From contig JAFGLJ010000058.1 in the NCBI GenBank assembly GCA_016928075.1, positions 1-64,000 on the forward strand: a stretch of DNA of 64,000 bases, written 5' to 3'. Shown one piece after another: positions 1 through 64,000 of this stretch. Each line of letters opens with the position of its first letter. The stretch's first letter is position 1. The notes beneath the pieces were generated by a model. That model searched no databases. It was not told the DNA's origin and was given only the letters and a program-made list of their open reading frames with translations. Made by a program: the position numbers and the translations under genes. Source of the DNA: Bacteroidales bacterium (GTDB lineage Bacteria; Bacteroidota; Bacteroidia; Bacteroidales; VadinHA17).

Positions 1-702
1 ATGACTAAACTTACCAAGAACAAAAAGTTGGCCTTTGAGAAAATCGAAAAGGACAGGCTTTATACACTGAGCGAGGCAGCCAGGCTGGTGAAAGAAATCA
101 CTTACACCAAGTTTGACGCTTCGGTTGATATAGATGTAAGGTTAGGTGTTGATCCACGCAAATCAAACCAGATGGTTCGCGGAGTTGTTTCCCTTCCCCA
201 TGGAACGGGTAAAGAGATCAGGGTGCTGGTATTATGTACACCCGATAAGGAAGCAGAAGCGAAAGAAGCCGGAGCCGACCATGTCGGTCTTGATGAATAT
301 ATTGAGAAAATCAAGGGAGGCTGGACTGATGTTGATGTGGTGATTACCATGCCAAGCGTCATGGGTAAGATAGGTCCGTTGGGCAGGATACTCGGTCCGA
401 GAGGACTGATGCCAAACCCTAAAAGTGGCACTGTGACTATGGATATAGGTAAGGCTGTATCTGAAGTGAAACAGGGTAAGATTGATTTCAAAGTTGATAA
501 ATATGGAATCATTCATACACCTATAGGAAAGGTTTCATTTGAACCTCAGAAAATTGTTGAAAATGCCAAGGAATTTATTTCAACAATTAATAAACTTAAA
601 CCGGCTGCTGCCAAGGGAACATACATAAAAAGTATTTTCCTTTCAAGCACAATGAGCCCCGGAATAAAGGTAGACCCGAAAGGTCTTGAGGATAAAATCT
701 GA
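1..702 (+). CDS. rplA: 50S ribosomal protein L1
   Basis: Ribosomal protein L1 (233 aa) of the large-subunit L1 stalk; it binds 23S rRNA and helps release deacylated tRNA from the E site. The family signature [17 protein letters not shown] is present in mid-protein and the length is normal. The window opens exactly on its ATG, so the gene is complete but its upstream partner (normally rplK) is outside. It is followed after 15 bases by rplJ, in the canonical L1-L10-L7/L12-rpoB-rpoC order. In other bacteria L1 represses its own operon at the mRNA level; no such site can be judged here because the leader is outside the window. Confidence 0.97.
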
Positions 703-705
703 AAA

Positions 706-714
706 TAAGGAGGA
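706..714 (+). promoter_or_regulatory. Strong Shine-Dalgarno sequence of rplJ
   Basis: TAAGGAGGA lies 3 bases before the rplJ ATG at 718. It is close to a perfect complement of the 16S rRNA 3' end. Most other starts in the window have only A-rich upstream sequence, as is usual in Bacteroidetes. Confidence 0.7.
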
Positions 715-717
715 ACA

Positions 718-1239
718 ATGAAACGAGAAGAAAAACAAGCAATAATAAACAGTCTGGCTGAACAGTTCGAGGAATACAGCCACTTTTACCTGGCAGACAT
801 TGCCGAGCTTAATGCCGCCCATACATCGGACCTGAGAAGAGCCTGTTTTGAAAAAGACATCAAACTGATTGTCGTAAAAAACACACTTCTCAAGAGAGCC
901 CTGGATAAATCTGAAAGAAACTTTGAAGAACTTTATGACGTTCTGAAAGGTTCTACGTCTGTCATGTTTAGTAATATCGGAAATGTCCCTGCAAAAATGC
1001 TTAAAGACTTCCGCAAGAAACATGATAAACCCTTACTGAAAGGCGCGTTTGTTGAAGAGTCGATCTATATAGGTGACGCTTATCTCGACACACTGGCTGC
1101 ACTCAAATCAAAAGAGGAACTTCTGGCAGATTTGGTTGCACTCTTGCGCTCACCAATGCAAAATGTAATTTCAGCATTGCAGTCAGGGTCAAATAATATT
1201 CATGGAGTGCTTAAAACACTCGCAACAAGAGAAAATTAG
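718..1239 (+). CDS. rplJ: 50S ribosomal protein L10
   Basis: Ribosomal protein L10 (173 aa), base of the L7/L12 stalk that recruits translational GTPases. The N-terminal half carries the L10 rRNA-binding pattern (FYLADIAELNAAHTSDLRR, then VVKNTLLKRALD) and the C-terminal helix that carries L12 dimers follows (residues about 140-173). It sits between rplA and rplL; the 32-base gap to rplL is short, so the stalk genes should be co-transcribed. The strong Shine-Dalgarno directly upstream fixes the start at 718. L10-L12 is a translational autoregulator in many bacteria; whether it acts here cannot be seen. Confidence 0.97.
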   Translation: MKREEKQAIINSLAEQFEEYSHFYLADIAELNAAHTSDLRRACFEKDIKLIVVKNTLLKRALDKSERNFEELYDVLKGSTSVMFSNIGNVPAKMLKDFRKKHDKPLLKGAFVEESIYIGDAYLDTLAALKSKEELLADLVALLRSPMQNVISALQSGSNNIHGVLKTLATREN

Positions 1240-1271
1240 AATAGTAATAATCATTAAAAATAATCTGAAAG

Positions 1272-1649
1272 ATGGCAGATCTTAAAAAGTTAGCAGAAGA
1301 ATTAGTAGGCCTAACTGTGAAAGAAGTTAATGAACTTACAAACATACTGAAGGAAGAACATGGTATTGAACCAGCTGCAGCTGCAGTTGCAGTGGCTGGA
1401 CCAGCAGGCGGAGTTGAAGCAGCTGTCGCCGAAGAAAAAACCGAATTCGATGTCATGCTTAATTCTCCCGGTGGCCAGAAACTCCAGATCGTGAAACTTG
1501 TAAAAGAAATTACCGGTCTGGGTCTGAAAGAAGCAAAAGCTGTAGTTGACGCTGCACCTTCACCTGTTAAGCAAGGTGTCGCAAAAGATGAAGCTGAAAG
1601 AATTAAAAAACAACTGGAAGAAGCAGGAGCCGAAGTTGAACTTAAATAA
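1272..1649 (+). CDS. rplL: 50S ribosomal protein L7/L12
   Basis: Ribosomal stalk protein L7/L12 (125 aa). The N-terminal dimerisation helices (residues 1-35), the Ala/Gly/Val hinge ([13 protein letters not shown], about 36-50) and the conserved C-terminal factor-binding domain with [15 protein letters not shown] are all visible. The length is typical. It is the last gene before the rplL-rpoB hairpin, the point where many bacteria lower transcription so that stalk protein, needed in four to six copies per ribosome, exceeds RNA polymerase subunits. Confidence 0.98.
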
Positions 1650-1683
1650 GCTTTACCCTGTAAAGGTTTATAGGTTTGATCCC

Positions 1684-1709
1684 GGCTTGATTCGGGATCA
1701 AGCCTTTTT
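1684..1709 (+). terminator. rplL-rpoB intergenic terminator or attenuator
   Basis: An 8-bp perfect stem, GGCTTGAT (1684-1691) with ATCAAGCC (1697-1704), loop TCGGG, is followed by TTTTT. Because rpoB follows at once in the same orientation with no obvious -7 box between, partial termination (attenuation) is more likely than complete termination. Confidence 0.75.
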
Positions 1710-1746
1710 GTCGTTTAAATAATAAGTTCATTTAATTACATAATAA

Positions 1747-4700
1747 ATGACCTCAAAAAGTAATAAAAGAATCAGTTTTGCTACCATTAGGAATCAGTTG
1801 GAATATCCTGATTTTCTGGAGGTTCAATTGAAGTCGTTCAGGGAGTTTTTCCAAATGGGAACAACACCTGAGAAAAGGAAAGATGAGGGATTGTACAAGG
1901 TATTCAATGAAAATTTTCCTATCAGTGATACCAGAAATAACTTCATTCTTGAATTCCTTGATTACTCGGTTGACCCGCCCAGATACACTATTGAAGAGTG
2001 TATAGAAAGAGGCCTGACATTCAGTGTTCCACTTAAGGCAAAACTTAAATTGTACTGTACCGATCCTGAACATGAGGATTTTGATACCGTAATACAGGAT
2101 GTATACCTGGGTACGGTTCCTTACATGACTGAAAGAGGTACTTTCGTTATAAACGGGGCTGAAAGGGTAGTGGTATCCCAGCTGCACCGTTCACCTGGCG
2201 TATTCTTTGGCCAGAGTATTCATGCCAACGGAGCAAAACTCTACTCTGCAAGAATAATACCTTTCAAAGGATCATGGATAGAATTCGCCACCGACATTAA
2301 TAACGTGATGTATGCATATATCGACAGGAAGAAAAAACTTCCCGTAACGACATTGCTTCGTGCTATCGGTTATGAAAGCGATAAGGAAATACTCGAGATA
2401 TTCAAGCTTGCAGAGGAACAAAAAGTTACTAAAACAAATCTTAAGCGACTGGTAGGTAGAAAATTGGCTGCCAGAGTGCTCAAATCATGGTTCGAAGATT
2501 TTGTTGATGAAGATACGGGAGAACTTGTTTCAATCGAAAGGAATGAAGTAGTACTGGACCGTGAAACAGTTATTGAGAATGAACATATTGACCTGATAGT
2601 TGATTCAGGTACCAAGGATATATTATTACACAGGGAAGACCAGAATATTTCTGACTATGCAATAATTTACAATACCCTGCATAAAGACCCCTGTAACTCT
2701 GAGGAAGAAGCAGTACTTTATATTTACAGGCAGTTAAGGAATGCTGAGCCACCTGATGTGGCTACAGCAAGGGATGTTATTGATAAATTGTTTTTCTCTG
2801 ATAAGAGATATGACCTTGGTGAAGTGGGTCGATACAGAATCAATACCAAGCTCGGCCTTAATACCGACTCGGATATCAAGGTACTGACAAAAGAAGATAT
2901 AATTGAAATAATCAAGTACCTTATTGAACTTATTAACTCAAAGACGGATATCGACGATATTGATCATCTCAGTAACCGCCGTGTAAGAACAGTAGGGGAA
3001 CAGCTTTATAACCAGTTCGGAGTAGGACTGGCACGTATGGCAAGAACTATCAGGGAAAGAATGAATGTTAGGGATAACGAGGTGTTTACACCGGTTGACC
3101 TGATCAATTCCAAAACACTGTCCTCAGTGATAAATTCATTCTTCGGAACAAACCAGTTGTCACAGTTCATGGATCAGACAAACCCGCTGGCTGAGATGAC
3201 CCATAAAAGACGAATGTCGGCATTGGGGCCGGGAGGGCTTTCACGTGAAAGGGCCGGATTTGAAGTCAGAGATGTTCACTATACTCACTATGGCCGGCTG
3301 TGCCCTATTGAAACACCCGAAGGTCCTAATATCGGTCTGATCTCATCATTGTGTGTCTATTCCAAAATCAATGATCTTGGATTTATAGAAACACCTTACC
3401 GGAAGGTTGAACATGCTAAGGTAGATCTTACAAATAACGGAGTGGTGTGGCTGAGTGCAGAGGAAGAAGAAGAAAAGATTATTGCCCAGGCCAATGCTCC
3501 CCTGGATGATGAGGGTAAATTTGTCAATCCAAGGGTAAAAGCCCGTTTCGAAGCAGATTATCCTCATGAGGAAGCAGGTAAGGTACATCTTATGGATGTG
3601 GCTCCTAACCAGATTGCCTCTATTGCCGCATCACTTATTCCTTTCCTTGAACATGATGATGCCAACCGTGCTCTCATGGGTTCCAATATGATGAGGCAGG
3701 CAGTGCCACTTATGAGACCTGAAGCCCCTATAGTTGGAACAGGACTGGAAGCACAGATGGTCAGGGATTCACGTATACTTATAGTGGCTGAAGGTGACGG
3801 AGTTGTTGAGTATGTTGATGCTGAAGAAATTGTTATCAGGTATTCACGTACTGATGAAGAAAAGTTTGTAAGCTTTGATGATGATATCAAAAGGTACAGG
3901 CTTCCTAAATACCAGAAGACAAACCAGAATACCTGTATTAACCTGATTCCGGTGGTGAAAAAGGGAGATAAGGTTAAGAACGGACAGGTACTTACAGAAG
4001 GCTACGGTACAAAAGAAGGGGAACTGGCTCTCGGCCGTAACCTTAAAGTGGCATTCATGCCATGGAAGGGATATAATTTTGAGGATGCTATAGTAATCTC
4101 CGATAAGGTGGTCCAGGATGATGTATTCACATCAATACACATTGACGAGTACCTGCTTGAGGTAAGGGATACCAAAAGGGGCATCGAGGAACTCACATCT
4201 GATATACCAAATGTAAGCGAAGAAGCCACCAGGGACCTGGATGAAAATGGCCTGATAAGAATAGGAGCCCATATTAATCCAGGTGATATCTTAATAGGAA
4301 AAATAACACCAAAAGGAGAATCAGATCCTTCACCGGAAGAAAAACTCCTCAGGGCTATTTTCGGTGATAAGGCAGGTGATGTTAAAGATGCTTCGCTGAA
4401 AGCCGGACCATCCCTTACCGGTGTTGTCATAGATAAGAAATTATTCTCCAGGGCGGTGAAAGACCGCAGATCCAAAACGGTTGAAAAACCGTTGATAGAA
4501 AAGATAGATGCGGAGTTTGAAAAGAGTGCCGAGGATCTGAAAATGAGACTGGTAGATAAACTTTTTATCCTTGTTAACGGTAAAACTTCACAGGGAGTTA
4601 AAGATTATCTAAACGTCGATATCATACCTAAAGGCACTAAATTTACACTCAAACAGCTCCAGGAAGTTGATTATCTGAATGTCAATCCCAACAAGTGGAC

Positions 4701-5556
4701 TACCGACAAAAAGAAGAATGACACAATTAAACAGCTGCTGCATAATTATCTTATTAAGTATAAAGAGGTTGACGGGGTATACAAGAGGAAGAAATATAAT
4801 ATCAGCATTGGTGATGAACTGCCGGCAGGTATTGTAAGGCTGGCCAAAGTATATGTGGCTAAGAAACGTAAGATAAAAGTTGGGGATAAGATGGCCGGGC
4901 GGCATGGAAATAAAGGTATAGTGGCAAAAATAGTGCGAGCCGAAGATATGCCATTCCTTGAAGACGGTACTCCGGTTGATATTGTTCTTAATCCACTCGG
5001 TGTGCCTTCAAGGATGAACCTGGGCCAGATATATGAAACTGTCCTTGGATGGGCAGGGCAGAAACTGGGATTAAAATTCTCAACTCCCATATTTGATGGT
5101 GCGACCATAGATGAGATAACTGAGTATACAGACGAGGCAGGCCTGCCAAGGTTCGGGACTACTTATCTCTATGACGGTGGTACGGGTGAGAAGTTTCACC
5201 AGCCTGCCACAGTCGGAGTGATATACATGCTCAAACTGGGCCATATGGTCGATGATAAGATGCATGCACGTTCAATAGGTCCCTATTCACTTATCACTCA
5301 GCAACCTCTCGGAGGTAAAGCACAGTTTGGCGGGCAGCGTTTTGGTGAAATGGAAGTGTGGGCACTGGAAGCATTCGGTGCTGCACATATATTGCAGGAG
5401 ATACTTACTATTAAATCTGATGACGTCATAGGAAGGGCAAAAGCATACGAGTCAATAGTGAAGGGGGAACCTATGCCTCAACCCGGAATACCTGAATCAC
5501 TCAATGTGCTTCTGCATGAGCTGAGAGGACTGGGACTGAGTCTCAACCTTGACTGA
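1747..5556 (+). CDS. rpoB: DNA-directed RNA polymerase subunit beta
   Basis: RNA polymerase beta subunit, 1269 aa, the size usual in Bacteroidetes. Recognisable blocks run in order: [16 protein letters not shown] (N-terminal third), the rifampicin-pocket region ([20 protein letters not shown], then [17 protein letters not shown]), [23 protein letters not shown] and the C-terminal [18 protein letters not shown] that contacts beta-prime. The rifampicin region shows the usual wild-type residues at the main resistance positions as far as can be read. There is a 97-base gap after rplL containing a hairpin, and 56 bases before rpoC. Confidence 0.99.
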
Positions 5557-5612
5557 TAATCAGAGTTTATGTTTTGTGTTTGATTTTTTTTTGATAATAA
5601 TAATTACATCAT

Positions 5613-8600
5613 ATGTCATTCAGGAAAGACAATAAAACAAAAACCAACTATTCGAAGATCACTATCGGACTGGCTTCACCTGAAGAAATTCTGGACCGTT
5701 CCAGTGGTGAAGTTCTCAAACCAGAGACTATTAATTACAGGACGTACAAGCCGGAACGTGATGGCCTGTTCTGTGAAAGGATCTTCGGACCTGTTAAGGA
5801 CTATGAATGTCACTGTGGTAAATATAAGAGAATACGATATAAAGGTATTGTATGCGACCGCTGTGGCGTTGAGGTAACAGAAAAAAAAGTACGCCGTGAG
5901 CGAATGGGTCACATATCACTGGTTGTGCCCGTGGCTCATATATGGTACTTTAAATCATTGCCAAATAAGATAGGTTACCTGCTTGGATTGCCTACCAAGA
6001 AACTGGATTCAATAATATATTATGAAAGATACGTAGTGATTAATCCGGGTATAAAACAGGCTGATGGTATAAATTACCTGGATTTTCTTACAGAAGAAGA
6101 GTATCTTGATATCATTGAAAGCCTCCCAAGGGAAAACCAGTATCTTGAAGATGATGATCCCGACAAGTTTATTGCAGAAATGGGTGCCCAGGCATTGCAT
6201 ATGCTTCTGAGCCGTCTTGATCTTGATGATCTTTCATATACATTGCGTCATAAGGCAAGCACGGAAACATCACAGCAGAGAAAGAATGAGGCACTTAAGC
6301 GCCTGCAGGTGGTGGAAGCTTTCAGGGCGTCCAAGAATATTAACAGGCCTGAGTGGATGATCATAAAGGTCGTTCCGGTTATACCTCCCGAATTGCGTCC
6401 GCTTGTTCCTCTTGACGGGGGCAGGTTTGCCACAAGCGACCTGAATGACCTTTACCGGAGGGTCATTATAAGGAATAACAGGCTTAAACGCCTGATAGAA
6501 ATCAAAGCACCTGAGGTAATACTGAGAAATGAGAAGAGGATGCTGCAGGAAGCTGTTGATTCTTTATTTGATAATTCACGAAAAGTGAATGCAGTAAAGA
6601 CCGATGCTAACCGTCCGCTTAAATCATTGAGCGACAGCTTAAAGGGTAAGCAGGGACGTTTTCGTCAGAACCTCCTGGGTAAAAGGGTGGATTATTCGGC
6701 ACGTTCTGTTATCGTCGTTGGACCTGAGCTGAACCTGCACGAGTGTGGTTTGCCTAAAGATATGGCAGCAGAACTGTATAAGCCTTTTATTATAAGGAAA
6801 CTTATCGAAAGAGGTATAGTAAAAACGGTCAAATCTGCCAAAAAGATTGTTGACAGAAAAGACCCGGTGGTATGGGATATACTTGAGAATGTATTAAAAG
6901 GCCACCCCGTATTGCTTAACAGGGCCCCAACGCTTCACAGGCTTGGTATCCAGGCTTTCCAGCCAAAGCTGATCGAGGGTAAAGCCATCCAGCTGCATCC
7001 TCTCGTCTGTACTGCTTTTAATGCTGACTTCGATGGTGACCAGATGGCAGTACACCTGCCCCTGGGCAATGCAGCTATCCTGGAAGCTCAGGTCTTGATG
7101 CTTGCCTCACATAATATTCTTAACCCTGCCAACGGAGCTCCTATTACCGTACCTTCTCAAGATATGGTGCTTGGATTGTATTATATTACCAAAGCAAGGC
7201 AGGGTACTGAAAATATAAAGGTCAGAGGAGAAGGACTGGTGTTCTATTCACCTGAAGAAGCGACAATTGCCTATAATGAAGGTAAAGTGGATCTTCATGC
7301 CATAGTGAAGGTTAAGGTTAATGATGTTGTGGATGGTAAGAAAATAAATCACGTTATTGAGACTACTGTAGGTCGTATTATCTTTAATGAATATGTTCCC
7401 GATGAGGTCGGATTCATTAATGAACTGCTGACTAAAAAATCGCTCAGGGATATAATCGGTAATGTTCTTAAGATGTCAGGCACAGCTAAAACAGCTGCTT
7501 TCCTTGATGCTATCAAAGACCTTGGTTACTCAATGGCCTTCAAAGGAGGACTGTCATTCAACCTTGAAGATGTTATAGTACCGGATGAGAAAGTGAAGTT
7601 TGTTGATGAAGGGTACAGCCAGGTTGAGGATGTGCTGGCTAATTATAATATGGGATTCATTACCAATAATGAAAGGTATAACCAGATAATTGATATATGG
7701 ACCCATATTAATGCCAAACTCACACAAACCCTTATGAAACAGTTATCAAGTGACAGGCAGGGATTCAATTCCGTGTATATGATGCTTGATTCAGGTGCAA
7801 GGGGTTCAAAAGAACAGATACGCCAGTTATCGGGTATGAGGGGTCTTATGGCAAAACCTCAGAAATCGGGTTCCACAGGCAGTGAAATTATTGAGAACCC
7901 TATCTTATCAAACTTTAAAGAAGGTTTATCCGTGCTGGAGTATTTCATATCAACCCACGGCGCACGTAAAGGTCTTGCCGATACTGCTTTGAAAACAGCA
8001 GACGCTGGTTACCTTACACGTCGTCTTGTTGATGTTTCACAGGATGTTATTATTACCGAGGAGGATTGCGGTACACTCAGGGGACTTGTTGCTACAGCTA
8101 TCAAGAAAAATGAAGAAGTTGTTGAATCACTTTATGAAAGAATACTGGGCCGTACCACAGTACACGATATTTACCATCCTCTTACCGGTGAACTCCTGGT
8201 AAATGCCGGTGTCGAGTTAACAGAAGAACTTGCACAGAAAATAGAAGAATCACCTATTGAGCACGTTGAAATAAGATCGGTGCTAACTTGTGAATCCAAG
8301 AAAGGGGTTTGCGCCAAGTGTTACGGACGTAACCTGGCAACAGGCCAGATGGTACAAAAAGGAGAAGCAGTTGGAGTCATAGCCGCACAGAGTATTGGGG
8401 AACCAGGTACACAGCTTACCCTTCGAACATTCCACGTGGGAGGTACAGCCTCGAACATAACAGCTGAATCAAGTATTGTAGCTCGTTATGATGGTATTGC
8501 CGAGATAGATGAGCTGAGAGTGGTTGAAAAAGACGACCCGGAGCTGGGTAAAATAAGTATTGTTATTGGCCGCCTGGGAGAATTGAGAATTGTTGATAAG

Positions 8601-9917
8601 AATACAGGTATCGTTCTCACTACTCATAACTTACCTTACGGATCCAAACTTTATTTAAAACCCGGTGATGAGATCAAGAAAGGTGACCTGATCTGTGAAT
8701 GGGATCCTTTCAATGCTGTTATTATTTCTGAAATATCAGGTAAAATTGCATTTGAGGACCTTATTGAAGGTGTTACTTTCAGGGAGGAGTCCGATGAACA
8801 GACAGGTTTTAAGGAGATGGTTATTACTGAAACAAGAGATAAAACCAAGAACCCGACAATTAGGATTGAGGGTGATAAGAAAGAAGTAAGTAAAGTTTAT
8901 AACCTTCCTGTGGGAGCCCATCTTGTGTCGACAGAAGGTAACAGGATCAGTGCAGGTGATATCCTTGTGAAAATACCGCGTGCAGTAGGTAAATCAGGAG
9001 ACATTACAGGTGGTCTGCCACGTGTAACAGAATTGTTTGAAGCACGTAATCCTTCAAATCCTGCAGTGGTGTCAGAAATTGACGGAGAGGTAAGTTTTGG
9101 TAAAATAAAGAGGGGTAACCGTGAAATAATTATCACATCAAAAGCCGGTGAAACAAAAAAATATCTCGTTCCCCTGTCAAAGCAAATACTTGTCCAGGAA
9201 AATGATTATGTGAAGGCAGGAGTGCCTCTGTCCGACGGCGCTATCACACCTGCTGATATACTTGCTATAAAAGGACCTACCAAGGTACAGGAATATATTG
9301 TTGACGAGATCCAGGAGGTCTACAGGCTCCAGGGAGTGAAGATTAATGATAAACATTTCGAGATAATCGTTCGGCAGATGATGCGTAAAGTGGAGATTAT
9401 TGACCCGGGTGATACCAAGTTCCTTGAAAAACAAATAGTTGACAAGATAGAATTCATGGATGAGAATGACTGGATATATGACAAGAAAGTTGTTATAGAT
9501 AAAGGTGATTCCCAGACATTGAAGTCGGGACAAATAGTTACGGCTCGTAAACTGAGGGATGAAAATTCAATGTTGAAACGAAGAGACCTTAAAGTTGTGG
9601 AAGCAAGGGATGCCATCCCTGCTACTTCAAGCCAGGTATTACAGGGCATTACCAAGGCCGCGTTACAGACAAACAGCTTCTTCTCGGCAGCCTCATTCCA
9701 GGAAACCACCAAGGTGCTTAACGAGGCAGCAATACTTGGTAAGGTTGATACCCTTGAAGGGCTGAAAGAAAATGTTATAGTGGGTCATCTCATACCTGCC
9801 GGATCAGGCGACAGAATGTATAATAATATAGTCGTGGGTTCAAGGGAAGAATATGATGCACTTGTACGTGGAGCCGAAAAAGAAGTTGAAGAAGAAGTTG
9901 AAGAAGAAAAGAAATAA
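5613..9917 (+). CDS. rpoC: DNA-directed RNA polymerase subunit beta-prime
   Basis: RNA polymerase beta-prime subunit, 1434 aa. The N-terminal zinc finger ([13 protein letters not shown] then CDRCGVE), the catalytic [15 protein letters not shown] with its Mg-binding aspartates, the trigger-loop block [20 protein letters not shown] and the second zinc site ([13 protein letters not shown]) are all present. The protein ends in a short acidic tail of Glu, Val and Lys residues. The DUF3467 gene begins 6 bases after the stop, so the two are translated from one message. Confidence 0.99.
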
Positions 9918-9923
9918 AGAATT

Positions 9924-10244
9924 ATGGATCAAAAAAGTAAGAATCCAAACCAGATCAATATTGAGCTTAACGAGGAAGTGGCCCAGGGTATTTATTCAAA
10001 CCTGGCCGTTATCACTCATTCGTCTTCCGAATTTGTAGTCGATTTTGTAAGGATAATGCCGGGTATAAAAAAAGCCCAGGTAAAATCCAGGATTATACTT
10101 ACACCCGAGCATGCAAAAAGACTGCTTGGTGCACTTAATGATAATATTAAGAAGTACGAGGCAGTGCATGGACTTATCAAAGAAGTTAAAGGATCAGGGC
10201 CCGTGATGCCGATGAATTTTGGCGGCCCTACTGCACAGGCATAA
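9924..10244 (+). CDS. DUF3467 domain protein
   Basis: Small acidic-basic protein (106 aa) of the DUF3467 family, regularly encoded directly after rpoC in Bacteroidetes. The family pattern is visible: NIELNEEVAQGIYSNLAVI, a hydrophobic FVVDFVRIMPG segment, then RIILTPEHAKRLLGALNDNI. The function is unknown. Its 6-base spacing from rpoC and the terminator right behind it make it the last gene of the RNA polymerase operon. No signal peptide or membrane segment is seen, so it is probably cytoplasmic. Confidence 0.9.
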   Translation: MDQKSKNPNQINIELNEEVAQGIYSNLAVITHSSSEFVVDFVRIMPGIKKAQVKSRIILTPEHAKRLLGALNDNIKKYEAVHGLIKEVKGSGPVMPMNFGGPTAQA

Positions 10245-10256
10245 TTATCCGTTGAA

Positions 10257-10290
10257 AAAACCTGCCGGGGTAAGCTTTCTGGCAGGTTTT
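10257..10290 (+). terminator. Rho-independent terminator of the rpl-rpo operon
   Basis: AAAACCTGCC (10257-10266) pairs perfectly with GGCAGGTTTT (10281-10290) around a 14-base loop and runs into further T residues. It lies 12 bases after the DUF3467 stop. Confidence 0.93.
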
Positions 10291-10351
10291 TTGTTCTTAT
10301 ATGGTAATCATAGATAAAAGGTTAACAGATTACTGACAATTCCTGAAATTC

Positions 10352-10381
10352 TTGTGATTATAATAATGTTTCGTAACTTTG
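10352..10381 (+). promoter_or_regulatory. Bacteroidetes-type promoter for the small lipoprotein gene
   Basis: TTG (10352-10354) is followed 19 bases later by TAACTTTG (10374-10381). This matches the TTG-N19-TAnnTTTG pattern of the primary sigma factor in this phylum. The start codon lies 20 bases downstream. Confidence 0.7.
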
Positions 10382-10400
10382 TAATGTAATAGTATAATAA

Positions 10401-10793
10401 ATGAAACTGTTTATAAAAATATTGCTCTCTGGATTTGTTATTTCTGCACTGTTCATAGGATCATGCAAGAAACAACCAAGATGTGGCTGTGATGGTGACA
10501 TAATTAAAGAGCTTGTTGGGTTCCCTGTATATGTTTATTATGATACAATCAATGTTGCAGCATGGTTTAACCCGATAGCAACTCCAACTTCAACCTATTA
10601 TCTTTGTAATCCTTCTGATTATATGAGTTATCTGAAGAGGTTTGATAACGGGGTCTATTTACTTGTTGACGGTCATGTTTACTGGGAATGTAATTATCTT
10701 ATGCAGGCAAGTAATAATTCATATTACAGCTATTACTATAAAACATACCAGATTGATGTAACCGATCTTTACGAGGATCTCTACGGGAAGTAA
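10401..10793 (+). CDS. Small lipoprotein of unknown function
   Basis: A 130-aa predicted lipoprotein that I do not recognise. The N-terminus is a lipoprotein signal (two Lys, hydrophobic run, ALFIGSC, lipidated Cys22), so it should sit in the cell envelope. The mature part begins KKQPRCGCDGD and is rich in Tyr, Cys and Asn, with a Tyr cluster (YYSYYYK) near residue 113; Cys27, Cys29 and later Cys residues could form disulfides. It has its own promoter and is separated from both neighbours, so it is probably a single-gene unit. CGCDG-containing small lipoproteins are common in Bacteroidales, but no function is known to me. Confidence 0.7.
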   Translation: MKLFIKILLSGFVISALFIGSCKKQPRCGCDGDIIKELVGFPVYVYYDTINVAAWFNPIATPTSTYYLCNPSDYMSYLKRFDNGVYLLVDGHVYWECNYLMQASNNSYYSYYYKTYQIDVTDLYEDLYGK

Positions 10794-10870
10794 TAACCCG
10801 GTTCTCGTTTTTATTACGTTTATCCATTTTACATCACATTTACCACTTTAACAATGCCTGGATACATTTT

Positions 10871-10968
10871 GTCAGGGTATCCGAATTAGCCTGACTTTGT
10901 CCGCCATTGGTGGGTGTGGATTTTAAATCCACGCCATCAAAGAAAGGTGAAACCTCAGCCTTAGCCTA
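10871..10968. repeat. Intergenic hairpins and AGCCTN hexamer repeat
   Basis: The 216-base gap before the DUF2520 gene holds a GTCAGG/CCTGAC hairpin (10871-10895), a near-palindrome GGTGTGGATTT/AAATCCACGCC (10913-10935, one G-T pair) and a short run of hexamers AACCTC-AGCCTT-AGCCTA (10951-10968). The hexamer recurs at 24425, 33617 and 57126. Confidence 0.6.
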
Positions 10969-11009
10969 TTTTTTCCTATCTTTCCGTTGAAAATATTAAG
11001 CCTATTTGT

Positions 11010-11777
11010 ATGAAAATAGTTATTGTTGGAGCTGGCAGGGTGGGTTCAGCACTGTCAAAGGCTTTCATTAAGTCGGGGCACAGTGTATTGAAGATAATAT
11101 CCCGCTCTGGTGAAAAGGCAGAAAGACTGGCGAATGAAATTGGATGCGGGTATGGAAATAAATTGATCATACCTGAGGAATCAGAAATGGTTATTTTGGC
11201 AGTAAATGATGATGCATTGTATGGGGTGCTGAAAGAAATCAATATTCCAGCTAGTGCAATCATAGCCCATACAGCCGGAAGCGTGAGCCTGGATATATTT
11301 GGTAGTGAGACAGTTAATCAAGGTGTGTTTTATCCGCTACAGACTTTCACACTCGGAAGGAAATATGATTTCAGTACAATACCTCTTTTTATTGAGGGTA
11401 ATAACGATTATTCAGTAGATATACTGAAATCACTTGCTGACTCTATCAGCCAATCAGTCTTTTACCTTAGCAGTGAGAAGCGCAAGTATCTTCACCTGGC
11501 CGCAGTATTCGCATGTAATTTTGTGAATCATATGTATTATGCCGGAAAAGAAATCTCAGACCAGGCCGGAATGGATTTCAATGTCTTAATTCCGTTGCTG
11601 CGGGAAACCATGGAAAAAGCTTCAGATCTTGGGCCTGAAAGATCACAGACAGGACCTGCTGTAAGAAATGATAAAAAAACTATTGAAAAGCATTTGGATT
11701 TATTATCTTTCTCATCTGATTTGCAGAAAATATATCAGGTGATAACTGATTCAATAATAAACAAGTATACCGGTTGA
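11010..11777 (+). CDS. DUF2520 / Rossmann-like oxidoreductase family protein
   Basis: A 255-aa protein with an N-terminal NAD(P)-binding Rossmann fold (VGAGRVGSALSKAF, residues 5-18) and a helical C-terminal half typical of Rossmann-like plus DUF2520 proteins, related in fold to F420-dependent NADP oxidoreductase and P5C reductase. Substrate unknown. It starts a tight run of genes with gaps of 2-25 bases, so it is probably co-transcribed with the KdsC-like phosphatase, prenyltransferase and Maf genes; DUF2520 genes commonly precede kdsC in Bacteroidetes. A weak -7-like TATCTTTC lies at 10977. Confidence 0.85.
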   Translation: MKIVIVGAGRVGSALSKAFIKSGHSVLKIISRSGEKAERLANEIGCGYGNKLIIPEESEMVILAVNDDALYGVLKEINIPASAIIAHTAGSVSLDIFGSETVNQGVFYPLQTFTLGRKYDFSTIPLFIEGNNDYSVDILKSLADSISQSVFYLSSEKRKYLHLAAVFACNFVNHMYYAGKEISDQAGMDFNVLIPLLRETMEKASDLGPERSQTGPAVRNDKKTIEKHLDLLSFSSDLQKIYQVITDSIINKYTG

Positions 11778-11781
11778 ATTC

Positions 11782-12303
11782 ATGAGGAATTTTGCAGAAG
11801 ACCTACAGAATATAAAAGCATTTGTATTTGATATTGACGGTGTATTGTCAAACCAGACAATTACCCTTGATATGAATGGCAACCCCCTACGAACTTTAAA
11901 CCTGAGAGACGGTTATGCACTGCAGCTAGCAATAAAGAACGGGTACAAGGTATGCATTATTTCAGGAGGTAATTCACTTCCTTATAAGAAAAGACTGAAT
12001 TCACTGGGAGTGGAGAATGTTTATCTCGGGGTGTCTGAAAAATCATCGATACTGGGCGAATTTATGGAAAGTATGAATCTTGCACCGGATGAAATTATAT
12101 ATATGGGTGATGATATTACTGATTATCATGTCATGAAGATGGCAGGTGTGCCAGTATGTCCTGGTGATGCAGATAATGAAATAAAACAAATATCCATGTA
12201 TATATCCGATAAGGAAGGTGGAAATGGATGTGTAAGGGATATTATAGAGCAGGTAATGAGACTTCACGGAAAATGGATGAACAGTGACGCATTTATTTGG
12301 TAA
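11782..12303 (+). CDS. kdsC: KdsC-like 3-deoxy-D-manno-octulosonate 8-phosphate phosphatase (HAD family)
   Basis: A 173-aa HAD phosphatase of the KdsC type (C0 subfamily, no cap domain, works as a tetramer). Motif I is FDIDGVLSN (nucleophile Asp17 and Asp19), motif II lies near the ISGGN loop, and motif III is GDDITDYHVM. The length is right for KdsC. The expected reaction is removal of phosphate from Kdo-8-phosphate on the way to the lipopolysaccharide inner core. It is 4 bases from the DUF2520 gene and 3 bases from the prenyltransferase. Close relatives acting on other sugar phosphates cannot be excluded. Confidence 0.88.
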   Translation: MRNFAEDLQNIKAFVFDIDGVLSNQTITLDMNGNPLRTLNLRDGYALQLAIKNGYKVCIISGGNSLPYKKRLNSLGVENVYLGVSEKSSILGEFMESMNLAPDEIIYMGDDITDYHVMKMAGVPVCPGDADNEIKQISMYISDKEGGNGCVRDIIEQVMRLHGKWMNSDAFIW

Positions 12304-12306
12304 ATT

Positions 12307-13293
12307 ATGATAGCATTCCTAAAACTTATAAGGTGGCAGAATCTGCTTATAGTAATAGTTACCCAGTTTCTTATCAGGTATGCCCTGATTAATACTCTGG
12401 CCGGCAATTTGCTTCTTGATGGCACGCTGCCTGGAGGACCTCAGAATTATTTTGTATTACGGTTGCCTTTCATTGATTTTCTGGTACTTGTCATAGCCAC
12501 TGTCTGTATTACAGCCGGCGGCTACGTAATCAATGATTATTTTGATATAAGAACTGATCTCTTAAATAAGGGGGAAGTGATTGTCGGGACCAGGATACCC
12601 AGGCGAAGGGCAATGATGTGGCACAATATACTGAGTGGTCTGGGTGTGGTGGCAGGTTTCTGGGTTTCTTACCGTATAGGCTATTTATGGATTGGAATAA
12701 TCTTTCTCGTAGTATCGGGTTTATTATATTTTTATTCTGTAACATATAAGAAACAATTCCTTATCGGCAACATTATTGTTGCTTTACTGACTTCTTTTGT
12801 TCCTTTAATGGTGGTACTATTTGAACTGCCTGTTATTTATACCTATTACGGACCTGAACTGGTGAGTATTTACACCATGAAGATTATTTTTTACTGGGTA
12901 GCGGGGTTTGCTGTATTTGCTTTTTTGACCACCCTTGCACGCGAGATTGTTAAAGACATGGAAGATTTTGAAGGTGATAAGGCTTATGGCAGTCGATCGC
13001 TACCGGTAGTAGCTGGTATAAGCTTGTCAAAAGTCGTTGTCTCAGTCATAATAGCTGCCACTATAATACTTATGATAATAATGTGGGCATTATATATCAG
13101 GAATACCGTATCACTTTTATATATTTTACTGGCAATGGCTGTTCCACTGGTTTTCAGTATTGTTGCACTTATCAGGGGTAAAAGTGCTGAACAATTCAAC
13201 ACTGTCAGTACAATTATTAAAGGGGTAATGCTTACGGGAATATTATACACTGTACTATTCTGGCTCATATCCGAGAAAGGCCTCTCACTTTAA
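12307..13293 (+). CDS. UbiA-family prenyltransferase, geranylgeranylglycerol-phosphate synthase-like
   Basis: An integral membrane protein of 328 aa with about eight or nine hydrophobic segments. Both Asp-rich prenyl-diphosphate sites of the UbiA family are visible: NDYFDIRTD after the second helix and KDMEDFEGDKAYG after the sixth. In Bacteroidetes such proteins are often annotated as geranylgeranylglycerol-phosphate geranylgeranyltransferases; the real acceptor is uncertain. The gene lies 3 bases after kdsC and 2 bases before maf. Confidence 0.85.
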   Translation: MIAFLKLIRWQNLLIVIVTQFLIRYALINTLAGNLLLDGTLPGGPQNYFVLRLPFIDFLVLVIATVCITAGGYVINDYFDIRTDLLNKGEVIVGTRIPRRRAMMWHNILSGLGVVAGFWVSYRIGYLWIGIIFLVVSGLLYFYSVTYKKQFLIGNIIVALLTSFVPLMVVLFELPVIYTYYGPELVSIYTMKIIFYWVAGFAVFAFLTTLAREIVKDMEDFEGDKAYGSRSLPVVAGISLSKVVVSVIIAATIILMIIMWALYIRNTVSLLYILLAMAVPLVFSIVALIRGKSAEQFNTVSTIIKGVMLTGILYTVLFWLISEKGLSL

Positions 13294-13295
13294 AT

Positions 13296-13895
13296 ATGCT
13301 GAAGGAGGAACTTAAAGATAAGGACGTAATACTTGCTTCCCGTTCCCCGAGGAGAAAAGAACTACTTTCATCCCTCGGCATCAGTTTCAGGATTGTTGAA
13401 CCTGAAGTCTGTGAAAATTATCCTGCCAGCCTTGAGCGGGAAGAAATAGCCCTGTATCTTGCTACCAGGAAAGCGGAATCAGTCATAAAAAAAGAGGAGG
13501 GCAGGGATTCAGATCTTATTGTAATTGCATCAGATACAATTGTTTGCCTGGATGAGATTATTCTTAACAAACCGGCCAGCAGGAAAGAGGCCATACAGAT
13601 GCTTAAAAAACTCTCGGGGAAAGGTCATGAGGTAATAACTGCTGTTTGCCTGGCAGGTAACTCCGGTCAGCATTCGTTCTATTCAAAAACAAAGGTTTAT
13701 TTTGCTAACTTGCAGGATGATGAAATAGAATTTTATGTTGATAATTTTAAACCCTATGACAAAGCAGGGTCATATGGTATACAGGAATGGATAGGTTGCA
13801 TCGGAATAGAAAAGATAGAAGGTTCATATTTTAATGTAATGGGGCTTCCTGTGCAAAAATTGTATACTGAACTGAAGAACTTTATTAAGGAATAA
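13296..13895 (+). CDS. maf: Maf family nucleoside triphosphate pyrophosphatase
   Basis: A 199-aa Maf protein (house-cleaning pyrophosphatase, dTTP/UTP type by general resemblance). Motifs: LASRSPRRKELLSSLGI at residues 14-30 (substrate loop), ASDTIVCLDEIILNKP (catalytic Asp), and LSGKGHEVITAVCL. The C-terminal SYGIQEW segment matches the YGIQGxG-type region that carries a further active-site residue. It is 2 bases from the prenyltransferase gene, completing the four-gene core of the operon. Confidence 0.92.
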   Translation: MLKEELKDKDVILASRSPRRKELLSSLGISFRIVEPEVCENYPASLEREEIALYLATRKAESVIKKEEGRDSDLIVIASDTIVCLDEIILNKPASRKEAIQMLKKLSGKGHEVITAVCLAGNSGQHSFYSKTKVYFANLQDDEIEFYVDNFKPYDKAGSYGIQEWIGCIGIEKIEGSYFNVMGLPVQKLYTELKNFIKE

Positions 13896-13920
13896 ATAAT
13901 ATAAATTAAATTACTTGGTT

Positions 13921-16083
13921 ATGAAGAAGTTACTTATTGCGCTGTTACTTGTTACGTTTACAACTCCTTTTGTCAGGAGCGATGAGGGTATGTGGATACC
14001 TCTGCTTATAGAGAAGTTTAACATAGAAATAATGCAGGAGAAAGGATTTAAACTTACAGCGGAGGATATATACAGTGTAAACAGGGCATGCATGAAAGAT
14101 GGTGTAATGATATTCGGAGGTGGATGTACAGCTGAGCTTATCAGCCCCGAGGGTTTGTTGATTACCAATCATCACTGTGGGTATGGGAGTATACAATCAC
14201 ACTCCAGCCTGGAACATGATTATCTTACTGATGGATTCTGGGCTATGTCCCGCGAAGAAGAATTACCCAATCCAGGTCTTACAGTTACTTTTTTAAAATA
14301 CATGGAAGATGTTACAGACCGGGTAATGAACGGAGTAAATAAAAGAATGTCAGAAGACGAGAAAAATGAAATAATTGAGGCGAATATTTCCGCAATAGTG
14401 GCCGAGGCGACCGAAGGGAATCACTTTTCAGCATTTGTCAGGCCTTTTTATATGGGTAATCAGTTTTTCCTTTTCGTGAATGAGACATACAGGGATGTAA
14501 GACTTGTGGGGGCACCGCCTTCAGCGATTGGGAAATTCGGGGGTGATACTGATAACTGGATGTGGCCGAGACATACGGGTGATTTCTCATTGTTCAGGAT
14601 ATATGCCGGTAAAGATAATATGCCTGCAGACTATTCAGAAGATAATATACCGTATGAACCTGCTTATTATTTCCCTATATCTCTGAACGGTGTTGATGAA
14701 GGTGATTTTACCATGGTCTTTGGTTATCCTGGTGGCACTTCACAATATGTTCCTTCTTACCATATTTCAATGTTGACAGATTATATATATCCTAAAATGA
14801 TTGAACTCAGGGAAAAAAAACTGGATATAATCAAGGAAGATATGGATGCTGATCCGGAGGTTAGGATAAAGTATTCAAGTAAAGCAGCAAGTATTTCAAA
14901 CTCATGGAAAAGATGGATAGGCGAGAAGTCGGGTATAGAAAAGCTGGGTACCATTGATAAGAAAAAAGAGTTTGAAAAGGAATTCACTGCCTGGGTGAAA
15001 GAAAAAAGAAAAAGGGAAAAAAACTATGGTCATTTGCTAACCTCCTATAAATCTTTATATGAACAAATGCAGGAGTACTCACTGGTAAATTCATATACTT
15101 CAGAAACAATTGGGCGTAGTGGCGTAGAGGCCATAAATATGGCTTCTGCGTTTATACCGCTTGTGGAAGCAGTAAATAATGAGGTGGGCGATGATGAATT
15201 ACAGATTATACTGGAAGGTCTCTCATCACGTATCTCAAGATTCTTTCACAATTATAATATGCCAACGGACAGGAAACTTTTTGTAGCTATGCTTGAGCTT
15301 TATGGGAAAAATCTTGATGAGAAGTGGCAGGTTCCCGAATATAAAGAATTATATAAATCATGTAATGGGAATTTTGCTGTTATCGCCGATGATATTTACA
15401 CTCAGAGTGTTTTTACCAACCATGAAAAAGCAGCCCAGTTTGTTTCTAATTTTGACAGCCGACTGATAAGTGAGCTTGAAATAGATCCATTATACATACT
15501 GGCCAGGGGCGTACGCGTCTTTCTTGATGAACGGGTAAGGGACAAATATATTGAGGTTTCAGGAAAAATAGCAAATCTTGACCGGCTGTATATGAAGGCT
15601 CAGATGGAATTTGCCGGGGATGAAGTGCTTTGGCCTGATGCCAACTTTACCCTGCGTGTGGCATATGGTGAAGTCGGGGGTTATGAGTCCAGAGATGCAG
15701 TATATTATACTCATTATACAACACTGGAGGGTATAATGGAGAAAGACAATCCTGAAATATATGATTACGATGTACCGGATAAGCTAAAAGAATTATATTA
15801 TGCAAAAGATTATGGAAGGTACGGCCAGAATGGAAAGATGCCGGTTTGCTTCATTGCTGATAATCATACTACCGGAGGCAACTCAGGAAGTCCTGTGATC
15901 AATGCTGAAGGACACCTTATTGGTGTTAATTTTGACCGTGCATGGGAAGGTGTTATGAGTGACCTGATGTTCAATCCTGAACAAAGTCGTAATATCAGTC
16001 TCGATATACGATACGCCCTCTTCCTCATAGATAAATTTGCCGGTGCGGGATACCTTCTTGATGAAATGACAATAGTAGAATAA
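13921..16083 (+). CDS. S46 family peptidase, DPP11-like Asp/Glu-specific dipeptidyl peptidase
   Basis: Periplasmic serine exopeptidase, 720 aa when started at the ATG 13921; an in-frame TTG at 13915 would add two residues. It has a signal peptide (residues 1-20), the catalytic His in TNHHCGYGS (His85) and the catalytic Ser in GGNSGSPV (Ser655). Residue 673 in the LIGVNFDRAWEG segment is Arg. In known S46 enzymes Arg at this position (DPP11) selects Asp/Glu at P1, whereas Gly (DPP7) selects hydrophobic residues. The total length and both residue numbers match DPP11 as I remember it. It probably trims dipeptides from acidic peptides in the periplasm for amino-acid fermentation. It follows maf by 25 bases. 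Confidence 0.88.
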   Translation: MKKLLIALLLVTFTTPFVRSDEGMWIPLLIEKFNIEIMQEKGFKLTAEDIYSVNRACMKDGVMIFGGGCTAELISPEGLLITNHHCGYGSIQSHSSLEHDYLTDGFWAMSREEELPNPGLTVTFLKYMEDVTDRVMNGVNKRMSEDEKNEIIEANISAIVAEATEGNHFSAFVRPFYMGNQFFLFVNETYRDVRLVGAPPSAIGKFGGDTDNWMWPRHTGDFSLFRIYAGKDNMPADYSEDNIPYEPAYYFPISLNGVDEGDFTMVFGYPGGTSQYVPSYHISMLTDYIYPKMIELREKKLDIIKEDMDADPEVRIKYSSKAASISNSWKRWIGEKSGIEKLGTIDKKKEFEKEFTAWVKEKRKREKNYGHLLTSYKSLYEQMQEYSLVNSYTSETIGRSGVEAINMASAFIPLVEAVNNEVGDDELQIILEGLSSRISRFFHNYNMPTDRKLFVAMLELYGKNLDEKWQVPEYKELYKSCNGNFAVIADDIYTQSVFTNHEKAAQFVSNFDSRLISELEIDPLYILARGVRVFLDERVRDKYIEVSGKIANLDRLYMKAQMEFAGDEVLWPDANFTLRVAYGEVGGYESRDAVYYTHYTTLEGIMEKDNPEIYDYDVPDKLKELYYAKDYGRYGQNGKMPVCFIADNHTTGGNSGSPVINAEGHLIGVNFDRAWEGVMSDLMFNPEQSRNISLDIRYALFLIDKFAGAGYLLDEMTIVE

Positions 16084-16101
16084 TCATAAATTTATATTGC
16101 A

Positions 16102-16560
16102 ATGAAGAACAAAATACAGGATAATGTCAGAGTATATTCAATGTTGCTGAAATCAGATAAGCTTGAAAAAGCCAATATCACGATAATTGAAGAAGCCTAT
16201 TGCCCTAATGGACACAGCCTGATCTCCAATGATGTTTTGTTTTGTGATTTCAAGGCAATACATCTTAAGATCAGGAATAAGAGATTTATTTCAGACCTAT
16301 TTGTCAGCCCTATTGTAGGGGATAAAAGCAAGGTATCACTGGATACAAAATTGAACAGGGATATGATTTATGAATTTCTTTGTCCTGTATGTAATACCAC
16401 TTTGCCGGTTACAAGCCCCTGTTCATGTGGAGGCAGCCTGATGACTTTGTATCTTGACAAGAATCTTAAGCTGTCAAATTCGGTGACTATATGTAACAGG
16501 TTCGGATGCCCGCATTCAGAAGTCAAAGGAATTGATAAACTGAAGAGTATGCAGCTTTAG
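16102..16560 (+). CDS. Cys-rich, probably zinc-binding protein of unknown function
   Basis: A 152-aa soluble protein not recognised by name. It carries eight Cys (34, 48, 94, 97, 107, 109, 131, 136) in a pattern suggesting one or two zinc ribbons: CPNGH at 34-38, CPVC at 94-97 with CSC at 107-109, and CNRFGCPH at 131-138. The middle contains LFVSPIVGDKSKVSLD. There is no signal peptide. It lies 18 bases after the S46 peptidase, so it is probably the last gene of that operon, and it faces the histidine kinase gene tail to tail with only 17 bases between. The CPNGH and CPVC pairs are arranged like rubredoxin-type knuckles. Confidence 0.6.
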   Translation: MKNKIQDNVRVYSMLLKSDKLEKANITIIEEAYCPNGHSLISNDVLFCDFKAIHLKIRNKRFISDLFVSPIVGDKSKVSLDTKLNRDMIYEFLCPVCNTTLPVTSPCSCGGSLMTLYLDKNLKLSNSVTICNRFGCPHSEVKGIDKLKSMQL

Positions 16561-16564
16561 TATT

Positions 16565-16580
16565 TGATACCCGTGTATCA
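16565..16580. terminator. Short hairpin between convergent genes
   Basis: TGATAC-CCGT-GTATCA (16565-16580) is a perfect 6-bp stem with a 4-base loop between the Cys-rich gene and the stop codon of the sensor kinase. There is no long T tract on either side, so it is at best a weak bidirectional terminator. Confidence 0.3.
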
Positions 16581-18650
16581 GGCTTTCAGGGGAAGGGTGA
16601 TGCTGATTATCGTTCCTTCACCCAGGGTACTTTCTATTTGCATACTACCCCTGTTTACATTTATGAGGTGGTAGCACAATTGAAGGCCAAGGCCTGTGCC
16701 TTTCTCACCCCGTGTGCCCTTTGTACTTTTTGTTATCTTGTTTTTTTCCAGATCCTCCAGGGTCTCATTATCCATGCCCACCCCTGTGTCTTTTACAGAT
16801 ACATTCAGATGAGGGTTAACATCTGCAACTTCTTCCACAGAAACGTAGACTTTTCCATTGTCAGGTGTAAACTTTATTGAATTTGTAAGCAGATTCCTGA
16901 AAATTACAGTTAGAAGATAACGATCACACCAGGCAACAGGTGAGCCCCTGTGGGAATAACTCAACTGGATATTTTTTGCCTCGGCCTGTGAATTCAACAG
17001 ATTAAAACATTCGAGTACGATATCAGTTATATTCCACTTTCCGGGCCTGTAATCTATCTGGTCCTGCTGCCCGCGGCCCCAGATAATAAGATTCTCAATG
17101 AGATTAATGGTGAAGTCAACTTCTTTGCTTATCTCCTCTTTAAGATTCTCGCGCTTTTCAATATTTGATACATTTATTATGTTTTCAATTAACATTGCAA
17201 GGTTGACAATTGGTGTTTTCAGATCATTTGCAATTATTGAAAAAACGCGATTCTTAATATGAATATTAGTTTCAAGTTCTTCATTCTTTAATTCAAATTC
17301 TTCTTTCTGTTTTTCCAGCTCGTTTTTTTGATTTGTTAACTCAGAAGTTCTTTCCCTGACAATCTTTTCCAGGTTCTGGTTAACATATTCAAGTTCAGTC
17401 AGGAGATTTTTTTCATGGCTGAAGGAATTAACCCATCTGCTTATAAGAATTATCACCTGGATGAAAATAAAAACGATGGTTGCATATGGCAGGATATAAT
17501 TGTCGAAAAGAAAAGTATTTGATCCGGACAGGGTTATATCATTTATTATCCCTATAAGAAGGGCAATAAATCCTATTGTGTTCAGAATACCTGTTAGCCT
17601 GACCTTTAGTAGAGATATAATGCTTTTAATACCATAATACAACAATATCACCACAACAACAGGGATAAAGATCTTGATGGAATTGGCAAAAATAATTACC
17701 GGACTGCTAAACACCAGCATGATCCCCAGAGAGAACAATACGGTAATAATAATGCTGATGATCTTAAAATATTTGTCGGGAAAGATGCTGTTGAAATACC
17801 ATGCTCCGAAAATAAGTGCAATAAATGAACCCGCATATTCGAGCCTTATTAATCCAGTCCAGTTTATATTTATGAAGGTCATGATCAGGAATGAACCGGT
17901 ACTTATACTGCGTAAAAGTATACCCAGTGTTGCCAGTGAGAAAAAGAGCATTGAATAATCGCCTCTGAATATCAGGGAAAACAACAGGAAAAACACTATA
18001 AATGACAATAGTATCCCTGCTGAGATACCTTCCAAAGTATTCTTGTGGTCTAAATTCTTGGTCATTACCTCAGGTGATCCCATTCTCATGGGCATCCAGA
18101 AACCACCTTTACGGTGATGATAATTTGAAACATTTACTATGACTTCAACTTTGCCATCAGTGATATTATGTTCATAAATAAACGGATGGTATAAAGGTTT
18201 TGTTTCTGCTTCACTTTCACCTGCCAGTCCGTTGCCTCCGGCATATTTCCCGTCAATATAAATCCGGAATGCTGAATCAAATACGGGAATATCAAATATT
18301 ATTTTCCTGATGTTTTCAGGGAACAGGATATTCAAACGATATGTTGCATAGCCGTTGTTTTTTATTTCCGGTATTTCATCAGCATATTTAATCCAATAGG
18401 AGGGTACAGTACCCCATGTGTCGGGAGATGGCGGACTGTCACCCGTAAAATCTGCAGGACTGAGATGCTTATTCCAGTAAAACTCCCAATCGCCGTTAAG
18501 TTTAAATATCTTGTTACTGAATTGTTCATACCTGAGGTCAAGCACACCGTTTTCAACTTTCTTCTGGGCATTTGAGATTGAAGCGAAGAAAATTAATATA
18601 ATGGAATTCAGGAGAATGAAAATTATTTTAACAGCTCTAGCCCTCTTCAT
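16578..18650 (-). CDS. 7TMR-DISM sensor histidine kinase lacking the phospho-acceptor His
   Basis: A 690-aa membrane sensor: signal peptide (1-28), a beta-rich extracellular region (about 30-190, DISM type), seven hydrophobic segments (about 205-395), a coiled coil (about 400-460), a dimerisation helix and an HATPase domain. The ATPase boxes look intact (N box LLTNSIKF, G1 DTGVGM, G2 GTGLGLQL). In the helix where related kinases read SIIAHDLRSP, this protein reads SIIANDLKTP: the phospho-acceptor His is Asn475 (codon AAT at 17228-17226). It therefore cannot autophosphorylate at the normal position. No response regulator adjoins it. It may be a pseudokinase, a signalling partner in a heterodimer, or work only as an allosteric sensor. 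Confidence 0.88.
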   Translation of the reverse strand: MKRARAVKIIFILLNSIILIFFASISNAQKKVENGVLDLRYEQFSNKIFKLNGDWEFYWNKHLSPADFTGDSPPSPDTWGTVPSYWIKYADEIPEIKNNGYATYRLNILFPENIRKIIFDIPVFDSAFRIYIDGKYAGGNGLAGESEAETKPLYHPFIYEHNITDGKVEVIVNVSNYHHRKGGFWMPMRMGSPEVMTKNLDHKNTLEGISAGILLSFIVFFLLFSLIFRGDYSMLFFSLATLGILLRSISTGSFLIMTFININWTGLIRLEYAGSFIALIFGAWYFNSIFPDKYFKIISIIITVLFSLGIMLVFSSPVIIFANSIKIFIPVVVVILLYYGIKSIISLLKVRLTGILNTIGFIALLIGIINDITLSGSNTFLFDNYILPYATIVFIFIQVIILISRWVNSFSHEKNLLTELEYVNQNLEKIVRERTSELTNQKNELEKQKEEFELKNEELETNIHIKNRVFSIIANDLKTPIVNLAMLIENIINVSNIEKRENLKEEISKEVDFTINLIENLIIWGRGQQDQIDYRPGKWNITDIVLECFNLLNSQAEAKNIQLSYSHRGSPVAWCDRYLLTVIFRNLLTNSIKFTPDNGKVYVSVEEVADVNPHLNVSVKDTGVGMDNETLEDLEKNKITKSTKGTRGEKGTGLGLQLCYHLINVNRGSMQIESTLGEGTIISITLPLKA

Positions 18651-18666
18651 AGTATCATAAGTTGCC

Positions 18667-18674
18667 CAAAATTA
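18667..18674 (-). promoter_or_regulatory. Possible -7 box of the sensor kinase gene
   Basis: Read on the minus strand this is TAATTTTG, fitting TAnnTTTG, 16 bases before the ATG at 18650. No convincing TTG is found 19-21 bases further up. Confidence 0.35.
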
Positions 18675-18726
18675 TCAAAATAGGATACATAATAAAAATA
18701 ATTTATCTCATTATCACATATGAAAT

Positions 18727-18761
18727 AAAAAAAGGATGGGCTTACGAAAGTAAGTCCATCC
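18727..18761 (-). terminator. Terminator of the 162-aa secreted protein gene
   Basis: On the minus strand a 12-bp stem (18761-18750 with 18745-18734, one G-T pair) closes a 4-base loop and is followed by seven T residues (complement of 18733-18727). It lies about 57 bases beyond the gene's stop, so the kinase gene downstream needs its own promoter. Confidence 0.9.
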
Positions 18762-18818
18762 TAAACAACAAAACCTGAAACTTGATCGTAGAAGAAACTA
18801 TCCGACTAGCCTTTGGAG

Positions 18819-19307
18819 CTATTTGAAGGCAAATACTTTTTCATAGTCTTTAACAAGCTTTGGGAAATAGACCGATATGAGCTTAACATATTCTATATCG
18901 CTCATTTTAGTCTGGGTTATAACCTTTTGGTGGAAATATTCGGAACGGTCGAGTGACAGGTCTGATGTAGACATTCCGTCATTCAAATATTCCCTGTCAA
19001 GCCGTTTCACGCCAAAGTATTTCCCGTTGCACTGGTACAGTATTTCGAGTTCATCTGACAATACTACAAACCTGGTGCATTTTCTGTCAGACTTATCAAT
19101 GGCAACTCTGACAGTAAGATCTGAATTTTCATATGATACTATGAAAGTTTTGAGAGCTTTTCCATCAACATAAACAGGATCAATGGCATTATCAACTACA
19201 TAATTGCCCAGACAGCAGTAGGTTTTACCTTCTGCAACCGGACCCTTTGCAAACCCTATCGGGCTCAGGATTAAAGAAATTGCGAATAAATACAAGAATT
19301 TTTTCAT
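18819..19307 (-). CDS. Secreted protein of unknown function
   Basis: A 162-aa protein with a clear signal peptide (MKKFLYLFAISLILSPIGFA, cleavage near residue 20). The mature part has a Cys pair (YCCLG, residues 31-32), beta-strand-like segments and another Cys pair (C78, C92) around TRFVVLSDELEILYQC. I do not recognise the family. Its own terminator follows, and upstream is a gap of over 400 bases shared with the divergent glycyl radical operon, so it is probably monocistronic and exported to the periplasm. Confidence 0.7.
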   Translation of the reverse strand: MKKFLYLFAISLILSPIGFAKGPVAEGKTYCCLGNYVVDNAIDPVYVDGKALKTFIVSYENSDLTVRVAIDKSDRKCTRFVVLSDELEILYQCNGKYFGVKRLDREYLNDGMSTSDLSLDRSEYFHQKVITQTKMSDIEYVKLISVYFPKLVKDYEKVFAFK

Positions 19308-19721
19308 GGCTGCACTGTATTGATTTTATATAATCACAGTATAATCTGTCCAAAAAACTGTGAATTAGTTCCATTCATACAATAGACGTATTATTAACAT
19401 TCTTGTTGCAATTTTTTTTGTTAATTAAATGTTAATGATAGTAAAAGCTACAATATGTTACAAAGCGAGGTACATGTGCTTAAAAATATTCAATACTGAT
19501 AATTATTGTTAAAAGCATGATAAGACATATTTCCGATCATAAAATTTCGTATCTTGCAACATATAAGCAGGAAGTATGATTCAGCAGCTTTCACATAGAT
19601 TTATGTATAACCGTCTGGGCAGACGTTTATATGAGTGCCGTATGTTCTATAACGGCTTATAGGCTAATAAGCTTATCATTCTTTTTAATCAACACATAAT
19701 TAAAATTTCCAATTTACATAT
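19308..19721. other. Divergent intergenic region upstream of the glycyl radical operon
   Basis: This 414-base AT-rich gap separates the secreted-protein gene (leftward) from the glycyl radical activase (rightward). It holds a direct repeat of TGTTAAT (near 19419-19438), a TATCTTGC box at 19550-19557 resembling a variant -7 element, and a structured leader (separate entry, 19576-19690). No complete Rex-type or FNR-type palindrome was found. Confidence 0.5.
19576..19690 (+). promoter_or_regulatory. Structured leader with a 28-codon ORF upstream of the glycyl radical activase
   Basis: An ATG at 19576 opens 28 codons ending at TAG 19660-19662, with five Arg codons. Three hairpins overlap it: CGTCTG/CAGACG (19612-19625), GCCGT/ACGGC (19637-19656) and GCTTAT/ATAAGC (19655-19672), the last followed by a T-rich stretch to 19686. 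The second and third share bases 19655-19656, so full pairing of both is exclusive. This resembles an attenuator but is unproven; the T tract starts six or more bases after the stem, which is not ideal. Confidence 0.3.
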
Positions 19722-20522
19722 ATGAAAGGTTTGATATTCAATATCATAAGATATGCGATCAATGATGGGCCGGGTATCAGGGTAACATTTTTTATGAAAG
19801 GATGTCCATTGTCTTGCTGGTGGTGTCATAATCCCGAGGGTATAAGTCCGAATATAGAGGAAGTTGAACGCATAGATAAAATAGGAGATAGAGAATTCAG
19901 GATTAAGGAAACCGTTGGCAAATACTATACTGTAAATGAGTTGCTTGATGTAGCCATGAGGGATTTTGTTTTTATTGAAGAATCAGGAGGGGGAGTTACG
20001 TTCTCAGGAGGAGAACCTCTTTTACAGGTTGATTTTCTTGTAGAAGCACTTAATACTTTCAAGTCTGAAGGAATACATACTGCTGTTGATACCAGTGGCT
20101 ATGCATCGGTGTCAGCAATTGACGCTGTTATTCCTTTTACCGACCTTTTCCTGTTTGATATCAAGCATCTGGATCCTTTAAAACATAAGAAATATACCGG
20201 TGTATCAAATAATTTGATATTGAAAAATTTTGATTATATTATTACCAAAGGGAAAAAAGTGATTATAAGAATACCGGTTATACCGGGCTTCAATGATGAT
20301 CCTGATCATTTGAAGGCACTAAGGGATTTCGTGCTTGGGAAACAAGGTGTCAATATAGAAAGAATTGACCTGTTGCCTTTTCACCGGTCCGGAGTTGCAA
20401 AATACAGGAAACTTAGCCTTGAAGACAAAATGAAGGGAGTTGAACAACCTTCAACGACTCGTATGGATGAATTAAAAAAATACTTCTTTGAAAGTGGAAT
20501 AAATGTAAAAGTAAGTGGATAA
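19722..20522 (+). CDS. Glycyl radical enzyme activating protein (radical SAM)
   Basis: A 266-aa radical SAM activase that installs the glycyl radical on its partner enzyme, encoded next door. The [4Fe-4S] motif is CPLSCWWC (CX3CX2C), followed by the SAM-binding SGGEPLLQ segment; later come DLFLFDIKH and RIPVIPGFND, typical of pyruvate-formate-lyase-type activases. The ferredoxin-like insert with two extra clusters, common in activases of HypD- and diol-dehydratase-type enzymes, is missing: only about 55 residues without Cys lie between the radical SAM Cys motif and GGGVTFSGGEP. It overlaps the reading frame of the next gene if that gene starts at the GTG 20515. Confidence 0.93.
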   Translation: MKGLIFNIIRYAINDGPGIRVTFFMKGCPLSCWWCHNPEGISPNIEEVERIDKIGDREFRIKETVGKYYTVNELLDVAMRDFVFIEESGGGVTFSGGEPLLQVDFLVEALNTFKSEGIHTAVDTSGYASVSAIDAVIPFTDLFLFDIKHLDPLKHKKYTGVSNNLILKNFDYIITKGKKVIIRIPVIPGFNDDPDHLKALRDFVLGKQGVNIERIDLLPFHRSGVAKYRKLSLEDKMKGVEQPSTTRMDELKKYFFESGINVKVSG

Positions 20523-20538
20523 TAAAAAAATATCAGAT

Positions 20539-22908
20539 ATGATACTCACAGACCGTGTAAAAAAACTAAGGGAACAAAGCCTGAATGCAGTTGAAACAAT
20601 TTCTGCGGAAAGGGCTATGCTGGTTACTGAATTTTATAAAGGTGACCATGCAAGAGAATTGTCAGCACCTGTGCGAAGGGCCAGGGCATTTGAATATATA
20701 TTGAAGAATAAAAAGCTATGCATCAATGAGGGTGAACTAATCGTTGGTGAACGGGGACCTGCACCTAAGGCCACGCCAACTTATCCGGAGGTTACTGTGC
20801 ATTCCCTGGAAGATCTCGATATACTTGATTCACGAGAAAAAGTATCCTTTAAGGTCAGTGATGAGGTAAGAGAGATTTATAAAAATGATATTATACCATA
20901 CTGGAAGGGAAAAAGTAACAGGGATAAGATAATGGAAGCTATGACTCCGGCATGGAAAAAGGCATATAATGCAGGGGTGTTTACTGAATTCCAGGAACAG
21001 CGAGCTCCCGGACATACCGTACTGGGATATAAAATGTTTAGCAAAGGATTCCTGGATCTGAAAGAAGAAATAAGTGATGCCATCCAGGCTCTCGATTATT
21101 TTAATGACCGCCATGCCTATGATAAGCATGAGGAATTGAAGGCTATGGATATTGCCTGTGATGCTATAATTATGTATGCCAACAGGAATGCCGATGAACT
21201 GGAGCGCATAGCAAGGAAAACTGACGATCCTGAAAGAAAGAAGGAATTGCTGGAGATGGTCAGAATATGCCGTAAAGTGCCAGCTAATGCCCCAGATACT
21301 TTCCATGAGATGCTGCAGCATTACTGGTTTATTCATCTCGGGGTAGTGACTGAACTTAATCCCTGGGATTCCTTCAATCCGGGACGATTTGATCAGCATC
21401 TTTCCCCAGTTTACAGGAGAGATATAGAAAAGGGAATATTAACAAAGGATAAAGCTCACGAATTACTCGGCTGCTTCTGGGTAAAATTCAGCAACCATCC
21501 TGCTCCCCCAAAGATTGGTGTTACTGCCCAGGAAAGCAATACCTATACCGATTTCTGTTTGATAAACCTGGGTGGAGTGAAGCCTGATGGAACGGATGCT
21601 GTGAATGAAATGACATATATGCTGCTCGACACGGTGAAAGAGATGAGGATATTGCAGCCAAGTACCATGGTACAAATATCAAAGAAAAACCCGGACAAAT
21701 TTATTCACAAAACCCTTGATATAATAAAAACAGGGTTTGGACAGCCTTCGTGTTTTAATACAGACGCTATTATCCAGGAACTGCTAAGGCAGGGAAAATC
21801 GATTGTCGATGCACGTAACGGAGGTGCTTCAGGATGTGTTGAAACAGGTGCTTTTGGAACTGAATCATATTGGCTGACGGGATATTTTAACCTCGCCAAA
21901 ATACTTGAAGTTACGCTGTATAATGGTATAGATAAACGTACAGGTGAAATGATAGGGTTGCCAACAGGCGATGTGACAAAATTTAAGACATTTGATGAAC
22001 TTTTTGACGCATTCAAAACACAACTTGAATATTTTGCATCCACGAAAATACGTGGCAATAATGTTATTGAGAGGATTTTTGCCACTAACCTGCCCGTACC
22101 TTACCTTTCCCTGTTGATTGAAGACTGCATTGCCAATGGAAAGGATTATAATGACGGCGGAGCCAGGTATAATACCAGTTACATACAGGGAGTGGGACTG
22201 GGCACCATAACTGATATGCTCAGTTCTATAAGGTACAATATTTACGATCAGAAAAAATATGCATGGACAGAATTATTAGAAGCTATGGATAATAATTTTG
22301 AGGGCTATGATGAATTGCAGTATGATCTGATTTATAACTCTCCCAAATATGGTAATGACGATGATTATGCCGATAAGCATGCTGTTATGGTTTTTGAAAC
22401 ATTCTATGATGCAGTTAATGGCCGGCCAACATCGCGTGGCGCCATTCACAGGATAAATATGTTACCTACAACATCACACGTTTATTTTGGCTCGGTAATA
22501 GGTGCAACACCTGATGGAAGGAAAGCCTACCTTCCACTCTCAGAAGGTATATCACCCTTCCAGGGAGTAGACAGGCTTGGTCCTACAGCAGTTATTAAAT
22601 CAGCTTCAAAAATCGATCACCTGAAAACAGGAGGTACATTGCTCAATCAGAAGTTCAGTCCAAGTTTCTTTGAAGATGAAGAGAGTTATACAAAACTGAC
22701 AGCATTAATAAGAAGCTATTTCAAACTGGATGGTCATCATATACAGTTTAATGTTGTTGATGCAGATACCCTCAGAGATGCTCAAAAACACCCTGAACTT
22801 TACCGAGACCTTATTGTCAGGGTTGCAGGCTACAGTGATTATTTCAATGACCTGGGCGAAGACCTGCAGAATGAGATAATAAGAAGGACAGAACACGGAT
22901 CTTTGTAA
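20539..22908 (+). CDS. hypD: Glycyl radical enzyme, trans-4-hydroxy-L-proline dehydratase type
   Basis: A 789-aa glycyl radical enzyme when started at ATG 20539; a GTG at 20515 would add eight residues and overlap the activase. The active-site motif GCVETG places the thiyl Cys at 433 and Glu at 435, and RVAGYSDYF places the glycyl radical at Gly764. These positions, and blocks such as QRAPGHTV, TELNPWDSFNPGR and HIQFNVVD, closely match my memory of Clostridioides HypD (Cys434, Gly765). HypD removes water from trans-4-hydroxy-L-proline to give 1-pyrroline-5-carboxylate. The Xaa-Pro peptidase just downstream supports this assignment. No proC follows; it is oxygen-sensitive and cytoplasmic. Confidence 0.85.
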   Translation: MILTDRVKKLREQSLNAVETISAERAMLVTEFYKGDHARELSAPVRRARAFEYILKNKKLCINEGELIVGERGPAPKATPTYPEVTVHSLEDLDILDSREKVSFKVSDEVREIYKNDIIPYWKGKSNRDKIMEAMTPAWKKAYNAGVFTEFQEQRAPGHTVLGYKMFSKGFLDLKEEISDAIQALDYFNDRHAYDKHEELKAMDIACDAIIMYANRNADELERIARKTDDPERKKELLEMVRICRKVPANAPDTFHEMLQHYWFIHLGVVTELNPWDSFNPGRFDQHLSPVYRRDIEKGILTKDKAHELLGCFWVKFSNHPAPPKIGVTAQESNTYTDFCLINLGGVKPDGTDAVNEMTYMLLDTVKEMRILQPSTMVQISKKNPDKFIHKTLDIIKTGFGQPSCFNTDAIIQELLRQGKSIVDARNGGASGCVETGAFGTESYWLTGYFNLAKILEVTLYNGIDKRTGEMIGLPTGDVTKFKTFDELFDAFKTQLEYFASTKIRGNNVIERIFATNLPVPYLSLLIEDCIANGKDYNDGGARYNTSYIQGVGLGTITDMLSSIRYNIYDQKKYAWTELLEAMDNNFEGYDELQYDLIYNSPKYGNDDDYADKHAVMVFETFYDAVNGRPTSRGAIHRINMLPTTSHVYFGSVIGATPDGRKAYLPLSEGISPFQGVDRLGPTAVIKSASKIDHLKTGGTLLNQKFSPSFFEDEESYTKLTALIRSYFKLDGHHIQFNVVDADTLRDAQKHPELYRDLIVRVAGYSDYFNDLGEDLQNEIIRRTEHGSL

Positions 22909-22923
22909 CAAATCAATAATATT

Positions 22924-24321
22924 ATGTTTAAGAAAGAAGTGTACATACAGCGAAGAGAACAACTTAAAAAAACAGTTGGTTCAGGTCTTATCCTGTTATT
23001 GGGTAATGACGAAAGCCCTATGAATTATGCTGATAATCCATTCCATTTTCATCAGGATAGTACTTTCAGGTATTTTTGCGGGCTCAACTTTCCCGGCCTG
23101 GCTTGCATACTGGACTGCGATACCGGAGACGATACCATATTCGGTAATGATCTTACCGTGGAAGATTTTGTCTGGATGGGGCCCCAGCCGACTATTAAAG
23201 AAAGGGCTTCGGCCTTTGGGATCACCAAGGCTTCACCCATTAAAGAACTTGTAAAGTTACTTCAAACAGAAAGAGCAGGCAAAAGGACCATTCATTTCCT
23301 GCCCCCGTACAGGCCGGAGAACAAGATAAAGCTTTTTGAGTGGCTTGGTGTTCTACCTGCTGAATCTCAGTCTGAATCATCAATTGAACTTGTCAGGGCA
23401 GTTATTGCACAGCGTAATTACAAAACCCCTGAAGAAATAGAGGAAATAAGGAAAGCTGTCGATATATCCGTTGATATGCACCTTACGGCAATGCGTATGG
23501 TTGCACCTGGTGTGACTGAAGCACAAATAGCGGCCGCGGTAAATAATGCAGCAGAGTCAGTGGGAGCCAGGATCGCGTTTCCTATAATAGCTACTATCAA
23601 CGGGCAAACCTTACATAACCATTATCATGGCAATGTGTTGAAGAGTGGTCAGATGTTCCTGCTAGATGCAGGTGCTGAAGTGGAATCGGGATATGCCGGC
23701 GACCTTTCGAGTACAATCCCTGTTGATCCCCACTTTACGCAATTGCAGAGAGATGTTTACAATATAACTCTTGATAGTCATAACACTGCCATAAGTATGC
23801 TAACACCAGGTATTCCGTTCAAGGAAGTATATCTCGAATCAGCAAGGGTCATTGTAAGAGGCTTGAAAGACATGGGTCTTATGAAAGGGAATGTTGATGA
23901 TGCAGTAAGTAATGGTGCACATGCACTGTTCTTTCCCTGCGGACTTGGCCATATGATGGGTATGGATGTTCATGATATGGAAGACCTGGGTGAGGTTTAT
24001 GTTGGATGGGCCGGACAACCCAAGCCAACACAATTTGGTATTAAATCATTAAGACTGGGACGCGAGCTGGAACCGGGATTTGTGCTAACTATTGAACCAG
24101 GAATTTACTTTATTCCTGAACTGATCGACCAGTGGCAAAAAGCAGGTAATAACAAGGAATTCATCAATTTTGAAAAGGTAAACGAATTTAAAAGTTTCAG
24201 TGGCATCAGGAATGAGGAGAATATTCTCATTACTGAGTCAGGCTATGAAATTCTGGGTAAACCCAAACCTAAATCCATTGAAGATGTAGAGGCAGAACGT
24301 GCAAAAGATCTGCCACTGTAA
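22924..24321 (+). CDS. pepP: M24 family Xaa-Pro aminopeptidase
   Basis: A 465-aa metallopeptidase with an N-terminal creatinase-like domain (1-175) and a C-terminal pita-bread domain. The dinuclear metal ligands can be read: two Asp in LLDAGAEVESGYAGDLS, His in GLGHMMGMDVHDM, Glu in LTIEPGIYF and Glu in GIRNEENILI. It removes N-terminal residues from peptides with Pro (or hydroxyproline) at position 2. It starts 15 bases after the glycyl radical gene, so the two are likely one transcript; this fits release of hydroxyproline from collagen-like peptides. No signal peptide is seen. Confidence 0.93.
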   Translation: MFKKEVYIQRREQLKKTVGSGLILLLGNDESPMNYADNPFHFHQDSTFRYFCGLNFPGLACILDCDTGDDTIFGNDLTVEDFVWMGPQPTIKERASAFGITKASPIKELVKLLQTERAGKRTIHFLPPYRPENKIKLFEWLGVLPAESQSESSIELVRAVIAQRNYKTPEEIEEIRKAVDISVDMHLTAMRMVAPGVTEAQIAAAVNNAAESVGARIAFPIIATINGQTLHNHYHGNVLKSGQMFLLDAGAEVESGYAGDLSSTIPVDPHFTQLQRDVYNITLDSHNTAISMLTPGIPFKEVYLESARVIVRGLKDMGLMKGNVDDAVSNGAHALFFPCGLGHMMGMDVHDMEDLGEVYVGWAGQPKPTQFGIKSLRLGRELEPGFVLTIEPGIYFIPELIDQWQKAGNNKEFINFEKVNEFKSFSGIRNEENILITESGYEILGKPKPKSIEDVEAERAKDLPL

Positions 24322-24330
24322 TAAGTGCAG

Positions 24331-24442
24331 GGAGCAGGGAGCAGTGAGCAGTGAGCAGTGAACGGAGTGGAGGGCTCAGGACACATGGCACAGGGTATAG
24401 AGTCATAGCAAAGGTCGAAGGTTAAGCCTTAACCTTAGCCTT
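24331..24442. repeat. Heptamer and hexamer tandem repeats after pepP
   Basis: Five heptamers of the type GGAGCAG/TGAGCAG run from 24331 to 24365, and three hexamers AGCCTT-AACCTT-AGCCTT from 24425 to 24442. The gap of 244 bases before the next gene holds nothing else recognisable. Confidence 0.75.
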
Positions 24443-24565
24443 ATATATCATATATCTGATTTATTTTCCCGGTTTCCTTTTTTTTCGTAACTTATACATG
24501 CTCTTATCCGGCCGTTCCGGGATACCATTGTTATATTTTACGAGTTCATGACTATCGCATAAATT

Positions 24566-25309
24566 ATGGCAGAGAAATTCTTTAAATACTTTGATGAGAG
24601 GTATCGGGGAGATGCTATGAAGCATACATCTGAAAACTTTGGCCCCATAATAACAATATCCAGGCAAACAGGTTGTGATGCTGTAGCTGTTGCAAAATAC
24701 ATGGTTAAATGCTTGAACAAAGAGTACAACACTACAAAGTGGAGGTGGCTTGATAAAGAAATACTATTAAGTACTGCTCGTGAACTGGATACAGGTGCGG
24801 CTGATGTCGAAAGTTATATTAAAAGGCACCATCTTTCCGGTTTCTCAGAAATGCTTATGGCTATATCAGGTAGACATATTAGTGACGATAAGGTCAGGAA
24901 GACTATTAAGGAGGTGGTTCTTTCAATATCCAGGGAAGGGTACGTAATTATAGTAGGCAGGGCGGGAGTAGCCCTGACAGGTTCTGTTAAAAGAGCTCTT
25001 CATGTGCGACTAGTGGCACCTTTCTACTGGAGGGTTGAAAATATTGTTAAGAAAAAGGAACTTGATATAGAAGCCGCTGAAGAGTTTGTTGTTGATACTG
25101 ATGAAAAAAGACATAACCTCATAATCAGTTTCCTTGATAAAAAACCTGTAACCCTTGATTATCTTTTTGATGTTACTATGAACAGGAGTTCCTTTTCTGT
25201 TGAACAGATTGCCGAGACTCTGTGTGTACTCTATAAAAAGAAGATGGATGCTGTATCATCCGAGGGATTTCAGTCAGGTAAAGGTCCACTGATGGATGCT
25301 TATGGATAA
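24566..25309 (+). CDS. Cytidylate kinase-like family protein
   Basis: A 247-aa P-loop-type protein of the cytidylate kinase-like family common in Bacteroidetes and Firmicutes. The N-terminal PIITISRQTGCDAVAVAKYM corresponds to the family's SR.xGsgG-type loop, but the classical GxxGxGK is weak (GCDAVAVAK). Later parts include VIIVGRAGVAL and RLVAPFYWRVENI. The true substrate is not known; it is distinct from genuine Cmk. The start could also be the internal ATG at 24617. It stands alone, with repeats upstream and a bidirectional terminator downstream. Confidence 0.8.
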   Translation: MAEKFFKYFDERYRGDAMKHTSENFGPIITISRQTGCDAVAVAKYMVKCLNKEYNTTKWRWLDKEILLSTARELDTGAADVESYIKRHHLSGFSEMLMAISGRHISDDKVRKTIKEVVLSISREGYVIIVGRAGVALTGSVKRALHVRLVAPFYWRVENIVKKKELDIEAAEEFVVDTDEKRHNLIISFLDKKPVTLDYLFDVTMNRSSFSVEQIAETLCVLYKKKMDAVSSEGFQSGKGPLMDAYG

Positions 25310-25342
25310 AAAAAGAGGATACCCGCGGGATATCCTCTTTTT
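25308..25342. terminator. Bidirectional terminator between convergent genes
   Basis: GAGGATA (25315-25321) pairs with TATCCTC (25331-25337); the stem is flanked by seven A residues on the left and five T residues on the right. It can terminate both the rightward cytidylate-kinase-like gene and the leftward malic enzyme gene. Confidence 0.9.
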
Positions 25343-25355
25343 ATAACAGCCAGTT

Positions 25356-26675
25356 TTAGTATTCAATAGGTTTTATACATACACTTGCCAGGTCCTGGAT
25401 ATGTTTCCTAACCCTGCTATCCAGGTTGTTCTTATACTCATCCCAGTCAGTAATTTCCTTCCTTGCCACACCTGAGTCCATTGCTGCTTTTGCTACTGCC
25501 GATGCTACCCAGGAGATAAGCCGCAGATCAAGTGGTTTGGGAATAATATAGTCCCTTCCGAATTCAAGCTTATCAACATTATATGCCTCTTTAACTTCAT
25601 CAGGCACAGGTTCCTTTGCCAGGTTAGCCAGTGCATATGCTGCTGCCAACTTCATTTCTTCGTTTATGTCTCTGGCCATAACATCCAGGGCACCACGGAA
25701 AATAAAGGGGAAACCGAGGACATTATTTATTTGATTTGGATAGTCCGATCTTCCTGTGGCAAAAATCAAATCATCCCTTGTGGCCATAGCATCTTCGTAT
25801 GTAATTTCAGGATTGGGATTGGCCATGGCAAAAACAATTGGATTTGGAGCCATGCTGGCCAGCATCTCCTTTGACATCATGTCAGCAACTGAAAGACCGA
25901 GGAAGAGATCAGCACCAACACATGCTTCAGCCAGTGTTGAAATATCCCTGTCAGTTGCAAATTGAGCCTTGTATTTATTAATATCAGTCCTTTTCTTGTT
26001 GATCACTCCCTTGGAGTCGACCATTACAATGTTTTCTTTCCTGATTCCCAGGGCAACATACAGTTTTGTACATGATATAGCACCTGCTCCAGCCCCGCAT
26101 ACAACCATTTTAAGATCCTCTATCTTCTTACCGGTAATTTCAAGGGCATTCAGAATCCCTGCCCCTGAAATGATAGCAGTGCCATGCTGATCATCATGGA
26201 AAACAGGAATGTCAAGATCTCTTTTCAGTCTTTCTTCAATCTCAAAACACTCGGGTGCTTTTATATCCTCAAGGTTAATACCTCCGAATGTTGGTGCAAT
26301 CTTTGTGCAGAACTCGACCATCTTATCGATATCCTTCTCATCAACCTCAATGTCAAAAACGTCGACATCACCAAATACTTTGAAGAGCAGTCCTTTGCCC
26401 TCCATTACTGGTTTACCCGCAAGGGCACCTATGTCACCAAGTCCCAGAACGGCGGTACCATTTGATATCACTGCAACCAGGTTTGCCCTGGCTGTATACA
26501 GGTATGCGTCAAGCGGATTCTTTTCAATCTCTTTACATGGGAAGGCTACTCCCGGAGTATAGGCAAGACTAAGGTCAAACTGGGTAGCGAAAGGTTTTGT
26601 GGGAATTACCTCAACCTTTCCTTTACGCCCCGTACTGTGGTACTTAAGGGCATGTTCTTTTGTAACTTTTGGCAT
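25356..26675 (-). CDS. NAD(P)-dependent malic enzyme (short form)
   Basis: Malic enzyme of 439 aa, converting malate to pyruvate and CO2. Signature blocks: [11 protein letters not shown], the metal-binding [29 protein letters not shown] and the nucleotide-binding [12 protein letters not shown]. Most Bacteroidetes malic enzymes I know carry a C-terminal phosphotransacetylase-like domain (about 750-760 aa in all); this one stops after the malic domain. The stop is supported by the adjacent terminator, so it is a genuine short form rather than a truncated reading. The gene stands apart from FkbM, 26 bases upstream in the same direction. Confidence 0.93.
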
Positions 26676-26701
26676 AGTTTGGATTTATTAGATTATATAC
26701 T

Positions 26702-27463
26702 TTAGTTGATTATTAAGTCTCTTAAAAAATCTTGTCTGTCACGGTGTATGAATATTATGTCGTCATTATATTTTTCTGATATGCTTATCCTCCTGAGGCC
26801 TTTTTTAAATGGTATGTATGCAAGATATCCCTCTTTGAACAGCATATCATTAATTAAGGCGCGGTTACCACTTTCCAGTTCTATTTGCAGTATGGGCCGA
26901 TGATGCCTGATAATTTCAATGAACCCGGGGATAACCCTGTTTTCATAACCTTCAATATCACACTTGATGTAATCAACCTTATCAAGATTGCTGAAAAGAG
27001 AGGAGGGAGTCCTTACCTCAACACGTAAATTGATCCTATCTTCCTTTTCATCAGGTGAAATAATACGTGTGAGCCCGTGCCTGTATGGCTGATTGCCGGG
27101 TATGCCCATATATTCAACAGATTGTTTATCACCAAGAGCATATGGGAGTATTATTATGTTTAAGGTTCCAGCCAGGTTCTTCTTGAGTATCTCACGATAT
27201 AAAGGAACGGGTTCAACAGCATAAACAATTCCTTCGCTTCCCGTTGCTTTTGCAAAGATCCTTGTGTAATACCCGAGATTAGCTCCAATGTCAATGATCG
27301 TGTCCCCCTTTCTGACCAGGTTAGAAACAAAATAGTGCATTTTGAATTTCTTCGAGATCTTCAGGAGTCCTGAAAAATAAAGAATGAAAAAGAAAAAACT
27401 TACTATCCTGAAATAAACCCTCTGATCAATCATCAGGAATAATAATTTTTTAATGAACTTCAT
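26702..27463 (-). CDS. FkbM family methyltransferase
   Basis: A 253-aa SAM-dependent methyltransferase of the FkbM type. The N-terminus has a hydrophobic stretch (about residues 18-35), then the SAM-binding DIGANLGYYTRIF motif (57-69), VYAVEPVP and VDYIKCDIEGYE typical of FkbM. Such enzymes O-methylate sugars or natural products; in this group they often modify surface glycans. It is upstream of malic enzyme on the same strand with a 26-base gap, but the pairing has no evident biological logic. Confidence 0.88.
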   Translation of the reverse strand: MKFIKKLLFLMIDQRVYFRIVSFFFFILYFSGLLKISKKFKMHYFVSNLVRKGDTIIDIGANLGYYTRIFAKATGSEGIVYAVEPVPLYREILKKNLAGTLNIIILPYALGDKQSVEYMGIPGNQPYRHGLTRIISPDEKEDRINLRVEVRTPSSLFSNLDKVDYIKCDIEGYENRVIPGFIEIIRHHRPILQIELESGNRALINDMLFKEGYLAYIPFKKGLRRISISEKYNDDIIFIHRDRQDFLRDLIIN

Positions 27464-27672
27464 TAGTAATTAATAAACAATGATTTAAGATCAGAATAAT
27501 AGTATATTATTACTGATACTAAATTACAATTTAAATGGATACTATGAAATAAAACCGGTAAATGATAATATGTCAGATAACATGTTTTTATGCAATAATG
27601 GAAACGAACAGGATGAGTGTGCTAAAAGCACTCGAGGCCTGTGAGTTCGCGAGCGGTCAGTGATTGTGGCAG

Positions 27673-27700
27673 GTCCGCCTTCGCTTAAGCTAAGGTGGAC
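27673..27700. repeat. REP-like hairpin element
   Basis: GTCCGCCTT (27673-27681) pairs with AAGGTGGAC (27692-27700) with one G-T pair around a CGCTTAAGCT core. It resembles widely scattered intergenic palindromes ending in GTCCGCC/GGCGGAC seen in many bacterial genomes. Confidence 0.55.
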
Positions 27701-27716
27701 AAGTGGGAGCGAGTAA

Positions 27717-27779
27717 ACGAGCAACGAGCAACGAGCAACGAGCAACCAGAACCCAGGACCCAGTTACCCAGTACCCAGA
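27717..27779. repeat. Heptamer tandem repeat (ACGAGCA and derived units)
   Basis: Four perfect copies of ACGAGCA (27717-27744) pass into degenerate seven-base units (ACCAGAA, CCCAGGA, CCCAGTT, ACCCAGT, ACCCAGA) up to 27779, nine units in all. Intergenic only. Confidence 0.8.
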
Positions 27780-27823
27780 AATACATGACAAAACTGCCTG
27801 TGTCACATGTCAAAAAATCTTTA

Positions 27824-27838
27824 TATTTTTGTGGCACG
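27824..27838 (+). promoter_or_regulatory. Candidate promoter of the thioredoxin-groES operon
   Basis: TATTTTTG (27824-27831) fits TAnnTTTG, and the overlapping TGGCACG (27832-27838) is a perfect sigma-54 -24 half. The matching -12 element is poor (ATGTA where TTGCA is expected), so the -7 reading is preferred. The stretch upstream contains several TGTCA/TGACA words (27784-27812) that could be an operator. Confidence 0.4.
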
Positions 27839-27878
27839 ATATATGTAAATATGTCGATACTTTCATAATCAATGATAG

Positions 27879-28466
27879 ATGAACATAAAGGAAATTGCAT
27901 CCCTGGGAGATTTAAAGATGATAGCCGGAAAACAAGAAAGAGCATTTCTATTATTGTTTAAGGGTGGTACAGAAAAGAGTGAATGTATCATTAATGCTCT
28001 CAGTGGTCTGGATGGTGAAATAAAAGGTAATATAACCTTTCTGAAGGCCGATGTTCAGAAGGTAAGGGATATCCATCCCGTGTACGGCATTGAGTCGGTT
28101 CCTGCCCTGCTTGAATTCAGGTCAGGAAGCCTTATGAATGTTTTTAAAGGCTGTAACAGTAGAGAATTTTATATAAACGCAATAAACGGATCGATGCCGG
28201 GAACTTATTCCACAGGTGAGGAGAAGAAGCAGAAAAATGTTATAGTTTATTCCACTCCGGCCTGCCCCTGGTGCAATACTCTAAAGACCTATCTTAGAGA
28301 AAGAAAGATACAATTCAGAGACGTAGATGTGTCTGTTGATCAGAAAGCTGCAGAGCAGATGGTAAACAAAAGTGGTCATCAAGGTGTTCCACAAGCAGAT
28401 ATAGATGGCCATATTATAGTTGGCTTCGATAAGAAAAAAATAGACAGTTTACTTGAATTAGGATAA
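27879..28466 (+). CDS. Degenerate thioredoxin domain fused to glutaredoxin
   Basis: A 195-aa two-domain protein. Residues 1-110 look like a thioredoxin fold: a strand at 22-29 and the cis-Pro loop SVPALLEF (73-80), but the expected CXXC is missing; only Cys36 stands near its place. Residues 120-195 form a glutaredoxin domain with VYSTPACPWCNTL (active site Cys129-Cys132) and the GVPQADIDG loop. It is likely a thiol-disulfide or iron-sulfur-related redox protein of the cytoplasm. It begins an operon with the thioredoxin lipoprotein (18 bases) and groES (2 bases after that). Confidence 0.85.
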   Translation: MNIKEIASLGDLKMIAGKQERAFLLLFKGGTEKSECIINALSGLDGEIKGNITFLKADVQKVRDIHPVYGIESVPALLEFRSGSLMNVFKGCNSREFYINAINGSMPGTYSTGEEKKQKNVIVYSTPACPWCNTLKTYLRERKIQFRDVDVSVDQKAAEQMVNKSGHQGVPQADIDGHIIVGFDKKKIDSLLELG

Positions 28467-28484
28467 TAATTTAAAATTCGCGAT

Positions 28485-29024
28485 ATGAAAAAGATCAATT
28501 ATTTCATTCTGGCATTCTTCATAGTGGTTTCACTCAATGGATGCTCAACAAGCACTGCAGCTGAAAAGGGCGAAAAGAATGATAAGAATGATAAGAATGA
28601 AAAGAAAACAGAGGCCTCAGCTTTAAAAGAACAGAAAGGTTCAATTCCTCTTACAAAGGCAGAATTTCTTGCCAGAGTATATAATTATGAGAAAAACACT
28701 GATTCATGGGTTTATGAAGGTGACAAACCTGCGATAGTTGATTTCTATGCCGACTGGTGCCAGCCTTGTAAAATAGCCAGCCCTATCCTGGATGAGCTGG
28801 CACATAAATATGATGGACAGATTTATGTATACAAGGTAAATACTGAGAAAGAAAGGGAACTTGCTGCTGCATTCGGCATTAGAAGCATACCCACTTTCCT
28901 GCTCATTCCCATGAATGAAAGGCCACAGGCATTCAGCGGTATAGGACAGACAGAAGAAGCTACGAGGGAAATTTTTGAACAGGCAATAGATCAAGTTTTA
29001 TTGAAAAATAAAATCAACAACTAA
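28485..29024 (+). CDS. Thioredoxin-fold lipoprotein
   Basis: A 179-aa envelope thioredoxin. A lipoprotein signal ends SLNGC (lipidated Cys20); a Lys/Asn/Asp/Glu-rich linker (about 25-42) contains tandem KND units; then a thioredoxin domain with FYADWCQPCKIASP (Cys92-Gln-Pro-Cys95) and the cis-Pro segment RSIPTFLLIP. The CQPC site is slightly different from the usual CGPC, which affects redox potential in other thioredoxins. It probably reduces or exchanges disulfides in envelope proteins. Operon with the glutaredoxin fusion and groES. Confidence 0.9.
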   Translation: MKKINYFILAFFIVVSLNGCSTSTAAEKGEKNDKNDKNEKKTEASALKEQKGSIPLTKAEFLARVYNYEKNTDSWVYEGDKPAIVDFYADWCQPCKIASPILDELAHKYDGQIYVYKVNTEKERELAAAFGIRSIPTFLLIPMNERPQAFSGIGQTEEATREIFEQAIDQVLLKNKINN

Positions 29025-29026
29025 GA

Positions 29027-29311
29027 ATGAGAGAGTTACAGCCAATTAATCAACAGGTTCTCCTCGAGCTTGAAAGCTCTAAAGAGGAGAAAACAGCATC
29101 AGGTATCATTATTCCTGATACTGCTAAGGAAAAGCCTAAATATGCAAAGGTTGTCGCACTTGGTGGCATTGAGAAACCGGAGATCAGTGTTGGTGACCTG
29201 GTCTTTTTCAAGAACTTCTCAGGTAATGAAATAGAATTTGACGGTAAAGAATACCTGATGATTCCTTATGCAGACATCCTGGGAAAGGTTGTTGAAACAG
29301 ATAAGATATGA
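29027..29311 (+). CDS. groES: GroES co-chaperonin
   Basis: A 94-aa Hsp10 family protein, lid of the GroEL chamber. It shows the mobile-loop region SKEEKTASGIIIPDTAKEKP (residues 17-36), the VVALG strand, VGDLVFF and the C-terminal YLMIPYADILG. The length is normal. Unusually, groEL does not follow: the next gene is a ROK protein about 220 bases on after a terminator. It begins 2 bases after the thioredoxin lipoprotein, so it is co-expressed with thiol-redox genes. It may be a second, specialised GroES or the only one with GroEL elsewhere. Confidence 0.93.
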   Translation: MRELQPINQQVLLELESSKEEKTASGIIIPDTAKEKPKYAKVVALGGIEKPEISVGDLVFFKNFSGNEIEFDGKEYLMIPYADILGKVVETDKI

Positions 29312-29378
29312 GCATGATCTGACCGGCTGTAATTATATTTAACGACAATCATTTTAATAAGCCGATTCTAAATTATAA

Positions 29379-29406
29379 GAAAGCCCCGGAACATCCCGGG
29401 GCTTTC
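29379..29406 (+). terminator. Terminator after groES
   Basis: GAAAGCCCCGG (29379-29389) pairs perfectly with CCGGGGCTTTC (29396-29406) around a 6-base loop. The following T tract is weak and interrupted, but the stem is very stable. Confidence 0.8.
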
Positions 29407-29533
29407 TCATATTTCCGAAATGATGGTAAACCCGCCTATGCTGGAGTGGGCCTCAGCCCCAGCTTATTTTTTCATTTGGTGATAATAATTTATTTGGATA
29501 TTTTCACGCCTGATTATTTTGAAAATAGCAATA

Positions 29534-30469
29534 ATGGAAAAACATATCTCGATTGGTGTTGATATAGGCGGTAGTCATATAACATGTGCTGCTGTTGATC
29601 TGGGAAAAAGAGAAATTAAAAGGGACACCCTTGCTGAAAGGCCTGTAGATAATAAAGGCACGGCAGATGAAATAATCAGCACCTGGTCGGAAGCAATTGC
29701 TGAAACACTTGAAAAAGAAGGCAGGGAGAGGATGAAAGGAATTGGTTTTGCCATGCCCGGACCATTCGATTATGTAAACGGGATATGCCTCATCAAGGGA
29801 GTACCTAAATACGAGAAGCTTTACGGTACCAGTGTTGGTAAGGCTGTATCACAGGCACTTGATTTATCCCCTGAAATTCCTGTGAGATTTATGAATGATG
29901 CATCATCATTTGCTGTAGGGGAAGCCTGGGCAGGAAAAGCAGCAAACAGCCACAGGTCAATGGCAATAACGTTGGGTACAGGACTGGGATCCGCATTTGT
30001 GGCTGACAAAGTGCCGGTAGTTACCGGTGACCTGGTTCCTGATCTCGGATGTGTTTATCATATCAGCTTCAAAGATGGGATAGCTGACGATTATTTCAGT
30101 ACACGCTGGTTTACAAAAAGGTATGAAGAGATAACAGGCAAAAGCAGCAGCGGAGTTAAAGACATTGCTGAAGCGGCCAAGTCGGACAATCGCGTAAGAA
30201 ATATCTTCATTGAATTCGGGACGTCCCTGGCTTCATTCCTTTCTCCTTATCTTATTAATTTCGGAGCTGAGGTGCTGGTCATGGGCGGTAATATTTCCCG
30301 TGCATATAATCTATTCGGTCCTTCACTGGAGGAGGAAATGAAAAAACAAAATTGCAGTACAATACCACTGCTGTCAGAGCTAAAGGAGGATGCAGCCCTG
30401 TTAGGCAGTGCTTATCTTCTCGATGATTATTTCTGGAGCTCCGTACGGGGATCACTTCAATATATGTAA
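29534..30469 (+). CDS. ROK family sugar kinase-like protein
   Basis: A 311-aa protein of the ROK family, started at ATG 29534 (a TTG at 29519 gives five more residues). The ATP site GVDIGGSHITCAAVD (residues 8-22), the catalytic Asp in FMNDASSFAVGEAW and the TLGTGLGSAF loop are present. The ROK zinc site (CxCGxxGCxE after a conserved His) is absent; the region reads GDLVPDLGCVYHIS instead. It begins a three-gene operon with an MFS sugar transporter and a mannose-6-phosphate-isomerase-like protein, so a kinase for mannose, glucose or a similar hexose is likely. Confidence 0.88.
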   Translation: MEKHISIGVDIGGSHITCAAVDLGKREIKRDTLAERPVDNKGTADEIISTWSEAIAETLEKEGRERMKGIGFAMPGPFDYVNGICLIKGVPKYEKLYGTSVGKAVSQALDLSPEIPVRFMNDASSFAVGEAWAGKAANSHRSMAITLGTGLGSAFVADKVPVVTGDLVPDLGCVYHISFKDGIADDYFSTRWFTKRYEEITGKSSSGVKDIAEAAKSDNRVRNIFIEFGTSLASFLSPYLINFGAEVLVMGGNISRAYNLFGPSLEEEMKKQNCSTIPLLSELKEDAALLGSAYLLDDYFWSSVRGSLQYM

Positions 30470-30486
30470 CAGAAAAAACTAATGAC

Positions 30487-31668
30487 ATGAGTTCAAAAAT
30501 CAATTTATACAGGGTAGTTCCTGTTTTGATGTCCTTTTTTGTAATGAGTTTTGTCGACCTGGTAGGCATTGGAGTCGACCGGGTTAGCCTTGATATGGAC
30601 CTGAGTCCTACGGTGGCACAGCTTATCCCCTCAGCTGCATTCCTATGGTTTTTCCTTCTTTCAGTGCCTTTTGGCATTCTTCAATCAAGATTGGGAAAGA
30701 GGTTTATGCTTAACATTGGAATGCTTGTGACTGCTTTAGGATTACTTGTTCCTGCATTAGGATTATTTATTCCTTATTTCTATTCTTTTGCAATGGTCCT
30801 GATAGGATTTGCACTTCTTGGAATAGGTAACACTATTGTACAGGTATCTGCAAATCCTCTACTGGTTGATGTTGTACCGGGTAACAGGGCATCAAGCTTT
30901 TTGAGCTTTTCACAGTTTATCAAATCAATAGGCTCAATGCTGGGAGCCCCACTTGCTGCTGTTTTTGCATCCTGGTTTGGCGACTGGAAAGTATTGTTCC
31001 TTGTATTTGGTATTGTATCTGTCATAACGGTTGTATGGCTCGGATCGGTCAGTATTGATGAAACAAGGGAAGGTGAAATTAAAGCATCTTTTGCATCTGC
31101 TTTTAAACTGCTTGGCAATAAATTTGTACTGTTGATGGTTCTTGCAATTTTTGTGGTGGTTGGAGTTGATGTGGGTTTTAATTCTAACTCCGGGCAGTTT
31201 TTCATGAACAGCTTCGGACTGGAACAAACAGCTGCGGAGTCAGGAAGAAGTGTATACTTCTTCGGAAAAATGCTGGGCACTTTCGGTGGTGCATTATTGC
31301 TGACAAGAGTGGCCTCACGAAAATTTTACGTATGGTCCACGATATTTGGCATTTTATGTTTTGCTGCAATATTACTTTTGCGTTCAGAAGCTTCAGCATG
31401 GGCCTTGACCTTTCTTATCGGGCTTGCCATCGCAAATATATTCCCTCTGGTGTTTTCAATAGCTGTTGAAGAATATCCCGGCAGGAAAAATGAAATTTCT
31501 GGCCTTATGATGATGGCCATATCAGGTGGTGCGGTCATACCCCTTTTAATGGGTTGGATAACAGATATAAGCACTAATCTTATTGGAATGTCAGTTCTCC
31601 TGCTATGTATGTTTTACCTCCTGGCTGCGGCTGTGTATGCAATCAGATTCCATCAGATGCGCAGCTAG
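30487..31668 (+). CDS. MFS transporter, probable sugar uptake
   Basis: A 393-aa major facilitator with about twelve transmembrane segments, resembling the FucP-type sugar:proton symporters of Bacteroidetes. Recognisable parts include FGILQSRLGKRFML in the loop between helices 2 and 3 (the MFS signature) and GNTIVQVSANPLLVDVVPG, an NPL-containing helix frequent in FucP-like proteins. It is 17 bases after the ROK gene and its stop codon directly adjoins the ATG of the next gene (31669), strong evidence for one operon bringing in a hexose. Confidence 0.88.
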   Translation: MSSKINLYRVVPVLMSFFVMSFVDLVGIGVDRVSLDMDLSPTVAQLIPSAAFLWFFLLSVPFGILQSRLGKRFMLNIGMLVTALGLLVPALGLFIPYFYSFAMVLIGFALLGIGNTIVQVSANPLLVDVVPGNRASSFLSFSQFIKSIGSMLGAPLAAVFASWFGDWKVLFLVFGIVSVITVVWLGSVSIDETREGEIKASFASAFKLLGNKFVLLMVLAIFVVVGVDVGFNSNSGQFFMNSFGLEQTAAESGRSVYFFGKMLGTFGGALLLTRVASRKFYVWSTIFGILCFAAILLLRSEASAWALTFLIGLAIANIFPLVFSIAVEEYPGRKNEISGLMMMAISGGAVIPLLMGWITDISTNLIGMSVLLLCMFYLLAAAVYAIRFHQMRS

Positions 31669-33435
31669 ATGAAGGATACTATACGAAATACTTCACAGTA
31701 TATTCTGCCCCTGAAGAAAGATCATATTGAACCGGGAAATTATGATATATATCCCGTATTCAGTATTCTGGAGGGAAAGATTTTTAGCTCTCTGTCAGAT
31801 CTGGTGTCAATGTTGCCCGGAAGTGGTACTGTCATTATTGATGGCTTTGCAGGTATACTTTTTGAACAGGTCGTTGACGACATTAAGAAAATCTTTAAAG
31901 AGCTACATAAGTCATTACCCGAGTTTATAAATATAGAAGATGCATTATTAAGCAGTACTGAAATTAAAGATGCAGTTTTGAAATTTACCGGTGGTGATGA
32001 TCCGCTTTTTGGCACCAGAACCAGTCTGGACATCCGTGAGTTCTTTAACGGTGATGCAATTAATGAATTGAGAAAAGAGGGCGGTAATGAATTCAGAATA
32101 ATATATGGACCCGGCGCTTCCCTTGTCGATATAAATGCATTCCTGGTTTATATTGATCTGCCAAAAAACGAAGTGCAGTTCAGGTCAAGAGCCGGTTTAA
32201 AAACACATATAGGGACACCCCCGGTTAATCCAAAATATGATTATAAAAGGAATTATTTTGTTGACTGGGTTGTTCTCCGGAAACATATGCAAGATATACT
32301 GGCTTATATTGACCTGTTTGTTGACGGTCAGAGGCCCGGAAAAATAACATTCATAAAAGGGGATGATCTCCGTAATACCCTCAGTGAAATCTCAAGGAAT
32401 GTTTTCAGGGTGCGCCCCTGGTTTGAACCTGGCCCATGGGGCGGGTCATGGCTGAAAGATAATATAAATGGGCTGAATAAGGAGGTTCCTAACTATGCAT
32501 GGTCATTTGAGCTCATAAGCCCTGAAAATGGGTTGATACTTGAAAGCGGTGGACTGATGCTCGAGCTCTCGTTTGACATGCTGATGATACAGGAATCTCC
32601 GAATATACTGGGCGACTGCCATGAAGTGTATGGGCAGGAGTTTCCCATACGCTTCGATTACCTCGATACATATAATGGTGGCAATCTATCAGTTCAGTGC
32701 CATCCCCGACCACAATATATCAGAAATGAATTCGGTGAGAATTTCACGCAGGAGGAATCATACTATATAATGGATACAAAGGACGATGCTGTTGTTTTCC
32801 TGGGTTTTAATGAGAATATTGATCCTGAAATGTTCAGGAATGAGCTTGAGCGGAGCTACGATGAATCAATTCCCGTAAATATAGATAAATATGTCCAGAC
32901 CCACCCGGCTTCCAGGCATGACCTTTTCCTGATACCTTATGGAACAATACACGGGTCGGGCAGGAATAACCTGGTGCTTGAGATCAGTTCCACACCTTAT
33001 ATATTTACTTTTAAGATGTATGACTGGCTAAGACCTGACCTTGATGGAAAACCAAGATCGCTGAATATTGACAGGGGTATGGAAAACGTTTATTTCGAAA
33101 GAAAAGGAAAAGCAGTTAAAGATGAACTGATCTGCAGACCGGTACTCATTGACAGGGGTGATGACTGGGAACTTGAGCATCTTAAAACACATCCTACCCA
33201 TCTTTATGATGTTCACAGGTACAAATTTAGTAGCAGGGTTTTGATAAGGACGGAGAATAAGTGCCATGTACTCAACCTGGTTGAAGGAGAGAGTATTATG
33301 GTTGAGACACTCAACGGTATCACTATGAATATAAACTATGCTGAAACTTTTATTTTACCTGCTGCAGCAAGAGAGTATATCCTGATTAACCAATCAGAGA
33401 AGCCGGCAGTGGTTGTGAAAGCTTTTGTTAAATAA
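31669..33435 (+). CDS. Class I mannose-6-phosphate isomerase-like protein with N-terminal extension
   Basis: A 588-aa protein. Residues about 230-588 resemble class I phosphomannose isomerases: the metal ligands can be matched to Gln and His in LSVQCHPRPQY, Glu in QEESYYIMD and His in YGTIHGSGRNN, and a cupin-like C-terminus closes the protein. The first 230 residues are an added region not present in ordinary ManA; it has a strand-turn pattern (VIIDGFAGILFEQVVDDIKK) reminiscent of a P-loop kinase fold without a clear P-loop. Encoded directly after the transporter, it should interconvert the imported hexose phosphate. Confidence 0.8.
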   Translation: MKDTIRNTSQYILPLKKDHIEPGNYDIYPVFSILEGKIFSSLSDLVSMLPGSGTVIIDGFAGILFEQVVDDIKKIFKELHKSLPEFINIEDALLSSTEIKDAVLKFTGGDDPLFGTRTSLDIREFFNGDAINELRKEGGNEFRIIYGPGASLVDINAFLVYIDLPKNEVQFRSRAGLKTHIGTPPVNPKYDYKRNYFVDWVVLRKHMQDILAYIDLFVDGQRPGKITFIKGDDLRNTLSEISRNVFRVRPWFEPGPWGGSWLKDNINGLNKEVPNYAWSFELISPENGLILESGGLMLELSFDMLMIQESPNILGDCHEVYGQEFPIRFDYLDTYNGGNLSVQCHPRPQYIRNEFGENFTQEESYYIMDTKDDAVVFLGFNENIDPEMFRNELERSYDESIPVNIDKYVQTHPASRHDLFLIPYGTIHGSGRNNLVLEISSTPYIFTFKMYDWLRPDLDGKPRSLNIDRGMENVYFERKGKAVKDELICRPVLIDRGDDWELEHLKTHPTHLYDVHRYKFSSRVLIRTENKCHVLNLVEGESIMVETLNGITMNINYAETFILPAAAREYILINQSEKPAVVVKAFVK

Positions 33436-33443
33436 AACCTCAT

Positions 33444-33483
33444 TGGAATACTGGAGTAATGGAATACTGGAATGATGGAATGT
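33444..33483. repeat. Octamer tandem repeat TGGAATAC, five units
   Basis: Units TGGAATAC, TGGAGTAA, TGGAATAC, TGGAATGA, TGGAATGT run without gaps. The same octamer occurs at 45707-45787 between cysN and cysD. Confidence 0.85.
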
Positions 33484-33571
33484 TTAGAAGAGTTAACATA
33501 ATAACTCATCACTCATCTCTATTATCTCACTATAACTTAAACAGCAAATAACCAGGATATTAGGCATGTCT

Positions 33572-33606
33572 TGAATGTCGAATAATGAATATCGAACGCC
33601 GAACTG
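33572..33606. repeat. Heptamer tandem repeat, five units
   Basis: Units TGAATGT, CGAATAA, TGAATAT, CGAACGC, CGAACTG follow with an exact seven-base period and a GAA core. A pair of ACTCATC heptamers also lies at 33504-33517. Confidence 0.7.
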
Positions 33607-33616
33607 AGAAGTACTC

Positions 33617-33640
33617 AGCCTTAGCCTCAGCCTTATCCTA
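33617..33640. repeat. Hexamer tandem repeat AGCCTN, four units
   Basis: AGCCTT, AGCCTC, AGCCTT, ATCCTA. Same family as at 10951, 24425 and 57126. Confidence 0.75.
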
Positions 33641-33710
33641 TTTAATTAGCGTATATACAGCCTTTTTTGTAAATTGCGGTTTAATAATTTTTAAGGATTA
33701 TCAGTATATA

Positions 33711-33728
33711 TATACCAGCCTTGGTATA
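33711..33728. promoter_or_regulatory. Operator-like palindrome upstream of the first keto-glycoside locus
   Basis: TATACCA-GCCT-TGGTATA is a perfect 7-bp inverted repeat with a 4-base spacer, 60 bases before the oxidoreductase ATG. No T tract follows, so an operator is more likely than a terminator. The regulator is unknown and no copy was seen before the second locus at 40625. Confidence 0.45.
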
Positions 33729-33787
33729 AAGCTCCTGAAACCGTCCTTGGAAAGATTTTAACTGACTAATAACAAATAGAACTATAT

Positions 33788-35056
33788 ATGGACATTATTA
33801 AAACAGGCAGGAGAGATTTTATTAAGAAATCTGCTACTGCTGCATTTGCCTTTACCATTATACCGAGACATGTACTTGGGGGAAAGGGATTTACCGCTCC
33901 CAGCGATCAGCTCACGAAAGCGATTATCGGGGTAGGTGGCATGGGGCGTGGTCATATACCATATGAAGCAACGCGGGTCCTTGCGGTATGCGATGTTGAT
34001 AAAGATCACCTGAACCTTGCACTGGAGCAGGCAGGTCCGGGAGTAGACGCCTACCATGACTTCAGGGATGTGCTCGCACGGCCGGATATTGACATAGTTC
34101 ATATTGCAACACCTCCGCACTGGCATGGTATAATGGCTAAAATGGCTGCAGAAGCAGGAAAGGACATCTGGTGCGAGAAGCCGATGACCCGTACTATTGG
34201 TGAAGGGATAGAAGTTGTGAGGGCCGTAAAAAAGTATGGTCGTATGTTCAGGCTTAATACCTGGTTCAGGTTTAAAGACCAGTTCTATGGTCTGGGCACT
34301 ACTGTTAAGCCGTTGAAAAAACTTATCGATAGTGGCGCATTGGGCTGGCCTCTGAAAGTTACAATAAGTGGAATTACAGGTTTTGACTGGAAATTTTACT
34401 GGAGCGGTGAGCATAACCTTAAACCCATGCCTGTTCCTGACAACCTTGATTATGATTTCTGGCTTGGGCCAGCTCCGTATAAACCATATAACCCCGAACG
34501 AGTGCATTCTAAATTTCGTGGTTACTGGGATTATGACGGGGGAGGACTGGGCGATATGGGACAGCACTATCTCGATCCTGTTCAATATATGCTTGGGAAG
34601 GATAATACCAGCCCCGTGTATATAGAAGTGGATGCTCCTCAGCAACACTATGATGCTGTGGGGTCGTGGAGGAGGATTGAATATACTTATGACGACGGTT
34701 GCAAAATAGTGCTTGATGGTGCAAATGCTGATACTGATGCGGCATATGTTGAAGGGCCTTATGGAAAAATATACAGGGGTTTCCGGTCAAACATACCTGA
34801 TCTTCAAAAACTGATTGATAGCCAGCCTGAACCTGAACCACAGGTTACAATATTCAGTGATTCTGTAAAAACAAGAAATAAGTTCGCCCTGAATGAAGAG
34901 AATGGTCACCGGTCAGCAACAATAGTCAACCTTGGAGTTATTGCCGTACGACTGGGTCGTAACTTAACCTATGATCCTGTCAAACAAAGGTTTGTTGATG
35001 ATGAAGGGGCTAATAGATTGATTTATCAACCAATGAGAGGTCCCTGGACAATTTAA
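33788..35056 (+). CDS. Tat-exported Gfo/Idh/MocA family oxidoreductase
   Basis: A 422-aa NAD(P)-dependent dehydrogenase. The N-terminus carries a twin-arginine signal ([20 protein letters not shown]), indicating export of the folded cofactor-bound enzyme. The Rossmann motif is [10 protein letters not shown] and the family EKP motif reads WCEKPMTR. Members of this family next to DUF1080 genes take part in 3-keto-glycoside metabolism in Bacteroides, where they oxidise or reduce C3 of glucosides. The next gene, 12 bases on, encodes a DUF1080 protein, so the pair is probably one operon. Confidence 0.9.
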
Positions 35057-35067
35057 TATGCCATGCT

Positions 35068-37650
35068 ATGAAAAACACTTTAATTATATCATTCCTTATA
35101 TTTACTTCAATTATCGGGTATACCCAGGATATTAGAACCACAGAGACAAAAGTGGCCGATCTTCTCGCCAGGATGCCGGTTAATAATACTGATGATCTCA
35201 AAAAACAGATGCAGGAAATGAGTATCCTGGAACCCCGGGGAAGGCGTCAAATAACTGAAATGGTTGTGCCGCCAGGAACCGGAGATGATACAAGGGCCAG
35301 GTTTGCCATCGAGAGTTATTCACGATACCTTTCAGAATATGGTCACGAAAATGAAAAATATCAGTGGGAATCAGAGTGCATTGATGCCGTTCTGGCTTCA
35401 GGCTATCCGATGGTCAGATCCTTCTTCCTTTCCCAGCTAAGGTACATAGGATCAGAAAAGTCTGTGGAGTTTGCCTCGGGCTTCTTAACTGATGAGGATA
35501 TGTGTGAATCTGCTGTCTCTGTTATCTCTTCCTGCGATTCTCATGAGAAGGAAGATATACTGGCTATGAGCCTCCAGATAAAAACATTGCCATGTGTGGA
35601 ATCAATCATAAATACCCTGGCAATGATGAAGTCAGATAAGGCTATAAAAGAATATCCATACTGGTATCTTGCGGGTGATAAAGATCTTAAAGCAGCTGCT
35701 CTTAATGCTATGGCTGAAAGTGCACATGCAAATGTCTATAAAATGCTGGCTTCTGCTGCCGATGATGTCTCTTATAATTGGGATCCTACCGGTGCAACAG
35801 CCTCTCTGGTGCAATATGCCAGAAATATCGGGGATAAAGGTGAGGTTATTGCAATGGAGAAAATATGCAGGGATGTATTAACTAAAGGTGCTGTGCAATA
35901 TAAAACTGCCGCTCTCGAAGCATTGGTACATTATATGGGATACGAGGCCATGGAATACCTCCTTACAGAATTCAGGGAAGGAGACCTGGAGTACAGGAAA
36001 GCAATTCTTAACCTGGCAGGAGATATCCCGGGCAGGGCTGCAACCCGTAAATGGATTGTTTTCCTGCAAGCTGTAGATAATACCAGGAAAGCAGAGATTA
36101 TCGATATGTTGGGTAAAAGAGGCGACCTGCTGGCTGCCCCCATCATAAAGGATGCTCTTTTCTCGGCTTCACCTGAGACCAGGTCAGCTGCAGCCCTGTC
36201 TCTGTCAAGGTTGGAGGGCAGAGAATCAGTTCCTGAGCTTATCGATTATATCAGATCTTATGAAACAGCTGATGATCAGATAGCAGGTTACCAGGCCCTC
36301 CAGACAGTAGTCGATACAAAGAGAAGGGATATGATAGCTGACGCTCTTGAAGGATCAGGAAATCATACAAAAGCAACCATGCTTATATTAATTTCCATGG
36401 GAGGTGAAAACAGGTTTTTCAACTCAATCCTTAATTATACTTCATCGCCCGACCCAAAGCTCCGCTCAATTGCATTTACTGAACTAAAATCAGTGGCTGA
36501 TCCGGTAAACATGGAACAACTGATCAACCTTCTTACCATAACTTCCGAAAAATCTGAGGTTGAGCATGTACAGGAGGCACTTGTAATTGCCGCAAACGAA
36601 ATAAGTGATGAAAAGGTAAAAGCCTCAATGATTATTAAAGGAATGGAAGATTCAGAACAAAAAGAAAAATTCTTGCCCGTGCTTGCCCAGATCGGCGGAG
36701 AGGAAGCCCTGCAGTCCGTAAACCAGCTTTTCGTAAAAGGAAATGCAGAGATGAGATCCCTGGCATACAAAACTTTATCAGACTGGTCAGGATATGAAGC
36801 CTCATATGTTCTGTATGAAATATGTGCATCAGGAAATAAAAATTATTCTGACAGGGCTTTCAATGATTATGTTGACAAAGTCTATAAGGCAGGGATTGAT
36901 GATGCCCAGAAGATAAAATTGCTGGAGAAAATCTTACCCTATGCATTGACCGATACCCAGAAAAAGATGCTGGAAGACAGGATAAATGCTTTAAAAGAAT
37001 CACTTACTTCTGAAATAAAGGAAAATGTTTCCAGTGAATCTCAAAAATATATTTTGCCTGAAGAGGAAAAAGCTGATGGTTTTGTTGCAATGTTCGATGG
37101 GATTAGCCTGGATAACTGGACTGGTAACAAAGAAGCTTATATTGTAGAAGATGGCATGATAATGGTAAAACCATTAGAAGGCAACGGGGGAAATTTATAT
37201 ACAGAGGATGAATACAGTGATTTTATCCTTAGATTTGAATTTCAACTTACACCCGGGGCCAATAACGGGCTGGGTATTCGTGCACCTTTGACCGGAGATG
37301 CCGCATATGTGGGAATGGAGCTGCAGATCCTTGATAATACGGCTGAAATATATGCAAACCTTCAGCCTTACCAGTACCATGGGTCAGTATATGGGGTGAT
37401 ACCTGCAAAAAGAGGATTTCTGAAACCCGTTGGAGAATGGAATGAGCAGGAAGTGATTGTGGAAGGCAGCAGTATAAAGGTGGTGCTCAACGGAACAGTA
37501 ATAGTGGATGGAGATATATCTCATGCAGTGGAAAATGGTACACTGGATAAACAGGATCACCCGGGGCTAAAGCGCGGCAGCGGACATATTGGCTTCCTGG
37601 GTCACGGATCAGTAGTAAAATTCAGAAATATAAGAATTAAAGAACTTTAG
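35068..37650 (+). CDS. HEAT-repeat protein with C-terminal 3-keto-disaccharide hydrolase (DUF1080) domain
   Basis: A secreted 860-aa protein: signal peptide (1-19, ending IIGYTQ), a long helical region of HEAT-like repeats (about 110-660, for example [20 protein letters not shown]), and a DUF1080 domain (about 670-860) that begins [15 protein letters not shown] and ends [15 protein letters not shown]1080 proteins are reported as lyases or hydrolases of 3-keto-glycosides in the Bacteroides pathway. HEAT arrays probably provide protein or polysaccharide binding. Twelve bases separate it from the Tat-exported oxidoreductase, supporting a shared pathway in the periplasm. Confidence 0.88.
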
Positions 37651-37700
37651 ATAATCACTGTACGTATAAATCTATACATATTCGACTGTAAAGATTAATT

Positions 37701-37749
37701 TCTCATAATATTACACTTGTATATTACACTTTTTGAAAATATTATGAGA
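37701..37749. promoter_or_regulatory. Long inverted repeat with internal direct repeat upstream of the response regulator
   Basis: TCTCATAATATT (37701-37712) is the exact reverse complement of AATATTATGAGA (37738-37749). Within the spacer ATATTACACTT occurs twice with a 13-base period (37708-37718 and 37721-37731). This is operator-like; as a terminator it would lack GC content and a T tract. Confidence 0.45.
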
Positions 37750-37797
37750 TTTACATTATGTTTGGCGGATCAGGCTTAAGCGCAAATACTTGTTGAG

Positions 37798-38154
37798 ATG
37801 AATATACTGGTTTGCGAAGACAATAAACTTTCTTCACTTGTAATATCAACTGTTCTGAAAAGACAGGGTTACGACATTGAAACTGCTTCGGATGGTAATG
37901 AAGCAATAGAAAAGGTTACTAAAGGAAAGCCTGACCTGGTGATTTGTGATATCAATCTTCCTTACCATAGCGGACTGGAATTGGTTAGATACATGCGCAC
38001 TGAACTGCGCAGTGACATACCCGTTATCATTGTGTCTGCCTTTAGTGACCCTCAGGTAAAGAAAGAGGTCATGGAGCTGAGAATTAGTGATTATTTTGTT
38101 AAGCCATTTGATACTGACGACCTTATCAAACGTATTAGATCCCTACTTAAATGA
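37798..38154 (+). CDS. Single-domain response regulator
   Basis: A 118-aa receiver domain with no output domain. Acidic pocket CEDN near the N-terminus, phospho-acceptor Asp in LVICDINLPYHSG (Asp52), Thr/Ser position in VIIVSAFSD and Lys in YFVKPFD (Lys102) are all intact. It could act by protein contact, like CheY or a phosphorelay Spo0F. No kinase gene adjoins it, and the incomplete kinase at 16578 is far away, so its partner is unknown. A distinctive inverted repeat lies just upstream. Confidence 0.93.
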   Translation: MNILVCEDNKLSSLVISTVLKRQGYDIETASDGNEAIEKVTKGKPDLVICDINLPYHSGLELVRYMRTELRSDIPVIIVSAFSDPQVKKEVMELRISDYFVKPFDTDDLIKRIRSLLK

Positions 38155-38275
38155 TAGAGGTAATATTTTCTTTACTCACCCCGGTACCGTGTAATCCAGA
38201 ACAAAATTGAATTATAATCCCAATGCTGTGCAAAACATTTGCTTTTTTGTCTTGTATCCCCTTCCCCTGCCGCTA

Positions 38276-38306
38276 TTTGAATATTATAGGTTAATTGGTA
38301 TATTCG
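38276..38306 (+). promoter_or_regulatory. Bacteroidetes-type promoter of the nucleoside-recognition gene
   Basis: TTTG (38276-38279) is followed 19 bases later by TATATTCG (38299-38306), one mismatch from TAnnTTTG. The ATG is 18 bases downstream. Confidence 0.5.
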
Positions 38307-38323
38307 CTGCAAACTCAATTTAG

Positions 38324-39559
38324 ATGGTCCTGAACTATATCTGGATAGCTTTTTTTGTTCTGGCTTTCCTTTTTGCCCTCGGGCAACTGATCTTTACAGG
38401 TAATACACAGGTATTTTCTGACATGGTGAATGAAACATTTTCCAGTGCAAAAACGGGTTTTGAGATTTCACTGGGCCTGACAGGTGTCCTGACTTTATGG
38501 ATGGGACTGATGAAAATAGGTGAAAAAGGAGGATTGGTAAAGATATTATCAAAAGCTATAGGACCGTTCTTCAACCGTATATTTCCAGATCTGCCCAGGG
38601 GGCATCCTGCCTATGGTTCTATTATTATGAACCTGGCTGCTAATATGCTGGGTCTGGATAATGCAGCTACACCCATGGGTCTGAAAGCAATGGGTGAGAT
38701 GCAGGAGGTTAACAGTAATAAAGATACAGCTTCCAACGCGCAGATTATGTTTCTGGTATTGAATACATCGGGATTGACGATCATACCGGTGAGTATCATG
38801 GTTTTCAGGGCTCAGCTCGGGGCCGCCAATCCGGCCGACGTATTTATTCCAATATTGCTCGCCACTTTTTTCTCTACTATTGCAGGATTGGTGGCAGTAT
38901 CCCTGGTACAAAAAATAAAACTCTTTGACAGGGTGGTATTGGCTTACTTGGGCGGGATGACAGCTATTATTATAGGAGTCATCTGGTACTTCAGTACCTT
39001 GCCAAAAGAGGATATAACAAGGATTTCAACCTTTGCTGCCAATTTCATACTGTTTGTTATTATAATTGCTTTCATCGTACTGGGCCTCATAAAAAAAATC
39101 AACGTGTATGAGACTTTTATTGAAGGGGCAAAAGATGGGTTCAAGATTGCTATAAGGATAATTCCCTTTCTGGTTGCTATACTTGTTGCAATTGGTGTCT
39201 TCAGGGCTTCTGGAGCTATGGATATGTTGATAGATGGGTTAAAATACCTACTTGACAGTGCGGGCATAGATACAAAGTTCACCGGAGCATTACCTACTGC
39301 CCTTATGAAACCTCTCAGCGGTGCAGGAGCCAGGGGTATGATGGTTGATGCAATGAGTACTTACGGTGCTGATTCGTTTGTGGGACGGCTGGCCTCTACG
39401 GTGCAGGGAGCAACCGATACCACATTTTATATAATCGCGGTATATTTTGGATCGGTGGGCATAAAAAATACAAGATATGCTGTAACATGTGGACTCATAG
39501 CAGATTTCGCAGGGATAACGGCTGCCATATTTATAGGTTATTTGTTCTTTGCCGGTTGA
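38324..39559 (+). CDS. Nucleoside-recognition (Gate) domain membrane protein, SpmA/SpmB-like
   Basis: A 411-aa polytopic membrane protein. The N-terminal half resembles spore-maturation protein A (GLTGVLTLWMGLMKIGEKGG, then the NAANMLGLDNAATPMG motif close by), and the C-terminal half resembles SpmB (PFLVAILVAIGVFRASGAMD, then GPxGARGMMV-like). A fused SpmA-SpmB form is typical in Bacteroidetes, which do not sporulate, so it is likely a transporter or permease for nucleosides or an unknown ligand. It has its own promoter and is followed by an ApbE gene after 116 bases. Confidence 0.9.
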   Translation: MVLNYIWIAFFVLAFLFALGQLIFTGNTQVFSDMVNETFSSAKTGFEISLGLTGVLTLWMGLMKIGEKGGLVKILSKAIGPFFNRIFPDLPRGHPAYGSIIMNLAANMLGLDNAATPMGLKAMGEMQEVNSNKDTASNAQIMFLVLNTSGLTIIPVSIMVFRAQLGAANPADVFIPILLATFFSTIAGLVAVSLVQKIKLFDRVVLAYLGGMTAIIIGVIWYFSTLPKEDITRISTFAANFILFVIIIAFIVLGLIKKINVYETFIEGAKDGFKIAIRIIPFLVAILVAIGVFRASGAMDMLIDGLKYLLDSAGIDTKFTGALPTALMKPLSGAGARGMMVDAMSTYGADSFVGRLASTVQGATDTTFYIIAVYFGSVGIKNTRYAVTCGLIADFAGITAAIFIGYLFFAG

Positions 39560-39675
39560 GGAAGAGGATTTAAAGATCCGCACCTTCGAAACAAATCAAG
39601 CATACCCCTGAGCAAAGTACATCACATGCAATGATCATTCGCACAGAAATGTGAGTAATACGAAACAATAATATA

Positions 39676-40578
39676 ATGAATACACAGTACAGGAATTTCT
39701 TCTCCATGGGAACGCGGTTGGATGCTGTATTCATTAATGTTAATGAAAAGCATGCCGATAATCTCATTTACCGAATAAAAAATGATCTTAATAAACTTGA
39801 AAATGTATTAAGTATATACAAAACTGATAGTGAACTTTCAATGCTGAACAGGACAGCATATAAAAAGGATACTGCAGTAAGCCCAGATCTTTATGAGGCT
39901 GTACGTTTGTGCCTTGATTATTATAAACTTACCAATGGTGTTTTCGATGCGGGTCGGGCTAAGTTAACAGGCTCATCAGGCAGGGACGGGAGAAATACAC
40001 AAAGGGATAACAGCACTTTAATGGAATCATCCGGTATTGGCCTGGTTGAGATCAATGAAAAGGATAAATCTATAAGATACCATGGCAAAAATGTAAAAAT
40101 AGATTCCGGTGGCTTTGGTAAAGGTTTGGCTATGAAAAAAGTAAAAAATGTTCTAATATCTGAAGGTTTAGGTAATGCGTTGATAAGCTTTGGAGAAAGT
40201 TTGATACTTGCAATGGGTAAACACCCTCATGGTAATTACTGGCCGGTTGCAGTTGAAGGGATCTTTCAGAAACAATCAGTGGCCAGGGTGGCCAGCCTTG
40301 TAGATCAAAGCATTTCGACATCAGGCACAGGATTTGTAGATGTATCGGGGGTTTTCAGGCCGTCTTTTAACATTTTTGACCCCCGTACAGGGAATACGAT
40401 TAATGACCCCATGACAGTGTCTTTTATTTCAGATGATCCAATTGAAGCAGAGATTCTTTCAACCTCTCTTTTGATTGACAGGGGATGTCTTCCTGAAGTA
40501 TTTGATACCTCAGGTAAAGAAGCTTTTGCGGTCATATATGATAACGATATGAATTTTATTGTAAGGGAAATTTTATAA
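39676..40578 (+). CDS. apbE: ApbE-like FAD:protein FMN transferase
   Basis: A 300-aa ApbE-family protein that would attach FMN covalently to Thr residues of partner flavoproteins using FAD. Motifs: GNTRLD-like SMGTRLDAVF, KIDSGGFGKGLAMKK, STSGTGFVD and FNIFDPRTGN. In the metal site usually read as ADALAT, this protein has AEILST, replacing Asp with Glu. There is no signal peptide or lipobox, unlike many ApbE proteins. It lies before the second keto-glycoside locus (47-base gap to the oxidoreductase), possibly only by proximity. Confidence 0.82.
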   Translation: MNTQYRNFFSMGTRLDAVFINVNEKHADNLIYRIKNDLNKLENVLSIYKTDSELSMLNRTAYKKDTAVSPDLYEAVRLCLDYYKLTNGVFDAGRAKLTGSSGRDGRNTQRDNSTLMESSGIGLVEINEKDKSIRYHGKNVKIDSGGFGKGLAMKKVKNVLISEGLGNALISFGESLILAMGKHPHGNYWPVAVEGIFQKQSVARVASLVDQSISTSGTGFVDVSGVFRPSFNIFDPRTGNTINDPMTVSFISDDPIEAEILSTSLLIDRGCLPEVFDTSGKEAFAVIYDNDMNFIVREIL

Positions 40579-40624
40579 TTCTTACCTTCAGTTTATATTT
40601 ACACATTAACTCAATAATAACCTT

Positions 40625-41881
40625 ATGACCTATAAACAATCCAGAAGGATCTTTCTACAGAAAACAGCCCTTCTTACAGGGGGATTATTCCTGGGATCCC
40701 ATTTCCCGGACATAAGAACCCTGGCCAATGATCAGGAAAATATGGCCAATACTGTAAGGCTGGGCATAATAGGTAGTGGCTCGCGCGGGCAGTACCTCAT
40801 GACACACATAAACCTGATTCCCGGAATTGAGATTGTGGCTGTATGTGATAATTACCAGCCAAACCTGGATAAGGGGGTGGAGATGACCGGGGGTAAAGCT
40901 GAAGCGTTTAATGACTACAGGAAGCTACTTGAGAAAAAAAATATTGACGGGGTAATAATTGCTACCCCTCTCCACCTGCATGCGGTGATTTCAATAGATT
41001 CATTGAAGGCAGGTTTCCATGTATTCTGTGAAAAGGCAATGGCTAAAACACCCGCTGAATGCCTGGCTATGTATAATGCTCAACTGGAGACGGGAAAAAT
41101 ACTGCTTATCGGACATCAGAGAATGTTCAACCCAAGGTACCTGAAAGCTTTTGAGATGATAAACAGGGGACAGCTTGGAGATATTACCCAGATAAGAGCT
41201 TACTGGCACAGAAACAATGACTGGCGCAGGGAGGTTCCCGAAACAGGTCTTGAAAGGGAAATTAACTGGAGGCTTTATTGGGATTATTCCGAAGGCCTGA
41301 TGACTGAATTGGGAAGCCACCAGATCCAGGTAGCGAATTTTATTAAGAAAGATTTTCCGCGAAGGGTAACCGGCACAGGAAGTATTAATTACTGGCACGA
41401 TGGCCGGGAAGTGTTCGACAATGTAAATATGGTATATGAATATTCTGATGGGTCATCACTCATATATGACTCAATGATAAGTAATGCACATTATGGCTAT
41501 GAAGAACAGATAATGGGTCCGAAAGGTACCATGGAGCTTGAAGCGGGCAAAATGTATTCTGAAAATCCCCCTCCGGCACCCGGTATCCTGCAGCTCCTGA
41601 ATAATATAGAGCATGAAATATTTGACCCGCTGCCCCTGGGGGGCAAAAGCTGGATCCCCGAAACAGCAGTAAAAGAAAAGGGGGAATATATTTATGAGGT
41701 TGACCTGGAAGATGATGGAACAGCTCTTGAAATGGAAGGATTTGCACAGATGATAAGAGAAAACCGTCACAGTGATGTCCTCCTCAGGGAAGCTTATTAT
41801 GCTGCTATAGCTGCTCTGCTTGGGAATATGGCAATAAAAAAAGGTGAAGTGGTAACATTCCCTGAAGAATACATTTTATAA
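40625..41881 (+). CDS. Tat-exported Gfo/Idh/MocA family oxidoreductase (second locus)
   Basis: A 418-aa dehydrogenase of the same family as the one at 33788. The Tat signal reads SRRIFLQKTALLTGGLFLG, the Rossmann motif IGSGSRGQYL, and the catalytic region FCEKAMAKTP, in which the usual EKP Pro is Ala. It is followed after 11 bases by a two-helix membrane protein and then a tandem DUF1080 lipoprotein, again giving an oxidoreductase/hydrolase pair. Sequence similarity with the first copy is limited to the family level as far as I can judge, so the two loci probably act on different glycosides. Confidence 0.9.
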   Translation: MTYKQSRRIFLQKTALLTGGLFLGSHFPDIRTLANDQENMANTVRLGIIGSGSRGQYLMTHINLIPGIEIVAVCDNYQPNLDKGVEMTGGKAEAFNDYRKLLEKKNIDGVIIATPLHLHAVISIDSLKAGFHVFCEKAMAKTPAECLAMYNAQLETGKILLIGHQRMFNPRYLKAFEMINRGQLGDITQIRAYWHRNNDWRREVPETGLEREINWRLYWDYSEGLMTELGSHQIQVANFIKKDFPRRVTGTGSINYWHDGREVFDNVNMVYEYSDGSSLIYDSMISNAHYGYEEQIMGPKGTMELEAGKMYSENPPPAPGILQLLNNIEHEIFDPLPLGGKSWIPETAVKEKGEYIYEVDLEDDGTALEMEGFAQMIRENRHSDVLLREAYYAAIAALLGNMAIKKGEVVTFPEEYIL

Positions 41882-41892
41882 AAATTGTAATT

Positions 41893-42135
41893 ATGAAAGA
41901 CCTGGTTATAAAAGGAAAGTGGATAAAAAGAGAACTTATCGTGCTTACAGTGCTCTTTCTTTCCGCGGTAATAATTAATGTTATAGGTATAGTAAAACAT
42001 GATACCCGATGGATTGAGATGCTGAGCCAGCTGCATGTTGTATTTATTTTAACCCTGTTATTATATGCGCTCCTATGGCTGGTGAGGTTAATTATTTTCG
42101 TCGTAATACTTCCATTCAGAAAAAAAAACAAGTAA
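41893..42135 (+). CDS. Small two-helix membrane protein
   Basis: An 80-aa protein with two transmembrane segments (about residues 14-33 and 47-75) separated by a short loop, and charged ends (RKKNK at the C-terminus). I do not recognise the family. It sits between the oxidoreductase and the DUF1080 lipoprotein; its stop TAA overlaps the following ATG by one base (TAATG at 42133-42137), so translational coupling is likely. It could anchor or assist the exported enzymes, but this is inference. Confidence 0.65.
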   Translation: MKDLVIKGKWIKRELIVLTVLFLSAVIINVIGIVKHDTRWIEMLSQLHVVFILTLLLYALLWLVRLIIFVVILPFRKKNK

Positions 42136-43460
42136 TGAAAAAGTCAAAAATACTGGTATTTGCAGCGCTTTTATCAGTAATCACCTCCTGCAGGAACGAG
42201 GAAACCTGGATCGATCTTATCGGGGACAACCTGGATAATTGGGAACAGCTTAACGGAAATGCAGATTATCAACTCGTCAATGGCACAATTGAAGGCTCGA
42301 GCGTACTTAATTCACCAAATTCATTCCTGTGCACAAAAGATCATTATGGTGATTTCATTCTTGAATTTGATGTACTGGTTGATCCGGAAATGAATTCGGG
42401 TGTTCAGATAAGGAGCCATAGTCTGCCTGAATACCAGAATGGGAGGGTACATGGTTACCAGGTTGAAGTTGACCCGACTGACAGGGCATGGTCGGGAGGT
42501 ATATATGATGAAGCCCGGCGTATGTGGTTGTATCCCCTTGACCGCAATCCCGGAGGTAAGAAAGCATTTATTAATGGTGAATTCAATCATTTCAGGGTTG
42601 AAGCTGTCGGAAACAGCATACGGACATGGTGCAATGGGATTCCATGCTCCGACCTTATTGATGCCATGACTGCATCCGGATTTATTGGCCTGCAGGTGCA
42701 CAGCATAGGAAATGACAGCTCAAAAGTGGGCTTAAAAGTTATATGGAAAAATATTAAGATTATTACTGACAACCCGGCATCATATGTCACCCCTTACAAT
42801 AAGGATATTCCCCAGAACAGTTTTCTGGTAAATGAATTGAGTGTCAGGGAGAAAGAAGAAGGATGGAGATTGTTGTTTGATGGTAGCACCAGTACAGGCT
42901 GGCGGTCAGTGGATAGTACCTTATTCCCGGAGAAAGAGTGGGTTATTGAAGATGGCGAGTTGAAAAGACTTGGTTCAGGGGGTGATATAATCACGGATGA
43001 TATTTTCACTGATTTTGAACTTATTCTTGACTTTAAATACCGTAAGGGGAGTAACAGCGGAATAAAATACTTTATCAGCGGTGACAAGGAGAATGACCCA
43101 TATTATAATATTGGATGTGAATACCAGATAAGAAACAGAAACGCCTCTGAACCTGAACTTCCCGGCAGGGAACGGATAGGTGGCCTGTATGATCTTATTG
43201 AACCTTCAAACCCGAGGGACAATGGTCCTGACATATGGAACAGAGCGAGGATTGTGGTTAAAGACCGTAACGTGGAACACTGGCTTAATAACCAGATGAC
43301 TGTTGAATACGAAAGAGGTACTGAACAATGGAAAGAAATGGTTGCCGGCAGTAAATTCAGGGATGTACCGTGTTTCGGTGAAGCTGAAACAGGTCATATA
43401 TTGTTACAGGATCATGGTACTGAAGTGTCATTCAGAAGTATCAAAATAAAAGAGCTATAA
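42135..43460 (+). CDS. Lipoprotein with two tandem DUF1080 (3-keto-disaccharide hydrolase) domains
   Basis: A 441-aa lipoprotein when started at ATG 42135 (an earlier in-frame ATG at 42075 lies inside the upstream gene). Signal ends LLSVITSC, lipidated Cys. Domain 1 (about 25-215) has GDNLDNWEQL and ILEFDVLVDPEMNSGVQIRS; domain 2 (about 240-441) has LLFDGSTSTGWRSV and LILDFKYRKGSNSGIKYF, both in the DUF1080 pattern, ending VSFRSIKIKEL as in the 860-aa protein. It should act on 3-keto-glycosides at the cell surface or periplasm, together with the exported oxidoreductase. Confidence 0.88.
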   Translation: MKKSKILVFAALLSVITSCRNEETWIDLIGDNLDNWEQLNGNADYQLVNGTIEGSSVLNSPNSFLCTKDHYGDFILEFDVLVDPEMNSGVQIRSHSLPEYQNGRVHGYQVEVDPTDRAWSGGIYDEARRMWLYPLDRNPGGKKAFINGEFNHFRVEAVGNSIRTWCNGIPCSDLIDAMTASGFIGLQVHSIGNDSSKVGLKVIWKNIKIITDNPASYVTPYNKDIPQNSFLVNELSVREKEEGWRLLFDGSTSTGWRSVDSTLFPEKEWVIEDGELKRLGSGGDIITDDIFTDFELILDFKYRKGSNSGIKYFISGDKENDPYYNIGCEYQIRNRNASEPELPGRERIGGLYDLIEPSNPRDNGPDIWNRARIVVKDRNVEHWLNNQMTVEYERGTEQWKEMVAGSKFRDVPCFGEAETGHILLQDHGTEVSFRSIKIKEL

Positions 43461-43760
43461 ACTACCATTATCAAAACCAATAGTCGGGATTTCATGTAGA
43501 AGTGTACCATGGACTCAGGCAGTCTTGCGGTGCTGCATTTGTATAACTTCCTGGAGGCTATACGTAAAGACACAAAACTTCATTCACCGGTGGATGACAG
43601 AGCGGTAAGTACACCTTTGTTACCCTGGTAATATCTCACATAATGTGGGAAGAATGCTCCGGATAAATGTAAAGACGGGAGACATTATAAAGGACGAGGG
43701 AGCAAAGTCACAAATTAGCCGTGATTATGAACCCGGCCGGGAACTGAGGTTTTAAGGTTG
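43461..43760. other. Gap of 300 bases without a recognised gene
   Basis: Between convergent genes. It contains a 40-codon ATG frame (43508-43630) of no recognisable family and a CCGGCCGG palindrome near 43733. No terminator hairpin with T tract was found. Confidence 0.5.
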
Positions 43761-45662
43761 TTATTCAGGGTAAACTGCATGCACTATTTTCAGGATACTA
43801 CTTTCAATATTCTTGTGATTTATAATAAAATCAGCTTTTGCAGGAGCTTCGTATTCAATATCTACACCAGGAATATTTGATATTAAACCATTATCAGCCT
43901 GTTCATATAGATCTGGTTTATTAGCCCTGCAATAGTCAATATCTTCATCCATATATATGAGGATAAATCGTTCTCCTCCTATAATTTCTCTTATCTGGTT
44001 CCGCATATTGTCGTTGGGTGAGATAAATGAGCAGACAGTAATTATGCCCTGGTCATTAAGTATTCTTGCTATATGTGCAACGCGCCGCAGGTGTTCAGCA
44101 CGGTCAGCAGGGGAGTAGTCAAGTTCTCTTGAAAGACCGCTTCGCACTGTGCTGCCGTCAAGTAATACAACAGACGCCCCGATATCAAAAAGTTGCTTCT
44201 CCAGTGTATAGGCCAGATCATTTTTACCTGATCCGTGCAGGCCCGTTATCCAAATAGTGCTTCCTTTATGCCTGTTGCGCCTGATACGCTGTTCTGTGCT
44301 TATCAGGCTTTTACCCCTGCGTATTTTTTCCCTGTCAATATCGGTTATCCTGGATGGCAGCTTATCACTTGCCCTTTTATCCAGTATCATGCCTACAGCA
44401 CAGGTGTTATGAGTTACCGGGTCAATCAGTATGAATGAGCCAGTATTCCTGTTTCTCCTATAAGGATCAAAAAACAGTGGTTTGTTGGTTGTTATTACAA
44501 CACGACCGATATCATTCAAAACAAATTTATCCTTCTTCTGCCTCTTAAGGGTATTTACATCAATCTTATACTGGACTATATCAATGCGTGCCCTTGAGGT
44601 ATTGGTATTGTGTTTGATATAGAAAGTCTTTGAAAGATCCATCATCGTCTCATCCATCCATACCAGCATCGACTCAAAATGCCTGTCAATCTTCGGTACA
44701 TTATCAGGATGGATTATCATCTCACCCCTTGAAATATCAATTTCGTCCTTCAGTGTGATAGTGACTGATTGAGGGGGGAAGGCATATTCCCTCTTACCCT
44801 CACAGGTTGTGATTGATTTTACAAGAGATTTTTTCATTGATGGCAAGACCATTACTTCATCTCCGGTTTTTATCACTCCCGAGGCAATCCTTCCCGAGAA
44901 CCCCCTGAAATCCCTGTCTGGCCTTAAAACATATTGTACGGGAAATCTCAGATCATCAAAATTGTGGTCGCTGCTCACGTGGACAGTTTCAAGATATTCC
45001 ATCATGCTCTTACCGTGATACCACTTCATTTTGTCAGAAATATCCACAACATTATCTCCTTTCAATGCTGAAATCGGGATACATTCAACATCAGGTACAT
45101 TTAATTGTGTAATAAACCGTTTATAGTCATTTGATATCTTATCAAATATTCCCTCATCGTAATCTACAAGATCCATCTTGTTAACTGCGAGCACAATGTG
45201 TTTTATACCCAGTAATGAAACAATAAATGTGTGTCGTTTTGTCTGGGTCACTACTCCTTTGGTGGCATCGGTCAGGATGATAGCCAGGTTTGCCGTGGAC
45301 GCGCCTGTTACCATGTTCCTGGTATACTGTTCGTGGCCGGGTGTGTCAGCAATGATGAATTTCCTTTTATTTGTTGAGAAGTATCTGTAAGCCACATCTA
45401 TTGTTATACCCTGCTCGCGCTCAGCTTTCAGTCCATCAAGAAGCAAGGCATAGTCGATTTCTTCTCCTGCATGGCCTACTCTTTTACTGTCTCTTATCAA
45501 TGCTGACAGGTGGTCTTCATAAAGTTTCTTGCTGTCAAACATCAGCCGGCCTATCAGTGTGGATTTACCATCGTCTACGGACCCTGCTGTCAGGAAACGA
45601 AGCATATCCTTCTTTTCATCCCGATCGAGAAACTCTTTAATATTTAGTGTATCAGTACTCAT
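43761..45662 (-). CDS. cysN: Bifunctional sulfate adenylyltransferase subunit 1 / APS kinase (CysN-CysC) with divergent kinase domain
   Basis: A 633-aa fusion if started at ATG 45662 (45707 would add 15 residues and abut a repeat array). N-terminal CysN GTPase: [26 protein letters not shown] and NKMDL. It activates sulfate to APS with CysD. The C-terminal CysC-like domain (about 470-633) keeps [13 protein letters not shown] and FISPND but has two changes: the P-loop is GLHGSGKND (the Ser/Thr after Lys is Asn, codon 44222-44220) and the usual DGDNVR is DGSTVR. Its APS kinase activity is therefore doubtful. Downstream of cysD on the same strand, within a PAPS/polysaccharide cluster. Confidence 0.9.
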
Positions 45663-45706
45663 TCTTCGCGGTACAAAGTTTTTAAGTTCCTGTTCTTGTT
45701 TTATCA

Positions 45707-45787
45707 TGGAATGTTGGAATACTGGAATACTGGGTAAGCAAGTATCATATACAATATTCCATCATTCCATTATTCCATCATTTCATC
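45707..45787. repeat. Inverted octamer tandem repeats at the cysD-cysN boundary
   Basis: Four TGGAATAC-type octamers (45707-45738) are followed after 17 bases by four reverse-complement octamers ATTCCATC-type (45756-45787). Together they can fold into a long imperfect hairpin. The right arm ends inside the cysD stop codon (45786-45788). Confidence 0.85.
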
Positions 45788-46718
45788 AGAAGTATCCTTC
45801 GCGTTTTTTCTGTTCCATGCTTGCATCCTGGTCAAAATCAATAACCCGGGTTGTACGTTCCGATTTTGTGATTGTCATCATCTCTTCAACTATTTTTTCT
45901 ATGGTATCGGCATCCGATTCAACAGCTCCTGTCAGTGGGTAGCATCCAAGGGTACGGAAGCGGACTTTTTTCATTACAGCCCTGGCTGCCAGTTCAGGGG
46001 GCATTCTGTCATCATCAACAAGTATCAGGCTTCCGTCGATATCCACCACCGGCCTTTCTCTGGCAAAATACAGTGGTACAATAGGAATTTTCTCAAGGCG
46101 GATATACTGCCAGACATCCAGCTCAGTCCAGTTGCTTATTGGGAACACCCTGATAGATTCCCCTTTGTGCACACGGGTATTATAAATATCCCATAGTTCG
46201 GGCCTCTGGTTTTTAGGATCCCATTGATGAAACCTGTCTCTGAATGAAAATATCCTTTCCTTTGCCCTTGATTTCTCCTCATCCCTTCTTGCTCCACCGA
46301 ATGCTGCATCGAACTTATATTTGTTAAGCCCTCCCAGGAGTGCTTCTGTTTTCATTACATCGGTGTGAACCTTGCTGCCATGGGTAAACGGACCAATTCC
46401 CTGCTTATATCCTTCTTCATTGAAATGTACAATAAGGTCCCAGTTATTCTTTTTTGCATATGAATCCCTGAAAGCTATCATCTCTTTGAATTTCCATTTT
46501 GAATCAATATGCATCAGCGGGAAAGGCACCTTGCCAGGGTAAAATGCCTTTTCAGCAAGTCTTACCATTACTGATGAATCTTTACCGATTGAATAAAGCA
46601 TCACAGGGTTCTCAAATTCCGATGCCACTTCACGGATAATATGAATAGACTCTGCTTCCAGTTCTCGCAGATGGTTCAGTATAAAGTTATTTTTCTCTTT
46701 AATCTGTGATTTAGACAT
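45786..46718 (-). CDS. cysD: Sulfate adenylyltransferase subunit 2
   Basis: A 310-aa PP-loop ATP pyrophosphatase, the catalytic partner of CysN in making APS from sulfate and ATP. The PP-loop is [18 protein letters not shown] (residues about 41-58), followed by [20 protein letters not shown] and [15 protein letters not shown], all typical. Full length is normal. It has a -7-type box just after the cysQ stop (46797-46804), so it may be transcribed separately from cysQ as well as by read-through. It precedes cysN. Confidence 0.96.
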
Positions 46719-46796
46719 TAATACACAAGTTCAATTTCTTTATTTCTGTATCTCTAGTAGTGAGCTTCAATTATACTAATTTCCTGATCCGGTCTG

Positions 46797-46804
46797 CAAA
46801 GATA
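46797..46804 (-). promoter_or_regulatory. Likely -7 box of cysDN
   Basis: On the minus strand TATCTTTG followed by CAG, the characteristic phylum -7 sequence. It lies about 80 bases upstream of the cysD ATG and just past the cysQ stop codon. A -33 TTG at the right spacing was not found. Confidence 0.5.
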
Positions 46805-46806
46805 AT

Positions 46807-47598
46807 TCATTCAACGATAAAGTCAGGGTTAAGAAGATTTTCTTTATTATAACTTATCTCACCTCCATCATCTATTCTCCTGATTGTTTTTCCTGCATAT
46901 TGTGCAATGGCGTGACCGGCAGCTATATCCCATTCCATAGTTGGGCCAAACCGGGGATAATATCGGGCAGTTCCTTCAGCAACCATGCATATTTTCAGAG
47001 CGCTGCCCCTTGAAACCAGGACGGTTTTTTCTGACGGCCCTGATCTTGACCTGATATATTCTTCAGTAGCTCCGTCTATATGGGAACGGCTTACCACAAT
47101 GGTATTAGTTGAGTTTTGATTAGAAGAAGGCAGTCTTACTGCACCTTCAATTATTCTTTCCGTATCCTGGTCTTTGTCCTCAACAATTGCTCTGAACGAA
47201 CCCATTCCTGGGCAGCCAAAGTACAATTCCTTTGTTACAGGGGCATATATAACACCCAAAACGGGTTTATTATTTATAACAAGGGCAATATTAACAGTGA
47301 ATTCCCCATTTCTTTTTAAAAACTCCTTTGTTCCATCCAATGGATCTACAATCCATAAGCTCTTCCAACTTTTTCTTTCATTGTAAGGAACAGTTTTATT
47401 TTCTTCACTTAATACAGGTATCCCGGTAACTTTTAAATTATCATTGATAATCTTATTGGATTTCAGGTCGGCATTTGTCACGGGGGATTTATCCTTTTTT
47501 AAGGTTGTTTCAATAAATCCTGATTCGTACACAAAATTTATTTCTGCGCCTGCTGCAATTGCTGCCTTTATAGCTTTTTTCAGTAAATCCATTATCAT
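46807..47598 (-). CDS. cysQ: 3'(2'),5'-bisphosphate nucleotidase
   Basis: A 263-aa Mg-dependent phosphatase of the inositol monophosphatase superfamily (an alternative ATG two codons inside gives 261). The metal-binding motif DPLDGTKEF is at residues 82-90 and the second signature EWDIAAGHAI near residue 223. It hydrolyses PAP, the by-product of sulfotransferase reactions, to AMP. Its presence next to cysDN implies that PAPS is used by sulfotransferases here, not only for assimilation. Downstream of the nucleotide-sugar genes by about 107 bases. Confidence 0.93.
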   Translation of the reverse strand: MIMDLLKKAIKAAIAAGAEINFVYESGFIETTLKKDKSPVTNADLKSNKIINDNLKVTGIPVLSEENKTVPYNERKSWKSLWIVDPLDGTKEFLKRNGEFTVNIALVINNKPVLGVIYAPVTKELYFGCPGMGSFRAIVEDKDQDTERIIEGAVRLPSSNQNSTNTIVVSRSHIDGATEEYIRSRSGPSEKTVLVSRGSALKICMVAEGTARYYPRFGPTMEWDIAAGHAIAQYAGKTIRRIDDGGEISYNKENLLNPDFIVE

Positions 47599-47705
47599 GT
47601 ATTTAACCTAAAGCCCGATTATTTGAAAAGGCGGGATTTGAAGTGTGTTTAAAAGGTATCAGATGTCCATTATGGCAAGTTTCTAGTAAATAATATTGGT
47701 ATACT

Positions 47706-48764
47706 CTATTTAATCCTGTTATATTCTTTATACCATTTAACAAAATTCTTAATACCCTCCTTTACCGGTGTGGCAGGTTCATAATTGATTGCCCGGATAA
47801 GTGAATTGACATCTGCCCAGGTTGCAGGCACGTCACCCGGCTGCATGGGCAGAAATTCCTTTCTGGCTGTAATCCCCAGTTCCTTTTCGATAGCTTCCAC
47901 GAAGTCCATTAATTTGACAGGAGAATTATTACCTATATTGTATAACCTGTAACTTGCAGGCGAGGATGATGGTTTGGGATCCAAACCCGACCAGTCAGTA
48001 TTTCCTTCGGGAATAACGTCAATGATTCTCGAGAGTGAATTCACTATATCATCAATATAGGTGAAATCCCTTTGCATATTACCCTCATTATTAATCTGAA
48101 TTTTTCTGCCTTCGGTAATTGCTTTAGTAAAAATATAAAGGGCCATATCGGGTCTTCCCCACGGACCATACACTGTAAAAAACCTCAGGCCGGTGGTTGG
48201 GAGGGAAAAAAGGTGACTATAAGTATGTGCCATCAGTTCGTTGGATTTTTTTGATGCCGCATATAGACTAATCGGGTGGTCCACATTATCCTCTGTTGAG
48301 AAAGGCATCTTTTCATTTAATCCGTAAACGCTCGAGCTGCTTGCATAAACAAGATGCTTAATATTATTATGCCTGCAGGCTTCGAGTATATTAGCAAATC
48401 CAACAATATTACTATTCACATAAGCCATAGGGTTATCGATACTGTACCTCACACCTGCCTGAGCAGCAAGGTTGACAACATAGTCAAATCCCGATGATCT
48501 GAACAGATCAGTGAGGGATTCCTTGTCTTCCAGATCAAGCTTGATGAAACTATAGTCTTTGTATTTCAAACTGTTAATAATCCTGTTATACTTTATGTCC
48601 TCTTTTCTTATTCCTGTTTCAGCCAGGCGGGCATACTTAAGATTGACGTCATAATAATTGTTGATATTATCCAGGCCTGTCACTTTGTGGCCTTCGGATA
48701 TAAGCTTATTCACAAGGTGAAACCCAATGAATCCAGCAGTTCCTGTAATAAGTATCTTGCTCAT
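47706..48764 (-). CDS. UDP-glucuronate 4-epimerase family protein
   Basis: A 352-aa short-chain dehydrogenase/epimerase. The NAD-binding motif GTAGFIGFHLVNKL (residues 7-20), the catalytic YAASKK (Tyr-x-x-x-Lys) and DNINNYYDVNLKYARL, a characteristic of UDP-glucuronate 4-epimerases, are present. It would convert UDP-glucuronate to UDP-galacturonate. It starts 3 bases after the UDP-glucose dehydrogenase stop, so the two form a two-step route from UDP-glucose to UDP-galacturonate, for surface polysaccharide. Confidence 0.9.
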   Translation of the reverse strand: MSKILITGTAGFIGFHLVNKLISEGHKVTGLDNINNYYDVNLKYARLAETGIRKEDIKYNRIINSLKYKDYSFIKLDLEDKESLTDLFRSSGFDYVVNLAAQAGVRYSIDNPMAYVNSNIVGFANILEACRHNNIKHLVYASSSSVYGLNEKMPFSTEDNVDHPISLYAASKKSNELMAHTYSHLFSLPTTGLRFFTVYGPWGRPDMALYIFTKAITEGRKIQINNEGNMQRDFTYIDDIVNSLSRIIDVIPEGNTDWSGLDPKPSSSPASYRLYNIGNNSPVKLMDFVEAIEKELGITARKEFLPMQPGDVPATWADVNSLIRAINYEPATPVKEGIKNFVKWYKEYNRIK

Positions 48765-48767
48765 ATT

Positions 48768-50081
48768 TTACCTGCCTATTCCAAAATAATCAAATCCTGC
48801 TTGTTCAAGTACTTCCCTTTCATAAATATTCCTGCCATCAAAAACAACCCTGTTTTTCATAATCTTATAAATAACGGTCCAGTTTGGATTCCTGAATTCG
48901 TTCCATTCTGTTACCAGTACCAGGGCATCAGCATCGATAAGGGCACCGTATGAATCTTCCGAATAACTGATACTGTTACCCAGCCTCTTTTTTGCCTCAT
49001 CCATAGACACAGGGTCATAGGCAGTTATTTCAGCTCCATATTCAAGGAATTTACTGATAAGGGTTAATGATGCTGCTTCCCTCATATCGTCCGTATTTGG
49101 CTTGAATGAAAGCCCCCACAGTCCAATTTTCCTGTTTTTGATATTCTCACCGAAATATTTGTATACTTTATGAAAGATCATTTCCTTCTGGCTTTCATTA
49201 ACTTCATCCACTGCCTTCATCACTTTCAGATCATAGCCATAATCTGATGCCGTTTTGATAATAGCTTTAACATCTTTAGGAAAGCATGATCCGCCATATC
49301 CCAGTCCTGCATAAATAAATTTGTTGCCAATTCTTGAATCGGAACCTATACCCCTTCTTACCATATTAATGTCTGCACCCACCTTTTCGCAGAGGTTAGC
49401 TATATCATTTATGAAACTTATCTTTGTAGCCAGCATGGCATTTGCTGCATATTTGGTCATCTCAGCAGATGGTATGTCCATGTATATTACGGGATGACCA
49501 TTCAGAACGAATGGTTTATATAATTTCTCTATAATCTTGAATGCCCTTTCTGAATCTGTCCCCACAATAATTCTGTCGGGTTTCATACAATCATTTACGG
49601 CATCACCCTCCTTTAGAAATTCAGGGTTTGATGCAACATCAAAATCAATTACAACATTTCTTTTGGCTAATTCATCAGCTATTTTGCTTCTTATTTTCTC
49701 TGCTGTACCTATAGGAACGGTGCTTTTTGTTATGACCAGAATATAATCGGTCATATGCCTGCCAATTTCTTCAGATACAGCCATTACATGTTTCAGGTCG
49801 GCACTCCCATCTTCATCAGGAGGTGTCCCGACAGCTATTAATACAGCCTGGGAATCGTTAAGAGCCTGTTTAAGATCTGTAGAGAATTTCAATCTTCCGG
49901 CCTCTACATTCCTTTTAAGCATGGGGCCCAGTCCTGGCTCATAGATTGGGATTATTCCTTTGTTCAGATTATTTATTTTTGTACCGTCTTTATCAATACA
50001 CTGAACATTTACACCTGTTTCAGCCAGACAGGTACCGGAAACCAGACCTACATAACCGGTACCTACAATAGTTATCTTCAT
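48768..50081 (-). CDS. ugd: UDP-glucose 6-dehydrogenase
   Basis: A 437-aa NAD-dependent enzyme oxidising UDP-glucose to UDP-glucuronate. N-terminal Rossmann GTGYVGLVSGTCLAETG, central NAMLATKISFINDIANLCE and the catalytic Cys in GYGGSCFPKDV are present; the C-terminal NAD-like domain is complete. The promoter upstream is a good match to the phylum consensus. First gene of the run ugd-epimerase-cysQ-cysD-cysN on this strand. Confidence 0.95.
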   Translation of the reverse strand: MKITIVGTGYVGLVSGTCLAETGVNVQCIDKDGTKINNLNKGIIPIYEPGLGPMLKRNVEAGRLKFSTDLKQALNDSQAVLIAVGTPPDEDGSADLKHVMAVSEEIGRHMTDYILVITKSTVPIGTAEKIRSKIADELAKRNVVIDFDVASNPEFLKEGDAVNDCMKPDRIIVGTDSERAFKIIEKLYKPFVLNGHPVIYMDIPSAEMTKYAANAMLATKISFINDIANLCEKVGADINMVRRGIGSDSRIGNKFIYAGLGYGGSCFPKDVKAIIKTASDYGYDLKVMKAVDEVNESQKEMIFHKVYKYFGENIKNRKIGLWGLSFKPNTDDMREAASLTLISKFLEYGAEITAYDPVSMDEAKKRLGNSISYSEDSYGALIDADALVLVTEWNEFRNPNWTVIYKIMKNRVVFDGRNIYEREVLEQAGFDYFGIGR

Positions 50082-50133
50082 GCCTTGATTTTATTGAGGT
50101 TCTTTTTTATGAACAGGGTTATTATATGGTCAG

Positions 50134-50164
50134 CAAATCTACTAAAATTAGCCTTATTCTCAAA
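50134..50164 (-). promoter_or_regulatory. Consensus promoter of ugd
   Basis: On the minus strand TTTG (50164-50161), 19 bases, then TAGATTTG (50141-50134). This is a full match to TTTG-N19-TAnnTTTG. It begins in the stop codon of the PhzF-like gene. Confidence 0.7.
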
Positions 50165-50954
50165 TAAGCAATTCTGCCACGAGAACCGTAACTGCCTGGC
50201 CGGCTATTTCCACACGATTACCTGAGAGCCTGATATTTAATTCCCCCGATCGTTTTGAAGCCTGAAAAGACCTGAATTCTTTCTTACCCGTTTTCATATT
50301 CCAGAATGGAGCCAGGGCACAGTGTGCTGAACCCGTAACAGGATCTTCAACAATACCAAGGTCAGGCACAAAGCACCTTACTACGAAATCGTACTTGTCT
50401 TCTGATGATACAGACGTTACCATCAATTCTCCCAGCCCGGCATTTCTTATCGTTCCAGGGTCAGGATTTGCTTTAAAGACTTCATCTTCTGATTGTACGA
50501 GCACCAGTTTCCAGTCATAATCGCTCTGGTATAACTCCAGTGCATTGAGTCCGGTATCTTTTTTGAATGAGAAAGGGATATCAATTTTCCTCAGGCTGTA
50601 AACAGGAAAATCCATTATGATATTGTGGCCTTCTTTCCTGATGTTCAATTCACCGGCTTTTGATAGAAACTTAATGGGCTTGTCCGGGCTCAACCTGCCT
50701 GTTTCGTATAATATATGTGAAGCTGAGAGGGTAGCATGCCCGCAGAGATCCACTTCACTCACGGGAGTGTAATATCTGATTGAGAAATCTTCTCCCAGGG
50801 GGCTTACAAATGCTGTTTCAGATGCATTCATTTCCATGGCTATATTCTGCATCAATTCAGGGGGAAGAGCATTTTCTGTTATGTATACTCCGGCAGGATT
50901 CCCCTTAAAAGGTTCCGAGGTAAAAGCATCAACCTGGTATATTGTCTTTTTCAT
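50160..50954 (-). CDS. PhzF family isomerase-like protein
   Basis: A 264-aa protein of the PhzF/diaminopimelate-epimerase fold. Family blocks: VDAFTSEPFKGNPAGVYI (residues 8-25), TPVSEVDLCGHATLSASHIL and VEDPVTGSAHCAL. The best-known member isomerises a phenazine precursor, but most PhzF-like proteins have unknown substrates. There is no phenazine cluster here. It is divergent from the trans-3-hydroxyproline dehydratase gene, which has the same overall fold, with a 134-base shared upstream region carrying a CCAAGATA box at 50984-50991. Confidence 0.88.
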   Translation of the reverse strand: MKKTIYQVDAFTSEPFKGNPAGVYITENALPPELMQNIAMEMNASETAFVSPLGEDFSIRYYTPVSEVDLCGHATLSASHILYETGRLSPDKPIKFLSKAGELNIRKEGHNIIMDFPVYSLRKIDIPFSFKKDTGLNALELYQSDYDWKLVLVQSEDEVFKANPDPGTIRNAGLGELMVTSVSSEDKYDFVVRCFVPDLGIVEDPVTGSAHCALAPFWNMKTGKKEFRSFQASKRSGELNIRLSGNRVEIAGQAVTVLVAELLI

Positions 50955-51088
50955 ATTAATAACTGGGTTTTACAAATATTTACCCAAGATAGTAAATCAT
51001 TTCAAGCCTGAAAAAAAGGTCGTATGATTGATGATAATTACTTGTATAATCGTATTTTGTATTATGAAACCTTGAAATAAACCAGATC

Positions 51089-52132
51089 ATGACAATTCAA
51101 ACCATAGACAGCAGCACTACCAGGGGGGATGACAGGAGGGTAATTAAGACTATCGACATGCATACCTGTGGAGAACCACTTAGAATAATTACGGGAGGAT
51201 TACCAGAGTTAAAGGGAGATACCATCCTGGAGAGAAAAAACTATTTCGCGCGGTATCATGACAATATCCGTACTGCACTGATGTTTGAACCCAGGGGTCA
51301 TGCCGACATGTACGGTGCTGTACTCACAGAGCCACTGACCGGAGGGGCAGACTTTGGAGCATTTTTTATGCATAATGAAGGATACAGCACCATGTGCGGA
51401 CACGCCATAATTGCAATTACACGCTTTGTCCTTGAGACAGGCTTAATAAAGAAAGAAGGCAGGACTCCTGTCCTCGAAATTGATGTTCCTGCAGGCAGGA
51501 TAAGGTCGAAAGCTTATATCAGGAATGACAGGGTTGACAAAGTGTCTTTCACAAATGTTCCTTCTTTCCTGATTATCCGCGATGAGACAGTTGAAGTTAA
51601 AGATATAGGTCGTATCAGTTTTGATGTTGCTTACGGCGGGGCTTTCTATGCTTTCTGTGATGCAAATGAACTTGGGCTAAACCTGGATAGATCGGATTAT
51701 AATAAACTTATCGATTACGGTAAAAAAATTAAATCGGCAGTTATGGAAAATTTCAGGATTGACCATCCTTTTGAACCCGAGCTTGGTTTCCTTTATGGTA
51801 CTATTTTTACTGGTAAAGCATATGATCTGGATAACTGGAGTCGTAATGTATGCATTTTTGCATCCGGTGAAGTAGACCGCTCTCCTACAGGGACCGGTGT
51901 GAGTGCAAGGGCCGGCCTGCATTATTCTAAAGGTGAATTGTCAGTTAATCATAAGGTTACAATAGAAGGCATATTGGGTACCACTATGGATGTTGAAATA
52001 AAAGATGTGCTGGATTATGGCCCTTATAAGGCAGTAATACCCGAAGTTAGTGGTAAAGCATACTATACCGGCAGCAATGAGTTCTGGGTTGATGCTGATG
52101 ATCCACTGAAAGAAGGATTCATCTTCAGATAA
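51089..52132 (+). CDS. Trans-3-hydroxy-L-proline dehydratase (proline racemase family)
   Basis: A 347-aa proline racemase family protein. The first active-site residue is Cys103 in TMCGHAIIA; the second position, Cys in proline racemase and 4-hydroxyproline epimerase, is Thr267 in DRSPTGTG. The Cys/Thr pair is diagnostic of trans-3-hydroxy-L-proline dehydratase (human enzyme Cys104/Thr273), which yields 1-pyrroline-2-carboxylate. With the HypD-type enzyme at 20539 the window covers both collagen hydroxyprolines. The stop at 52130-52132 is followed at once by a large hairpin repeat. Confidence 0.9.
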   Translation: MTIQTIDSSTTRGDDRRVIKTIDMHTCGEPLRIITGGLPELKGDTILERKNYFARYHDNIRTALMFEPRGHADMYGAVLTEPLTGGADFGAFFMHNEGYSTMCGHAIIAITRFVLETGLIKKEGRTPVLEIDVPAGRIRSKAYIRNDRVDKVSFTNVPSFLIIRDETVEVKDIGRISFDVAYGGAFYAFCDANELGLNLDRSDYNKLIDYGKKIKSAVMENFRIDHPFEPELGFLYGTIFTGKAYDLDNWSRNVCIFASGEVDRSPTGTGVSARAGLHYSKGELSVNHKVTIEGILGTTMDVEIKDVLDYGPYKAVIPEVSGKAYYTGSNEFWVDADDPLKEGFIFR

Positions 52133-52133
52133 A

Positions 52134-52199
52134 TTGTCATCCAGAGCGCAGCGAAGGATAGCAGGTGCGAGAGATCCTTCGCTGTGCTCTGGATGACAA
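52134..52199. repeat. Large interspersed palindrome
   Basis: Bases 52134-52159 pair with 52174-52199 (26 bp with one G-T pair) around a 14-base loop. The arms contain GTCATCC and GCAGCGAAGGAT, a well-known interspersed palindrome motif of Bacteroidetes genomes (usual form GTCATCCTGAGC). It starts 2 bases after a stop codon and may also work as a terminator or mRNA stabiliser. A further half copy (GAGCGCAGGATGACA) lies at 52201-52215. Confidence 0.85.
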
Positions 52200-52281
52200 A
52201 GAGCGCAGGATGACATAGCTACCAGGAATAAATAAGTAATACCGGTTGTCTAATCTTAAAGAATCTATAAAACAAATACTC

Positions 52282-52671
52282 ATGAAAACAATAATGAAAA
52301 GCATGGGGGTGCTTATACTCTCACTGGTTGTAACAACCGCTTTGGGACAGCAGAGGGGACAAGGGATGCGTCAGGTTGACCCCGAAGCAATGGCAAATCG
52401 CCAGGTTGAACAGATGAAAGAAATTATAAAGCTGAAGAATGACAAGGAAGAAAAGGCTGTTAAAGAGGTGTTCCTCAAGTATGCTAAAGAGAGGCAGAAA
52501 ATGTTCAGCGAGATGCAACGCGGTGGTGAACCTGGAGCCAACAGGGAAAAGATTCAGGAATTGACGAATAAGCAGAACGAAGAGCTGAAAGGAATCCTGG
52601 GCGAAGAACGATTCACAACCTATAATGATAAAATGCAGGAATTGAGGCAGAATATGCGAAGAAGGAATTAG
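52282..52671 (+). CDS. Secreted helical protein, Spy/CpxP-like
   Basis: A 129-aa secreted protein: signal peptide to about residue 22 (VLILSLVVTTALGQ), then a Gln/Gly/Arg-rich start and a highly charged helical domain (KEIIKLKNDKEEKAVKEVF, later LTNKQNEELKGILGEER) that resembles the LTxxQ-type periplasmic proteins. The start at ATG 52282 is preferred to a TTG at 52246. Related Bacteroidetes proteins have unknown roles, possibly periplasmic chaperone or stress. It stands alone between the hairpin repeat and a convergent gene. Confidence 0.7.
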   Translation: MKTIMKSMGVLILSLVVTTALGQQRGQGMRQVDPEAMANRQVEQMKEIIKLKNDKEEKAVKEVFLKYAKERQKMFSEMQRGGEPGANREKIQELTNKQNEELKGILGEERFTTYNDKMQELRQNMRRRN

Positions 52672-52683
52672 AGAAAGCCACTT

Positions 52684-53601
52684 TTATTTTTTGCCTTTTA
52701 TCTTGATTACCGTTATCTCCGGGGGCATGCCTATTCTCGCAGGAAGGCCTATGGTACCCAGTCCTCGATTTACATAAAGATAATTATCATTTTTACCGTA
52801 AAGGCCATTCCATGCCGGGTATAACAGTTTTGCAGGGCTGATCTTAAATCCCGGCATTAGGATGCCTATCTGCATACCATGTGTATGACCCGCTAATGTA
52901 AGATCAATATCATTACGATATTGAATATTATCAATCCAGTGATTGGGATCGTGGGTAAGAAGTATTCTGAAGTCAGAACTGTCAGTACCCTGAATTGCCT
53001 TGTCGACATCACCATAGTCGAAATTCGGTGTCATGCCATAGGTTGTAACTCCGGTAAGGGATATAATCAGTGTATCAATACTAATTATGGTGCTCGTATT
53101 TTCAAGGTAGGTATGATCTGCACTGTTCAGCAAGTCCTCCATTTTATCAAGATGTTCTTCATAATTCTCGCTGTTGTACTCAGCGCTGTAAATTCCCGTG
53201 TCATGGTTCCCTGGAATAGCATAAACACCGTATTCTGATTGCATTGAAGCAAGTATCTCAGTGAAAGGTGTCATTTCTCTCCATATAAAGGTTACAAAAT
53301 CACCGGTATTGACTATGATATCAGGCTCATAAGAATTGATGCTGTCAATAACCGGGATTAACTTTTTCTTATGTTTACTGAAACTATCCAGGTGAAGATC
53401 AGAAATATGCACAATTGTAAACCCGTCAAGTCCGTCCGGAAGTCCCGTATATTCAATCTCTACTGTTTCATACTTATAATTGAAACGTCCGTGGAATACA
53501 CCTATCAGTAAGATGATGATGAAGACAAAAAATATTAATGCAAAAATCCATAATATTATTCTTATTCTTTTAGTCCTTCTGCCTGCAGCTTTTTGCTCCA
53601 T
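52684..53601 (-). CDS. Membrane-anchored metallophosphoesterase
   Basis: A 305-aa protein (start at ATG 53601; the frame is open to 53685). One N-terminal membrane segment (IRIILWIFALIFFVFIIILL) precedes a calcineurin-like phosphoesterase domain with HISDLHLD, DIIVNTGDFV, PGNHDTG and LAGHTHGMQIG, the full set of metal ligands. The domain would face the periplasm; relatives include UDP-2,3-diacylglucosamine-type and phosphodiesterase enzymes, substrate unknown. A TATCTTTG box at 53619-53626 (minus) directly before the start supports the 53601 ATG. Divergent from the NUDIX gene. Confidence 0.88.
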   Translation of the reverse strand: MEQKAAGRRTKRIRIILWIFALIFFVFIIILLIGVFHGRFNYKYETVEIEYTGLPDGLDGFTIVHISDLHLDSFSKHKKKLIPVIDSINSYEPDIIVNTGDFVTFIWREMTPFTEILASMQSEYGVYAIPGNHDTGIYSAEYNSENYEEHLDKMEDLLNSADHTYLENTSTIISIDTLIISLTGVTTYGMTPNFDYGDVDKAIQGTDSSDFRILLTHDPNHWIDNIQYRNDIDLTLAGHTHGMQIGILMPGFKISPAKLLYPAWNGLYGKNDNYLYVNRGLGTIGLPARIGMPPEITVIKIKGKK

Positions 53602-53618
53602 GATTTTTTTTATAATTT

Positions 53619-53626
53619 CAAAGATA
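53619..53626 (-). promoter_or_regulatory. -7 box of the metallophosphoesterase gene
   Basis: TATCTTTG on the minus strand (CAAAGATA on plus), about 18 bases before ATG 53601. It decides that the start is not the more distant 53685. Confidence 0.5.
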
Positions 53627-53686
53627 CTTTTTCCCGAGTTAGAGTGGAAGCTTATTTTTATCTTTTGACAAAAAACAATATACATA

Positions 53687-54127
53687 ATGCTGACCGTAGA
53701 TTTTCACTCACCTGCCTATTATCCTGATTGTGGTCTGATCTATGTAATTATAGGAGCCAGATATTTGAATAAGTGGGTATTTATAAAACATAAGCAAAGA
53801 AAAGGCTATGAGCTTCCCGCAGGTCATATTGATGAAGGAGAAGATACCGAGACAGCAGCCCGGAGGGAGCTGGAGGAAGAAACAGGCGCAAAAGATTATA
53901 AAATAGAATGTATCTCAACATATACTGTATGTGAAAATAATAAACTGAGGGCAGGAAGATTGTATTATGCTGAAATTGAGACTATAGGAGAGGAAAAGGA
54001 TGAAAAGGAGATAGATGATATAATATTATCCGATAGCCTGCCTTCAATGCTTAGTTTTCATTATGTTCAGGCAGTCCTTTTTGATTACCTGCAAAAGTAC
54101 TTTTCGAATCAGGTAAATCCAGGGTAA
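53687..54127 (+). CDS. NUDIX hydrolase
   Basis: A 146-aa NUDIX protein. The NUDIX box (Gly, five residues, Glu, seven residues, REL, EE, x, Gly) is complete at about residues 46-67, in the stretch GHIDEGEDTETAARRELEEE followed by TG. It hydrolyses a nucleoside diphosphate linked to another group, substrate unknown. It is divergently transcribed from the phosphoesterase with only 85 bases between, and followed by a 187-base gap before rex. Confidence 0.9.
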   Translation: MLTVDFHSPAYYPDCGLIYVIIGARYLNKWVFIKHKQRKGYELPAGHIDEGEDTETAARRELEEETGAKDYKIECISTYTVCENNKLRAGRLYYAEIETIGEEKDEKEIDDIILSDSLPSMLSFHYVQAVLFDYLQKYFSNQVNPG

Positions 54128-54302
54128 ACTAACTTGAAGCATTTCCACTCACGCAGAGTAGTAATCTTTTTCACAGAGTTACATATTATTGCATGATCAA
54201 CAGGAAGGTTTGAAAAAAGAATGAAAGATCATGTAACATAACCGGAAATGTCCACTACTGTCAATTGTAAGGATAGTACAGGCTGAAAATGTATCTAATT
54301 AT

Positions 54303-54310
54303 TATATTTG
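54303..54310 (+). promoter_or_regulatory. -7 box of rex
   Basis: TATATTTG fits TAnnTTTG and lies 5 bases before ATG 54315, so the transcript may start near 54317 and translation may begin at the next in-frame ATG (54333). Confidence 0.4.
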
Positions 54311-54314
54311 TATT

Positions 54315-54953
54315 ATGCACAAATCAATACAGATGAAAAATCTGCCAGGAAAGACGGTTGAACGACTAAGTGGCTATCGCAGAAACCTCCTAGGGTACCT
54401 TGATGCCGGTAATAAATATATATATTCACATGAACTTGCTGCACTTCTTCATATTACAGCAGTGCAGGTGAGAAGAGATCTTATGCTCATAGGCTACTCA
54501 AGTGTTCAGAAAAAGGGATATGATGTTAAGGAACTTATTGCTACAATAGGTAACATAATAGATTCTGGTCAGGGTCAGAATGTTGCAGTTATAGGTATCG
54601 GGAATCTCGGGCAGGCAATAACCTCGTATTTCAAAGGTAAACGATCGAAGCTTAATATCGTGGCTTCCTTTGATAATGATCCCGGGAAAGTTAACAGGAT
54701 AGTAGCCGGGGTACATTGCTATCATGTTGATCAACTTGAAGAGATAGTAAAGGAACAAAATATAACCATTGCTTTACTAACAATACCGCCGGATTTTGCA
54801 CGATCTACCACCAGTGCAGCAATAAAATCAGGTATAAAAGGTATACTTAACTTCACCACTGTGCCATTGAATGTTCCGCCTGATATATACCTTGAGGAAT
54901 ATGATATGATCACTTCAATTGAAAAACTGGCATATTTTGTCAAAGAAGGATAA
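54315..54953 (+). CDS. rex: Redox-sensing transcriptional repressor Rex
   Basis: A 212-aa NADH/NAD sensor repressor. The N-terminal winged helix (about 18-75, with ITAVQVRRDLM as recognition-helix region) precedes a Rossmann domain with VIGIGNLGQAI and SFDNDPGKV. Rex releases DNA when NADH is high and typically represses fermentation and hydrogenase genes. It is directly upstream of hydG, suggesting that it controls hydrogenase maturation; no perfect Rex palindrome (TTGTTAA/TTAACAA type) was found in this gap. The start may be the second ATG at 54333. Confidence 0.94.
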   Translation: MHKSIQMKNLPGKTVERLSGYRRNLLGYLDAGNKYIYSHELAALLHITAVQVRRDLMLIGYSSVQKKGYDVKELIATIGNIIDSGQGQNVAVIGIGNLGQAITSYFKGKRSKLNIVASFDNDPGKVNRIVAGVHCYHVDQLEEIVKEQNITIALLTIPPDFARSTTSAAIKSGIKGILNFTTVPLNVPPDIYLEEYDMITSIEKLAYFVKEG

Positions 54954-55049
54954 ATGAGGGAAAGATGAACATGATTTTTTTCATTTCCTGCTAAACTTTC
55001 ATTTACTTTCTTTGCATTGAATTTAATTGGTTTAAGCTTTTATGATGAT

Positions 55050-56474
55050 ATGAAATTTAATCCTGAAAGATTATCGATCAGGGATCAAAGGATGAAGCCA
55101 TTTATTGACCCTGATGAGATATGGGGCATAATAAACAGAACCAAACCTGACGAGACCCGGGTACGTGATGTAATTGCCAAATCGCTTGATAAAAACAGAT
55201 TAACACTTGAAGAAACAGCCGTTCTGATTAATGCTGATGATCCTGATCTTATTGAGGAGATAAAGGCCGGTGCGAGGGCACTGAAAGAAAAAGTGTATGG
55301 TAACAGGATAGTACTTTTTGCCCCTCTTTATATTGGTAATTATTGCAGTAATAACTGTAAATATTGTGGCTTCAGATCAAGTAACAAAGAGGCTATAAGA
55401 AGGACATTATCTGATGAGGAGATAATAAAAGAAGTATCAGCACTGGAGGATAATGGCCAGAAAAGACTGATCCTGGTTTACGGTGAACATCCAAGATATT
55501 CCGCTGAATATATCGCTCATACAGTAAAATTAGTTTACGGTATTAAAAAGGGCAGGGGTGAAATAAGGCGGGTAAATATTAATGCCGCCCCATTTGATAT
55601 CAAAGGGTTCAGAACAGTCGGTGATGCAGGCATAGGTACCTATCAGGTTTTCCAGGAAACTTACCATCCTGAGGCATACAAATGGTATCATCTCCAAGGG
55701 AAAAAAAGCGATTATGACTGGAGGCTGACCTCGCTTGACAGGGCACAGGAAGCCGGGGTTGATGACGTGGGTATCGGTGCATTGTTCGGTTTATATGACT
55801 GGCGTTTTGAGGTGCTGGGACTGGTGCGACATACAAACCACCTCGAGGCATGTTATAATGTGGGTCCGCATACAATATCCTTTCCTCGCCTGAAAGATGC
55901 TTCAACAATTAATATGAATAAAGATTACGAAGTTAAGGACGATGAATTCAAGAGGCTTGTGGCTATTCTCAGGCTGGCAGTGCCATATACGGGCATGATT
56001 CTTACCGCCAGGGAAAGTCATGACGTCAGGAGGGAAGTGATAAAATTCGGGGTTTCTCAAATTGACGGGGGCACAAAGATTGAGCTGGGTTCATACTCAG
56101 ATATTAAGAATGAGGAGCAGAATCTAAACAGGGAACAATTCATGATCAATGATGCAAGGTCGCTGGCCGAGGTAATAGATGAACTGCTGGATGACGATTT
56201 TATGCCTTCATTCTGTACAGCATGTTACCGGTTAGGAAGAACAGGTGAGCATTTTATGGAGTTTTCAGTTCCCGGCTTCATTAAAAGATATTGTTCACCA
56301 AATGCGGTTCTTACCCTCGCTGAATACCTGGTAGATTATGCAGATGGACAGCTTGCCGAAAAAGGATGGGAAGCTATAGAGAAAGGATTGTTAAGGCTTG
56401 ATGATGATGTGGCCGCAAAAACTAAAGCAAGGATTGAACGAATCAGGCAGGGAGAAAGAGACCTGTACTTTTAA
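55050..56474 (+). CDS. hydG: [FeFe]-hydrogenase maturase HydG
   Basis: A 474-aa radical SAM tyrosine lyase that makes the CO and CN ligands of the H-cluster. The first cluster motif is GNYCSNNCKYCGFRSSN (CX3CX2C) and the second, auxiliary cluster uses Cys in the C-terminal CTACYRLGRTGEHFM region; both are complete. Start chosen at ATG 55050 because the -7-like TTTCTTTG at 55007-55014 would place the transcript start after the earlier TTG 55017. A small TM1266-like regulator follows 22 bases on. HydE is at 60942; HydF and the hydrogenase itself are outside the window. Confidence 0.95.
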   Translation: MKFNPERLSIRDQRMKPFIDPDEIWGIINRTKPDETRVRDVIAKSLDKNRLTLEETAVLINADDPDLIEEIKAGARALKEKVYGNRIVLFAPLYIGNYCSNNCKYCGFRSSNKEAIRRTLSDEEIIKEVSALEDNGQKRLILVYGEHPRYSAEYIAHTVKLVYGIKKGRGEIRRVNINAAPFDIKGFRTVGDAGIGTYQVFQETYHPEAYKWYHLQGKKSDYDWRLTSLDRAQEAGVDDVGIGALFGLYDWRFEVLGLVRHTNHLEACYNVGPHTISFPRLKDASTINMNKDYEVKDDEFKRLVAILRLAVPYTGMILTARESHDVRREVIKFGVSQIDGGTKIELGSYSDIKNEEQNLNREQFMINDARSLAEVIDELLDDDFMPSFCTACYRLGRTGEHFMEFSVPGFIKRYCSPNAVLTLAEYLVDYADGQLAEKGWEAIEKGLLRLDDDVAAKTKARIERIRQGERDLYF

Positions 56475-56496
56475 AAAATCTTCTGAATCAATTGAT

Positions 56497-57024
56497 ATGA
56501 TAAGAATAATAGCAATAAGAGTTGTGGATAGGGTCAAAGAATCAGGCCTTACACAGAATATACTCAGTAAACACTCTTCAGTAATAAAGGTCAGGTTAGG
56601 ATTTCATGAATTAAACGAGGATATTTGCAGCCGGGAAGGTTACATCCTGCTTCATCTGAAGAATGATGAAACAGGAATAAAAGCTCTCTTGAATGATCTT
56701 GATAAGATTTATGGCATTGAATTGAAGCAAATGGATTTAGGACCTCAGGCAGAAAAGCCGTATCCAATACCGGTTGAATCAACTATTGCTGTAGTCGGGA
56801 TGATAATAAAAAACCGGTCTGATATTACAGGTGAAATCCAGAAAATCCTTACTTCATATGGTTGTTCTATCAGGACGCGGCTGGGCATCAACGAGGACGA
56901 TCAAACAAAAGATTCAGGACTAATCCTGCTTGAACTTGTTGGTGAACATTCAGAAATGAACAGACTTGTCGATAGACTGAATAGCATTAATAATGTATCT
57001 GTTGGAGTAATATCCTTCAACTAG
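56497..57024 (+). CDS. Tandem TM1266-like hydrogenase-system regulator
   Basis: A 175-aa protein made of two copies of a TM1266-type (iron-only hydrogenase system putative regulator, ACT-like) domain. Copy 1 (about 1-82) reads IRIIAIRVVDRVKESGLTQN and KVRLGFHELNED; copy 2 (about 95-175) reads IAVVGMIIKNRSDITGEIQK and RTRLGINEDDQTK. Known members are single domains of about 85 aa, so this is a duplicated form. The start is ATG 56497, 22 bases after hydG, with the same transcript likely. Ligand and target unknown. Confidence 0.82.
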   Translation: MIRIIAIRVVDRVKESGLTQNILSKHSSVIKVRLGFHELNEDICSREGYILLHLKNDETGIKALLNDLDKIYGIELKQMDLGPQAEKPYPIPVESTIAVVGMIIKNRSDITGEIQKILTSYGCSIRTRLGINEDDQTKDSGLILLELVGEHSEMNRLVDRLNSINNVSVGVISFN

Positions 57025-57058
57025 AAGATATCTGAAGGCGCGAGCCTTGCTTGCTGCT

Positions 57059-57155
57059 GGCGCAGGTTTCCAGACCTGTGCCCAATTTCCGCCAGGCTCA
57101 CAGCCTCTTCATGCTGTTCGTTTCCAGCCTCAGCCTCAGCCTTAGCCTCAGCCTA
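57059..57155. repeat. Hairpin and AGCCTN hexamers after the TM1266-like gene
   Basis: GGCGCAGGT (57059-57067) pairs with ACCTGTGCC (57074-57082), loop TTCCAG. Five hexamers AGCCTC, AGCCTC, AGCCTT, AGCCTC, AGCCTA follow (57126-57155) just before the convergent gene. The hairpin may terminate transcription of the hydG unit. Confidence 0.75.
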
Positions 57156-57157
57156 TA

Positions 57158-58288
57158 TTATATTCCCTTCGTTACATTATAAACAACGCCCCTCTCTTTC
57201 AAATACCCGAGAATAAACTTTAGATGCCCTTCTGTTTTTCCTATAAATTCCGGCGGATTTATGCCTGGAGATTCGTACATGCCTTCCATCAACAGGTTTG
57301 CAACCGCAGTGCAGGTGTAGCCTGTTGTTCTAGCCATGGAAGTAATATTGTTGGCACTATCATAGCGGTCGAAAAGATCATATTGATACCTGTATTTTTC
57401 TCCTTTATCCATCCCCTCAAGTATTATCCTCATTACTGTAAATTCTTCTTCGCCGGATTTTAGTTGCCATTGGGGAAACATAAGAGCTGATGTAAGATCC
57501 AGGGGCCTGACCTTGTTGCCTTTAACCTCAATCTCTTTTTCGCTGAAGAAACCTGCTTCCCTGAGCATCTTCAGGTAGTCAATGGTTCCCGGATAACGCA
57601 ATGTTTTCTCTATCATATTTGGCACAGGTATAGTATACAGCAGACTTCTCAATCCGTCTGAGTTCCATGCTTCCAGGGTTCCTATCTCATCAAATTCAAT
57701 ATACTCGGATTCAGACAGGGCATCTCTTGTAACAATTTTACCGTTAAGCATATAGCGAGCAGGCCTGGTATATTCTTCAATTACATCAATCGGAGAAAAA
57801 ACAGCTTTGTATTGCCATGGCCATTCCCTCTTAAAAGGAAGTCCACCTACATAGCACTCATATTTTTCCACACTCATAAGAGAGTGGTGGTAACCAAGTA
57901 TTATATTACTCATACCAGGTGCGACACCACAGTCAGTAACAACTGTTACACCTTTATTCCTGGCTATCCTATCCAGCGCAAACGGATCTTCGGGAAAGAA
58001 AGAAATATCCACCATGTCTATACCTGCTTCAATTGTATCCTTAACTGACTTATAGCCCATTGAGCCGGGAAGTGCTCCAATAACAAGATCATGATTGCGG
58101 ACAAGGTCCTTTAGTATCGAGGAATCAGACAGATCGGCTGTTACTGCTTTTACATTATCCAAACCTTTGAGCACATTGATGCTTTCCGAGGATAAATCAA
58201 CAGCAGTAACCAGGTAATCACTGCAAAGGTCTTTTACTATTGCTGAACCAACCAGCCCTGTGCCAAGTACAATAATTCTTTTTTTCAT
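57158..58288 (-). CDS. Saccharopine dehydrogenase family protein
   Basis: A 376-aa NAD(P)-binding oxidoreductase. The N-terminal Rossmann motif is VLGTGLVGSAIVKDL (residues 7-21), followed by VIGALPGSMGYKSVKDTIEAG and TDCGVAPGMSNI, features of the saccharopine dehydrogenase family (lysine metabolism or carboxynorspermidine synthase). The actual substrate cannot be told. A GCAAGATA box at 58310-58317 (TATCTTGC on this strand) precedes the gene. It lies between the hydG unit and the M14 peptidase without clear functional tie. Confidence 0.85.
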   Translation of the reverse strand: MKKRIIVLGTGLVGSAIVKDLCSDYLVTAVDLSSESINVLKGLDNVKAVTADLSDSSILKDLVRNHDLVIGALPGSMGYKSVKDTIEAGIDMVDISFFPEDPFALDRIARNKGVTVVTDCGVAPGMSNIILGYHHSLMSVEKYECYVGGLPFKREWPWQYKAVFSPIDVIEEYTRPARYMLNGKIVTRDALSESEYIEFDEIGTLEAWNSDGLRSLLYTIPVPNMIEKTLRYPGTIDYLKMLREAGFFSEKEIEVKGNKVRPLDLTSALMFPQWQLKSGEEEFTVMRIILEGMDKGEKYRYQYDLFDRYDSANNITSMARTTGYTCTAVANLLMEGMYESPGINPPEFIGKTEGHLKFILGYLKERGVVYNVTKGI

Positions 58289-58309
58289 CCCGCTATTGTT
58301 TTATGTTTT

Positions 58310-58317
58310 GCAAGATA
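58310..58317 (-). promoter_or_regulatory. Variant -7 box TATCTTGC
   Basis: On the minus strand TATCTTGC, 22 bases before the saccharopine-dehydrogenase-family ATG. The same octamer lies at 19550 upstream of the glycyl radical operon, and TATCTTGG at 50991-50984 before the PhzF-like gene. Confidence 0.35.
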
Positions 58318-58426
58318 AGGCATTTCAACAGTAATGACATACGTCTATGCTGTAAAACAATACTTATGAAATTCCAATGAATGAATTATTTTAGCAAATT
58401 GTGATACTTTAAAAATGTTGATTATT

Positions 58427-60976
58427 ATGAAGAGAATTTTACTGCTCTCAATCATTGGTATTTTCTATACCTGTGTCTTTGCACAATGGCCTATAAGTTA
58501 CTATATTCCAAAACATATATCCTACGACCCTGAGATACCAACACCTTCAGAATTCGTGGGTCATGATGTTGGGGAGTGGCATATCACTCATGATAAGCTT
58601 TATTATTATATGCTCGAACTTGCCAGAATATCGGGTAGAGCTGTTTGGGAGGAATATGCTTTAAGTCATGAGAACCGTCCCCTGGGTAATTTGATTATAA
58701 GTTCAGCCGAGAATATTAAAAACCTGGAACAGCTCAGGGAGGAACATCTTAAGCTAAACAATCCTTCAACTTCTTCTTCAATGGATGTATCGGCCATGCC
58801 GGTTTTCATCAAGCTGGGGTATGGTGTGCATGGTAATGAATCGAGTGCTCAGAATGCATCGATGATAACAGCCTATTACCTGATTGCAGGTAAAGGGGAA
58901 GAGATAGATAGCCTGCTGGATAATGCGGTGATACTCATCGATCCTTGTCTTAACCCGGATGGAATGCAGCGGCATTCAACCTGGGTTAATATGCACAAGA
59001 GTATGAACCTTAATCCCGATGATAACTCCAGGGAGTTTAATGAAGTGTGGCCAGGCGGTCGCACCAACCATTACTGGTTTGATCTTAACCGTGATTATAT
59101 TATGCTTCAGCATCCCGAAACCATTGGAAGAGTAGCATCTTTTTACCGGTGGAGGCCCAATATAAACACTGATCATCATGAAATGGGTGCTGGTTCGACA
59201 TTCTTTTTCCAGCCAGGGGTAAAAACAAGGGAAAATCCGCTTACTCCTGAATACGCCTATGATATTCATTATGATATTGCCCGGTATCATCAGAAACACC
59301 TTGATAAAATAGGTAGCCTTTATTATTCAGAAGAAGGATTTGATGATTTCTACCTGGGCAAAGGTTCAGCCTATCCTGATATTCATGGCTCGATAGGTAT
59401 ACTTTTTGAGCAGGCCGGGGTTAAGGGCCATCTGAGGGAAACACCAGGAGGCTTGTTGTCTTTCCCTTTTGCTATAAAGAACCAGTTTACAATCACTCTT
59501 TCCACACTTGAAGCAGGACTTAGCTTGAGAGAAAAGCTTCTTCAGCACCAGGCCGACTTTTACAGTGAAGCACTGGAAAGGGCACAGGATGATCCATTGA
59601 AGGCCTATGTTTTCAGTGAACCTTACGATCTGTCAAGAACAGCTCATTTCATAGAAAACCTTTTAAGGCACCAGATAAAAGTATACCGGCTCGGTTCAGA
59701 CATAAATATCGGGGGAAAGGAATATAAAGCAAAAGACAGCTATATTGTACCTCTCGAGCAACCTGAATATTTATTTATCAAGAGTATGTTTGAGACAATA
59801 ACGGAATTCAAGGAAAATATCTTTTATGATATCTCGACCTGGGTTCTCCCGATGTCATTTAATATAGATTATTCAGAATACAGGACCCGTTCTGTTAATG
59901 ATCTCCTGGGCCCTGAGATCGTTTTCCCTCCTTATCCGGAAGGAAGCCTTAGAGGTAACAGGGATGCATATGCATGGCTTTTTGAATGGAATGACTACTA
60001 TACACCCGGTGCTCTTTATCGTCTGCTTAATGAAGGCTTAAAAGCCAGGGTGGCTACTGAAAGGTTTGTTTATGATGATGGAGAATTTAAGAAAGAATTT
60101 GGTAATGGGACTATAATGGTTCCGGCTTATAACCAGGAGCTTGACCGTGATGCAATATATGAACTGATGAAAGAAATTGTTGGGGATTTCGGAGTCACAG
60201 TTTACGGAATGAGAACAGGCTATACCACTGAAGGAATTGATTTTGGGAGTAATAGTTTTCAGGTACTTGAAAAACCGAAGGTCATTATGTTTGTGGGTGA
60301 CGGAATAAGCAGCAGGGATGCAGGAGAGATATGGCATATGTTCGACCTGAGGTTTGAAATGCCTGTGACTATGACTGATGTACGAGAGATAGGATCACTT
60401 GATATGTCAGAATATAATGTACTGATTATGGCAGGCAACCCCTTACTCTCAGATTTGCAGCTTCAGGAAGTGGTTAACTGGAATAGAAAAGGAGGTTTAA
60501 TAATTGCATATAAGGATGGGAATTCATTCTTAAGATCCAATGAACTGGTTGATATTAATTATATTCCTGATCCTGGATTTGAAGTTAATGATGATATTAA
60601 ATATGCTGACAGGTATGCACAGTATTCATTGCACAGGATACCCGGATCAATATTCCGGATCAGGATAGATAAAACACATCCTCTTTTTTACGGTTACAAA
60701 GATGAATTTATACCTGTATTCAAGTCTGGTTCTGCTGCTGTTGAGAAAAGTGATAATCTCTTTACCAATCCTGCTGTATATACCGATAGTCCATTGTTAA
60801 GTGGTTACAGCTCTGATGAAAATACTGAAAGAATAGCAGGCTCAGCTTTTTGCACTGTCCATCCTTCAGGAAGAGGGAATATCATTTCCATTTATGATGA
60901 TACTAATTTCAGGGCTATCTGGTTTGGCACCAGCAAGATATTTATGAACGCAGTGTTTTTCGGACCGATCCTCTAG
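58427..60976 (+). CDS. M14 family zinc carboxypeptidase
   Basis: A secreted 849-aa peptidase; ATG 58427 gives a signal peptide (MKRILLLSIIGIFYTCVFAQ), while ATG 58415 adds four residues. The zinc ligands are His and Glu in GVHGNESSAQ, and a later His in NTDHHEMG; the catalytic Glu is probably in GILFEQAG. The protease domain occupies roughly 40-390 and a long C-terminal region (to 849) has beta-strand character and may bind substrate or the outer membrane. Its 3' end overlaps hydE by 35 bases on the other strand. Confidence 0.9.
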   Translation: MKRILLLSIIGIFYTCVFAQWPISYYIPKHISYDPEIPTPSEFVGHDVGEWHITHDKLYYYMLELARISGRAVWEEYALSHENRPLGNLIISSAENIKNLEQLREEHLKLNNPSTSSSMDVSAMPVFIKLGYGVHGNESSAQNASMITAYYLIAGKGEEIDSLLDNAVILIDPCLNPDGMQRHSTWVNMHKSMNLNPDDNSREFNEVWPGGRTNHYWFDLNRDYIMLQHPETIGRVASFYRWRPNINTDHHEMGAGSTFFFQPGVKTRENPLTPEYAYDIHYDIARYHQKHLDKIGSLYYSEEGFDDFYLGKGSAYPDIHGSIGILFEQAGVKGHLRETPGGLLSFPFAIKNQFTITLSTLEAGLSLREKLLQHQADFYSEALERAQDDPLKAYVFSEPYDLSRTAHFIENLLRHQIKVYRLGSDINIGGKEYKAKDSYIVPLEQPEYLFIKSMFETITEFKENIFYDISTWVLPMSFNIDYSEYRTRSVNDLLGPEIVFPPYPEGSLRGNRDAYAWLFEWNDYYTPGALYRLLNEGLKARVATERFVYDDGEFKKEFGNGTIMVPAYNQELDRDAIYELMKEIVGDFGVTVYGMRTGYTTEGIDFGSNSFQVLEKPKVIMFVGDGISSRDAGEIWHMFDLRFEMPVTMTDVREIGSLDMSEYNVLIMAGNPLLSDLQLQEVVNWNRKGGLIIAYKDGNSFLRSNELVDINYIPDPGFEVNDDIKYADRYAQYSLHRIPGSIFRIRIDKTHPLFYGYKDEFIPVFKSGSAAVEKSDNLFTNPAVYTDSPLLSGYSSDENTERIAGSAFCTVHPSGRGNIISIYDDTNFRAIWFGTSKIFMNAVFFGPIL

Positions 60977-62060
60977 GTTTTCGTCTTTCAAAGTAATGTT
61001 TAGAGTCGCCCCATTCCCCGAAGCCAGGCTCAACATCAACCATTTTCAATCTTGCCTCCAGGCATTCTTTGGAGTCATCATCTTCATCTGTGCTGAGGGG
61101 CTTGTTTTCATAAAGATTATAGTTATCTCGGTATATGCCGGGTGTTATATTTGGCATTATAACATTTGCCCCAATTTTAACAGCTTTTTCACGACCTATA
61201 GGATCTATTGCCTGCAGGGCAGTGGATGCAGCAATATTAATATCCTTCATTAAAATCCTGAGTACAGCTATCATATTAAGCGACAGCTCAAATCTGGCCT
61301 TAATAGGAAGTAATTCACTTTTGTAATCAATCATTGGAGTATTGGCATGTTCAATATATGGACCCATGCCTACCATATCAATATCCAAATTCTTCATAAA
61401 TAAAAGATCCCCTGCCAGATCTTCATATGTCTGGAAGGGCAAACCTATCATAACACCCGTACCTGTTTGATATCCAATTTTTTGCAATAGATACAGGCAC
61501 TCAAGTCTTCGTTGGTAACTATGGAGATTATCATCAGGGTGCAGTTTTGCATAAAGGCCAGGGTTTGATGCTTCAATACGCAGGAGATACCTGTGAGCCC
61601 CTGCTTCAAACCATTCACGGTATACTTCCTCCGTTTGCTCACCAACCGATAGAGTTATACCTAATTTCCCGCCCGAAAGCTTTTTTATCTCTTTGAGCAA
61701 CCTGGTTATCCTGGAAGCAAAACGGGAATTGCTGAGTTCTCCCGACTGCAACACAACGGAACCGTATTTATTCTCAAAGGCATAAAGAGCAGCATCAAGA
61801 ATTTCCTTGTCGGAAAGGCTATATCTTTCAACCTCCTTATTGTCTCTTCTTATACCGCAATAGTAACAGTTTTTATCACATATATTCGAGAATTCTATCA
61901 ATCCCCGAAAATATACCCTGTTCCCCACATACTTACGTCTAATACGCGCTGATTCGCTGAAGAGCTCAGTACGTTCTGCCCCGTCTGACCTGAGCAGTGT
62001 GACTATTTCCTCCAGACCTAATTTGCCGTGCTTCAGTATGTTACTTACTTTGTTTTTCAT
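60942..62060 (-). CDS. hydE: [FeFe]-hydrogenase maturase HydE
   Basis: A 372-aa radical SAM enzyme acting in synthesis of the H-cluster bridging ligand. The cluster motif is FSNICDKNCYYCGIRRDN (CX3CX2C), followed by GSVVLQSGELSN and the LRIEASNPGLYAKLHPD barrel segment typical of HydE. Its 3' end overlaps the M14 gene by 35 bases, head-on. TATCTTTG at 62078-62085 (minus) is a good -7 box 17 bases before the start. It is divergent from feoAB, so iron supply and hydrogenase maturation share a promoter region. Confidence 0.93.
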   Translation of the reverse strand: MKNKVSNILKHGKLGLEEIVTLLRSDGAERTELFSESARIRRKYVGNRVYFRGLIEFSNICDKNCYYCGIRRDNKEVERYSLSDKEILDAALYAFENKYGSVVLQSGELSNSRFASRITRLLKEIKKLSGGKLGITLSVGEQTEEVYREWFEAGAHRYLLRIEASNPGLYAKLHPDDNLHSYQRRLECLYLLQKIGYQTGTGVMIGLPFQTYEDLAGDLLFMKNLDIDMVGMGPYIEHANTPMIDYKSELLPIKARFELSLNMIAVLRILMKDINIAASTALQAIDPIGREKAVKIGANVIMPNITPGIYRDNYNLYENKPLSTDEDDDSKECLEARLKMVDVEPGFGEWGDSKHYFERRKPRGSVRKTLRS

Positions 62061-62077
62061 TTATTTAATTGAAGCAC

Positions 62078-62085
62078 CAAAGATA
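62078..62085 (-). promoter_or_regulatory. -7 box of hydE
   Basis: TATCTTTG on the minus strand, followed by GGTGCTTC and the ATG at 62060, giving a very short leader. A -33 TTG at proper spacing is not evident. Confidence 0.5.
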
Positions 62086-62182
62086 GTTAGAAAAAGATAA
62101 GGTTAAATAAAAAAATCATTGTCTACTTTGCGGCTGAGCCTAAAAAAATTATTTTAAATAAGAATAAATTAATATAAGATGT

Positions 62183-62190
62183 TACCTTTG
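62183..62190 (+). promoter_or_regulatory. -7 box of feoAB
   Basis: TACCTTTG fits TAnnTTTG and is 66 bases before the feoA ATG. The stretch upstream is very AT-rich, where a Fur-type repressor could bind, but no clear Fur box can be named. Confidence 0.45.
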
Positions 62191-62256
62191 TGTATAAAGA
62201 TTTAAAATCAGGATATTCCAGGCCGTTTATAGGATAATTCACGGTATAAATTATAA

Positions 62257-62487
62257 ATGATGATAGCACTCACAAATATGCCGGTAGGTAAGAAAGGAAT
62301 TATAAAAGATATAGATGGCGGATACGGAATAACGCATAATTTGGATGTAATGGGCATACATACAGGTATAGAAGTTACCAAAGTCAGCAAGCAATGGATG
62401 AGGGGTCCGGTAACAATTCGTATTGGGAACAATGAAATTGCATTAGGCTACGGAATGGCTACCAGAATAATGGTGGAATTGATTTAA
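62257..62487 (+). CDS. feoA: FeoA domain protein
   Basis: A 76-aa SH3-like FeoA protein, cytoplasmic partner of the ferrous iron transporter FeoB. Features are MPVGKKGIIKDIDGG, LDVMGIHTGIEVTKV and GNNEIALGYGMATRIMV, all in the FeoA pattern. It lies 12 bases before feoB. Fe(II) uptake suits an anaerobe with many iron-sulfur enzymes (HydE, HydG, glycyl radical activase, hydrogenase). Confidence 0.93.
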   Translation: MMIALTNMPVGKKGIIKDIDGGYGITHNLDVMGIHTGIEVTKVSKQWMRGPVTIRIGNNEIALGYGMATRIMVELI

Positions 62488-62499
62488 TCCAGGCTTATT

Positions 62500-64000
62500 A
62501 TGAAGGTATTACTGGTTGGAAATCCTAATGTAGGTAAGAGTGTTATTTTCAGCCGGCTCACAGGACTGAATGTAATATCTTCAAATTATCCAGGTACAAG
62601 TATAGATTACACTAAAGGATATTTCAATATTCAAGGTGAACGGGCAGAATTAATTGATGTCCCGGGTATTTATTCGTTAGAACCCACATGTAAAACAGAA
62701 GAAATTGCTGTTAAGCTAATTAAGAACGGCGATGTCTTTATTAATATTATAGATTCCACTAACCTTGAACGTGGTCTTAATCTCGCGCTACAGTTAATTC
62801 AATACAAAAAGCCTTTATTAATTGTGCTTAACTTATTTGATGAAACCAGGCGCCTTGGGGTATCCATTGATATAAAAAAAATTGAACAAATACTGGGAGT
62901 ACCCTGTGTCGCAACCTGTGCTCTGACAGGTGAAGGGATTAAAGAGCTTAAGTCAAAAATCGGAGATGCAACCATATCTGAATATGTTTTTGATTATTCA
63001 CAACGATGGAATGAAATTGGAAAAATCATCAATGAAGTACAGGAAATCAAATACCATAGCCCTAAAATCACTGAAAAATTAAGAGATGCTACCATCAGGC
63101 CCATTACCGGCATCCCAATATTGATTCTGGTTTTATTGCTCACATTCGCACTTATAAGGTTTATAGGTGAAGGTTTAATTGGTGCTGTGTTCGAGCCGTT
63201 TTTTGAAAAAGCATGGTCGCCGCTAATACTCCGGTTATCAGAACTATTAGGACAGTCTGGGTTTTTTCATGATTTATTAATAGGCAAACTGGTTGGTGGT
63301 GATATTGATTACGGTGAGTCATTCGGTTTATTAACAACAGGTTTATTTATTCCCCTGGGTGCCGTGCTTCCTTATGTATTTGCATTTTACACGGTGCTGG
63401 CTGTTTTGGAGGACTCGGGCTACTTGCCGAGGGTAGCTGTAATGGTAGATAATATAACTCGTAAAGCCGGGATGAATGGCACTGCAATTATTCCGATGCT
63501 TTTAGGGTTTGGATGTAATGTGCCGGGAGCTCTGGCAACAAGGTTACTGAAAAGCCGGAAGGAAAAATTCATTGCAGCTACCCTCATGTCAATTACTGTT
63601 CCATGCATGGCTTTGCAGGCGATGTTATTCGGCTTACTGGGTCCGTATGGCATTAAAGGGCTGGGAATTGTCTTCGGCACATTGATTATTGTATGGTTTA
63701 TTTTGGGCTTATTTCTCAACAAAATAATTAAAGGACCATCACGGGAAATTTTTGTTGATATTCCACCTTACAGGATTCCATACCTCAGGGGTCTGGCAAA
63801 AAAAATATGGATGAGATTAAGGTGGTTTATAAAAGAGGCTGTCCCTTTCATGTTACTGGGTGTTCTGATAGCCAACCTTTTATATTCATTAGGTATTATG
63901 CAATTTTTTAGCGGGATAACCGCTCCTGTTTTCAATCATTTATTGGACTTGCCACCAGATGCCGTGGGGGCAATGATAATGGGATTCTTAAGGAAAGATC
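62500..64000 (+). CDS. feoB: Ferrous iron transporter FeoB (3' end outside the window)
   Basis: The open frame from ATG 62500 runs to the window edge: 500 residues are visible, perhaps about two thirds of the protein. The N-terminal GTPase domain has G1 GNPNVGKSV, G3 DVPG and G4 NLFD (usually NxxD), then the GDI-like helical spacer and the membrane Gate region beginning near residue 200, with LLGFGCNVPG carrying the conserved Cys. It transports Fe(II) into the cytoplasm. The start follows feoA by 12 bases. No stop is seen before 64000. Confidence 0.95.
   Translation, partial: MKVLLVGNPNVGKSVIFSRLTGLNVISSNYPGTSIDYTKGYFNIQGERAELIDVPGIYSLEPTCKTEEIAVKLIKNGDVFINIIDSTNLERGLNLALQLIQYKKPLLIVLNLFDETRRLGVSIDIKKIEQILGVPCVATCALTGEGIKELKSKIGDATISEYVFDYSQRWNEIGKIINEVQEIKYHSPKITEKLRDATIRPITGIPILILVLLLTFALIRFIGEGLIGAVFEPFFEKAWSPLILRLSELLGQSGFFHDLLIGKLVGGDIDYGESFGLLTTGLFIPLGAVLPYVFAFYTVLAVLEDSGYLPRVAVMVDNITRKAGMNGTAIIPMLLGFGCNVPGALATRLLKSRKEKFIAATLMSITVPCMALQAMLFGLLGPYGIKGLGIVFGTLIIVWFILGLFLNKIIKGPSREIFVDIPPYRIPYLRGLAKKIWMRLRWFIKEAVPFMLLGVLIANLLYSLGIMQFFSGITAPVFNHLLDLPPDAVGAMIMGFLRKD

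Follow-up and report, generated by a model that had tools for sequence, protein, structure and literature searches.

An ApbE-like gene beside a Tat-signal Gfo/Idh/MocA oxidoreductase: a candidate flavinylated enzyme in predicted 3-keto-glycoside loci of a Bacteroidales bacterium

Bacteroides cleaves glycosides stepwise through 3-keto intermediates, and other bacteria have been suggested to do the same (PMC9007349 and PMC11300592, available text). In the B. thetaiotaomicron BT2156-BT2160 pathway, BT2158 is the glycoside 3-dehydrogenase and BT2157 the 3-keto hydrolase. This pathway resembles the loci described here, with an exported Gfo/Idh/MocA enzyme and a DUF1080 partner. The window is the whole 64,000-nucleotide stretch of DNA that was analysed. 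Between positions 33788 and 43460 the first-pass annotation recognised two Tat-signal Gfo/Idh/MocA dehydrogenases (Gfo1 and Gfo2), a HEAT+DUF1080 fusion and a tandem DUF1080 lipoprotein, and the domains and signals bear this out, export being predicted from sequence. The assignment of these families to exported 3-keto-glycoside chemistry agrees with the domains and the synteny, and we infer that both loci probably serve such metabolism.

Three features proposed as undescribed or unusual have precedents. Export of a folded dehydrogenase is not new, as PMC11300592 (available text) describes BT2158 as a periplasmic enzyme, a glycoside 3-dehydrogenase, and Tat signals like those of Gfo1 and Gfo2 are present in the Gfo/Idh/MocA enzymes GFOR of Zymomonas and AAOR of Caulobacter (PMC4628093, available text). 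For the tandem form there is a solved relative, 4jqt, annotated only as a putative glycosyl hydrolase; it has both domains and matches along the full mature length (residues 23-441 of 441, E 3.1e-136). Fusions of HEAT repeats with DUF1080 are frequent in the family. Exported Gfo/Idh/MocA enzymes with bound cofactor, tandem DUF1080 and HEAT+DUF1080 are therefore known; what had been overlooked is Gfo2 with its ApbE-like neighbour. The annotation was right to ask how NAD(P) would be recycled outside the cytoplasm. The ApbE/Gfo2 pair bears on this electron balance of NAD-dependent steps and suggests an answer: Gfo2-type enzymes probably, though by no means certainly, carry a covalently attached flavin through which electrons move between bound NAD(H) and the envelope.

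Composition of the two loci

The features are collected in Table 1; those outside the first-pass annotation are the ROK, MFS, ManA-like, response regulator, Gate and ApbE-like genes and the Gfo3 remnant.

Table 1. Features of the two loci and their surroundings, in window coordinates
Feature	Position	Strand	Description
ROK-family sugar kinase	29519..30469	+	PF00480 E 6.6e-23; conserved gene upstream of locus 1
MFS sugar transporter (gluP/fucP-like)	30487..31668	+	PF07690 E 6e-36; conserved upstream gene
ManA-like protein	31669..33435	+	PDB 1qwr E 1.5e-9
Gfo1	33788..35056	+	Tat-signal Gfo/Idh/MocA dehydrogenase, 422 aa; PF01408 + PF19051
HEAT array fused to one DUF1080 domain	35068..37650	+	860 aa; Sec-type N-terminus
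Response regulator	37798-38154		absent from the first-pass annotation
Gate protein	38324-39559		absent from the first-pass annotation
ApbE-like protein, proposed flavinylating partner of Gfo2	39676..40578	+	PF02424 E 2e-37; no signal peptide
Gfo2	40625..41881	+	Tat-signal Gfo/Idh/MocA oxidoreductase, 418 aa; proposed flavinylated
Low-confidence loop of Gfo2, residues 336-350	41630..41674	+	pLDDT <50; holds proposed acceptor Ser342
TM2, two-helix membrane protein	41893..42135	+	80 aa; two hydropathy peaks; proposed anchor
Tandem DUF1080 lipoprotein	42135..43460	+	two PF06439 stretches, E 2.4e-80
Gfo3 remnant	43503..43746	+	C-terminal part, two frames: 43503-43619 and 43609-43746

The first locus is a conserved sugar operon, the ROK and MFS genes occurring together in 18 of 26 HEAT loci. 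The MFS protein matched the gluP and fucP models under their cut-offs. Among the same 26 loci the ManA-like gene was found at this position in the window's genus only (G002, G003); one further locus (L081) has a sulfatase in its place. Gfo1 matched GFO_IDH_MocA with E 5.2e-20 in a Pfam profile search, carries the twin-arginine signal GRRDFIKK (RRDF) and has EKP, D256 and H260 invariant across 6 aligned sequences. Its best PDB match was 8tdf, named just 'Dehydrogenase'; we take 8tdf and 8tda to be structures from the B. thetaiotaomicron BT2156-BT2160 pathway. As annotated, the first hydrolase is a HEAT array with one PF06439 domain behind the repeats (residues 671-858, positions 37078-37641, E 9.6e-42, 143.6 bits against a Pfam cut-off of 26.8). 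The relative L069 has two DUF1080 stretches.

The description of the second hydrolase as a lipoprotein with two DUF1080 domains accompanied by a two-helix protein also held. The tandem DUF1080 protein scored 269.4 bits against the same cut-off of 26.8 and its likely start, at 42135, gives a lipobox-type signal, MKKSKILVFAALLSVITSC; the alternative start at 42075 would run into the preceding gene. The gene begins with an ATG that shares bases with the stop codon of TM2. Alignments read by eye indicate that its second domain keeps the NSG, ExQ, LYD and QDHG segments of solved PF06439 members, that its first domain lacks QDHG and that the HEAT fusion has NNG, YG and LGHG at these segments. Genome-wide, five PF06439 stretches are distributed over four genes, and the two hydrolase genes described here account for three of them. 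The genome has a TatC gene (on C31), and by sequence both Gfo1 and Gfo2 have the character of Tat substrates.

The suggestion that each locus pairs a dehydrogenase with a DUF1080 hydrolase is correct in that the genes are present. However, locus 2 is more than a pair of Gfo2 and DUF1080: only a remnant is left here of the Gfo3 of its congeners, and Gfo2 forms a group with ApbE and TM2. Gfo3, a further dehydrogenase intact in two congeners, is frameshifted in the window (the two frames being 64% and 57% identical to the protein of G002) and no closer copy was found elsewhere in the 75.7%-complete assembly. Locus 2 is a damaged set in which the tandem DUF1080 gene is left beside the Gfo3 remnant and Gfo2 is left with its own redox module. 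This damage might point to a decaying locus that does little in this genome. That appears improbable, as the tandem DUF1080 and Gfo2 proteins have 69.5 and 81.3% identity to those of G003 while the G002 copies have 65.8 and 81.1%, and the window proteins have thus diverged from G003 no more than the G002 copies.

Association of ApbE with Gfo2

Gfo2 belongs to the Gfo/Idh/MocA family, with its NAD-binding Rossmann domain, by a Pfam match above cut-off (GFO_IDH_MocA, E 3.1e-19) and by its predicted fold (pLDDT 80.9). The fold is similar to that of 6t2b, used for comparison with GH109 (Z 32.8, rmsd 3.0, 334 residues), the phmmer match to 6t2b covering only Gfo2 residues 43-192. The twin-arginine signal is SRRIFLQK (RRIF). 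The ApbE-like gene lies 46 bases ahead of Gfo2 and its product scored 129.6 bits against a family cut-off of 25.6; its AlphaFold model superimposed on 4xdt with Z 31.0 and rmsd 2.6 over 287 residues. In the active site the catalytic Ser is kept, His is replaced by Asn and Asp by Glu, leaving the Ser/His/Asp set incomplete. The protein is called ApbE-like because it lacks the canonical His and Asp. Among 35 neighbouring ApbE proteins, Asn occupies the His position in 4 and Glu the Asp position in 30, the catalytic Ser is kept in all 35 and Thr in 34. In V. cholerae ApbE, changing this His lowered the transferase activity (PMC12052999, available text).

Co-occurrence was examined in the best 80 loci among the matches listed, divided into 26 best Gfo2 loci (L142-L167) and 54 other Gfo loci, a boundary set after the locus maps had been inspected and at which the Gfo2-model score falls from 343 (L167) to 258 (L169). 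ApbE was present in 21/26 and 3/54 of these using two ApbE models, one built from Gfo2-linked ApbE and the other from canonical ApbE. With one model only, the control figure was 2/54, the third control locus appearing with the canonical model (control positives L181, L182 and L188). The loci without ApbE among the best 26 were L153, where the ApbE side is at a contig end, L158, L161, L162 and L164, the last giving no gene model for Gfo2 that exceeded 300 bits. TM2 was matched in 18 of the 26 and in none of the 54, again among the matches listed. In a sample across the phylum ApbE was in view at 10 of 11 Gfo2 orthologues, or 9 of 10 new cases given that L248 repeats L142 (same contig); the sole exception, L258, is a truncated gene copy. 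The Gfo2/ApbE module is also present in the isolates Bacteroides xylanisolvens XB1A and B. oleiciplenus YIT 12058, and gene order around it varies between lineages.

An acceptor motif in Gfo2-like proteins

A comparison aimed at a Gfo2-specific site gave DGV[SA]GAT in 6/9 more distant Gfo2-like proteins. Across 21 such proteins (14 first and 7 added later), D-[GA]-V-[STA]-G-A-[ST] was present in 18, and 17 of these have the strict ApbE acceptor motif D-x-x-[ST]-G-A-[ST]; 12 of the 18 were examined only once the pattern had been noticed. The 18 form one clade, termed the motif clade. As background, the strict motif occurred in 7 of 1,910 ORFs, five of the seven being these Gfo2-like proteins. 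The three Gfo2-like proteins L259, L261 and L262 had no motif and neither ApbE nor DUF1080 in view, and further ones, several from Acidobacteriota, have other GAT or GAS segments and no strict motif. Two samples of related genomes, which are not independent events, were added: f45 (the best 30 loci of 43 matching genomes among 294) and f52 (20/20 loci among 204 genomes). ApbE adjoins the Gfo2-like gene in 27/30 and 20/20 of these loci. In 50/50 proteins the motif has its acceptor S/T, Asp and Ala, and in 43/50 its Gly, which is replaced by S or A in seven f45 proteins; the 50 include L306 (repeats L274) and L336 (repeats L273), while L301 and L302 (repeating L271 and L273) were not counted and the truncated L258 was left out of site counts. 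Tandem DUF1080 was found in 26 of the best 30 f45 loci, and DUF1080 within 1.5 kb of none of the 20 f52 loci.

These could be ordinary redox-neutral 3-keto-glycoside loci in which a dehydrogenase recycles bound NAD in situ by re-reduction of the 3-keto sugar and ApbE is an unrelated passenger. This reading suits Gfo1, which lies in its own operon without ApbE. GFOR-type enzymes do oxidise and reduce on a bound cofactor (PMC4628093, available text) and 3-oxo-glucose was supplied in DgpA assays (PMC8563793, available text). It also draws on the wide motif-clade loci of the phylum sample, where ApbE was in view in only 2/11. As an explanation of Gfo2 it seems unlikely nonetheless, given that ApbE remains with Gfo2 despite the gene reorderings and that the motif clade has conserved an ApbE acceptor motif. 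On the side of flavinylation, tandem DUF1080 was in view in 10/11 wide motif-clade loci and ApbE was present in 11/11 motif-clade genomes searched.

Judged from sequence, the motif clade offers a strong case for flavinylation. That for the window is weaker: two canonical residues are missing from its ApbE, and its acceptor site diverges from the motif. Neither [ST]GA[ST] nor D-x-x-[ST]-G-A-[ST] was found in the window Gfo2, which at the homologous site has GGKS in place of DGVSGAT, with no Asp at -6 and neither the first Ser/Thr nor the Ala. The column of the proposed acceptor (Ser342, codon 41648-41650) is S or T in 35/38 aligned proteins, with the residue one column further along in three Armatimonadota-type rows, in an alignment of Gfo2 to the motif that was interpreted after the fact. 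The comparison does not appear to support Gfo2 and the motif clade as one exclusive group. Other acceptors were considered. There is no [ST]GA[ST] in the window TM2, tandem DUF1080 or Gfo1. A TGAT in the HEAT domain (residues 241-244) was set aside because this protein has a Sec-type signal and the local ApbE has none; [ST]GA[ST] occurs there in 12/25 aligned rows (row L108 has no letters at this position). A co-change of the ApbE Asp/Glu with the acceptor-site Asp was not relied on because cases are few and many Glu-type partners have Asp at -8.

The GGKS site and the His to Asn and Asp to Glu changes may instead mean that flavinylation is real in the motif clade and has been lost or changed in the window branch, the ApbE-like protein acting on Gfo2 as a chaperone or other nucleotide enzyme. 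We regard this as possible but rather doubtful, since the Ser and Thr of the neighbouring ApbE proteins, the predicted ApbE fold and the S/T at the homologous Gfo2 site have been kept and the ApbE-like gene lies close to Gfo2.

Flavinylation of Gfo2 itself would proceed as follows. By analogy with characterised relatives, a Tat-exported NAD-binding dehydrogenase would oxidise a glycoside at C3, and the bond would be cleaved by a DUF1080 protein. The ApbE-like protein, having no export signal, would modify Gfo2 ahead of its export by Tat, attaching FMN to Ser342 in the flexible loop, and TM2 may serve as a membrane anchor for Gfo2. Hydride would pass in one direction or the other between this tethered FMN and bound NAD(H), so that exported Gfo2 could trade electrons with an envelope carrier.

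Comparison with known systems

Both dehydrogenases fall below the cut-off of 750 for BT_2158_fam (NF058561), Gfo1 at 159.7 and Gfo2 at 80.8. Relative to the B. thetaiotaomicron pathway, the HEAT fusion is a distinguishing feature of the window, and the ApbE/TM2 module may be another. In the comparison with GFOR and AAOR, the Gfo2 model superimposed on 1h6d with Z 32.7 and rmsd 3.2 over 342 residues and on 5a02 with Z 32.3 and rmsd 2.8 over 321 residues. The available text of PMC4628093 does not mention covalent flavin in GFOR or AAOR. 'Gfo' is absent from the main text of PMC8238504, PMC11334425 and PMC12052999, and 'MocA' from that of the latter two. A weak literature search, the slash in the family name being unsearchable, found, among the matches listed, no report of ApbE with Gfo/Idh/MocA and no paper joining ApbE with DUF1080. 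The flavinylation survey dropped components without a signal peptide (PMC8238504, available text) and could for this reason have missed the branch with cytosolic ApbE.

It is about an even chance that there is a class of FMN-bearing exported Gfo/Idh/MocA enzymes on which a partner ApbE installs FMN on a mobile loop by the NAD site. One branch would combine exported ApbE with DGV[ST]GAT, and the other, that of the window, cytosolic Glu-type ApbE with x-G-x-[ST]-W, Tat exporting the finished enzyme. The flavin would link exported 3-keto-glycoside chemistry to the respiratory chain. If so, flavinylated Gfo/Idh/MocA enzymes would be a new class of ApbE substrate and an electron outlet for this chemistry. 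They would differ from known ApbE-flavinylated proteins in that the candidate acceptor is a Rossmann-type Gfo/Idh/MocA protein, with a divergent site in the window. The motif clade nevertheless shares with ApbE-flavinylated NqrC, RnfG, DUF2271, DUF3570, FMN_red and Flavodoxin_4 the motif D-x-x-[ST]-G-A-[ST], a neighbouring apbE in part of the clade and an extracytosolic redox setting.

Gene content of the two loci

Two closely spaced loci, each pairing a Tat-exported Gfo/Idh/MocA dehydrogenase with a DUF1080 hydrolase, had been described in the first-pass annotation, and its gene positions were borne out. Both dehydrogenases, Gfo1 of locus 1 and Gfo2 of locus 2, are of the Tat type, and TatC is encoded in the genome. 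In the DUF1080 protein of locus 1 a HEAT array is, as claimed, fused to a single PF06439 domain, and that of locus 2 is lipoprotein-type with two PF06439 domains. The accompanying membrane protein, TM2, was confirmed as a two-helix protein of 80 residues. The stretch between the two pairs codes for a response regulator, a membrane protein with a Gate domain and a member of the ApbE family. The finding as first written is ordinary in part, and it is the pair of ApbE and Gfo2 which deserves attention.

Coordinates of features in and around the two loci
Feature	Position	Description
588-aa protein	31669-33435	weak mannose-6-phosphate isomerase similarity; no Pfam match at E 0.01
Gfo1	33788-35056	twin-arginine N-terminus and Gfo/Idh/MocA domain
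HEAT array	35068-37650	whole HEAT-DUF1080 protein; TGAT in its array at residues 241-244
Interval between the loci	38154-38324	four further genes of G002 absent
Gfo2	40625-41881	twin-arginine N-terminus and Gfo/Idh/MocA domain
Tandem DUF1080 protein	from 42135	best start; ATG overlaps TM2 stop codon
Gfo3 remnant	43503-43746	frameshifted; two overlapping frames

Conservation and history of the two loci

Among 26 HEAT loci from relatives, Gfo1 was directly upstream of the HEAT gene in 21; three of the others were cut by contig ends, one had Gfo1 two genes off and one was without it. A ROK kinase and an MFS transporter were both present in 18/26, and neighbours elsewhere included a GH29-like protein and a sulfatase. 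The HEAT protein was 1,084-1,140 aa long in 19/26 loci, and the sole long relative scanned (1,132 aa) had two DUF1080 stretches behind the array; in some relatives the HEAT matches lay in frames of ∼690 aa without DUF1080. In the window's genus, one DUF1080 domain is found in the HEAT proteins of the window and of the congener G002. Locus 1 can be interpreted as a conserved sugar operon in which DUF1080 domains were lost within the window's genus. In the second congener, G003, the HEAT protein (L068:6681-8822) ends without any DUF1080 domain and Gfo1 is still 86.5% identical. The EKP, Asp and His positions are kept in Gfo1 (six sequences aligned), and its score is far under the BT2158 equivalog cut-off. 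At the position of the TGAT in the HEAT array, [ST]GA[ST] occurs in 12/25 aligned rows.

The order of locus 2 in both congeners is Gate, ApbE, Gfo2, TM2, tandem DUF1080 and Gfo3, a third dehydrogenase which is intact in both of them. Of the two frames of the window's remnant, one matches residues 361-399 of the G002 Gfo3 (64% identity) and the other its residues 397-442 (57%). Elsewhere in the window's 75.7%-complete assembly, the matches were ∼31% identical or were Gfo1 and Gfo2 themselves. G002 also has four genes between the response regulator and Gate: genes probably of YaiO/TPR, SPOR/HEAT and GT2 types, by analogy with annotated relatives, and one for a 929-aa protein. The two window loci are so close because these genes are absent between them. 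A match to 4jqt spans the mature length of the tandem DUF1080 protein, and its second domain retains the segments common to solved members.

Association of ApbE with Gfo2

From a scan of named genomes with a Gfo2 alignment, the best 80 loci were kept and split into the 26 best and the other 54. ApbE was present in 21/26 against 3/54 (2/54 with the first ApbE model), TM2 in 18/26 against 0/54 and DUF1080 in 10/26 against 0/54. Hosts with ApbE at Gfo2 included Bacteroides xylanisolvens, B. oleiciplenus, Dysgonomonas, Stygiobacter, Balneolaceae and Armatimonadetes. The place of ApbE differs between loci, as it can precede Gfo2 or follow either TM2 or DUF1080, and this varying order argues against mere inheritance of a single arrangement. 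A sample of 395 genomes from the phylum gave ApbE in view at 10/11 Gfo2 orthologues, one of the ten being the Stygiobacter locus again and the sole miss a truncated Gfo2 copy. Other neighbours scanned included SusD, MFS, GH2, GH94, a hybrid two-component regulator and housekeeping genes. In four loci (L251, L254-L256) a further signal-less Gfo of ∼348 aa adjoins ApbE and Gfo2.

The comparison of ApbE proteins encoded at Gfo loci covered 35 sequences, including two that belong to the control set. The catalytic Ser was found in 35/35, Thr, which we regard as a key residue of the family, in 34/35 and His in 30/35, and Asp was replaced by Glu in 30/35; the window protein has His to Asn and Asp to Glu. 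The roles of Ser, His and Asp are those given in PMC12052999. The predicted fold of the window protein is that of a full ApbE (pLDDT 89.4; Z 31.0, rmsd 2.6 over 287 residues to 4xdt). Hydropathy, judged from longest-reading-frame starts, shows a strongly hydrophobic N-terminus in only 1/35, in contrast to the other, canonical ApbE of the window's genome.

The acceptor motif and possible flavinylation

The ApbE acceptor motif is described in PMC12052999 as D-x-x-[ST]-G-A-[ST]. D-G-V-[SA]-G-A-T was found in 6/9 more distant Gfo2-like proteins in a first comparison, and D-[GA]-V-[ST]-G-A-[ST] in 12/12 examined afterwards (the five sequences L243-L247, plus seven that another search supplied). In all, 18/21 carry D-[GA]-V-[STA]-G-A-[ST], 17 of them in the strict form. 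The background of the strict motif was 7 of 1,910 collected ORFs of at least 100 aa, five of the seven being proteins of this set. In a quick tree with the motif region removed, the 18 fell on one side of a branch with support of 99; Bacteroidota-type Gfo2 grouped apart, and three Armatimonadota-type rows were nearer to the motif clade. Neither ApbE nor DUF1080 was in view at the loci of the three motif-less proteins. At 11 wide-view loci of the clade, DUF1080 was found in 10 and ApbE in only two, and ApbE was somewhere in the genome for 11/11.

ApbE abuts the motif-bearing gene in genomes G390 and G485. Among the kept loci of these two families (the 30 best and 20, respectively), ApbE was adjacent in 27/30 and 20/20 and DUF1080 was within the 1.5-kb view in 26/30 and 0/20; these are not independent events because the genomes are related. 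The acceptor S/T, Asp and Ala were each present in 50/50 and Gly in 43/50. With a twin-arginine signal in 49/50 of the dehydrogenases and a hydrophobic N-terminus in 43/47 of the ApbE neighbours, the arrangement is, on sequence grounds, one of a predicted exported ApbE and a predicted exported acceptor. Most of the 30 loci kept from one genome family (L306-L335) have genes for ApbE, a motif-bearing Gfo and a tandem DUF1080 protein next to one another.

ApbE-linked Gfo2 sequences aligned to the motif read [GA]-G-x-[ST]-W. The acceptor column holds S or T in 35/38, and the three Armatimonadota-type sequences read LDAGAT, LDAQAT or LDSQAT, with T one column on. The window counterpart is GGKS. Its Ser342 lies within residues 336-350, and apart from the N-terminus no other part of the predicted Gfo2 model falls below pLDDT 50. 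Bound NAD can be recycled in a redox-neutral manner via re-reduction of a 3-keto product. Under the flavin hypothesis, a covalent FMN placed by ApbE would pass hydride to or from NAD(H) and so be an added electron outlet; this is likely for the motif-bearing clade and plausible for the window's Gfo2, the chances there being even or slightly better. The oxidation and cleavage steps themselves would follow those of characterised relatives, as described in PMC9007349 and PMC11300592.
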